From positions 1-39,990 of the forward strand of contig JAEULD010000295.1 in assembly GCA_016792765.1 (NCBI GenBank): a DNA stretch of 39,990 bases. The letters run 5' to 3'. Under the pieces are notes generated by a model. The model was not told where the DNA came from. It saw nothing but the letters and a program-made list of their open reading frames with translations, and ran no database searches. Position numbers and translations under genes: made by a program. Below, piece after piece: positions 1 through 39,990 of this stretch (position 1 is its first letter; each line of letters begins with the position of its first letter). This DNA comes from Candidatus Odyssella sp. (GTDB lineage Bacteria > Pseudomonadota > Alphaproteobacteria > Bin65).

Positions 1-3000
1 CGCTTGCGGCTGCGCGGGCTGCTCGTCGAGCTGGTCGGCCAGCGGCAGGCCGATCAGCGCGGCGAGAGCGGCATTCGTGCCGGCATTGCGTTCGTTCGTC
101 CCGCTGTTGCGGCCGGACCAGGTCCCGCCCGGGCCGTCGCAGGTCGGGGGCGGCGGCACGTCGCAATCGCACACCTCGCCCTCTTCGACGCGGATGCGGA
201 CCACGGCCGTATCGATCCCGCCTTTGCCGTCGCCGACCGCGTAACTGAAAGTGTCGGTCCCGGTGAAGCCGGCGAACGGCGTGTACGTGAAGGTTCCGTC
301 GCCGTTGTCGACGAGCGTGCCGTTGAACGTGCTGGTGTAGGCCTCGACCCGGAGCGCGTCGCCGTCGGCATCGTCGTCGTTGGCGAGGATCGCGATCGTG
401 ACCGGCAGGCCGCATTCGGTGGCCGCACGGTCGTTGTTCGCCTCGGGCGGCGTGTTCTCGTCCTCCTCGCAGCCGCACACCACCGAGTATTCGTCGGACT
501 CGACGATGTGGCTTTCGACGTAGCTGGTGCCTTCGCCGGGAACGATGGCGGCGGTCTGAGCGCCGTTCGTCGCCGTGGAGTTCTCGAGCACGAGCCGGAA
601 ATCTTCGACCCCTTCGTCGATAGCGTCGGCCGAAGGCGTGATATCGAACTCGAGCTGCGTGGTCGACGCGTTCGCGGCGAACGTCACGCGGACGGCACCG
701 TTGCCGAGATTCGCGACCGTGATTCCGGTCTCGCCCGCCGCGGCCTCGGAGAGCGCATCGAACAGGAAGTCGGGCCCGCCGAGATCGGCGAAGCTGGCCG
801 AATCGTGCCCGTTGTGGAGCGAGAGGAACTCCACGCGGACGTCGACGGAGCGCGTCTGCCCGGCCTCGAGCTGGAGATCGGAGATGCCGATCGTGTAGGG
901 CGGATCGACTTCCTCGATCAGGCAGGGCGGGCCGACGATGAACCATTCCGGCGGCGGCGCCTGGCAATCGCCGCTGTCGAAGATGTAGCCCGCGCCCTCG
1001 ACGACGCGCGTGACGTCGCAATGGTCGAGTTGGTCCTTGTTCGCGACGGTGAGCATGAAGCTCTCGTCGCCCTCGGCCACGCCGTCGGTGAACGTATCGA
1101 TGCGCACCTTGATGCCGGTGGAGCCGGTCGGGATCGTGACGATCGTGCCGTTCGGCCCGCCCGCGTCGAGCCAGGTGGCGCCGCCGTCGACGCTGTACTC
1201 GAAGTTCCCGGCCTCGAGGTCCTTGCCGGGCTGCGCGGCGTTGGTATCGACCGTCGACAGCGGCTGGATCGCGAGATCGAGCTCGATCGGCTCGTCGGTC
1301 GCGTTGGACATCGTCAGGTCGAAGACGAGCTTGTCGCCCTCGAAGCCCTCGGCGTCGCTGATCGTCAGCTGATATTCGTCGGGATCGAGCACCTGGCTGT
1401 TCACGAAGCTCGTGCCTTCGCCGGGCACGACCGTGCCGGGAATGGCGCCGCCGGTGACGATCTCGTTCTCGAGCACGATCTGGAAGTCCTCGACCGGCTC
1501 GTCGATGCCGTCTTCGGCCGCGAGTACGTCGAACGTGATCTCGTTCGTCGAAGCGTTCGCGGCGAACGTGACCCGCACCGCGCCATTGCCGAGATCGGTG
1601 ACGGTGATGCCGGTTTCGCCGGCCACCGCCGCCGAGATCGCGTTGAAGAGGAAATCCTCTCCGCCGACGAAGTCGCCGAACGAAGCGACTCCGTGGCCCG
1701 GCGCCGTCGTGCCGAATTCGACCCGGACATCGATCGAGCGCGTCTGGCCCGGTGCGAGCATGAGGTCGGAAACGCCGAACGTGAAGGCGGGGTCGATCTC
1801 CTCGACCAGGCACGGCGGGCCCTTGATGTAGTAGGTCGGGCCGCAGTCGTTGTTGCCGCCGTCGAAGATGTAGCCTGCACCGTCGACGATGAACGTGACG
1901 TCGCACTTGTCGAGCTGATCCTTGTTCGCGACGGTGAGCAGGAAGCTCTCGTCGCCCTCGAGCGCGGCATCGCCGAACGTCTCGATGCGCACGAGGATCG
2001 AGGTGGCGCCGATCGGAATCTGCACGATCGTGCCGTTGGGCCCGGTCGCGTCGAGCCAGGTGACGCCGCCATCGACGCTGTACTGGAAGTTCCCGGCCTC
2101 GAAGTCGACGCCGGGCGTGGCGGGATTGGTGTTCACCGTGGCCAGCGGCTCGGCGCGGAGATCGAGCGCGATCACCTCGTCGCTCGGATTCGAGAGCGTG
2201 ATCTCGAAGACGAGCGGAGCGCCCTCGCTCCCTTCGGCGTCCTTGATCGTGACCTGGTATTCGTCGAGGTCGAGGATCTGGCTGTTGACGAAGCTCGTGC
2301 CGGGGCCGTCGATGACGTCTCCCGGCGTGGCGCCGCCGGTCACCTGCTCGTTGAAGATGACGAAGCGGAAATCCTCGATCGGCTCGTTGTTGCCGTCGTC
2401 GACGGCCAGGATATCGAAAGTGAGCTGATTGGTGGACGCATTCGCGGCGAACGTGACGCGCACGACTCCGTTGCCGAGATCCTGGACGGTGATCCCGGTC
2501 TCGTTCGCGGCCGCGGCCTGAATCGCGAGGAACAGGAAGTCATCGCCGCCGACGAAATCGGCGAATGACGCGGCGCCGTGCCCGGGCTGGATGCTCAGGA
2601 AGTCGACGCGGATGTCGATCGAGCGCGTTTGGCCCGGCTCCAGCAACAGCTGGCTGACGCCGAACGTGAATGGCGGATCGACCTCCTCCACCATGCAGTA
2701 CGGACCCTCGATGAACCACTTCGGCTTCTCGTCGCACGGCGGCGGCGGGGGCGGCGGCGGCGGGGGCGGCGGCGGCGGCGGGCTGCCCGGGGGGCTGCCC
2801 GGCGGGCCCGGCGGCGGAATCAACGTGTAGGGTAGCGGCGGCAACGGCCCGAGGTGATTGAGCGGTCCGAGCGTGCCGCCCGGCGCGAATTCGGTGAACA
2901 GACGGCCGCCTTCGGCGCCCGGGTCCTCGGGCCCGGCGCCCGGCGCAAGGTCGGTCAGGGCGATCTTGTCGCCTTTGGCGAAGTAGACGCCGATGCTCTT

Positions 3001-3627
3001 GTTGTCCTTGAGAGCGCTGTAGCCTTCGAGGGTGAGAACGGCGCCGTCCTTGAAGGTGAGGACGAGGTTTCCGTCCTTGTCGACTTGCGATTTCGCCACT
3101 TGGCCGAAGCCGAAGTTCAGCGCCAACGGCTTGTCGTCGGTGAGCTTGAAGCTCTGTTTCTCGCCGGCCGGCGGTTTCTGGATGATGACGACGTCGCCGG
3201 GCGTGCCCGGAGCGGGCTTTTCGGCGGTCTTGCGCGGTCCGGCGGTGGGCGACAGCAATTCCGTGAAAGCGTAGTGCTTGCCGTCCGGCTGGATGATGGT
3301 GGTGCGGACTTCGCCCAGCATCCCGAACGCGGTCATGTACTCCTTGAGAACGACCTTGCCGCCGTTCTCGAACTCGAGCACGAGGTCGTCCTTGACCACC
3401 TCGCGCGCCTTCACGTCGGCCGCGTCGAATGCCAGTTTCAGCGGGCGGCCGGCCACGACGGTGACGTTGACGGTCTGGCCCGCATCCGGCTTCGGCACGT
3501 CGATCGGCGTCACGCCCGACTGAGCGATCTCGATGCGACCGATGCCGGAGTCCCTCGTCGCGCCGATCTCGAGCCCGTCCGTGTCCTCGGCGGCTCCCGC
3601 TCCCGTGCGGCCCTTGTCTGTCGTCAT
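1..3627 (-). CDS. Giant type I-secreted repeat protein / adhesin, C-terminus outside window
   Basis: The reading frame is open from the ATG at 3627 to the window edge (1209 residues, no stop). A GGGAG lies 7 bases before the start. There is no Sec signal peptide. Residues ~40-240 hold two related beta-rich segments with motifs such as DLVLEFENGGKVVL and NLVLTFKDGAVLTL, resembling the N-terminal domains of alphaproteobacterial large type I substrates (BapA-like; inference). Residues 283-297 are 15 consecutive prolines. Three Calx-beta-like modules begin at residues 304, 599 and 895. The third is shorter and leads into a cadherin-like (tandem-95) domain at ~1060-1146 (ILANDDDADGD, GTFTYTP, GTDTFSYAVGDGKGG), followed by a Cys/Pro linker. 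It is probably a cell-surface or released adhesin exported by the adjacent ABC-HlyD-TolC system. The C-terminal secretion signal and any RTX repeats would lie outside the window. Fourteen cysteines, clustered at module borders, are odd for this class. Confidence is high for the frame and moderate for the adhesin role. Confidence 0.85.
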   Translation of the reverse strand, partial: MTTDKGRTGAGAAEDTDGLEIGATRDSGIGRIEIAQSGVTPIDVPKPDAGQTVNVTVVAGRPLKLAFDAADVKAREVVKDDLVLEFENGGKVVLKEYMTAFGMLGEVRTTIIQPDGKHYAFTELLSPTAGPRKTAEKPAPGTPGDVVIIQKPPAGEKQSFKLTDDKPLALNFGFGQVAKSQVDKDGNLVLTFKDGAVLTLEGYSALKDNKSIGVYFAKGDKIALTDLAPGAGPEDPGAEGGRLFTEFAPGGTLGPLNHLGPLPPLPYTLIPPPGPPGSPPGSPPPPPPPPPPPPPPPCDEKPKWFIEGPYCMVEEVDPPFTFGVSQLLLEPGQTRSIDIRVDFLSIQPGHGAASFADFVGGDDFLFLAIQAAAANETGITVQDLGNGVVRVTFAANASTNQLTFDILAVDDGNNEPIEDFRFVIFNEQVTGGATPGDVIDGPGTSFVNSQILDLDEYQVTIKDAEGSEGAPLVFEITLSNPSDEVIALDLRAEPLATVNTNPATPGVDFEAGNFQYSVDGGVTWLDATGPNGTIVQIPIGATSILVRIETFGDAALEGDESFLLTVANKDQLDKCDVTFIVDGAGYIFDGGNNDCGPTYYIKGPPCLVEEIDPAFTFGVSDLMLAPGQTRSIDVRVEFGTTAPGHGVASFGDFVGGEDFLFNAISAAVAGETGITVTDLGNGAVRVTFAANASTNEITFDVLAAEDGIDEPVEDFQIVLENEIVTGGAIPGTVVPGEGTSFVNSQVLDPDEYQLTISDAEGFEGDKLVFDLTMSNATDEPIELDLAIQPLSTVDTNAAQPGKDLEAGNFEYSVDGGATWLDAGGPNGTIVTIPTGSTGIKVRIDTFTDGVAEGDESFMLTVANKDQLDHCDVTRVVEGAGYIFDSGDCQAPPPEWFIVGPPCLIEEVDPPYTIGISDLQLEAGQTRSVDVRVEFLSLHNGHDSASFADLGGPDFLFDALSEAAAGETGITVANLGNGAVRVTFAANASTTQLEFDITPSADAIDEGVEDFRLVLENSTATNGAQTAAIVPGEGTSYVESHIVESDEYSVVCGCEEDENTPPEANNDRAATECGLPVTIAILANDDDADGDALRVEAYTSTFNGTLVDNGDGTFTYTPFAGFTGTDTFSYAVGDGKGGIDTAVVRIRVEEGEVCDCDVPPPPTCDGPGGTWSGRNSGTNERNAGTNAALAALIGLPLADQLDEQPAQPQA
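451..2718 (-). repeat. Three tandem Calx-beta-like modules, period ~295 codons
   Basis: Modules start at 2718 (WFIEGPYCMVEEVDPPFTF), 1833 (YYIKGPPCLVEEIDPAFTF) and 945 (WFIVGPPCLIEEVDPPYTI). The spacings are 885 and 888 bases. Each carries PGQTRSID/SVDVRV, then GNGxVRVTFAANAST, an EDFR/EDFQ segment and TSFVNSQ or TSYVESH. Modules 1 and 2 continue into a second half (DEYQVTIKDAEGSEG; FQYSVDGGVTWLDA; EGDESFLLTVANKDQLD) that is missing from module 3. Similarity is visible at both protein and DNA level, so the array probably arose by tandem duplication. Confidence 0.85.
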
Positions 3628-3942
3628 GGCGACGCTCCCAGCGTGCAATTCCCGGTCGAGTTGGGCATTCCCGGCGCGAGCGCCGACTGCGCCGCGCGAT
3701 AACGCGGCGCCGTTTCAGCCGAGCCGGAAGAAGAACCAACCCATCGCCGCCGCCTCGGGGAGCGGTCTCGTCGGTCCCAGCCGGGACCGGAGGCGGCCGC
3801 GATGACGGCCCCGCGGGGCCAGTCATCCATTTTGCAGGCGGGCGTTAACCAATATCGTTAGGCCAGCGGCAAAGATGAGGGTGATTATCCGAGGAAATTG
3901 TGGGCGTCAAACGAGATCATCGTTAATTCCGCCGATATTTCT

Positions 3943-3964
3943 GGGCGAATTGGTTAATTCGCCC
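3943..3964. promoter_or_regulatory. Perfect 9-bp inverted repeat, possible operator
   Basis: GGGCGAATT-GGTT-AATTCGCCC is a perfect palindrome with a 4-base spacer, in an AT-rich patch about 320 bases upstream of the giant protein start. A similar GTTAATTC word occurs at 3922. It has no T-run, so it looks more like a protein-binding site or a weak hairpin than a terminator. No regulator can be named from the sequence. Confidence 0.35.
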
Positions 3965-3989
3965 GGCGCCCTGCGAAATCCCCAAACGG

Positions 3990-4019
3990 ATCACGCCCCG
4001 CCTTTCGGCGAGGCGTGAT
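3990..4019. terminator. Probable terminator downstream of the TolC-like gene
   Basis: ATCACGCC..GGCGTGAT flank an inner CGCC-TTTC-GGCG, giving a 13-bp stem with one mismatch. It lies 32 bases after the channel gene's stop. The T-run (TTTT) is on the plus-strand side; on the minus strand the hairpin is followed only by a weak T patch (CGTTTGG). It may therefore be an imperfect or bidirectional terminator separating the channel gene from the giant protein gene. Confidence 0.6.
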
Positions 4020-4050
4020 TTTCCTTCGCAGGATCCCGAGGCGGTCGGGG

Positions 4051-5610
4051 CTACTGCTGTGGCGGCTGGCCGGGCTGCGGCGGTTGGCCAGGCTGCGCCG
4101 GCGGAGCCGGCGGCGCCGGATCGGTCGCCGCGGGCGGCGGCGGCGCGGGCTGCCCGCCGCGCGGCCCGAGTGCCGGCGTGCGCCACGTATGAATGAAGTC
4201 GTCGCGCCGCGGCGTGATGTCGTCGACCGTGCTGTGGAACACGCTGCTCGGCGGCGGACGCGTCGCCTCGCCCGGCGCCGCGATGCCGAGCGTATCGAGC
4301 AGGCGGCCCATGCTGGCGAGAGTGCGGAAGATTCCGAACCTCACCGTCGCTTCTTCGGTGGCGATGCCGGTCTGGTTGTTGAAGACCTCGTTCTGGATGT
4401 CGAGCAGGTCGAGCAGCGTGCGGCGGCCGCGATCGAACTGCTGCGAATAGGCCACGCGAACCCGCTCGTTCGCCGCCAGCTGCTGTTGCAGCGCCACGCG
4501 GCGCTCGCGGGCCGACTGAACGGCGTTCCAAGACACGCGCGTCTGCTGCGCGACCTCGCGGCGCGAACGTTCGAGCGTCTCGCGCGATTCGTAGAGGCGC
4601 GCGACGGCTTCGCGCTTGCGCGCCACGTCGGAGCCGCCGCGATAGAGATTCCAGCGGCCCTGCAGCATGAGGGAGAACTGCTCTGCCTGACCGCGCGTGC
4701 CGTCGGCGTTGTAGAGGAAGTTGTAGTTCGCCTCCGCCGTGATCGTCGGGAACCAGCGCGAATCGGCGACGCCGATCGCCGCATGCGCGACCCGCACGTC
4801 GGCGGTCGCGGCGCGGACCGCGGGAGCCTGCTCGGTCGCCGCCGTCACGGCTTCGTCGACGCTTGCCGGCAGCGCGCTGTCGGGCGAGCTCGTGTCGGTC
4901 AGCGCCGTCGGCTGTTCGCCCACGGCCTGGACGTAGAGGGCCACCGCGTCGCCATACTGGCGACGCGCCGTGGCGACGTTGGCTTGCGCGTTCGAGAGAC
5001 GCGCCTGCGCCTGATCGACGTCGGACTGCGGACCGCGGCCGCCCCGCGCGCGCGCCTGCACGCGACGCAGGATTTCCTCGTGCACGCGCACGTTCTGAGT
5101 CGCGATCTCGAGGATGCGCTGCGTGCGCTGGACTTCGAGATAGGCCTCGATGGCGCGCAGCGCGATCACCTGCGCCGTGTCCATCGTGCGATGCGCCGAC
5201 GATTCCACGCGATAGAACTGGCGGCTCACCTCGCTGTCGGTGTTGAAACCGTCGAACAAGAGCTGACGGAGGCTGACGCCCGCCTCATAGCGGTTCATGT
5301 CGACCCAGCCGCCCTCGCCGTTGATCCGACCCGGGCGGGTGCGCGTCGCGACGTTGTTGGTCCATTCGTGACCGATCGCGCCGCGCACGTCGAGTTGCGG
5401 CAGATAACCGCCGCGCGTCGCGCGCAGCTCCTGCTCGATCGCGCGTCGCGAGAAGCGCAGCTGGCCGACTTCGGGATGGGTGGCGACCGCGGCTTCCGCC
5501 GCTTCCTTCAGGGTCTTCGCACCGGCGCCGCCGGAGGAAAGGGCGAGAGCGCCGATCGCGGCCGCGGCAGCAGCCGCCATGCGCGCAGATTTCGTGGCAA
5601 GGCTCTTCAT
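4051..5610 (-). CDS. Type I secretion outer-membrane channel, TolC/LapE family
   Basis: This is a 519-residue periplasm-spanning channel protein. I start it at 5610 (MKSLATKSARM), preceded by GGGGA, rather than at the in-frame codon 48 bases upstream, because it then opens with a clean signal peptide (basic start, Ala-rich core, GAGA cleavage region). The mature part has the two-fold outer-membrane efflux repeat: TLKEAAEAAVATHPEV at the start, LRQLLFDGFNTDSEV in the first half, and FSLMLQGRWNLYRGGSD plus RRTLLDLLDIQNEVFN in the second. The last ~40 residues are an unusual Pro/Gln/Ala-rich tail. It should dock onto the HlyD-type proteins encoded divergently from 8903 and export the giant protein encoded next to it. 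The family is confident; the substrate assignment is from context. Confidence 0.9.
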   Translation of the reverse strand: MKSLATKSARMAAAAAAAIGALALSSGGAGAKTLKEAAEAAVATHPEVGQLRFSRRAIEQELRATRGGYLPQLDVRGAIGHEWTNNVATRTRPGRINGEGGWVDMNRYEAGVSLRQLLFDGFNTDSEVSRQFYRVESSAHRTMDTAQVIALRAIEAYLEVQRTQRILEIATQNVRVHEEILRRVQARARGGRGPQSDVDQAQARLSNAQANVATARRQYGDAVALYVQAVGEQPTALTDTSSPDSALPASVDEAVTAATEQAPAVRAATADVRVAHAAIGVADSRWFPTITAEANYNFLYNADGTRGQAEQFSLMLQGRWNLYRGGSDVARKREAVARLYESRETLERSRREVAQQTRVSWNAVQSARERRVALQQQLAANERVRVAYSQQFDRGRRTLLDLLDIQNEVFNNQTGIATEEATVRFGIFRTLASMGRLLDTLGIAAPGEATRPPPSSVFHSTVDDITPRRDDFIHTWRTPALGPRGGQPAPPPPAATDPAPPAPPAQPGQPPQPGQPPQQ

Positions 5611-6127
5611 GATTTCCCCGCGAATCCCCGTTTTCGTCACTGAGTACAAGCGCGACATGGTTCCACGCGCTCTCCCGTAACACCGGCGACTATTGGTTCA
5701 GTATGCTCGGCTACTTTTGAGACGAACAAGTAAATAATTGATTAACCAGAGTGCAAGCGAAATCGTAGTTAAGGTTCCAGCCCAATTTTACAAGGATCTT
5801 ACCCACCCGCCCAAGCATCTCGATGCCCCAGGCGTCCCCGCATCTGCCCATGGTAATGTATCACATTTCAGCCCCCATCGCCACCGTCCGCCCGTTTACT
5901 TTACCGACCGATCCTGCGGCGCTTGGCAACGAAGTGTTAACTTTGCTGGCTCAGGTTCCGTAGTTTCGGAGGCAAGGGCCACGGCGGTCTCATGGCTTCC
6001 CGGCGATGCTGCGCCGAGGCCATCGGGAATGCTACTGTGGCCCCTTGCCCCGAACGCCGTCGCGCTGGGCGTGGCGGTGGCCTGAGCGGAAATCTTCTCG
6101 TCGGCGGAGTTTCGGGGGAGCGCCAGC
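5611..6127. promoter_or_regulatory. Divergent promoter region of the secretion locus
   Basis: These 517 bases separate the channel gene (minus) from the exporter operon (plus). Bases ~5690-5800 are markedly AT-rich for this genome (for example GTAAATAATTGATTAACC) and are the most likely place for the divergent promoters. A frame at 5738-6085 has no recognisable domain, skewed composition and no good ribosome-binding site, so I do not call it. I could not define -35/-10 boxes with confidence. Confidence 0.45.
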
Positions 6128-8893
6128 GTGTCCACTGCCAGTGTCGGGAGAGTCGTGCAAGACCACGCCGCCACGCAGCAACGAGAGGAAACGGCGCTGC
6201 CGCCCGGTCAAGTGCCGTCGACGCGCCGTGCGCCACCGCCGCCCGGCGAGGCGTTGACGCCCGGCATGTCGGCGCCCCCCGTTACGGGGCCTGCGGCGCC
6301 CTCTGCCCCTGCGGCGCCGACTCCGATCCCGCAGTCGGGCGGCGATTCGCGCCGCGTCGCGCCACCCGCACGCCCGCTCGTGTCGCCGGCGCAACCGATC
6401 CAGTTCCCGTCGCGGGTGGACGAGGCCACGCCGCATTTCGAAGCGGCGCGTGGCCCCCGGCACGACGGCAACGTCACGCCATTGCGCCCGGCCCCCTCGC
6501 CGTCCAATCCGTTTCCGGTGCCTCCGGTGCAGGTGCACGCCGCCTCTGCGCCCGCGGCCACGACCATTCACGTTCCCGCGGCACGCGCGCCGCACGCGGC
6601 CCCGGCCGAGGCCATGCGGGATGCGCGCCCGGCCGCCGAGCCGCGCCCGGCGCCGCCGCGTGCCGCAGCGGCGATCCCGCCCCCGCCCATCGTGGAGCGC
6701 CGCGGGCCGGCAGACGAGGCAGCCGCCGCCGTCGCCGCCGCGGCTGCCGCTTCGAATTGGCGCATTCCGCAGCAGACGGCGCGCGCCGACGACCCGCTGC
6801 TCGACTGCCTGATCGTCCTGACGGCGATTTTCGAGCGCCCGCATTCGGCCGAAGCGCTGACGGCCGGCCTTCCGCTGGTGCAGAATCGCCTGACCCCCGA
6901 GCTTTTCATCCGCGCGGCCTCGCGCGCCGGCCTGGCGGCGCGCATCGTCAAGCGCCCGATCGGCGAGATTTCCGATCTTTCGCTGCCCTGCGTCCTGCTG
7001 CTCAAGGACGCGCGCGCCTGCGTGCTGACGGCGCTCAGCGGCGGCAAGGCGACCGTCATCGTGCCCGAAACGGGACATGGCACGGTCGAACTGCCGCAGG
7101 ACCACCTCGCCCAGCGCTACACCGGCTACGCGGTGTTCGCGCGGCCCGAATATCAGTTCGACGCGCGTTCGGATGCGACCGAGCTGCGCCCCACGCGCAA
7201 CTGGTTTTGGGGAACGCTCGGGCGCTTCTGGCGCATCTACACGCAGGTGGGCCTGGCCGCGATCTTCGTGAACCTGTTCGCGATCGCGCTGCCGCTGTTC
7301 ACGATGAACGTGTACGACCGCGTGGTCCCGACCAAGGGGCAGGAGACGCTGTGGGTGCTGGTGCTCGGCGTCGGCATCATTTTCGCGTTCGAGTTCCTGC
7401 TCCGAATGCTGCGATCGTACTTCGTCGACACGGCCGGACGCAGCGCCGATGTGATCATGGCCAGCGCGGTCTTCCAGCAGGTGCTCGGCATCCGGCTCGA
7501 CCAGCGCCCGCAATCGGCCGGCGCGTTCGCGCAGCAATTGCGCGAATTCGAGAGTCTGCGCGATTTCTTCACCTCGGCCACGCTCGTCACGCTGATCGAC
7601 CTGCCGTTCGTGCTGCTGTTCATCGCCGTGGTCGCGATCATCGGCGGGCCGGTGGCGCTGGTACCGCTGATCGCGGTGCCGCTGATCATCGGCGTCGGCT
7701 GGTTCCTGCAGGTGCCGCTCAACAAGGTCGTGACGCAGTCCGCGCGCGAATCCGCCCAGAAGCACGCGCTGCTCGTCGAAAGCATCGTCGGCCTCGAGAC
7801 GATCAAGGGCCTCGGCGCCGAAGGTCGCACGCAGCGGAACTGGGAGCGCTTCGTCGGCATGACGGCCAAGAGCGCCCAGCGCGCGCGAGAGCTCTCGCAG
7901 TTCGGCCAGTATTTCACCGGCCTCGTGAGCCAGATCGTGAGCGTCGCCGTCGTCGTGGTCGGCGTCTACCTCATCTTCGAGGGCCACCTGACCGTGGGCG
8001 CGCTGATCGCCTGCACGATCCTGACCGGCCGCGCGATGGCGCCGCTGACCCAGGTCGCCGCGCTGCTGACGCGCTTCGACCAGTCGATGGTCTCGCTCAA
8101 GACCATCGACAAGATCATGTCGATGCCGGTCGAGCGGCCGGCCGGCACGCAGTTCGTCCACCGCCCGGTGCTGCGCGGCGCGATGGAGTTCCGCGACGTC
8201 GAATTCACCTATCCGAACCAGCCGCTTCCGGCGCTGGACGGCGTCTCGTTCTCGGTGCGGCCGGGCGAGCGCGTCGCCATCATCGGCAAGATCGGCTCCG
8301 GCAAGAGCACGATCGAGAAGCTGATCCTCGGCTTCTATCAGCCGCAGAAGGGCGCGATCCGCATCGACGGGACCGACATGAAGCAGATCGATCCCGCGGA
8401 TTTGCGCCGCAACATCGGCTACGTGCCGCAGGACGTGTTCCTCTTCTTCGGCTCGGTCCGCGAGAACATCGCAATGGGCGCGCCCCATGCCGACGACGCC
8501 GCGATCCTGCGCGCCGCACGCATCGCGGGGGTGGACAGCTTCGTCGCGCGCCATCCGCAGGGCTTCGATCTTCAGGTCGGGGAGCGCGGCGAGGCGCTCT
8601 CGGGCGGCCAGCGCCAGTCGATCGCCATCGCGCGCGCGCTCGTGCGCGACCCGAACATCGTGATCCTCGACGAGCCCACCAGCGCAATGGACAAGGGCTC
8701 CGAGGACTGGCTGATCGCACGCTTGCGCGAGATCCTCGAGGGCAAGACGCTGGTCTTGGTGACGCAGCGCCTTTCCCTGCTCACGCTGGTCGAGCGCGTG
8801 ATCGTCATGGACAGCGGCAAGATCGTCGCGGACGGGCCGCGCGACAAGGTGCTGGAGACGCTGGCCAAGGGCCAGATCAGGGGAGCGAGCTAG
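6128..8893 (+). CDS. Type I secretion ABC exporter, LapB-like, with degenerate C39 domain
   Basis: This 921-residue inner-membrane permease/ATPase starts at GTG 6128, behind GGGGAG. Residues 1-209 are a Pro/Ala-rich, probably disordered extension. A C39-like domain follows (DDPLLDCLIVL onward) that lacks the catalytic His, so it should bind substrate rather than cleave a leader. The transmembrane domain begins with the VGLAAIFVNLFAIALPLFTMNVYDRV region typical of LapB-type exporters. The nucleotide-binding domain has Walker A GKIGSGKST (720-728), signature LSGGQ (824-828) and Walker B VILDEPTSAMD with E849 as catalytic base. The H-loop position holds Gln (Q880, VTQRLSLL) instead of His. It is the first gene of a three-gene operon with two HlyD-type proteins. 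The likely substrate is the giant protein encoded at the left edge. Confidence 0.93.
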   Translation: MSTASVGRVVQDHAATQQREETALPPGQVPSTRRAPPPPGEALTPGMSAPPVTGPAAPSAPAAPTPIPQSGGDSRRVAPPARPLVSPAQPIQFPSRVDEATPHFEAARGPRHDGNVTPLRPAPSPSNPFPVPPVQVHAASAPAATTIHVPAARAPHAAPAEAMRDARPAAEPRPAPPRAAAAIPPPPIVERRGPADEAAAAVAAAAAASNWRIPQQTARADDPLLDCLIVLTAIFERPHSAEALTAGLPLVQNRLTPELFIRAASRAGLAARIVKRPIGEISDLSLPCVLLLKDARACVLTALSGGKATVIVPETGHGTVELPQDHLAQRYTGYAVFARPEYQFDARSDATELRPTRNWFWGTLGRFWRIYTQVGLAAIFVNLFAIALPLFTMNVYDRVVPTKGQETLWVLVLGVGIIFAFEFLLRMLRSYFVDTAGRSADVIMASAVFQQVLGIRLDQRPQSAGAFAQQLREFESLRDFFTSATLVTLIDLPFVLLFIAVVAIIGGPVALVPLIAVPLIIGVGWFLQVPLNKVVTQSARESAQKHALLVESIVGLETIKGLGAEGRTQRNWERFVGMTAKSAQRARELSQFGQYFTGLVSQIVSVAVVVVGVYLIFEGHLTVGALIACTILTGRAMAPLTQVAALLTRFDQSMVSLKTIDKIMSMPVERPAGTQFVHRPVLRGAMEFRDVEFTYPNQPLPALDGVSFSVRPGERVAIIGKIGSGKSTIEKLILGFYQPQKGAIRIDGTDMKQIDPADLRRNIGYVPQDVFLFFGSVRENIAMGAPHADDAAILRAARIAGVDSFVARHPQGFDLQVGERGEALSGGQRQSIAIARALVRDPNIVILDEPTSAMDKGSEDWLIARLREILEGKTLVLVTQRLSLLTLVERVIVMDSGKIVADGPRDKVLETLAKGQIRGAS

Positions 8894-8902
8894 GACCGCG
8901 TC

Positions 8903-10342
8903 ATGGCCAGGATCCCGGGCATCGGCGACTTGATCGAGGGCGCGAAGGCGGCCTCGCGCGGCGCGTCGGCGCCGCCGCGGCACCGCGAGGACGCGGAGAT
9001 GATGCCCGAGCTGTATGCGGCGGCGATCCGCCGGCCGCACCGTCTCGCCACCTGGGCCCTCGGCGCGGTCGGCGCCGGCCTTCTCCTGTTCGCGGTCGCC
9101 GCCTCGGTCGTGGATCTCGACGAGGTGACGCGGGCCGACGGCAAGGTGATTCCCTCGGGCCAGACGCAGATCGTGGCGCATCTCTACGGCGGCATCGTGC
9201 AGGATATTCTCGTGCGCGAGGGCGACGAGGTGAAGCCCGGCCAGGTGCTGCTGAAGATCGACAACCGCGATTCGCAGGCCGAGTTCGGCGAGAATCGCGC
9301 ACGCATGGCGGCGCTCGCGGCCCGGGCGGCGCGGCTGCGGGCCGAGGCCGAAGGGCGCGACGAGATCGAAATCCCCGGCGACATCGAGGCGGCCTCGCCG
9401 CAGGCTGCCGCGCTGGAGCGCCGGCTGTTCCAGGCGCGGCGCGAAAGCCTCGTCTCGGAGCTGAAGGGCCTCGACGAGCAGCTGCGGCAGCGCGAGCAGG
9501 AGCTTGCGCAGCAGGAGGCGATCGTCGCGAGTCTCGAGAAGAAGCTCGCCTCGCTGCGCGCCGAATACGGCAACGCGCTGCGCGTGGGCGTCAACGTGGT
9601 CGGCCGTCTCGAATTGCTGCGCCTACAGCGCGAGACCAAGGACGCGGAAGGCGAACTCGCCACCGAGCGCCTGAAAGTGCCGCGCATCCAGGCCGCGATC
9701 CTCGAGGCGCGGCAGAAGCACGCGGACCGCAGGAACGCGTTCGTCTCGGAAGCGCGGCGCGACCTGAACGACAGCGAAAGCGAACTCGCGCGACTCAGGG
9801 AGAAGCTCGAGAAGCTCACGTTCGACGTGAAGACCAACGAGGTGAAGGCGCCGCTGCGCGGGATCGTGAAGCAGCTGCGGGTGGCCACGAAGGGCGGCGT
9901 GGTCAAGGCCGGCGAGCCGCTGGTCGAGATTACCCCGCTGGACGATACGCTGGTGATCGAGGGCCGCGTGCGGCCGAGCGACATCGCGTTCATCCGACTC
10001 GGCCAGCACGCGCTGGTGAAGATCACGGCCTACAATTACGCGACCTATGGCGGGCTCGAAGGCCGCGTGTTCGAGATCAGCCCTGACGCGATCGAGAGCA
10101 CGGAAAAGCCGGGCGAGACGCACTACCGCGTGAAGGTGCGCACCACGAAGAGCCACCTCGATAGCGACGGCAAGACCCTGCCGATCGGGCCCGGCATGAC
10201 GGCGCAGATCTCGATCAAGATCGGCGAGAAGTCGCTGCTGGCCTACATCCTGAAGCCGCTCACCAAGTCGTCGCGACGGCTGCAGGTCGACGATCCGAGC
10301 CGCCCGGCCGAGACCGGCCGGCCGAGCGCCGAGAGCCTTTGA
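8903..10342 (+). CDS. HlyD-type membrane fusion protein, first copy
   Basis: This 479-residue periplasmic adaptor links the ABC exporter to the TolC-like channel. It has a short cytoplasmic N-terminus, one membrane segment at about residues 49-71 (LATWALGAVGAGLLLFAVAA), a split lipoyl domain (GGIVQDILVREGDEVKPGQVLLKID near 100-130 and VKAPLRGIVKQLRV later), a long coiled-coil hairpin rich in Glu/Arg/Gln, and a C-terminal beta-barrel (PSDIAFIRLGQHALVKITAYNYATYGGLEG). It starts 9 bases after the exporter stop and ends 3 bases before a second, complete HlyD-like gene. Length and domains match the LapC/HlyD family. It was probably duplicated locally, since the next gene has the same layout and many of the same motifs. 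Confidence 0.93.
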   Translation: MARIPGIGDLIEGAKAASRGASAPPRHREDAEMMPELYAAAIRRPHRLATWALGAVGAGLLLFAVAASVVDLDEVTRADGKVIPSGQTQIVAHLYGGIVQDILVREGDEVKPGQVLLKIDNRDSQAEFGENRARMAALAARAARLRAEAEGRDEIEIPGDIEAASPQAAALERRLFQARRESLVSELKGLDEQLRQREQELAQQEAIVASLEKKLASLRAEYGNALRVGVNVVGRLELLRLQRETKDAEGELATERLKVPRIQAAILEARQKHADRRNAFVSEARRDLNDSESELARLREKLEKLTFDVKTNEVKAPLRGIVKQLRVATKGGVVKAGEPLVEITPLDDTLVIEGRVRPSDIAFIRLGQHALVKITAYNYATYGGLEGRVFEISPDAIESTEKPGETHYRVKVRTTKSHLDSDGKTLPIGPGMTAQISIKIGEKSLLAYILKPLTKSSRRLQVDDPSRPAETGRPSAESL

Positions 10343-10345
10343 GCC

Positions 10346-11713
10346 ATGGACGGATCGGCGCCCAAGCCCGACACCTTCAGCTACACCGATCCCGCCTTTC
10401 TGCATTCCAGCGCGGAGGCGGTGGCCACCGAAGGCGCGCGCCGTTTCGGCGGCTATCTGGCCATGGCGTTCGGCGCGCTGGTGCTGGCGCTCCTGGTATG
10501 GGCGCGTCTTTCCTATATGGACGACATCACGCGCGGCGAGTCGCGCGTGATCGCGTCGGGGCAGAACAAGGTCGTACAGGCGCCCGATGCCGGCGTTGTC
10601 AAGGCGATCTTCGTGAAGGAGGGCGACACGGTCGCCGCCGGCCAGCCGCTGATGCGGATCGACGCAACGCCTTCCAAGGCCACGCTCGACGAGAAGCTGG
10701 CCCGGCTCTACGCGCTGATGGCCCGGGTGGCGCGCCTCACCGCCGAGGCCGAAGACAAGGATACCGTGGCTTTTCCGGACGAAGTGCGGCGCAACGCGCC
10801 GCGCGAGGTGGAGCAGGAGACCGCCGCGTTCCGCAGCCGCGCGCATCAGCAGAAGGGCGAGATCGCGACGCTCGAACAGCAGGTCGCGCAGAAGGAGCAG
10901 CAGCTCCGCGAGGGCGAGAGCACCGTGGCGCGGCTCGACGCCCGATTGCGGCTCAACCGCGCCGAGGAGTTCGACACCTGCCGCGCCTACCGCACCGGCT
11001 CCGCGTCGCTTTCCGAATGCCAGGTGGCGCAGCGCGCGTCGCTCGAAACCGCGGGACAGCTCGAAAGCGAGCGGCGCGGCATTCCGCGCGCCGAGGCCGC
11101 GCTGCGCGAAGCGCGGCAGAAGGTGGAAGACAAGCGCGCGCAGTTCCGCTCCGAGGCACGCAAGGACCTGAACGAGTCGCAGGCGCAGATCGACCAGCTT
11201 CGCCCGCAGATTCAGAAGGAGGGCCAGACGCTGGCGCTGACCGAGCTGAAATCGCCGGTGCGCGGGATCGTCAAGACGGTCGGCGTGGCCACGATCGGCG
11301 GCGTCGTGAAGGCCGGCGACGCGCTGATCGAAATCGTGCCGGCCGAAGACACGTTGCTGGTCGAGGTTCGCATCAAGCCCGCGGACATCGCCTTCGTGCG
11401 CCTCGACCAGGACGCGACGGTGAAGATCAGCGCCTACGACTATTCGATCTTCGGCGGCATCGAGGGCAAGGTCGTCGAGATCAGCTCGGACGCCATCGTC
11501 GACGAGAAGAAGAATTCGCATGGCGAGCGCGACACCTACTACCGCGTTCGCGTGCGCACGCAGAAAGCCTATCTCGAGCGCGACAAGCAGATACTGCCGA
11601 TCATCCCCGGCATGACCGGCCAGGTCGACATCCGGACCGGAAGGCGCACGGTGCTCGACCGCCTGCTCGACCCGTTCCACCGGCTGCTCAGCGATTCGCT
11701 CGGCGAACGCTGA
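10346..11713 (+). CDS. HlyD-type membrane fusion protein, second copy
   Basis: This 455-residue paralogue of the preceding gene follows it by 3 bases. Its membrane segment is near residues 33-53 (YLAMAFGALVLALLVWARL). Lipoyl halves are VVKAIFVKEGDTVAAGQPLMRID and LKSPVRGIVKTVGVATIGGVV, and the barrel motif is PADIAFVRLDQDATVKISAYDYSIFGG. The hairpin region contains two cysteines, C212 and C225, in a segment (TCRAYRTGSASLSEC) with no counterpart in the first copy. These would be oxidised in the periplasm and could form a disulfide. All domains are intact, so it is not a decaying duplicate. Two adaptors could form a mixed ring or serve different substrates; the sequence cannot decide. Confidence 0.92.
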   Translation: MDGSAPKPDTFSYTDPAFLHSSAEAVATEGARRFGGYLAMAFGALVLALLVWARLSYMDDITRGESRVIASGQNKVVQAPDAGVVKAIFVKEGDTVAAGQPLMRIDATPSKATLDEKLARLYALMARVARLTAEAEDKDTVAFPDEVRRNAPREVEQETAAFRSRAHQQKGEIATLEQQVAQKEQQLREGESTVARLDARLRLNRAEEFDTCRAYRTGSASLSECQVAQRASLETAGQLESERRGIPRAEAALREARQKVEDKRAQFRSEARKDLNESQAQIDQLRPQIQKEGQTLALTELKSPVRGIVKTVGVATIGGVVKAGDALIEIVPAEDTLLVEVRIKPADIAFVRLDQDATVKISAYDYSIFGGIEGKVVEISSDAIVDEKKNSHGERDTYYRVRVRTQKAYLERDKQILPIIPGMTGQVDIRTGRRTVLDRLLDPFHRLLSDSLGER

Positions 11714-11715
11714 AC

Positions 11716-11734
11716 CCGCCGCGCCCGACGGCGG
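11716..11734 (+). terminator. Short hairpin after the secretion operon, weak terminator candidate
   Basis: CCGCCG-(7)-CGGCGG begins 3 bases after the second fusion-protein stop. There is no T-run, so intrinsic termination is doubtful. The rest of the gap to the convergent hspQ gene shows nothing clear. Confidence 0.25.
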
Positions 11735-11852
11735 ATGCCGCGTTTGCCGCCATGCCGCGAGTGGGCGCGGCTGATCGAGCGAACGTTGGTCTGCAGCGAG
11801 ACTGTCGGGGTGTATCCGGCGGCGCGCGGCCGACTGAACGGGCGCGCGCGGC

Positions 11853-12230
11853 TCAGTTGACGGTGCGCTGACGCGGCGTGTAGCGGCCGTTCTTGAACTC
11901 GGCGAACATGTCGTCGACCTGGGGATGGCCGACGGGCTTGCCGGTTTCGTCGGGCAACAGGTTCTGCTCGGACACGTAGGCGATGTAGGTCGATTCCGCG
12001 TTCTCGGCGAGCAGGTGATAGAAGGGCTGATCCTTGCTCGGCCGGATCTCGGCCGGGATCGACGCGTACCACTCCTCGGTGTTCGCGAACACCGGATCGA
12101 CGTCGAAGATGACGCCGCGGAACGGATATACGCGGTGCTTCACCACCTGTCCGATGCGGAATTTTGCCGTGCGCAATTCGTGCGGCGGCGCCGGCGGGGT
12201 CGTGAGCGTATCCTTCATCAGGCCATTCAT
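11853..12230 (-). CDS. hspQ: Heat shock protein HspQ (YccV-like)
   Basis: This 125-residue protein has the YccV-like/HspQ domain: AKFRIGQVVKHRVYPFRGVIFDVDPVF, then EEWY, PFYHLLAE and TYIAYVSEQNLLPDE. In Escherichia coli, HspQ binds hemimethylated DNA in vitro and acts as a specificity enhancer and substrate of the Lon protease. The visible match covers the full family length. Either the ATG at 12230 or the one at 12218 could be the start; neither has a strong ribosome-binding site. It is convergent with the secretion operon and divergent from the molybdenum hydroxylase gene, so it is likely monocistronic. Confidence 0.92.
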   Translation of the reverse strand: MNGLMKDTLTTPPAPPHELRTAKFRIGQVVKHRVYPFRGVIFDVDPVFANTEEWYASIPAEIRPSKDQPFYHLLAENAESTYIAYVSEQNLLPDETGKPVGHPQVDDMFAEFKNGRYTPRQRTVN

Positions 12231-12350
12231 AGGTGAATTGCCGCGCCGCGCAAGGGGTGCCCCGTGTGGATAGCGCGATGAGCGGGGTTAACGGTTGCGT
12301 CCGTGCGCGCGAGAAACCAGAGTCGCGGAGCGAACGATGAGTCGAGGGCG

Positions 12351-14753
12351 ATGAGTGCGGGCGCAGCAGGGAGCTTCGGCATCGGACAGCCGGTGCGGCG
12401 GGTCGAAGACCGCCGCCTCGTCTCGGGCCGGGGGCGCTACGCCGACGATTTCGCGCCGCCCGGCATGGCGCACGGCTACGTGCTGCGCGCACCGCATGCG
12501 CATGCGCGCATTCTCCATATCGACGCCGCCCGCGCACGCAGGGCCAAGGGCGTAGTCCTCGTGCTCACCGCCGCCGAACTGGAACGCGAAGGCGTGAAGC
12601 CCATTCCGAGTTGGTCGCGGCAGCCGCCGTCGACGTTTCCCAACCGCGACGGCTCGCCGCTGCCCGATCCGCCCAATTATCCGCTGGCCCGCGGCAAGGT
12701 GCGCTATGCCGGCGAGGCGGTCGCATTCGTCGTCGCCGAGACGCAGGCGCTGGCGCAGGACGCCGCCGAGCGAATCGAGGCCGCCTACGAAGAGCTGCCG
12801 CCGGTCGTCGCGCCCGACGCGGCGCTGGCTGCCGCGGCGCCGCGCATATGGGAAGACATCCCGGGCAATCTCTGCTTCGACACGGAGCATGGCGATGCCG
12901 GCGCCGTCGAAAGGGCCTTCGCGGCGGCCGCGCACCGGGTTCGCGTGCCGCACATCAACAATCGGCTCGTCGTGCATTACATGGAGCCGCGGATCGCGCT
13001 GGCCGAGCACGACGCGACCACTGGGCTGACGACGCTGCGCTGCGGAACGCAGAGCGTGCAACGCCAGCGGCTGGTGCTCTCGCAGACGCTCGGCATGCCG
13101 CCGGAGCGGCTGCGCGTGATCGCCGACGACGTGGGCGGCGGCTTCGGCGCGCGCAGCTATCTCTACCCCGAGCACGTCCTGGCCGCCGTCGCGGCCCGGC
13201 TGACTGGCCGGCCGGTGAAATGGCGCGCCGACCGCTCCGAATGCTTCCTGACCGACACGCAGGGGCGCGACCAGCGCATCGACGCGTCGCTGGCGCTCGA
13301 CCGAGACGGGCGCTTCCTGGCGGTCAGGCTCGAGGCGCTGCACAACATCGGCGCCTGCATCACCACGCTCGGCCATTGGGCGGCGGCCATCAACATCATG
13401 CGCCTTGCCACCAGCGTCTATGCGATACCGGCGGCCTATCTGCGGCTGCGCGCCGCCTTCACGAACTGCGCGCCGGTGAACGCCTATCGCGGCGTGGGCC
13501 GCGCCGAGGCGATCTACGCGATGGAGCGGCTCGTCGAGGCGGCGGCGCGCGCGATCGGCATCGATTCGGGCGAACTGCGTCGGCGCAATTTCGTGCCGCC
13601 CGAAGCCATGCCCTACAAGACTCCGACGGGCTCCACCTACGACAGCGGCGATTTCGCGGCCGTCATGGCGAAGGCGCAGGCCGCCGCGGACTGGGCCGGC
13701 TTTGCCGCGCGCAAGGCCGCGGCGAAGGCAAACGGCAAGCTCTACGGCCGCGGCATCGGGTGCTATATCGAGAGCGCGGGCGGCCAGCCGCTCGAATACG
13801 CGAAACTGCGCGCCGAGACGGACGGCGGCATCACCGTGCTGGTCGGCACGCACAATCACGGCCAGGGGCACGAAACGAGTTTCGCGCAGCTCGTGGCCGA
13901 ACGCCTCGGCGTGCCGTTCGAGACCGTGCGCGTGGTGTTCGGCGATACTGCCCTGGTCGACAAGGGCGCCGGTACGCACGGTTCGCGCTCGATGCGCATG
14001 GCCGGCAGCGCGATGCTCGGCGCGGCCGCGGCGCTGATCGCCAAGGGCACCGAGGTCGCGAGCCACCTGCTCGAGGCTGCGGCCGACGACATCGAATTCG
14101 CGCAAGGCAGCTTTCGCGTGCGAGGCACCGACCGCACCGTGACGCTCGCCGAGGCTGCGCGCGCCGCGGTCCGGGGCGCGGCGCCCGGAAAATCGTCCGC
14201 CGAACTCGCCGGCGACCTCGAATACCGTACCGAGGGGCTGACGTTTCCGAACGGATGCCACATTTGCGAGATCGAGGTCGATCCGGAAACGGGGGCGGCG
14301 CGCATCGCGCGCTATGCGGCGGTGGACGACGTGGGCCGCGTGATCAATCCGCTGATCGTGCATGGCCAGGCGCATGGCGGAATCGCGCAGGGCGCCGGCC
14401 AGGCACTCATGGAGCGCGTGGGATACGACGGGGAGACCGGCCAGCTTCTGACCGGCTCGCTGATGGACTACGCGCTGCCGCGCGCCCGCGATCTCCCGAT
14501 GCTGACCGTGGACACGCACGAGGTGCCGTGCCGGACCAATCCGATCGGGGTCAAGGGCGCCGGCGAGGGCGGCGCCACCGGCGCGCCGCCGGCGGTCATC
14601 AACGCGCTGCTCGACGCGCTGGCGGAAGCCGGCGTGACGCACATCGACATGCCGGCAACGCCGGAGACGATCTGGCGCGCGCTCGGATCGGCGGCCGGAG
14701 CGCGATCGCCGTCGTCGCGCAGACGGCCGTCCCGGTCCATGCCGTCGGACTAG
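12351..14753 (+). CDS. Molybdenum hydroxylase large subunit, form II CoxL-like, orphan
   Basis: This 800-residue xanthine dehydrogenase-family molybdopterin-binding subunit starts at ATG 12351 with a close GAGGG. A GTG at 12303 is in frame but adds an unconserved-looking leader. Visible family features are GQPVRRVEDRRLVSGRGRYADD at the N-terminus, the GTQ/GGFGAR substrate-side motifs, and the active-site loop AYRGVGR at 378-384. This resembles the form II AYRGAGR loop and not the AYXCSFR of true CO dehydrogenase. The catalytic Glu is E739 in VKGAGEGGATG. Such enzymes hydroxylate aldehydes or heterocycles and need a 2Fe-2S subunit and an FAD subunit; neither is encoded nearby. The substrate is unknown. 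Its stop overlaps that of the convergent glycosyltransferase. Confidence 0.9.
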   Translation: MSAGAAGSFGIGQPVRRVEDRRLVSGRGRYADDFAPPGMAHGYVLRAPHAHARILHIDAARARRAKGVVLVLTAAELEREGVKPIPSWSRQPPSTFPNRDGSPLPDPPNYPLARGKVRYAGEAVAFVVAETQALAQDAAERIEAAYEELPPVVAPDAALAAAAPRIWEDIPGNLCFDTEHGDAGAVERAFAAAAHRVRVPHINNRLVVHYMEPRIALAEHDATTGLTTLRCGTQSVQRQRLVLSQTLGMPPERLRVIADDVGGGFGARSYLYPEHVLAAVAARLTGRPVKWRADRSECFLTDTQGRDQRIDASLALDRDGRFLAVRLEALHNIGACITTLGHWAAAINIMRLATSVYAIPAAYLRLRAAFTNCAPVNAYRGVGRAEAIYAMERLVEAAARAIGIDSGELRRRNFVPPEAMPYKTPTGSTYDSGDFAAVMAKAQAAADWAGFAARKAAAKANGKLYGRGIGCYIESAGGQPLEYAKLRAETDGGITVLVGTHNHGQGHETSFAQLVAERLGVPFETVRVVFGDTALVDKGAGTHGSRSMRMAGSAMLGAAAALIAKGTEVASHLLEAAADDIEFAQGSFRVRGTDRTVTLAEAARAAVRGAAPGKSSAELAGDLEYRTEGLTFPNGCHICEIEVDPETGAARIARYAAVDDVGRVINPLIVHGQAHGGIAQGAGQALMERVGYDGETGQLLTGSLMDYALPRARDLPMLTVDTHEVPCRTNPIGVKGAGEGGATGAPPAVINALLDALAEAGVTHIDMPATPETIWRALGSAAGARSPSSRRRPSRSMPSD

Positions 14754-15712
14754 TTCTTGCCGAGAGCCGCCATCTGGTCGGCATAGGCCTTCGTGAAGAC
14801 TTGCGATCTCGCCGCCAGGTTGGCGTCGATGGTATGATCGATCTCGTCGCGGCGGAGATCCAGCCCGCCCAGCGGCTCGGGATACAGGGTCGTCCTGTCG
14901 AAGCCGAATTCGCGATAACGGCTGGGCGTGAAATGGACGCCTTCCGCGCCGATGTAATGGCCGAGAGCCAAGTAGCACGAGGCTCGCCAGAGGCCCATGA
15001 GGTGGGTCGCGAGGTCTCTGGCCGAGTCCTGTGACGTGGCGGGATGTGTTTGGGTTTTTCCCCACGACCGGAACAGCGCCTTGACTGGCTCGCGCGACTC
15101 GATCCGCTGGTCGCGGCCGATCACGAGGCGATGGTATTCGTCGAGGAGCGGCTGCATGCGCAGCCAGTGACTGCGCTTCAGGGCGAAACCCCAAAAATGC
15201 CCCATGAAGATCAGCTTTCGCGCGTTGCTTCGCTGCTGCTCGAGGCTGGCGCCGTAGGCGCCGTTCGCATTGTAGTAGACGATGCGATCGAAGCGCGCGA
15301 AAGCGCGGCGCATGAGGTCGAGCGCGGCGACGTAGTGCGGCGAAAGCACCAGATCGTCTTCGAAGAAATAGCCGACCGGGGCGCGCAGCTCTTCGAACAG
15401 CATTTTCTCCGCGCGGAAAACGTTCTCGGTAATGCCGATGTTGTCAGGGCTCGCGTGCACATGGCCGCGCGGGAAGAACTCGCGGAACGTCGCCAGAGAG
15501 GCGGCGATCTCGCCGTCGTCGGCGTACCGGATGCCGCTGTAGCGGTTGACCGCGCCGTCCTGGAACAGATGAACCCGCCGCTGCGCGACGGCGGGTTGCT
15601 GTGCCGCAAGGCTGGCGAGCAATTGCCTGAGATAAGCGGGCCGGTTGAACGAAATGACGGCGATCGGCGGCGTGCACAAAACCTCGCCAAGCCAGCCGAG
15701 CGCACTAAGCAT
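14750..15712 (-). CDS. Glycosyltransferase, GT-A fold, family 2-like
   Basis: This 320-residue cytoplasmic or peripheral protein begins its catalytic domain at PIAVISFNRPAYLRQLLASL, a GT-A nucleotide-sugar start. HLFQDGA lies in the second strand and FFEDDLVLSP supplies the acidic metal-binding motif of the DxD type. The C-terminal half (GHFWGFALKRSHW, HFTPSRYREFGFDRTTLYP) is typical of glycosyltransferases with an acceptor-binding domain. The start at 15712 is preceded by GGGAG. The donor and acceptor sugars cannot be inferred. It has no glycan-synthesis neighbours, and its stop codon shares a CTAG with the convergent hydroxylase gene. Confidence is good for the fold, low for the exact family. 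Confidence 0.8.
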   Translation of the reverse strand: MLSALGWLGEVLCTPPIAVISFNRPAYLRQLLASLAAQQPAVAQRRVHLFQDGAVNRYSGIRYADDGEIAASLATFREFFPRGHVHASPDNIGITENVFRAEKMLFEELRAPVGYFFEDDLVLSPHYVAALDLMRRAFARFDRIVYYNANGAYGASLEQQRSNARKLIFMGHFWGFALKRSHWLRMQPLLDEYHRLVIGRDQRIESREPVKALFRSWGKTQTHPATSQDSARDLATHLMGLWRASCYLALGHYIGAEGVHFTPSRYREFGFDRTTLYPEPLGGLDLRRDEIDHTIDANLAARSQVFTKAYADQMAALGKN

Positions 15713-15852
15713 CCCGATGCTCCCGAGTTCGGCCGGAAGGCCCGTGGCGTGTTGGCTGCAACCTGCTCATGTGTTCGCCGAATCCGCGCTAGCATCGCTG
15801 GTTAACATATCGCGGGCGCAATTGGAGCAAGAACAAGGTCTTAGCTCGGCAC

Positions 15853-15881
15853 TTGACAAAGTGAGTGTTTACTTACATTAT
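15853..15881 (+). promoter_or_regulatory. Strong sigma70-type promoter with an embedded inverted repeat
   Basis: TTGACA (15853-15858), a 17-base spacer and CATTAT (15876-15881) form the best promoter match seen in the window. Inside the spacer, GTGAGT-GTTT-ACTTAC is an inverted repeat with one mismatch, placed where a TetR-like repressor would block RNA polymerase. The patch is AT-rich against its surroundings. It should drive the small gene starting at 15912. Confidence 0.6.
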
Positions 15882-15911
15882 GTCGGCAGCAACTCTCCAT
15901 CGAGGCTTGCC

Positions 15912-16358
15912 ATGACCACGACCATCGACCGCTTGCGCGACGTTTCGAGCTTTTGCCGCCAGGGCGCGGCGCTGCCGCCCGATCTCGCCGGCTGGCTGGC
16001 TGCCGGCATCGAGCGCTTTCTCGGCCGCGAGGCGCGCGACCTCGACGGCGCCCTCGGCTTGATCCAGGCGCAGGGCGGCATCCCGTGGTGGCGCGAAGAC
16101 GCGATCCGCCGGCGCGACGCCGCGCTGCGCCGGCTGCGCGAGATCGCGTGCCCCGCGGCCGGCGTCACCGCCCGCGCCCGCCGCGTCGCCGAGTTGCTGC
16201 GCCGCTACGCCGGCTCAACCTGGCGCATCGACCGGGAACACGGCGCCATGCCCGCCCACTATGCCGGCACTGCGCAGGAGCAGCTCTGGCGCGCGTTCAA
16301 GTCCGGCGCCGCCATGCCGCTTGGTGAGCGGCAGCTGCGGACGATCCTGGGCGATTGA
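15912..16358 (+). CDS. Small protein of unknown function
   Basis: This 148-residue protein starts at ATG 15912, 31 bases after the -10 box of the promoter above. The open frame extends upstream to 15645 but crosses that promoter, so the shorter form is preferred. I do not recognise the family. It is basic and helical-looking, with no signal peptide or membrane segment. Notable stretches are LPPDLAGWLAAGIERFL, LIQAQGGIPWWREDAIRRRD and the C-terminal block WRIDREHGAMPAHYAGT followed by LWRAFKSGAAMPLGERQLRTIL. The conserved-looking tail suggests a real, possibly nucleic-acid-associated protein, but no function should be assigned. The phosphatase gene follows after 78 bases and may be co-transcribed. 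Confidence 0.75.
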   Translation: MTTTIDRLRDVSSFCRQGAALPPDLAGWLAAGIERFLGREARDLDGALGLIQAQGGIPWWREDAIRRRDAALRRLREIACPAAGVTARARRVAELLRRYAGSTWRIDREHGAMPAHYAGTAQEQLWRAFKSGAAMPLGERQLRTILGD

Positions 16359-16436
16359 TCGCCCCCGGCGAAGTGCGCCGGCTTGGTGCACCGGAGGCTC
16401 TTGCCCGCGCGCCGCGGACACGCGATTGATCGCGCC

Positions 16437-16937
16437 ATGCAACGCGCGCTGCCCGCCTCGGCCTATTGGATCGAGCCCCAACGCCTCGCGGCCGGCGCCT
16501 ATCCGGCAGCGCCCTTCGATCTTGCGGTGCTGATCGCGGCCGGCATCGGCGGCTTCGTCGATCTCACGCCGGCCGGCGACCATGGCGGCTATGCGAGCGA
16601 GGCGGCGCGGCTGGCGCGCGCGGCGGGGCGAGAGGCGCTGCACCGGCGTTTCCCGATCCGCGATTTCGGCCTGCCCGAGATCGCGACGATGCGCGCGATC
16701 CTCGACGCGATCGATGGCTGGCTGGCGGCGCGACGCCCGGTCTACGTCCACTGCCACGCCGGCCTTGGCCGCACCGGCACCGTCGTCGCCTGCTGGCTCG
16801 TGCGCCACGGTCGCGCGCCGGCTGACGCGCTGGCCGAACTGCAGCGCCTTCGGCACGGCACCCGCGATGCCGCTGCGGCCTCGCCGGAGACGGACGCGCA
16901 GCGCGCGTTCGTCGAGTCATGGCGGCCGGGAAACTGA
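16437..16937 (+). CDS. Cysteine-dependent protein tyrosine / dual-specificity phosphatase
   Basis: This 166-residue phosphatase has the CX5R P-loop VHCHAGLGRTGTVVACWLV, where the Cys is the nucleophile and the Arg binds phosphate. The upstream FPIRDFGLPE supplies a candidate general-acid Asp. It is small and domain-only, like bacterial dual-specificity or phosphoinositide-type phosphatases. I use ATG 16437. In-frame alternatives upstream are TTG 16401, three bases after a GGAGG, and GTG 16386; they would add an Arg-rich leader. No kinase is encoded nearby. It is likely cytoplasmic. The substrate could be a phosphoprotein, nucleotide or phospholipid and is not resolvable here. Confidence 0.85.
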   Translation: MQRALPASAYWIEPQRLAAGAYPAAPFDLAVLIAAGIGGFVDLTPAGDHGGYASEAARLARAAGREALHRRFPIRDFGLPEIATMRAILDAIDGWLAARRPVYVHCHAGLGRTGTVVACWLVRHGRAPADALAELQRLRHGTRDAAAASPETDAQRAFVESWRPGN

Positions 16938-17015
16938 CCGTCGCGGCCACGGCGGGGATTCCCTTGGCCGCTGCCGCCCCCTATGTTCGCGGCCCCACAC
17001 CGGAGAACGCGACCG

Positions 17016-17444
17016 ATGGTCCTTAGCCGCCGCCTATTCGCCGCCACCGCCATTCTCATGGGAGTTCTCGCCGCCATGCCGGCCGAAGCACAACAGGAAA
17101 AGACCACCGCCAGCGGACTGCGCTACACCGACACCAAAGCCGGCACCGGCAAGACGGCGGCCGCCGGCCGCACCGTGGAAGTGCACTACACCGGCTGGCT
17201 GTATCTCGACGGCCTGAAAGGCAAGCAGTTCGATTCCTCGCGCGCCCGCGGCCCGTTTTCGTTTCCGCTCGGCGCCGGGCAGGTGATCAAGGGCTGGGAC
17301 GAGGGCGTGGCCGGCATGAAGGAAGGCGGGCAGCGCACGCTGATCATTCCGCCGCAGCTCGGCTATGGCGAACGTGGCGCCGGCGGCGTCATCCCGCCCA
17401 ATGCCACGCTGCTGTTCGAGGTCGAGTTGCTGCGGGTTAAGTAG
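17016..17444 (+). CDS. FKBP-type peptidyl-prolyl cis-trans isomerase, exported
   Basis: This 142-residue protein starts at ATG 17016 behind GGAGA. Residues 1-26 form a signal peptide (SRRLF, then an Ala/Leu-rich core ending AMPAEAQ), so it acts in the periplasm. The rest is a single FKBP domain with VEVHYTGWLYLDG, KQFDSSRARGPFSFPLGAGQVIKGWDEGV, GGQRTLIIPPQLGYGE and PPNATLLFEVELL. The binding-pocket Tyr, Asp, Phe, Val-Ile and Trp are all present. It accelerates prolyl isomerisation in folding exported proteins. It lies just upstream of dapF in the same direction, 62 bases apart. Confidence 0.93.
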   Translation: MVLSRRLFAATAILMGVLAAMPAEAQQEKTTASGLRYTDTKAGTGKTAAAGRTVEVHYTGWLYLDGLKGKQFDSSRARGPFSFPLGAGQVIKGWDEGVAGMKEGGQRTLIIPPQLGYGERGAGGVIPPNATLLFEVELLRVK

Positions 17445-17506
17445 CCGGCATCGCGCACGCCTGGGCCGCATGGACTCGGGCGCGGGGCTGCCCATATAAG
17501 GCGGCC

Positions 17507-18352
17507 ATGCAGCCGCGCGATTTCATCAAGATGCACGGGGCCGGGAACGACTTCGTCGTTCTCGACCTGCGCCGTGGCGGCGCGGCACCGACCGCGAGAG
17601 AAGCGGTCGCGATCGCCGACCGGCACCGCGGCATCGGCTGCGATCAGATCATCCTGATCGGCCCCGCGCCCACCGGCGTGGCCGATCTGGGGCTGACTTT
17701 CCTCAACAGCGACGGCTCCGCGTCCGGGGCCTGCGGCAACGGCACCCGCTGCGTCGCCGACTTCCTGATGGCGGAGCGCGGCGCCGACCATCTCGCGCTC
17801 GAGACCGTGGCCGGCATCCTCGATTGCGCGCGCGGCCGCGACGGCCGCGTGACGGTCGATATGGGCCGCGCGCGCACCGAATGGCGCGACATCCCCCTGT
17901 CGGAGGCGCGCGACACGCTTCATCTCGGCATCGGCGAAGGGCCGGTGAAGGATCCGGTCGGCGTGAGCATGGGCAATCCGCACGCGGTCTTTTTCGTGCG
18001 CGAGGTGGCGGAGGTGCCGATCGCGGCGATCGGGCCCAAGCTCGAGCGCAATCCGCTGTTTCCCGAGCGGGCGAATATCGGCTTCGCCGAGGTGCGCGCG
18101 CCCGACCGCATCCGCCTGCGCGTGTGGGAGCGCGGCGCGGGCCTGACGCTCGCCTGCGGCTCGGGCGCCTGCGCGGCGCTCGTCGCCGCGGTGCGCCGCG
18201 GCCTCGCACGGCGCAAGGCGGCGCTGGAGCTCGACGGCGGGACGCTCGAGATCGAATGGCTCGAGAACGGCCATGTGCTGATGACCGGCCCGACCGCGAT
18301 CTCGTTCCACGGCACGATCAACCCCGCGATGCTCGACGGGGGCGCGCGATGA
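17507..18352 (+). CDS. dapF: Diaminopimelate epimerase
   Basis: This 281-residue cytoplasmic enzyme converts LL- to meso-diaminopimelate for lysine and peptidoglycan. It has the N-terminal FIKMHGAGNDFVVLD and both catalytic cysteines in their usual contexts: SGACGNGTRC and LACGSGACAA. Length is normal. The TGA stop overlaps the ATG of mtaB by four bases (ATGA), pointing to translational coupling. The dapF-mtaB-ftsY order is common in alphaproteobacteria. Confidence 0.97.
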   Translation: MQPRDFIKMHGAGNDFVVLDLRRGGAAPTAREAVAIADRHRGIGCDQIILIGPAPTGVADLGLTFLNSDGSASGACGNGTRCVADFLMAERGADHLALETVAGILDCARGRDGRVTVDMGRARTEWRDIPLSEARDTLHLGIGEGPVKDPVGVSMGNPHAVFFVREVAEVPIAAIGPKLERNPLFPERANIGFAEVRAPDRIRLRVWERGAGLTLACGSGACAALVAAVRRGLARRKAALELDGGTLEIEWLENGHVLMTGPTAISFHGTINPAMLDGGAR

Positions 18353-19638
18353 GCAAGGTCGACGTCATAACGTTCGGCTGCCGGCTCAACGCCTACGAGT
18401 CCGAGCTGATCGCCGCGAAAGCCGCGGCTGCGGGCCTCGCCGACGCCGTCATCGTCAATACCTGCGCGGTCACCGCCGAGGCCGAGCGCCAGGCGCGCCA
18501 GGCGATCCGCAAGGCCCGCCGCACGCGGCCCGATGCGAAGCTGATCGTCACCGGCTGCGCCGCCCAGATCGCGCCCGAGAAGTGGGCGGCGATGGCCGAG
18601 GTGGATGGGGTAATCGGCAACGCGGAGAAATTGGAGGCGCAGTCCTATTCGCCGGCTCTCGCCGGGGGAGAAGGCGATTCCTACGGTCACGAAAAAATCC
18701 GCGTGAATGACATCTTCGCGGCCCGCGAGACGGCCTCGCATCTGGTCGGCGGCTTCGAAGGCCGCGCGCGCGCGTTCGTTCAGGTCCAGAACGGCTGCGA
18801 CCACCGTTGCACATTCTGCATCATCCCCTACGGCCGCGGGAATTCGCGCTCCGTGCCGCTCGGCCCGATCGTCGAGCAGGTGCGCGCGCTGGTCGCCAGC
18901 GGCTACGCCGAGATCGTCCTCACCGGCGTGGACATCACCGCCTACGGCGCCGACCTGCCCGGCAAGCCGAGCCTCGGCGAGATGGCCGCTCGGCTCCTGA
19001 AGGCCGTGCCGGAGCTGCGGCGCCTGCGCCTAACCTCGCTCGATCCGGTCGAGATCGACGATGCGCTCTGGCGGCTGATCGCCGAAGAGCCGCGGCTGAT
19101 GCCGCATCTGCACCTCTCGCTGCAGTCCGGCGACGATCTCGTGCTGAAACGCATGAAGCGCCGCCATTCGCGCGCCGATGCCGTCGCCGCGACCGAGCGC
19201 GCGCGGCGCTTGCGCCCCGGCATCGCGTTCGGCGCCGATCTCATCGCCGGTTTTCCGACCGAGAGCGAGGCGATGTTCGACAACACGCTGGCGCTCGTCG
19301 CGGACTGCGAGCTCGCCTACCTCCACGTCTTCCCCTACTCCGCGCGCGAACGCACGCCGGCCGCGAAGATGCCGCAAGTGCCGGTACCGGTGCGCCGCGA
19401 GCGCGCCGCGCGCCTGCGCGCCGCCGGCGATGCGGCGCTCGCGCGCTTTCTCGCGCGGCTGGTGGGCGGCAAGGCCGAAGCTCTGGTCGAAACGCCGGGG
19501 CGCGGGCGCACCGAGCACTATGCGCCGATCGCGCTCCCGCTGGCGCACGCTCCGGGCACCGTCGCCCGCGTGCGCGTGACGGGCTCGACCGGCACGATGC
19601 TCGTGGCCGAGGGCGCGGAACGCGAGCGCGCCGCATGA
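18349..19638 (+). CDS. mtaB: tRNA t6A37 methylthiotransferase MtaB
   Basis: This 429-residue radical-SAM enzyme adds a methylthio group to N6-threonylcarbamoyladenosine at position 37 of tRNAs. The N-terminal UPF0004 domain has cluster cysteines in TFGCRLNAYE, VNTCAVT and VTGCAAQ. The radical-SAM cluster is GCDHRCTFCIIPYGRGNSRS. HLHLSLQSG and GADLIAGFPTE follow, then a C-terminal TRAM-like domain. The linker near residues 100-125 (SPALAGGEGDSYG) is low in similarity to anything I know but is in frame. The gene overlaps dapF and ftsY by four bases on each side. Confidence 0.95.
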   Translation: MSKVDVITFGCRLNAYESELIAAKAAAAGLADAVIVNTCAVTAEAERQARQAIRKARRTRPDAKLIVTGCAAQIAPEKWAAMAEVDGVIGNAEKLEAQSYSPALAGGEGDSYGHEKIRVNDIFAARETASHLVGGFEGRARAFVQVQNGCDHRCTFCIIPYGRGNSRSVPLGPIVEQVRALVASGYAEIVLTGVDITAYGADLPGKPSLGEMAARLLKAVPELRRLRLTSLDPVEIDDALWRLIAEEPRLMPHLHLSLQSGDDLVLKRMKRRHSRADAVAATERARRLRPGIAFGADLIAGFPTESEAMFDNTLALVADCELAYLHVFPYSARERTPAAKMPQVPVPVRRERAARLRAAGDAALARFLARLVGGKAEALVETPGRGRTEHYAPIALPLAHAPGTVARVRVTGSTGTMLVAEGAERERAA

Positions 19639-20552
19639 ACTGGTTTTCGCGGCTCAAGTCGGGGCTTGCCAAATCCTCGGCCAAGCTCGGCGACGGCATC
19701 GTCGGCATCTTCAAGGGCGGCCGGAAGCTGGACTCCGCCTCGATCGGCGACCTCGAAGAGCTGCTGATCCAGGCCGATCTCGGGCCGGCCACCGCCGCGA
19801 AGCTCGCGGCCGCCCTGCAAAAGCGCCGCTTCGAGCGCGAGGTGAGCGGCGACGAGGTACGGACCGCCCTGGCCGAGGAGATTGCCGCGATCCTGGCGCC
19901 GGCGGCGAAGCCGCTCGCGCTCGACGCCGCCAAAAAGCCGCATGTCGTCCTCGTGGTCGGCGTGAACGGCAGCGGCAAGACGACGACGATCGGCAAGCTC
20001 GCGCAGCAGCTTCGCGGCGACGGCAGGCGCGTGACGCTCGCCGCCGGCGATACGTTCCGCGCCGCCGCGATCGACCAGCTCAAGATCTGGGGCGAGCGCA
20101 CCGGCTGCCCGGTCGTCGCCAAGCAGCCCGGCGCCGACGCCGCCGGCCTCACCTTCGAGGCGCTCGAGCAGGCGAAGGCGCGCGGCGACGACGCGCTGCT
20201 GATCGATACCGCCGGCCGGCTCCAGAACAAGACCGAGCTGATGGCCGAGCTCACGAAGATCGTGCGCGTGCTGAAGAAGCTCGACGCGAGCGCGCCGCAC
20301 ACGGTGCTGCTCGTGCTCGACGCCAATATCGGCCAGAACGCGCATGCGCAGGTAGAGGTGTTCAAGTCCGTCGCCGGCGTTACCGGCCTCGCCGTCACCA
20401 AGCTCGACGGCACGGCCAAGGGCGGCGTGGTGGTGGCGCTCGCCGAGCGCTTCGGCCTGCCCGTGCACGCGATCGGCGTCGGCGAGGGCGCTGACGACCT
20501 CCGCCCGTTCGACCCCCAGGAGTTTGCCCGCACGCTCGTGGGCCTCGGGTGA
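19635..20552 (+). CDS. ftsY: Signal recognition particle receptor FtsY
   Basis: This 305-residue GTPase brings SRP-ribosome complexes to the inner membrane. It lacks the long acidic A domain of the Escherichia coli protein, as is usual in alphaproteobacteria, and starts MNWFSRLKSGLAK with an amphipathic helix. The N domain is followed by the G domain: VVGVNGSGKTTTIGKLA (P-loop), AGDTFRAAAIDQL, LIDTAGRL and TKLDGTAKGG. The insert-box region reads LDANIGQNA where many homologues have DATTGQNA. Its ATG overlaps the mtaB stop (ATGA). Confidence 0.96.
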   Translation: MNWFSRLKSGLAKSSAKLGDGIVGIFKGGRKLDSASIGDLEELLIQADLGPATAAKLAAALQKRRFEREVSGDEVRTALAEEIAAILAPAAKPLALDAAKKPHVVLVVGVNGSGKTTTIGKLAQQLRGDGRRVTLAAGDTFRAAAIDQLKIWGERTGCPVVAKQPGADAAGLTFEALEQAKARGDDALLIDTAGRLQNKTELMAELTKIVRVLKKLDASAPHTVLLVLDANIGQNAHAQVEVFKSVAGVTGLAVTKLDGTAKGGVVVALAERFGLPVHAIGVGEGADDLRPFDPQEFARTLVGLG

Positions 20553-20598
20553 AGCAAGAAGGCGAACGGGAGCCGGAGAGTAGCAAGCAAGGCCCACC

Positions 20599-20730
20599 GC
20601 CAAGACTCCAAGGCACGAAGCGGGAAGGATCGCGCGCCAAGGATGCGCGATGAGCAAGGCGAGCTCCCTGGCGCCGCCTTCCCGCGGCGCAATCTGCCCT
20701 TCGATGATCTTGGTGTCTTCGTGTCTTGGT
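20599..20730. repeat. Short intergenic element with 22-bp imperfect terminal inverted repeats
   Basis: The left arm (20599-20620, GCCAAGACTCCAAGGCACGAAG in two parts around AAGG) and the reverse complement of the right arm (20709-20730, beginning ACCAAGACACGAAG) match at 17 of 22 positions. They flank an 88-base GC-rich core. The CCAAGACACGAAGACACCAAG type of word is, to my knowledge, widespread in environmental bacterial genomes as a dispersed repeat. No coding capacity is seen. It fills most of the ftsY-fabI gap. Confidence 0.65.
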
Positions 20731-20786
20731 GATGATTCTCCGTTCCTTTTTCCACTCCCGGCGCCCCGGCTCCCGTTCACTTCCCT

Positions 20787-20814
20787 TTGACGCCCACCGC
20801 CCCTCGGGTAGGAT
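20787..20814 (+). promoter_or_regulatory. Probable fabI promoter
   Basis: TTGACG (20787-20792), a 16-base spacer and TAGGAT (20809-20814) lie 36 bases before the fabI ATG. They lie just outside the inverted-repeat element, so fabI has its own promoter after the ftsY operon. TTAGGAAAC before the ATG at 20850 serves as the ribosome-binding site. Confidence 0.5.
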
Positions 20815-20849
20815 GGGAACAAATCCGCAGCATCCCTTAGGAAACGCCC

Positions 20850-21686
20850 ATGTCCGCACCGCTCATGGCCGGCAAGAAGGGCCTCATCATGGGGGTGGCC
20901 AACGACCGCTCGATCGCCTGGGGCATCGCGCGCATGGCCGCCCAGCACGGCGCCGAGCTGGCCTTCACGTTCCAGGGCGAGGCGCTGGAGCGCCGCGTGC
21001 GCCCGCTCGCGGCCTCGGTGAATTCGCCGCTCGTCCTCCCCTGCGACGTGACCGACGACAAGAGCCTCGACACGACCTTCGCCGCGATCAAGGAAAAGTG
21101 GGGCCGGCTCGATTTCGTGGTCCACGCGATCGCGTTCTCCGACAAGGAGCAGCTCAAGGGCAAATACGTCGCCACGACGCGGGACAATTTCGCGCGCACG
21201 ATGGACATCTCGTGCTTCTCGTTCACCGACGTGTGCCGGCGCGCGAGCGCGCTGATGGACAAGGGCGGCAGCCTCGTCACGCTGACCTATTTCGGCGCCG
21301 AGCGCGTGATGCCGCACTACAACGTGATGGGCGTGGCCAAGGCCGCGCTCGAAGCCAGCGTGCGCTATCTCGCTGCCGATCTCGGCGACCGCGGCATCCG
21401 CGTGAACGCGATCTCGGCCGGGCCGATCAAGACGCTGGCCGCCTCGGGCATCGGCGACTTCCGCTATATCCTCAAATGGAACGAGTACAACGCACCGCTG
21501 CGGCGCAACGTCTCGCTGGAGGACGTGGGCGGCTCGGCGCTCTACCTGCTCAGCGACCTCTCGGGCGGCGTCACCGGCGAGGTGCACCATGTCGATGCCG
21601 GCTACCACATCGTCGGCATGAAGTCGATCGACGCGCCCGACATCGCGCAGATGCAGGCCGGCAATTCCAAGAACGAAGCGGCCTGA
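20850..21686 (+). CDS. fabI: Enoyl-[acyl-carrier-protein] reductase (NADH)
   Basis: This 278-residue short-chain dehydrogenase-like enzyme performs the last reduction of each fatty acid elongation cycle. The N-terminus KKGLIMGVANDRSIAWGIA is the FabI NAD-binding motif. VVHAIAFSD follows, then the active-site pair Tyr-x6-Lys in the region LTYFGAERVMPHYNVMGVAKAALEASVRYLA. NAISAGPIKTLAASGI matches the flexible substrate loop. The C-terminus HHVDAGYHIVGM is typical. Length is normal. It is monocistronic or loosely linked to aroC, 93 bases downstream. Confidence 0.97.
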   Translation: MSAPLMAGKKGLIMGVANDRSIAWGIARMAAQHGAELAFTFQGEALERRVRPLAASVNSPLVLPCDVTDDKSLDTTFAAIKEKWGRLDFVVHAIAFSDKEQLKGKYVATTRDNFARTMDISCFSFTDVCRRASALMDKGGSLVTLTYFGAERVMPHYNVMGVAKAALEASVRYLAADLGDRGIRVNAISAGPIKTLAASGIGDFRYILKWNEYNAPLRRNVSLEDVGGSALYLLSDLSGGVTGEVHHVDAGYHIVGMKSIDAPDIAQMQAGNSKNEAA

Positions 21687-21779
21687 CGCCGCTGGGGCCG
21701 GAGACAGGTGCGGCCGGGCTTGCTATTTGTGACGAACCTCACTTTGCGCTCCCCGTGATCTCTGGTTTCTGAGCCCGCG

Positions 21780-22877
21780 ATGTCCGGCAACTGGTTCGGC
21801 CACTCTTTCCGCTTTGCGACCTGGGGCGAAAGCCACGGGCCGGCGATCGGCGCCATGGTGGACGGCGTGCCGCCGGGGCTGCCGCTGACCGAGGCCGATA
21901 TCCAGGTCTGGCTGGACAAGCGCCGGCCGGGAACGAGCAAGTACGTCACGCAGCGCCAAGAGCCGGATTCCGTACGCATCCTCTCCGGCGTGTTCGAAGG
22001 AAAGACGACCGGGACGCCGATCGCGCTGATCGTCGACAACGTCGACCAGCGCTCGAAGGACTATTCCGACATCAAGGATCTGTTCCGCCCCGGCCACGCC
22101 GATTACACCTATTTCAAGAAATACGGCCTGCGCGACTATCGCGGCGGCGGGCGCGCCTCGGCGCGCGAGACGGCGATGCGGGTCGCCGCCGGCGCGATCG
22201 CGCGCAAGATCCTGCTCCAGACGTTTCCGGAGTTTCGCGTGCGCGGCGCGATGACGAAGATCGGGCCGTTGCGCATCAATCCCGACAAGTGGGATTGGGC
22301 GCAGGTGGATCAGAACCCGTTCTGGTGCCCCGATGAATCGGCAGTGCCGATGTGGAGCCGTTTTCTCGACATGGTGCGTAAGGAGGGCTCGTCCGCCGGC
22401 GCCGTCGTCGAGATCCACGCGAGCGGAATCCCGGCCGGCCTCGGCGCGCCGATCTATTCGAAGCTCGACGCCGATCTCGCCGCGGCGATCATGGGCATCA
22501 ACGCGGTGAAGGGCGTCGAGATCGGCGACGGCTTCGGCATCACCGCGATCCCCGGCGAGGACGCGCACGACGAGATGCGCATGAAAGACGTGCCCGGCAA
22601 GAACGCGCGCGAGCCGGAGTTCCTTTCCAACCACGCCGGCGGCATCCTGGGCGGCATCTCGACCGGGCAGGACATCGTCGTGCGATTCGCGGTGAAGCCC
22701 ACCTCTTCGGTGCTCACGCCGCGCCGCACCGTCAGCGTGCACGGCGAGGACGCGACCGTCGCCACCAAGGGCCGCCACGATCCCTGCGTCGGCATCCGCT
22801 CGGTTCCGGTCGGCGAAGCGATGGTCGCGTGCGTGCTCGCCGATCACTGGATGCGGCATCGCGCGCAGTGCGGGTGA
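21780..22877 (+). CDS. aroC: Chorismate synthase
   Basis: This 365-residue FMN-dependent enzyme makes chorismate from EPSP at the end of the shikimate pathway. Signature blocks seen are [72 protein letters not shown] and the C-terminal [43 protein letters not shown]. All family motifs and the length are as expected. It converges on the acyl-CoA dehydrogenase gene with only 15 bases between stops and no clear terminator. Confidence 0.97.
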
Positions 22878-22892
22878 CCCCGCTGCGATCGC

Positions 22893-24098
22893 CTATTCGC
22901 CGCCCTTCTTCGCATATCCCTCCCGCGTCTGCGGGAGTTTCCTGTTGAGAATTCGCGAGGCGACGAGCGTGCGCAGGATCTGCGCGGTGCCGCCCGCGAT
23001 CGCGAACATCCGCGCATCGCGGACATAGCGCTCCATCGGGTTGTCGCGCGAATAGCCGGCCGCACCCCATACCTGGAGCGCGTCGTTGGTGACCCGGATC
23101 GCCATTTCCGACGCGAACACCTTGGCCTGCGCGGCCATCGCCACGTCGGGAAAGCCGCCCGGCGAATGCGCGGCGCTGGCGGCGGCACGCTGGATCATCA
23201 AGCGCGCGGCGGCGAGCTGGATGCTCATGTCGGCCAGCATCCAATGGAGGCCCTGGAATTCGGCGATCGGGCGGCCGAACTGCTCGCGCTTCTGGCTGTA
23301 GCCGAGCGCCAGATCGTAAGCGCCCTGCGCGAGGCCGAGTGCCACCGTGGCGGCGCCGACGCGCTGCGAATTGTAGGCGTCCATCAGATCGGCGAAGCCC
23401 TTTCGCAGGCCGCGCGGCGGGATCACCATGCGGTCGGGCGTGATCTCCATGTCCTCGAACAGCACCTGCGTTTCGGGTATGCCGCGCAGGCCCATCGCCG
23501 GCTCGCGCTTGCCGATCACGAGGCCCTTGGTCTCGTCGCGGATCGCGATGAAGCCGCCGATGCCCTGATCCTGTCCGTTCTCGAACACGCGGGCGAAGAC
23601 GAGGTGGAGCCGCGAAACGCCGCCGCCCGTGATCCAATGCTTCAGGCCGTTCACCACGTAGACGTTGCCGCGCTTGTCGGCGCGCGTGGTCATCTCGGTG
23701 GCGGCACTGCCGGCGCCGGGCTCGGTGATGCAGATCGCCGGCTTGTCGCCGCCGAGCACCAACGACGCAGCGAGTTTCTTCTGGTCCTCCGAGCCGTAAG
23801 CCATGATCGCGCCGATCGCACCCATGTTCGCCTCGACGACGATGCGCGCCGACGGGCCGCACACCTGCGCCATCTCGTCGATGACGAGTACCGTGTCGAG
23901 ATAGCTGCGCCCCTGCCCGCCATAGGCCTTGGGGATCGTCATGCCGAAGAAGCCGGCCTCGACCAGCTCCTTCACGTTGCCCCAGGGATACTGCTCGCTA
24001 CGGTCGATCTCGGCCGCGCGGGCCGCGAAGCTTCCGCGCGCGAGCGCGCGGGCCTTGGCCTGCAGCGCCTGCTGATCGGGCGTCAGTTGAAAGTCCAA
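22893..24098 (-). CDS. Acyl-CoA dehydrogenase family protein
   Basis: This 401-residue FAD-dependent dehydrogenase-like protein has all three domains: an N-terminal helical part (LDFQLTPDQQALQAKARALA), a middle beta part (CITEPGAGSAATEMTTRA, GLKHWITGGG) and C-terminal FAD helices (SQKREQFGRPIAEFQGLHWMLADM). I start at TTG 24098, seven bases after GGAGG. The ATG at 24215 would add a leader encoded by the repeat element at 24170-24241. At the usual catalytic-Glu site of short/medium-chain enzymes (YEGT) it has A-G-G-T, with G369 at the Glu position. The base may lie elsewhere, as in isovaleryl-CoA dehydrogenase, or the reaction may differ. The substrate is unknown. Confidence 0.88.
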   Translation of the reverse strand: MDFQLTPDQQALQAKARALARGSFAARAAEIDRSEQYPWGNVKELVEAGFFGMTIPKAYGGQGRSYLDTVLVIDEMAQVCGPSARIVVEANMGAIGAIMAYGSEDQKKLAASLVLGGDKPAICITEPGAGSAATEMTTRADKRGNVYVVNGLKHWITGGGVSRLHLVFARVFENGQDQGIGGFIAIRDETKGLVIGKREPAMGLRGIPETQVLFEDMEITPDRMVIPPRGLRKGFADLMDAYNSQRVGAATVALGLAQGAYDLALGYSQKREQFGRPIAEFQGLHWMLADMSIQLAAARLMIQRAAASAAHSPGGFPDVAMAAQAKVFASEMAIRVTNDALQVWGAAGYSRDNPMERYVRDARMFAIAGGTAQILRTLVASRILNRKLPQTREGYAKKGGE

Positions 24099-24169
24099 GG
24101 CCGTCCCTCCCACAGGTTGGAATCGCGATCGCCTCGTATGCGGCAAGGGCGGAAGAATAGACACAGAGG

Positions 24170-24241
24170 ACACGGAGGACACGGAGAAGATTCGATGCGC
24201 GCCAATATCGCGCAACTTCTCTTTCTCCGTGCTCTCCGTGG
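24170..24241. repeat. Short intergenic element with CACGGAG inverted repeats
   Basis: The left arm (24170-24188, ACACGGAGGACACGGAGAA) and the reverse complement of the right arm (24223-24241, CCACGGAGAGCACGGAGAA) match at 16 of 19 positions. They flank a 34-base core. Left of the arm the same word continues as ACACAGAGG. CACAGAGGACACGGAG words of this kind are, to my knowledge, found as dispersed repeats in many unrelated environmental bacteria. It lies in the divergent gap between the acyl-CoA dehydrogenase and TPR genes and has no coding capacity. Confidence 0.65.
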
Positions 24242-24334
24242 TTCAATCATGGCTTTTTCGCATGACCGGCGATGGCGGCTTGACCAAGACAAGCGCACAG
24301 CGCTCGGCTATCACGTCGCGCGGGAGGAGCACCG

Positions 24335-25723
24335 ATGCCCAAGGATTGCCGCGGACTGGAGATGACGGCCGCCAGCGATACGGCGGTCGAGGCCTACGAT
24401 CTGACGATCCGCGCCTATCTCGCCTTTGCGCGGGACACCGGCGATCGCCTGAAAGCCGCGTACGCGGCCGACGCCGACATGCCGATGTCGCACTGCCTGA
24501 AAGGCTATTTCTTTCAGCTGTTCTCGAATCCGGCGCTGCATCCCAAGGCCGACCAGGCGTTGGCGCAGGCCCAGTCGGCGGCGGACGCGCGCGGCGCCAA
24601 CACGCGCGAGCGCACCCACATCGCCGCGCTGGCGGCATGGCGCGCAGGCGACCTCCGGAAAGCCACCGCGCTGTGGGAAGCGATCCTGATCGAGCACCCG
24701 CGCGACATCCTCGCGCTGAAGCTCGGCCACTTCACGCATTTCTATCTCGGCGATGCCGCCGAGCTGCGCGATTCCGTGGCGCGCGTGCTGCCCTGCTGGA
24801 GCGAGAGCACGCCCGATTACGGCTACGTGCTCGCCATGCGCGCATTCGGGCTCGAGGAAGCGGGCGACTATGCCGAGGCCGAAAAGGCCGGGCGCCGCTC
24901 GGTCGAAATCAATCGCGAGGACAGCTGGGGCGTGCACGCCGTGGCGCATGTCCTGGAAATGCAGGGCCGCGCGAAGGAAGGCATCGCCTGGGTGGCGGAT
25001 CTGCGCCCCTCCTGGAGCAAGGCCAACAATTTCCGCTTCCACGTGAGCTGGCACCAGGCGCTGTTCCATTTCGAGCGCGAGGAATACGGCGAGGCGCTCG
25101 CGCTCTACGACGGCGAGTTCCGGGCCGAGCGCACCGACGACATCCTCGACCTGAGCAATGCGATCGCGATGCTGTGGCGGCTCGAGGACGAGGGCGTAAG
25201 CGTGGGCGGACGCTGGGACGAGCTGGCCGCGATCGCCGAGAGGCGCAGCGACGATCGCGTGCTCGCCTTCGCCGACGCGCATTTCGCGATGGCGCTGGCG
25301 GCCGGCGGGCGGGCCGAGCGCGCGGCGGCGATGGCGCAGGCGATGTCCGCCGCCAAGGCCGGCGGGCGCGTGACGGAGGCACCGATCCTGCGCGGCATCG
25401 GCGCCGCGCTCGCGGGCGCGATCCTCGCGTTTCGCCGCGGCGACTTTGCCGCCGTCGTCGAGCGGCTCTATCCGCGCCGCCACGAGGTTCGCGACATCGG
25501 CGGCAGCCGGGCGCAGCGCGACGTGTTCGCGCGCCTCCTGATCCGTGCCGCGCTCGCGGCCGGCCGGCCGAAGCTGGCGCGCGCGCTGCTGGCCGAGCGC
25601 GCGGCGCGCAATCCGAATAGCGCCTGGACCTGGAAGCGCAGCGCGGACGCCCTCGCAGCGCTCGGCGACGCGGCCGGCGCGGCCGCGGCGCGCGCCCGCG
25701 CGGCGCGGCTGCTTGCGGCATGA
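24335..25723 (+). CDS. TPR protein, TTC38-like
   Basis: This 462-residue soluble helical-repeat protein starts at ATG 24335 behind GGGAGGAG. No signal peptide or membrane segment is seen. TPR-like helix pairs run along the whole length. The central block SWGVHAVAHVLEMQGRAKEGIAWV, then WHQALFHFEREEYGEALALYD, resembles the tetratricopeptide repeat protein 38 family, known in animals and in many bacteria, whose molecular function is not established. The C-terminal ~60 residues are Ala/Arg-rich. It is likely a scaffold, but no partner can be named. The small AhpD-like gene follows after 68 bases in the same direction. Confidence 0.82.
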   Translation: MPKDCRGLEMTAASDTAVEAYDLTIRAYLAFARDTGDRLKAAYAADADMPMSHCLKGYFFQLFSNPALHPKADQALAQAQSAADARGANTRERTHIAALAAWRAGDLRKATALWEAILIEHPRDILALKLGHFTHFYLGDAAELRDSVARVLPCWSESTPDYGYVLAMRAFGLEEAGDYAEAEKAGRRSVEINREDSWGVHAVAHVLEMQGRAKEGIAWVADLRPSWSKANNFRFHVSWHQALFHFEREEYGEALALYDGEFRAERTDDILDLSNAIAMLWRLEDEGVSVGGRWDELAAIAERRSDDRVLAFADAHFAMALAAGGRAERAAAMAQAMSAAKAGGRVTEAPILRGIGAALAGAILAFRRGDFAAVVERLYPRRHEVRDIGGSRAQRDVFARLLIRAALAAGRPKLARALLAERAARNPNSAWTWKRSADALAALGDAAGAAAARARAARLLAA

Positions 25724-25791
25724 TTCCCTCCCCGTCCCGCGCCGGGCAAGGCTAGGCTCGGCGCGACAATCGATTCCGAACGGAGAGCCCC

Positions 25792-26370
25792 ATGCCCCAG
25801 CCCGACCACGTCATCAGCCTCGGCCTCGCCGTGCCCGATTCTCCGGCCGAGGCCGACATCAAGAAATACTTCGACAAATGCGCCGAGAAGATCGGATTCG
25901 TGCCGAACGTGATCAAAGGCTATGCGGCGCGGCCGGCACGCTGGCGCGCGTTCGTGGCGATGTATCACGCGCTGATGGACAAGGACGGATCGAAACTTTC
26001 GCCGCTCGAGCGCGAGATGATCGCCGTCGTCGTCTCCTCGGTGAACCGCTGCTACTACTGCCTCGTCGCGCATGGCCAGGCGGTGCGCAAGCTCTCGGGC
26101 GATCCCGAGCTCGGCGAGATGCTGGTGATGAACTATCGCGTGGCCGAGCTTTCCAAGCGCCAGCGCGCGATGCTGGACTTCGCCTGGAAGCTCACCGAGA
26201 CGCCGTCGCGCGTCGAAGAGCCGGATCGTGCGGCGCTGCGCGAAGCGGGCTTCAGCGAAGAAGAGATCTGGGACATCGGCGAGACGGCCGCGTTCTACAA
26301 TTTCTCGAATCGCATGGCCTTCACGACCGAAATGATGCCGAACAAGGAGTATCACAAGCTCGATCGCTGA
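25792..26370 (+). CDS. AhpD-like / peroxidase-related carboxymuconolactone decarboxylase-family protein
   Basis: This 192-residue all-helical protein has an RBS CGGAGAG before ATG 25792. It carries the CxxC active-site motif with downstream His (NRCYYCLVAHGQAVR) of AhpD-type alkylhydroperoxidases. LSPLEREMIAVVVSSVN is the family helix before it, and FVPNVIKGYAARP is the N-terminal block of the uncharacterised peroxidase-related subgroup. It probably reduces peroxides by a thiol mechanism in the cytoplasm, but the physiological reductant is unknown. It is convergent with prmC, 45 bases apart. Confidence 0.88.
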   Translation: MPQPDHVISLGLAVPDSPAEADIKKYFDKCAEKIGFVPNVIKGYAARPARWRAFVAMYHALMDKDGSKLSPLEREMIAVVVSSVNRCYYCLVAHGQAVRKLSGDPELGEMLVMNYRVAELSKRQRAMLDFAWKLTETPSRVEEPDRAALREAGFSEEEIWDIGETAAFYNFSNRMAFTTEMMPNKEYHKLDR

Positions 26371-26415
26371 GCGGCCGGGTCTCCACGAACCGAGCCGCGG
26401 CGCGGCCGGCGTCCC

Positions 26416-27485
26416 TCAGCCCGCGGCGAGCACCACGCACCGCTCGCGCCCGGCGATGTCGCGTTTGACGCCGAGCACGGCAAGGCCCGATTCCCGGGCG
26501 AGGTCCGACACGGCCGCGGCCTGGGCCGCGCCGATTTCGAACAGCGCCCGGCCCTCGGGCGCCAGCACGTGCGCAAGGCCGGGAAAGATCGCGCGATAGG
26601 CGTCGAGGCCGTCCGCTCCGGCGAAGAGCGCCGCCGGCGGATCGTGGCGCGCGACCTCGGGTGCCAGCGCCGCGCGCTCGCCGTCCGCGATGTAGGGCGG
26701 ATTGCAGAGGACGAGATCGAAACTCGCGCCGAGGTCGCGGAGCCAGTCCCCGCGCGCAAATTGCACCCGCTCCGCAAGTCCGAGACGCTCCGCATTTTCG
26801 GCCGCGACGGCAAGCGCCTTCTCGCTGGCATCGACGCCGAGGCCAACGGCATTCGGGAACTCCGAGAGCGCCGCCAGCAATAGGCAGCCGCTGCCGGTGC
26901 CGAGGTCGAGCACGGCGAGCGGCACCGCGCGGTCCGGAACGCACGCCACGGCCGCTTCGATCAGCGTCTCGCTGTCGGGGCGCGGGTCGAGCACGGCCGG
27001 CGTGATGCGGAACGCGAGGCTCCAGAACTCGCGCTGGCCGAGGATGCGCGAGACGGGCTCGCGCGTCTTCGCGCGCCGCCGAAGAAAATTCTCGATTCGC
27101 TGCCCGTCGCGCGCTTCGACCGGGCGGTCCTCGGCGAATCGCAGTGCGCCGGGCTCGCCGCCGAGTACCGCGGCGATCAGGATCTGCGCGTCGAGGCGGG
27201 CCGATTCGATGCCGGCTTCGACGAGGCGCCGCTCGGCCTCGGCGAGCCAGCCGCGCAGCGTGCCGGGCTGCGGCGCGAAGGCCGGCGCCGGCGGCCGGGC
27301 CGGGCCGGAGGCCGGCGCAGTCTTCGCTTCCACCGCCGGCGCAGGCCGGTCTGCCCCGCCGCGCGCGTCCTGCCGAGACGTCGCTGGCGGAGACCGCTCG
27401 GTCGGCTTCGCTTTCGCGCCCGGTCGGGCCTTCGTCGGGCGCTTTCGCTTCGGCTTGGTTTTCGGCTTCCGCTTCGCCATCGCGC

Positions 27486-27489
<4 letters not shown>
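26416..27489 (-). CDS. prmC: Release factor glutamine methyltransferase PrmC, with basic N-terminal extension
   Basis: PrmC methylates the Gln of the GGQ motif in release factors, including PrfA encoded immediately upstream. The catalytic domain has the SAM motif [19 protein letters not shown] and the diagnostic [13 protein letters not shown]. The helical N-terminal recognition part is near residues 75-150 ([27 protein letters not shown]). The first ~75 residues are an extra Lys/Arg then Pro/Ala-rich tail not found in Escherichia coli PrmC. GTG 27489 overlaps the prfA stop (GTGA); ATG 27480 is the alternative start. Confidence 0.94.
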
Positions 27490-28558
<1,069 letters not shown>

Positions 28559-28562
<4 letters not shown>

Positions 28563-29863
28563 TTCCGGGGCGCGGTGGGGGTGTGGTCGAGCGCGAACAA
28601 GGCAGCCAGCAGGCGTTCGGCCTCTTCGCGCGCGACGGGGTCCTCGGCAGCCAGCGCGCGGAGGTTCACCGCCGGCCCGTGCAGTAGCCGGTTGACGAGC
28701 AGGCGCGTGGCCTCGGCGGCGCCGTCGCCCGACACCGTGGCGAGCACGGCAGCGCGCTCGGACTCGAACTTCGCGCGCAGCGCCACGATGCTGGCTGCGG
28801 CCTTGCGCTCGTCGCGGCCGCGCAGGAAGGCGGAAGCGGCTTCGTCCACGATCCGGCGCGCGGATTCGGCGGCGTCCTGCCGGCTCTGGCGGCCTTCCAG
28901 CGCCGCGGCCTCGAGATCGCCGAGATCGTAGCGGAACACGCCCTCGATCGCATCGATGGCCGGATCGAGATCGCCGGGAACGGCGGCGTCGATGAGGAAC
29001 ATCGGCTTGCGCTTGCGGCGGCGATGGGCAGCGCGCGCGAGATCGGCGGTGACGACGAGGCGGCGGCTGCCGCAGGCCGAGACGACGATGTCGGCGCGCG
29101 CGAGCGCCTCCTCGAGCATGTCGAACTCCTCGACGTGGCAATCGAGCGCGCGCGCGAGCTGCTCGGCGCGCGCCGGCAGCGGGGCCGCGACGGCGACGCG
29201 CTTCAAGCCGGCGCCGGTGAAATGGCGGATCAGGAGCTCGCCCATCTCGCCGTCGCCGATGAGCAGCGCAGCGCTGCGCCCGATGTCGCCGTGAATGTCG
29301 CGGGCCACGCGCAGCGCCGCGGCGGCCATCGTGACCGGGCGCTCGGCCAAGCCAGTCTCGCTGCGCACGCGCTTGGCGGCGGCGAAGGCGGCGGCGAACA
29401 GCGCGTCGAGCTCGGGGCCGGCGGCGCCGGCGGCGGACGCGACGGCATGCGCCTCTTTCACCTGCCCCAGCACCTGCGGTTCGCCGAGCACTTGGCTTTC
29501 GAGCGAAGCCGCGATCGCGAACAGGCGGCGCACCGCCTCGGCGCCGGAGCGCACCTGCAGCTCGGCCGCGATCTCGACGGCGGGCACGCGGCCGGTGCGC
29601 GCGAGCGCCGCGGCGAACGCGGCGCCGGCCGCCTCGGCCGAAACGTGGCGCACGATCGCTTCGACGCGATCGCACGTGGACATCAGCACGGCCTCGGGCA
29701 GCCCGGCGTCCCGCAGCCAGTCCAGCACCACGGGAAGATTGGCCGCCTCGACGAAGACGAGATCGCGCAGCCGCGCGCCCGACGCGCGGTGATCGAGCCC
29801 GATCGCGTGGAACTCCGGCGCGCCCGCCGCGGCCGCGACCAAGTGGGGGGCCGCAGCGGTCAT
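28559..29863 (-). CDS. hemA: Glutamyl-tRNA reductase
   Basis: This 434-residue NADPH-dependent enzyme makes glutamate-1-semialdehyde from Glu-tRNA, the first step of the C5 tetrapyrrole route. The catalytic Cys is in [13 protein letters not shown], where most homologues have [24 protein letters not shown] is the family signature, [16 protein letters not shown] is the nucleotide-binding fold, and a C-terminal dimerisation helix follows. The usual AVPRDIDP motif reads AVPGDLDP, with Gly for Arg. It is 4-base overlapped with hisS upstream and prfA downstream, so it is translated as part of a tight operon. Most alphaproteobacteria instead use 5-aminolevulinate synthase, so this gene is notable here. 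Confidence 0.95.
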
Positions 29864-31098
29864 CCCGACAGAGCCTCGGCCAGCGCCGCGAGCGCCACTT
29901 CCTTCTGCTCGCCCTTGTCGAGGTCTTTCACCGCGGCGACGCCCTTGGCCAGCTCGTTGTCGCCGAGGATCACGGCGGCGCGCGCGCCGGCCTTGTTGGC
30001 GCGCTGGAGGCGGCGCTTCATGTTGCCCTTGTAGTCGAGCTCGACCGCTATGCCCCGCCGGCGAAGGTCGCGCGCCAGCGACAGCGCCTTGCGCTCGGCC
30101 GCTTCGCCGAGCGGAACCAGCGCCACCGGGCGCGGCGCCGATTCGGGCGCGCCGGCCAGCATCATCAGCCGCTCGATGCCCGCGGCCCAGCCGATGCCGG
30201 GCGTGGGCGGACCGCCGAGCTGTTCGATGAGGCCGTCATACCGACCGCCGGCGAGCACGGTGCCCTGCGCGCCGAGATTGGTGGTCACGAATTCGAACGC
30301 CGTGTGCGTGTAATAGTCGAGCCCGCGCACGAGATGCGGGTTGACGCGATAGGCAATGCCCATGTCGTCAAGACCGCGCAGCACCCCGGCGAAGAAACCT
30401 TGCGCGGACGAAGTCAGGTATTCCTTCAGCAGCGGCGCATTCGGCAGCAGCGCGCGGTCGCCCTCGTCCTTCGAATCGAAAATGCGCAGCGGATTGCGCT
30501 CGAGACGCGACTTGCTGTCTTCGGAGAGCCTGGCCTCGTGCGCCTTGAAATAGTCGATCAGCACCTTCCGGTGCGCGGCGCGGCTCTCGGAATCGCCGAG
30601 CGAGTTGAGCTCGAGCACGCAGTCCTTGAGCACGCCCAGCCGGTCGAGGATGTCGGCGCCGACCGCGATCACCTCCACGTCGGCGCCGGGCTCGGGCGAG
30701 CCGATCACTTCGATGTCGAGCTGGTAGAACTGGCGGTAGCGGCCCTTCTGCGGGCGTTCGTAACGGAACATCGGCCCCCAGGCGAACACCTTGAACGGCA
30801 CGTTCTGCTGCTGGCCGTTGGTGATGAACGCGCGGCAGATGCCGGCGGTGTATTCGGGGCGCAGGGTGAGCGGATCGCCGCCGCGGTCGACGAAGCTGTA
30901 CATCTGCTTCATCACCACGTCGGACGTCTCGCCCGAGGTGCGCGCGAACACTTCGGTCGTCTCGAAGACCGGGGTCGCCATCTCGCGATAGCCGTAGAGG
31001 CGCGTCACCGCGCGCGCGGCCTCCACCACGTGGGCGAAGCGCGGATACTCGTCGGGCAGGATGTCGTGCGTGCCGCGGATGGGCTGGAGCGAGGTCAT
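29860..31098 (-). CDS. hisS: Histidyl-tRNA synthetase
   Basis: This 412-residue class II synthetase charges tRNA-His. It shows [10 protein letters not shown] at the start, motif 2 ([32 protein letters not shown]), the His-binding motifs [15 protein letters not shown] and AGGRYDGL, and motif 3 [17 protein letters not shown]-terminal anticodon-binding domain follows. Length is normal. It lies 156 bases downstream of ispG, with a palindromic repeat in the gap, and overlaps hemA by four bases. Confidence 0.97.
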
Positions 31099-31141
31099 GG
31101 CGAAGGATTGGTTACAGGCGAAGCATTTACAATGAATTGGC

Positions 31142-31161
31142 GTCCCCGCGAAAGCGGGGAC
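31142..31161. repeat. Dispersed palindromic hairpin repeat
   Basis: GTCCCCGC-GAAA-GCGGGGAC, flanked by CGT.. and ..CCCACGC, is a perfect 8-bp stem with a GNRA-like tetraloop, in the ispG-hisS gap. The form CCCGCGAAAGCGGGGACCCA is, to my knowledge, a common extragenic palindromic repeat in alphaproteobacteria. In RNA it could stabilise upstream transcripts or attenuate read-through. There is no T-run. Confidence 0.6.
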
Positions 31162-31254
31162 CCACGCGGCGTTGACGCAGGGCGCGACTGCGGAGCGGTG
31201 CTGGGCCTATGACTTCCAGCGCGCGCGGGAGCGACAATGATGGCCGGTCGAGGG

Positions 31255-32397
31255 CTATTCCGCCGCCCGGACCTGCTTCGCGGCCTCTTCCTTCGCCTTC
31301 GCTGCCTCGATCTCGGCGGCCTTCTTTTCGACCAGCTCGACGAGATGATCGACCATGTTGCCGTCGCGCAGCACGTGGTGCCGCTCGCCGTCGATGTAGA
31401 TCTGGTGGCCGCTGCCGCCGCCGGTGAGGCCGATATCGGTCTCGCGCGCCTCGCCCGGGCCGTTGACGACGCAGCCGATCACCGAGAGCGACATCGGCGT
31501 GCTGATATGCGCGAGGCGCTTCTCGAGCTCGGCGATCGTCGGAATCACCTGGAACTCCTGCCGCGCGCAGGAGGGGCACGAAATCACGTTCACGCCGCGA
31601 TGACGCAGGCCGAGGCCCTTCAGGATCTCGAAGCCGACCTTCACCTCTTCCACCGGATCGGCCGAGAGCGAGACCCGGATCGTATCGCCGATGCCGGCCC
31701 AGAGCAGCGAGCCGATGCCGATCGACGACTTGACGGTGCCGGTCATGAGGCCGCCCGCCTCCGTGACGCCGAGATGCAGCGGGTAGTCGCAGGCCTCGGC
31801 GAGCTGCTGATAGGCGGCGACGGCGAGGAACACGTCGGACGCCTTGCACGAGATCTTGAAGTTGAAGAAGTCGTTGTCCTCGAGAATCCGGATGTGGTCG
31901 AGCGCCGATTCGACCATCGCCTCGGGGCACGGCTCGCCATATTTCTCGAGCAGGTCCTTCTCGAGCGAGCCGGCGTTGACGCCGATGCGCATCGAGCAAT
32001 TGTTGTCTTTCGCCGCCTTGATCACCTCGCGGACGCGTTCGGAGGTGCCGATATTGCCCGGATTGATGCGCAGGCATGCGGCGCCGGCCTTGGCCGCCTC
32101 GATCGCGCGCTTGTAGTGGAAATGGATGTCGGCGACGATCGGCACCTTCGCGGCCTTGACGATCGCCGGCAGCGCCTTCGTCGAATCCTCGTCCGGGCAC
32201 GAGACGCGGACGATGTCCGCGCCGGCCGCCTCGGCCGCCTGCACCTGCGCAATCGTCGCCTTGGCGTCGCTGGTCGGCGTGTTGGTCATCGTCTGCACGG
32301 TGATCGGGGAATCGCCGCCGACCGGCACGTTTCCGACCATGATCTGGCGGGATTTCCGCCGCAGGATCTGGCGATAGGCGCGGACGCTGCTGCTCAT
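31255..32397 (-). CDS. ispG: 4-hydroxy-3-methylbut-2-en-1-yl diphosphate synthase
   Basis: This 380-residue iron-sulfur enzyme is the penultimate step of the MEP isoprenoid pathway. It opens [25 protein letters not shown] and has the TIM-barrel [13 protein letters not shown] and [15 protein letters not shown]. The 4Fe-4S ligand Cys are in [12 protein letters not shown] and [19 protein letters not shown]. The last ~30 residues are a charged Ala/Glu/Lys tail. It lies downstream of the rodZ-like gene, 123 bases apart. Confidence 0.97.
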
Positions 32398-32520
32398 GGG
32401 GAACCTTGTCTCCGCTCAACGCGAACCGACCCGCGCGGTCGCCCGGCGGGCCGTCGTGACACCCGAGCTAAGCTAGTGAGCGCGGCGCGGCCGGGCAAGC
32501 GGCACGCCCGCCGTTGTGCC

Positions 32521-33417
32521 CTAAGGGAGCTTGGCCAGCTCTTTGGGATCGAGGCTGATCCGGCGGGCCTGGCCGGCGCCGGCGATGGGTTTCTTCAGCT
32601 GGCCGTCGACCACGATCTGGAGAGCCGCAGGGTTGCCGAGTTCCATCACGAGATCCGCGCGCTGGTCGGGCAGCGTGAACTCGTCGCCCCTGTGCATCGT
32701 CTTATGGAACACGACCTTGCCCTTCTGGTCGTGGATATAGACCCAGCAGGTGCCGGTCGCGCGGATCACGACCTTGCCCTTGATCGCGGCCGGGCCGGCG
32801 GACGAGGTGGTGGCGCCGGTCTTGCCCGGCTCCGCGGCCTCGGCGTTGGGCTCGGCGGCGGCGGTATCGGTCGCAGGCGGCGCCGAAGCCTGGTTCAATT
32901 TCTTCGCCGTGTCGGCGTCGATGAGCGGAACCGGCGCCATCGGCGCATGGGCATCGGCGGAGGTGACCGGAACGGTCATCTCGGCGGGGCGCTCCGTGTA
33001 GAAATGCCAACCGCCATAGCCCGCCGCGGCGACGAGCAGCGATGCCGTGACGACCGCGCGGCCCGGGAAGCGGCTCGCACGCAGCGGCTGCGGTGGCGCG
33101 AGCCTCGCCGTCTGCGGCACGTCGCCGATTTCGCCCTTGAAGCGGCGCACCATTTCCTCGGGCTCGAGGCCGAGATGGCGCGCATAGGTGCGAACGAAGC
33201 CGAAACAATAGGGCACCTTGGGCAGCGCGCCGTATTGGCGGCTCTCCAGCGCGCGGAGCACGTCTTCCTTGAGGCAGAGATCGCGGCTGACCTGCGGCAG
33301 GCTCAGCCCGCGCTTTTCGCGCGCCCTGCGCAGCGCCGTGCCCACGCTCTCGGCGAGATCGGCCGCGCCCTCGGCGGAAACTTCGGCGGCGGAGAAAGTG
33401 CGCGTCGCGTCGCTCAT
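32521..33417 (-). CDS. RodZ-like helix-turn-helix membrane protein
   Basis: This 298-residue protein starts at ATG 33417 (MSDATRTF); an in-frame ATG at 33441 is less likely. It has an N-terminal HTH_25 domain (VGTALRRAREKRGLSLPQVSRDLCL, LESRQYGALPKVPYCFGFVRTYARHLG). One membrane segment follows near residues 125-145 (AVVTASLLVAAAGYGGWHFY). A disordered Ala/Pro-rich linker leads to a periplasmic DUF4115 domain (GTCWVYIHDQKGKVVFHKTMHRGDEFTLP). RodZ proteins of this architecture organise MreB-dependent cell-wall growth. The position just upstream of ispG is frequent in proteobacteria. Confidence 0.88.
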   Translation of the reverse strand: MSDATRTFSAAEVSAEGAADLAESVGTALRRAREKRGLSLPQVSRDLCLKEDVLRALESRQYGALPKVPYCFGFVRTYARHLGLEPEEMVRRFKGEIGDVPQTARLAPPQPLRASRFPGRAVVTASLLVAAAGYGGWHFYTERPAEMTVPVTSADAHAPMAPVPLIDADTAKKLNQASAPPATDTAAAEPNAEAAEPGKTGATTSSAGPAAIKGKVVIRATGTCWVYIHDQKGKVVFHKTMHRGDEFTLPDQRADLVMELGNPAALQIVVDGQLKKPIAGAGQARRISLDPKELAKLP

Positions 33418-33722
33418 GGGTCCACCCGATATCGGCCCCATCCCTGGGAAGCGGAACAGCCCGCTTCCAGCCCACCCTTATCGGGAAACCCGCCGGCGTC
33501 GTCGGCGCCTGTCAACGTTCGCTCCGAATCCCGCCGATCGGATGAACGCGCGTTTTCGGTCGAGTAGCGCTGCGGTTTCCCTGGTCCGTCGCCGGCGTTT
33601 TGCGCCGCGCGTCCCTTGCATCGGTTTCTAGCCTCACTCTTTTCGACCGGCAAGATGGGAAGCGCGCTTTTAACGCTGATTCTGCATTCGCCGTGAAGAT
33701 TCCGGCGGAACGAAACGGGCCG
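33418..33722. other. Intergenic region between ptsP and the rodZ-like gene
   Basis: These 305 bases show no gene. Read on the minus strand there is an isolated TTGACA around 33514-33519 with no good -10 at normal spacing. I see no clear terminator after ptsP. It may hold the promoter for the rodZ-ispG-hisS-hemA-prfA-prmC run. Confidence 0.4.
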
Positions 33723-36083
33723 TCAGAGCGCCACCCCGTGGTCGCGGGCGAACGCCAGCAATTTCGAGCGCAACGAGTGATCGCAGCTCTCGCGAAGTTC
33801 GCCCAGATATTCGGCAAGGTGGCCGAGCGCCACGCTGCGCACCATCGCCTTGACCGGGCCGACATTGGGCGCGGCCATCGACAGCTGGCGGAAGCCGAGG
33901 CCGATCAAGGCCATCGCCTCGAGCGGATCGCCGGCCATTTCTCCGCACAAAGTCAGCGGGATGCCCTGGCCGCCTCGCGCGGCGCGGCAGGTTTCGGCGA
34001 GCTGCCGGAGCAGGTTCAGAACCGGCGGCGCCAGGACGTCGTAGCGCTGCGCCAGGCGCGGGTTGCCGCGGTCGCAGGCGAACAGAAACTGCACGAGATC
34101 GTTGCTGCCGACCGAGACGAAATCGGCGCGTTCGACCAGCGCCGGCAGCTGGAACAGCAGCGCCGGCACCTCGATCATCGCGCCGACCTTGATCGACCGG
34201 GGCGGCTCCATGCCGCGCGCGGCGCACCGCGCCAGCTCGAGATCGAGCAGCCGCCGCGCGGCCGCGAATTCGGCCACCTCCGCGATCATCGGGAACATCA
34301 CGCTCAGCTCGCGCCCGGACGCGGCGCGGACCAGCGCGCGCAGCTGGCGGCGCAGCAGCGCCGGGTGATCGAGCCCGATCCGGATCGCCCGCCACCCCAT
34401 CGCCGGATTGTCTTCGGTCTTCTCGCCGAAATAGGGCAGCATCTTGTCGCCGCCGATGTCGAGCGTGCGGAACACGACCGGCCGCCCGCCGGCGAGATCG
34501 ATGATGCGGCCGTAAAGCGTCGTCTGCTCCTCGGCGCTCGGGAAAGCGGGACGCACCATGAACGGGATTTCGGTGCGATAGAGGCCGACGCCGTCGGCGC
34601 CCGTCTCGGCCAGCATCTGCAGGTCGACGAGCAGGCCGGCGTTGAGCCGCAGCGAAATCGCCGCGCCGTCGCGCGTCACCGAGGGCAGGTCGCGCATCGC
34701 CGTGTAGGCCGCGCGGCGCGCCACGCGGTCCGACGCGGTCTGGCGGTAGAGCGCCAGCACGTCTTCGCCGGGGCGCACGAACACCTGCGCGTGATCGGCA
34801 TCGACGACGATCGGATCGTTTGGCTCGATGCGCGAGAGGGCGCCGCGCGTCCGCCCGACGACGGGGATGTCGAGCGCCTTCGCGACGATGGCGACGTGCG
34901 CCGTGGGCGAGCCCTCCTCCAGCACCAGGCCGCGCAAGCGGGCGCGGTCGTAGTCGAGCAGCTCGGCCGGCCCCATGCTGTGCGCGACGACGACGATGTC
35001 GGGCGGCATTTCGCTCGGCTTCTGGATGTCGGCGCGCCCGTCGCCGCCGGCGAGGTGCAGCAGCAGCCGGCGCGCGAGATCGTCGAAATCGGCCATGCGC
35101 TCGCGCAGATACGGATCGGCCACGGCCTGCATGCGCGCATTGTTCTCGTTGCGCACCTTCTCCGCCGCCGCCTCCGCCGTGAGGCCGCCCTCGATCGCCT
35201 CGCGGATGCGGCCGAGCCAGCCGCGGTCTTCGGCGATCATGCGGTAGGTCTCGAGAATCTCGCGATGCTCGCCGCCCTGCGCGAGCGCGTCGTCGGCCAG
35301 CATCGTGTCGAGCTGCGTATACATGCCGGCAAGCGCGGCATCGAGGCGATCGAGCTCGAGCGGCACGTCTTCGGCGATGAGGCGCTTCACGACGATGCGC
35401 GGCTCGTGCGGGACGGCGAGGCCGATCGCGAGCCCGCCGTTGAGCCGCACGCCGTTGAGGCGCAGCGGCAGCAGCGCGATGCCGTCGGCCTCGCGCAGTT
35501 CCTCGGCGCTGACGAGTTCGCCGCTGGCCACCATCTCGGCCAGCACCATCGCGACGGTCTGCAGCGTCTCGATTTCGTCTTCGCTGTAGTGGCGCTGCGC
35601 GCGATTCTGCACCGCGACGACGCCGACCACCTTGCCGGTGCGCAGGATCGGCACGCCCATCATCGACTGATAGGGCTCTTCGCCGGTTTCCGGGCGATAG
35701 GCGAAGCGGGGATCGGCCGGCGCGTCGGAGAGGGCGAGGGCGCGCGCATGCGCGGCGATGTCGCCGATGATGCCTTCGCCGATCCGGAGGCGCGTCTTGT
35801 GCACGGCCTCGGGGTTGAGGCCCTCGGTCGCGAACAGCTCGAGCACGTCGCCGGCCCGGCGGAGATAGATCGAGCACACCTCGGCCACCATGTTGGTGGC
35901 GATGATCTTCGCGATGCGCTCGAGGCGCGGCGCCGCGGGGCCGCCGCCGGCCATGATCTCGCGAAGACGCTTCAGCAGCAGCCGCGTGTCGCTGGCCGCG
36001 CCGTGCGCGGCGCCCGGCGGCTTCTGCCCAGCCGGCTTCGGCCCCGGCGGCGTCTTCGGCTTCCTGGACGGCAGGTCCGTCAT
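33723..36083 (-). CDS. ptsP: Phosphoenolpyruvate-protein phosphotransferase PtsP (EI-Ntr)
   Basis: This 786-residue enzyme I of the nitrogen PTS passes phosphate from PEP to NPr. I start at ATG 36083 (MTDLPSRKP); a GGGGAGG lies only one base upstream, which is unusually close. After a Pro/Lys-rich leader comes a GAF domain (ATNMVAEVCSIYLRRAG through VGVVAVQNR). Then the EI N-terminal domain carries the phosphorylatable His in LVLEEGSPTAHVAIVAKALDIP. The C-terminal PEP-binding barrel follows (GLYRTEIPFMVRP, FRTLDIGGDKMLPYF, GSNDLVQFLFACDRGNP, LCGEMAGDP). The order lysC-ptsP is a hallmark of alphaproteobacteria. Confidence 0.95.
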   Translation of the reverse strand: MTDLPSRKPKTPPGPKPAGQKPPGAAHGAASDTRLLLKRLREIMAGGGPAAPRLERIAKIIATNMVAEVCSIYLRRAGDVLELFATEGLNPEAVHKTRLRIGEGIIGDIAAHARALALSDAPADPRFAYRPETGEEPYQSMMGVPILRTGKVVGVVAVQNRAQRHYSEDEIETLQTVAMVLAEMVASGELVSAEELREADGIALLPLRLNGVRLNGGLAIGLAVPHEPRIVVKRLIAEDVPLELDRLDAALAGMYTQLDTMLADDALAQGGEHREILETYRMIAEDRGWLGRIREAIEGGLTAEAAAEKVRNENNARMQAVADPYLRERMADFDDLARRLLLHLAGGDGRADIQKPSEMPPDIVVVAHSMGPAELLDYDRARLRGLVLEEGSPTAHVAIVAKALDIPVVGRTRGALSRIEPNDPIVVDADHAQVFVRPGEDVLALYRQTASDRVARRAAYTAMRDLPSVTRDGAAISLRLNAGLLVDLQMLAETGADGVGLYRTEIPFMVRPAFPSAEEQTTLYGRIIDLAGGRPVVFRTLDIGGDKMLPYFGEKTEDNPAMGWRAIRIGLDHPALLRRQLRALVRAASGRELSVMFPMIAEVAEFAAARRLLDLELARCAARGMEPPRSIKVGAMIEVPALLFQLPALVERADFVSVGSNDLVQFLFACDRGNPRLAQRYDVLAPPVLNLLRQLAETCRAARGGQGIPLTLCGEMAGDPLEAMALIGLGFRQLSMAAPNVGPVKAMVRSVALGHLAEYLGELRESCDHSLRSKLLAFARDHGVAL

Positions 36084-36193
36084 TCCTCCCCGCTCCGGCG
36101 GAGTTCGAGCGTCGCGCAGCCGAGGCTCGCCTCCATGACGGGCACGTCGAGCCTCGGCCGCCGGCGCTTCCGCTTCCAATCTAGCAAGATTTG

Positions 36194-36213
36194 GGCCGAA
36201 GTTTGATTCGGCC
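36194..36213. terminator. Hairpin in the lysC-ptsP gap
   Basis: GGCCGAA-GTTTGA-TTCGGCC is a perfect 7-bp stem with a 6-base loop, downstream of lysC and upstream of ptsP. On the minus strand it is followed by CAAATCTTGC, with no T-run. It is probably an attenuator, an RNA-stability hairpin or a weak terminator. Confidence 0.35.
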
Positions 36214-36232
36214 TTCTTCGCTGTTTTTCGAA

Positions 36233-36247
36233 CGCCCCTTCGGGGCG
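36233..36247. terminator. GC-rich hairpin just after lysC
   Basis: CGCCCC-TTC-GGGGCG is a perfect 6-bp stem 20 bases past the lysC stop. On the minus strand TTCGAAAAAC follows. The stem is strong but the T-run is poor, so partial termination is likely at best. Together with the hairpin at 36194 it forms a double structure between lysC and ptsP. Confidence 0.4.
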
Positions 36248-36266
36248 GCCGGCGCCGGCGCCGAGA

Positions 36267-37490
36267 TTACTCGCCGTCGAGGCCGTAGGCCGTGTGCAAC
36301 GCGCGCAAGGCGAGCTCGGTGTACTCCTCGGCGATCAGCACGCTGATCTTGATCTCGGAAGTCGAGATCACCTGGATGTTGATGCCCTTGTCGGACAGCG
36401 TCTTGAACATGCGCTGCGCCACGCCGGCGTGGCTGCGCATGCCGACGCCGATGACCGAGAGTTTCACGACGTTGGAATCGCTCTTGATCGCCTCGTAGCC
36501 GATCGAGGCCTTCAAGCCCTTGATGCAATCGACCGCGCGCTCCTTGTCGGCTTTGGGCACCGTGAAGGTGATGTCGGTTTTGCCGTCGTCCGACACGTTC
36601 TGGACGATCATGTCGACGTTGATGTTCGCGTCGGAGAGCGGCCCGAACAGGCCGGCGGCGACGCCGGGCCGGTCGGCCACCTTGACGACGGTGATCTTCG
36701 CTTCGTCGCGGCTATAGGTGATGCCGCTCACCAGGGCCTTTTCCACGATTTCGTCCTCGTCAACGATGAGTGTGCCGGGCGCGTCGCTGAAGCTCGACAG
36801 CACCTGGATGCGCACGTGATGCTTCATGCCCATCTCGACCGAGCGGACCTGGAGCACCTTGGCGCCCTGCGAGGCGCTCTCGAGCATTTCCTCGTAGGTG
36901 ATTCGGTCGAGCTTGCGCGCCTTGGCCACGATGCGCGGGTCGGCGGTATAGACGCCGTCCACGTCGGTGTAGATGTCGCAGCGGTCGGCCTTGATTGCGG
37001 CCGCGAGCGCCACGGCAGACGTGTCGGAGCCGCCCCGCCCGAGCGTGGTGACGCGACCCTCGGCCGTGACGCCCTGGAAGCCGGGCACCACCGCCACGAC
37101 GCCCTTCTTCATGTCGGCGATCATCTCTTCGCCGCGGATCGATTCGATGCGCGCCTTGGCGAACGCGTCGTCCGTGCGGACCGGGATCTGCCACGACATC
37201 CAGGAGCGCGCCGGGATGCCGATATCCTGGAGCGCGAGTGCCAGCAAGCCGGTCGTGATCTGCTCGCCGGTCGAGACGACGACGTCGTACTCGCGCGGGT
37301 CGGGATATTTCTGCGCCTTCAGGATGTCGTTCGTCCATTTCACGAGCTGGTTGGTCGTCCCGGCCATGGCCGAGACGACGACGGCCACCTCGTGGCCGGC
37401 ATCCACCTCGCGCTTCACTTTCTGCGCGACGTTACGGATCCGATCGACATCGGCGACCGACGTGCCGCCGAACTTCTGCACGATACGCAT
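36267..37490 (-). CDS. lysC: Aspartate kinase
   Basis: This 407-residue enzyme phosphorylates aspartate, the entry step to lysine, threonine, methionine and diaminopimelate. It starts at ATG 37490 with AAGGGA upstream. Kinase motifs are [54 protein letters not shown] and [15 protein letters not shown]. Two C-terminal ACT domains ([18 protein letters not shown] and [19 protein letters not shown]) would give feedback control by lysine and/or threonine. It is divergent from ubiG by 171 bases. Confidence 0.97.
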
Positions 37491-37661
37491 TAACGTCCCT
37501 TCGCCGGCCCGCCGCACGCCGGGACGCGGCACGAAAGCGGCGCCGCGGACATCCGCGACGCCGAGGCATGACGCTACCGTTGCCGTACCGGCTGTTGCTT
37601 ACGGGGCGGGCAAGTCATACTGGCTTGGCCGCGGGGATTCAACGCCGCCGGGAACCCAAGA

Positions 37662-38462
37662 ATGTCGCAAGCGCCGAACCACAGCAGGACGAGGCCGGAC
37701 CGGCCCGCGGAGCCGCCCGGCCGCGGCGCGGCAGGCACCGTCGACCCTGCCGAGATCGCGCGTTTCGAAGCGCTGGCCGAGACCTGGTGGGATCCGAACG
37801 GCCCGATGCGGCCGCTGCACCAGATGGCGCCGGCACGCATCGGCTTCGTGCGCGACCGCGCGGCCGAGGCCTTCGGCCGGAATATCTCGGCCGACAGGCC
37901 GTTTGCCGGGCTTTCGCTGCTCGACATCGGCTGCGGGGGCGGCCTCATGGCCGAGCCGATGGCGCGCCTCGGCTTCGCCGTGACCGCGATCGACGCGGCC
38001 GAGAAGAACGTCGCCGTTGCCCGCCGCCACGCCGAGCAGATGGGCATTGCGATCGACTACCGGGCGGAGACCGTCGAGGCCCTGGCCGCGGCCGGACAGA
38101 CCTTCGACGTCGTGATGGCGCTCGAAGTGGTCGAGCACGTGGCCGATCTCGATGCATTCCTGGCCGCTTCCGTCGCGACGCTGAGGCCCGGCGGCCTCAT
38201 GGCGGTATCGACGCTGAACCGCACCGCCAAGGCCTTCGCGCTGGCCATCGTCGGCGTCGAATACGTGCTCGGCTGGCTGCCGCGCGGCACGCACGACTGG
38301 CGGAAATTCGTCCAGCCGGCCGAACTCACCGCCGGCCTTCGGCGCGCCGGCGCGCGCGTGACCGAGCTCTCGGGCCTCGCTTACAGCCCCCTGTCCGGCC
38401 GCTGGAGTCTCTCGCGCGATCTCGGCGTGAACTACATCGCCGCGGCCCAGAAAGGGCCGTGA
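37662..38462 (+). CDS. ubiG: Ubiquinone biosynthesis O-methyltransferase UbiG
   Basis: This 266-residue SAM-dependent enzyme performs both O-methylations in ubiquinone synthesis. [30 protein letters not shown] is the UbiG N-terminal block. [21 protein letters not shown] is SAM motif I, and [11 protein letters not shown] and [31 protein letters not shown] are diagnostic. It has a slightly long, Pro/Arg-rich first 25 residues. It is divergent from lysC, as in many alphaproteobacteria. Confidence 0.97.
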
Positions 38463-38566
38463 CCGAGCGCCGGCAAGGCCCGGACAATTGCCGAAACGGG
38501 CGCCGCGCAGTAGATCATGGGTGCCGAAGCGAACGGCGCCGCGAAGCCCGCCCCTCCGATGAGACC

Positions 38567-38797
38567 ATGACCGCAGCCAAGACCCTCGACGCCAAAGGCC
38601 TCTCCTGTCCCCTGCCCGTTTTGAAGGCGCGGCGCGCGATGCAGGAGCTCAAGCCCGGCGACATCCTCGAAGTGCTCGCCACCGACCCGGCCGCGCCCAA
38701 GGACTTCCTCAATTTCTGCGAGGTGGGCGGCCACGAGATGATGGCGTCGTCCGAAGCGGCCGGCGTCTACACCATGCGCATCCGCAAAGCCCGCTGA
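38567..38797 (+). CDS. TusA-family sulfurtransferase-like protein
   Basis: This 76-residue protein of the SirA/TusA fold has LDAKGLSCPLPVLKARRAM, with the active-site Cys in the CPxP motif, then LKPGDILEVLATDPAAPKDFLNFCEVGGHEM. TusA carries persulfide sulfur, for example in tRNA 2-thiouridylation; other family members serve sulfur oxidation or molybdenum cofactor maturation. Context does not decide. Its stop overlaps the start of the transporter gene (TGATG), suggesting coupling. Confidence 0.9.
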   Translation: MTAAKTLDAKGLSCPLPVLKARRAMQELKPGDILEVLATDPAAPKDFLNFCEVGGHEMMASSEAAGVYTMRIRKAR

Positions 38798-39990
38798 TGC
38801 CGGCGCAGGGCCTCATCGGAATCGTAGCCCTGCTGATTCTGGCCTGGCTCCTTTCGGAGGACCGCAAAAGCGCGCTCGCCGGCGCGCAGCGCCGCCTGAT
38901 CCTGGTCGGCATCGTGCTGCTGTTCGGGCTCGCGTTGCTGCTTCTGAAGGTGCCGCCCGTCCGCGACTCGCTGCTCGCGCTGAACGGCATCGTCAACGCG
39001 CTCGACCGCGCCACCGCGGCCGGAACCTCGTTCGTCTTCGGCTTCATCGGCGGCGCGCCGGCACCGATGGACATCAAGCCCAGTCAGAGCGCGGCCATCC
39101 TGGCGTTTCGCTACCTGCCCTTGATCCTCGTGATCAGCGCGCTTTCGGCGGTTCTGTTCCACTGGGGCGTGATGCAGGCGATCGTGCGAGTGTTCGCGTG
39201 GGCGCTGCAGAAAACCCTCGGAATCGGCGGCGCGCTCGGCGTGGGATCCGCGGTCAACGTGTTCGTCGGCCAGGTCGAGGCGCCGATCATGATCGCGCCC
39301 TACATGCAGCGCATCACGCGCGGCGAGATGTTCGCGCTGATGACGGTGGGCCTCGGCACCGTGGCAGGGACCGTCATGGTACTCTATGCCACGATCCTGG
39401 GCCGCACGGTGGACGGCGCGCTCGGCCACATCCTGGTGGCCTCGTTACTCAACGTTCCCGCCTCGCTCGTCATCGCCGCATTGATGGTGCCGTTCGCGAC
39501 GACGGCGACGGAAGGCGGCTTCGATCCCGAGCGCCGGACGTCCAGTACGATGGACGCGATTTCGCGCGGCACCGCCGACGGCGTGATGCTGCTGATCAAC
39601 GTCGTGGCCATGCTGCTGGTGCTGGTGGCGCTGGTCGAGCTCGCCAACATCGTTCTCGATCTGCTGCCGAACGTGGGCGGCAAGCCCCTCAAGCTGGAGC
39701 GGATCATCGGCTGGATCTTCGCCCCGCTGGCCTTCGCCATCGGCATTCCCTGGGAAGAGGCGGCCGCGGGCGGTCAGCTCCTCGGCACCAAGACCATTCT
39801 CAACGAGCTCATCGCCTATATCGACCTCGCCAGCCCCGAGAACGCGGCACTGTCGGACCGGAGCAAGCTGATCCTCGTCTACGCGCTGTGCGGCTTCGCC
39901 AATCTCGGGTCGCTCGGCATCATGATCGGCGGCATGGCGACCCTCACGCCCGAACGCCGCGCCGAGATCGTGGAGCTCGGTCCGCGCTCG
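38797..39990 (+). CDS. Concentrative nucleoside transporter, NupC/CNT family, C-terminus outside window
   Basis: The frame is open from ATG 38797 to the right edge (398 residues visible). It is a multi-span inner-membrane protein, for example LIGIVALLILAWLLS, LILVGIVLLFGLALLLL and LPLILVISALSAVLFHWGV. CNT signatures are GVGSAVNVFVGQVEAPIMIAPYM and QLLGTKTILNELIAYIDL, followed by YALCGFANLGSLGIMIGGM. It imports nucleosides with a coupling ion (H+ or Na+). It overlaps the TusA-like gene by one base. Only the last part of the protein is likely missing. Confidence 0.92.
   Translation, partial: MPAQGLIGIVALLILAWLLSEDRKSALAGAQRRLILVGIVLLFGLALLLLKVPPVRDSLLALNGIVNALDRATAAGTSFVFGFIGGAPAPMDIKPSQSAAILAFRYLPLILVISALSAVLFHWGVMQAIVRVFAWALQKTLGIGGALGVGSAVNVFVGQVEAPIMIAPYMQRITRGEMFALMTVGLGTVAGTVMVLYATILGRTVDGALGHILVASLLNVPASLVIAALMVPFATTATEGGFDPERRTSSTMDAISRGTADGVMLLINVVAMLLVLVALVELANIVLDLLPNVGGKPLKLERIIGWIFAPLAFAIGIPWEEAAAGGQLLGTKTILNELIAYIDLASPENAALSDRSKLILVYALCGFANLGSLGIMIGGMATLTPERRAEIVELGPRS

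Follow-up and report, generated by a model that had tools for sequence, protein, structure and literature searches.

The type I secretion systems (T1SS) described so far provide several points of comparison for a secretion locus found at the end of an alphaproteobacterial contig. In E. coli HlyB-HlyD-TolC, which has a single adaptor gene, three HlyB dimers are assembled with six HlyD (PMC9751043), two HlyD being bound per HlyB dimer (PMC10386944). The LapBCE/LssB-type systems combine an LssB-type exporter with a degenerate C39-like domain, an HlyD-family adaptor and TolC, with a giant repetitive adhesin encoded alongside. In the four-component T1SS RtxB-RtxD-RtxE of the Vibrio MARTX toxin one component is doubled, namely the ABC protein, while the adaptor remains single (PMC3034196). 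Two diverged adaptors for one transporter and one TolC-type channel are found in TriABC-OpmH of Pseudomonas aeruginosa, an RND drug pump with RND-type adaptors. TriA and TriB are 36% identical (PMC4338810); both have been demonstrated to be needed, and their roles differ: TriA is needed mainly for the channel, whereas transporter activation falls to TriB (PMC4338810, PMC13328181, PMC12838394). The two HlyD-like proteins of Legionella longbeachae belong to two separate systems (PMC2824747). Our literature search, which covered mostly non-subscription papers and is hence not proof of absence, turned up doubling of the ABC protein in T1SS (MARTX) and of the adaptor in RND pumps, and no T1SS whose single exporter is served by two adaptors.

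The locus analyzed here occupies the 5′-most part of its contig, such that the start of the window (the whole stretch of DNA under study, 39,990 nucleotides) coincides with the contig end. A first-pass annotation had described two HlyD-type adaptors in tandem, separated by 3 bases, in one secretion operon, and this arrangement was confirmed (Table 1, where the adaptors are named H1 and H2); the two genes lie in the same frame. The ABC exporter bears the Walker A motif GKIGSGKS, the signature LSGGQ and a Walker B motif, and its C39-like domain has a non-Cys residue at the position of the catalytic Cys, as judged by eye. With an exporter above the TIGR03375 cut-off and with adaptor and TolC genes close by, this is a T1SS of the LssB type, in which the usual pattern of one adaptor per exporter is broken. 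The parts are ordinary members of their families and would together serve for adhesin secretion in the LssB/Lap manner; the doubled adaptor is what differs. In relation to MARTX the situation is reversed, as it is the adaptor that is doubled here. The likeness to TriABC-OpmH lies in the two diverged adaptors (H1 and H2 share 43% identity across about 421 residues), yet here they accompany an ABC protein exporter.

Table 1. Features of the locus, in window coordinates.
Feature	Position	Strand	Evidence and remarks
Large adhesin, likely substrate	1..3648	-	1216-aa open frame reaching the contig edge, 3′ part beyond it
TolC-family outer membrane channel	4051..5658	-	TIGR01844 type_I_sec_TolC 296.6 bits, cut-off 225.15; OEP match
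LssB/LapB-type ABC exporter, degenerate C39-like domain	6128..8893	+	TIGR03375 998.6 bits, cut-off 693.1
H1, first HlyD-type adaptor, 479 aa	8903..10342	+	TIGR01843 371.7 bits; mean pLDDT 88.0; orthologues in G001, G002, G004
H1 residues 376-384, beta-barrel loop AYNYATYGG	10028..10054	+	AYD-x-SI in 83 single adaptors
H1 disordered C-terminal tail replacing E-R	10289..10339	+	pLDDT 42-56 by blocks of ten
H1/H2 junction	10340..10348	+	H1 stop TGA, GCC, H2 start ATG; coupling
H2, second HlyD-type adaptor, 455 aa	10346..11713	+	TIGR01843 343.2 bits; mean pLDDT 88.8; orthologues in G001, G002, G004
H2 C-terminal helix DPFHRLLSDSLGER	11669..11710	+	E-R kept; K (99% in single adaptors) lost
HspQ (YccV-like) gene	11853..12230	-	convergent to H2

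In the putative substrate, an N-terminal domain is followed by a long proline-rich linker and by three repeats, each about 296 aa in length, that begin at residues 321, 616 and 912; a cadherin-like/Big domain is also present, and the protein has matches to Cadherin_5, Big_9 and Calx-beta. The N-terminal domain is 39% identical to that of the adhesin located at the same place in the genome G004 (see below), and its match to BapA_N is weak (E 0.099). The di-alanine LapG site of the pattern searched is absent from residues 1-350, and the C-terminus, where an RTX/T1SS signal would be expected, lies beyond the contig start. Just as in LapBCE/LssB-type systems, LapG-like proteases are encoded in the genome: three Peptidase_C93 proteins were found (G000:C301:2645-2956, G000:C256:14971-15312 and G000:C256:16151-16483), the last two being neighbours. 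This suggests proteolytic control of a retained adhesin.

Both H1 and H2 score well above the TIGR01843 cut-off of 208.65 bits with nearly full-length matches, and both are matched by the Pfam families HlyD_3 and HlyD_D23. In the AlphaFold models, each has an N-terminal transmembrane helix, a split lipoyl domain, a three-helix region with a long alpha2-alpha3 hairpin, a beta-barrel and a C-terminal helix; Foldseek structural matches include LipC (5nen) and HlyD (5c21/5c22). The initial description of both copies as complete thus holds for the domains (anchor, lipoyl domain, hairpin and barrel) and fails at the C-terminus of H1, which lacks the E-R residues discussed below. An assembly artefact is ruled out, since the same pair occurs on single contigs of two other genera; an assembly duplication is likewise excluded by the independent contigs and by the identity of the copies, which is only 43%.

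The genome, which is 92.8% complete, contains a single exporter above the TIGR03375 cut-off, that of the locus. Apart from H1 and H2 it has no full-length HlyD relative; one further match spans 163 aa (E 7e-6). Since this is the sole T1SS exporter above the cut-off and only two HlyD adaptors exist in the genome, H1 and H2 are left without any other partner. The interpretation of one of them as a leftover adaptor of another exporter was discarded on the same ground. Further single, distantly related HlyD adaptors occur elsewhere in the pair-bearing relatives (L118 in G001, L119 in G002 and L120 in G004) and are absent from the genome of the window.

Tandem orthologues were found in three further genomes, one of the same genus (G001) and two of other genera of the same family (G002 and G004), so that the pair spans three genera with the same synteny; the pair-bearing genomes are only four, and two of them are about 75% complete. 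H1 is identical to its orthologues by 78%, 52% and 51%, and H2 by 85%, 52% and 48% (G001, G002 and G004, respectively). The concern that one copy might be unconserved in relatives was therefore not borne out. In G004, a single contig carries the complete order adhesin-TolC-ABC-H1-H2-HspQ; in G002, ABC-H1-H2-HspQ is seen as far as the contig end, and the G001 contig ends inside H2. The H1 stop and the H2 start are separated by +3 bases in the window, +1 in G001, -4 in G002 and +3 in G004. Such tight coupling in all four genomes suggests equal synthesis of H1 and H2. The same frame in two genomes might evoke a read-through H1-H2 fusion, which is unsupported given that G001 and G002 have H1 and H2 in different frames. 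No counterpart of the adaptor pair was found in the seven genomes of a fourth genus (g3).

A comparison with G001 gave dN/dS values of 0.30 for H1, 0.21 for H2 and 0.15 for the exporter. Judging from these ratios, both copies are under purifying selection within the genus, dN/dS between genera being less informative owing to high dS, and a pseudogene reading of the copies is thereby ruled out. In a maximum-likelihood tree of 72 adaptors, the four H1 proteins and the four H2 proteins form separate clades (100/99 each), which are sisters within a joint H1+H2 clade (100/99). This sister relationship points to a single tandem duplication that predates the divergence of the three genera; the second adaptor is not foreign, and the idea that either copy was taken over from a foreign T1SS is excluded by the same placement. 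The stems of the two clades are of similar length (0.33 and 0.29), so that neither copy has raced away.

How unusual the tandem is was evaluated with the 80 best H2 relatives and their flanks, drawn from 84,980 species of bacteria and archaea. A locus was regarded as evaluable if an exporter immediately preceded the adaptor and the downstream sequence extended for at least 1.5 kb; 66 of the best 80 qualified, and a second adaptor was present in none of them (0/66). The rule of one adaptor for one exporter, which the first-pass annotation had invoked, is thus upheld in 66/66 of the nearest loci, and tandem adaptors are not routine there. In samples of the class and of the phylum (about 150 matches listed for each, the latter from 59 genomes, inspected by eye), adjoining adaptors were seen only in this window; the closest other case among the matches listed is that of G379, where two adaptors lie 1.7 kb apart with space for an exporter between them. 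For the nearest loci there is good support that the tandem is rare, whereas the class and phylum listings are no census.

The two copies have lost near-invariant residues unequally. In 83 single adaptors of the same group, the last two residues are E (83/83) and R (81/83). This E-R end, near-universal albeit outside the formal TIGR01843 definition, is kept by all four H2 proteins and by none of the four H1 proteins, which end instead in a variable tail, disordered in the model. The C-terminus of H2 resembles the SLHER end of E. coli HlyD, and H1 is unlike HlyD in this respect. Mutational work on HlyD by Schuelein et al. in 1994 reportedly found the C-terminal residues to be important. In addition, all four H1 proteins have lost the D-x-S-I of the beta-barrel loop, where the single adaptors are conserved at 100% (D), 98% (S) and 99% (I). 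H2 departs at other positions, namely at the K of the C-terminal helix (residue 442, 99%) and at a hairpin E (residue 186, 96%), and one conserved D is altered in both copies. Over the 40 columns conserved at 95% or more, H1 breaks six and H2 three, while no such column is broken in 45 of 52 control groups, each made up of four single adaptors. This count alone is indecisive because the broken columns came from scanning and because six were broken in one of the control groups too; the loss of the C-terminal E-R is the stronger sign of inequality.

H2 also lacks a conserved Leu near the hairpin turn. We do not take this as proof of weaker TolC binding, since the RLT motif published for E. coli HlyD (PMC3391258), placed by manual alignment, falls outside the turn. 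Within the genus, two cysteines (residues 212 and 225) flank the tip of the H2 alpha2-alpha3 turn (window 10979-11020), and neither H1 nor the H2 proteins of the other genera have them.

As to why one exporter is accompanied by two adaptors, we lean, with some reserve, towards a division of labour between H1 and H2 in one pump, most likely within a hetero-hexameric ring. Had the duplication merely raised the amount of adaptor, with interchangeable copies, the shared operon and fold would be accounted for; however, the copies are only 43% identical, they form clean separate clades across three genera, and the losses of near-invariant residues are copy-specific and fixed in 4/4 H1 proteins, all of which makes this the least probable of the explanations considered. 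Two alternative homo-hexameric rings sharing the exporter, for two export modes or two substrates, would be compatible with the anchor, lipoyl domain, hairpin and barrel kept in both copies as a full adaptor fold, and with the ancient retention of H1 and H2. We nevertheless regard such rings as unlikely: tight coupling in four genomes argues against switching between the copies, the genome has one exporter only, and H1 is without the C-terminal E-R carried by nearly all single-adaptor relatives.

It is just as doubtful that H2 alone forms the ring, with H1 acting as an accessory adaptor-like protein that holds the adhesin during retention or senses the substrate on the cytoplasmic side. The altered C-terminus and beta-barrel loop of H1 speak for such a role, and the LapG-like proteases make a retained-adhesin cycle plausible; yet in H1 the whole hairpin and the lipoyl domain are kept and the score against the HlyD model exceeds that of H2, which itself shows changes at other conserved positions. 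The first-pass annotation had left the choice between a mixed adaptor ring and two export modes. The former is better supported because of the single exporter, the tight coupling, the one old duplication and the unequal motif loss, and the latter gained no positive support.

In the mixed ring that we favour, a T1SS for a giant surface adhesin would combine one homodimeric ABC exporter with two HlyD-type adaptors that have diverged and whose genes are tightly coupled; the pair goes back to one tandem duplication in the family stem and has been retained since. H1 and H2 would form one hexameric ring of three alternating H1-H2 heterodimers (3:3), each exporter dimer being matched by one H1 and one H2 beneath a trimeric TolC. 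This would fit without any other change because published HlyB dimers bind two HlyD. The two proteins may split tasks normally combined in a single adaptor, such that H2, with its intact C-terminal E-R, would carry the function of that end. What has been observed are the genes, their conservation and origin, the single exporter and the unequal losses; that the ring is a hetero-hexamer, that it is 3:3 and which copy does what, we infer. By analogy alone, H1 and H2 might share their tasks in the manner of TriA and TriB. To a ring that is obligately hetero-hexameric, with a duplication splitting the HlyD functions into a TriA/TriB-like asymmetric pair for ABC protein export, we give an about even chance.

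HlyD rings are composed of six copies of one protein, which makes the roles of the two adaptors per exporter dimer genetically inseparable. If H1 and H2 have indeed been separated by nature, each ring position could be mutated alone. The pair would then let one tell the adaptor in contact with the exporter from the one that opens TolC, and ask what function the nearly universal C-terminal E-R has in T1SS adaptors.

Finally, the HspQ gene next to the locus is convergent to H2 in all four pair-bearing genomes, that is, in the window and at L034, L035 and L036.
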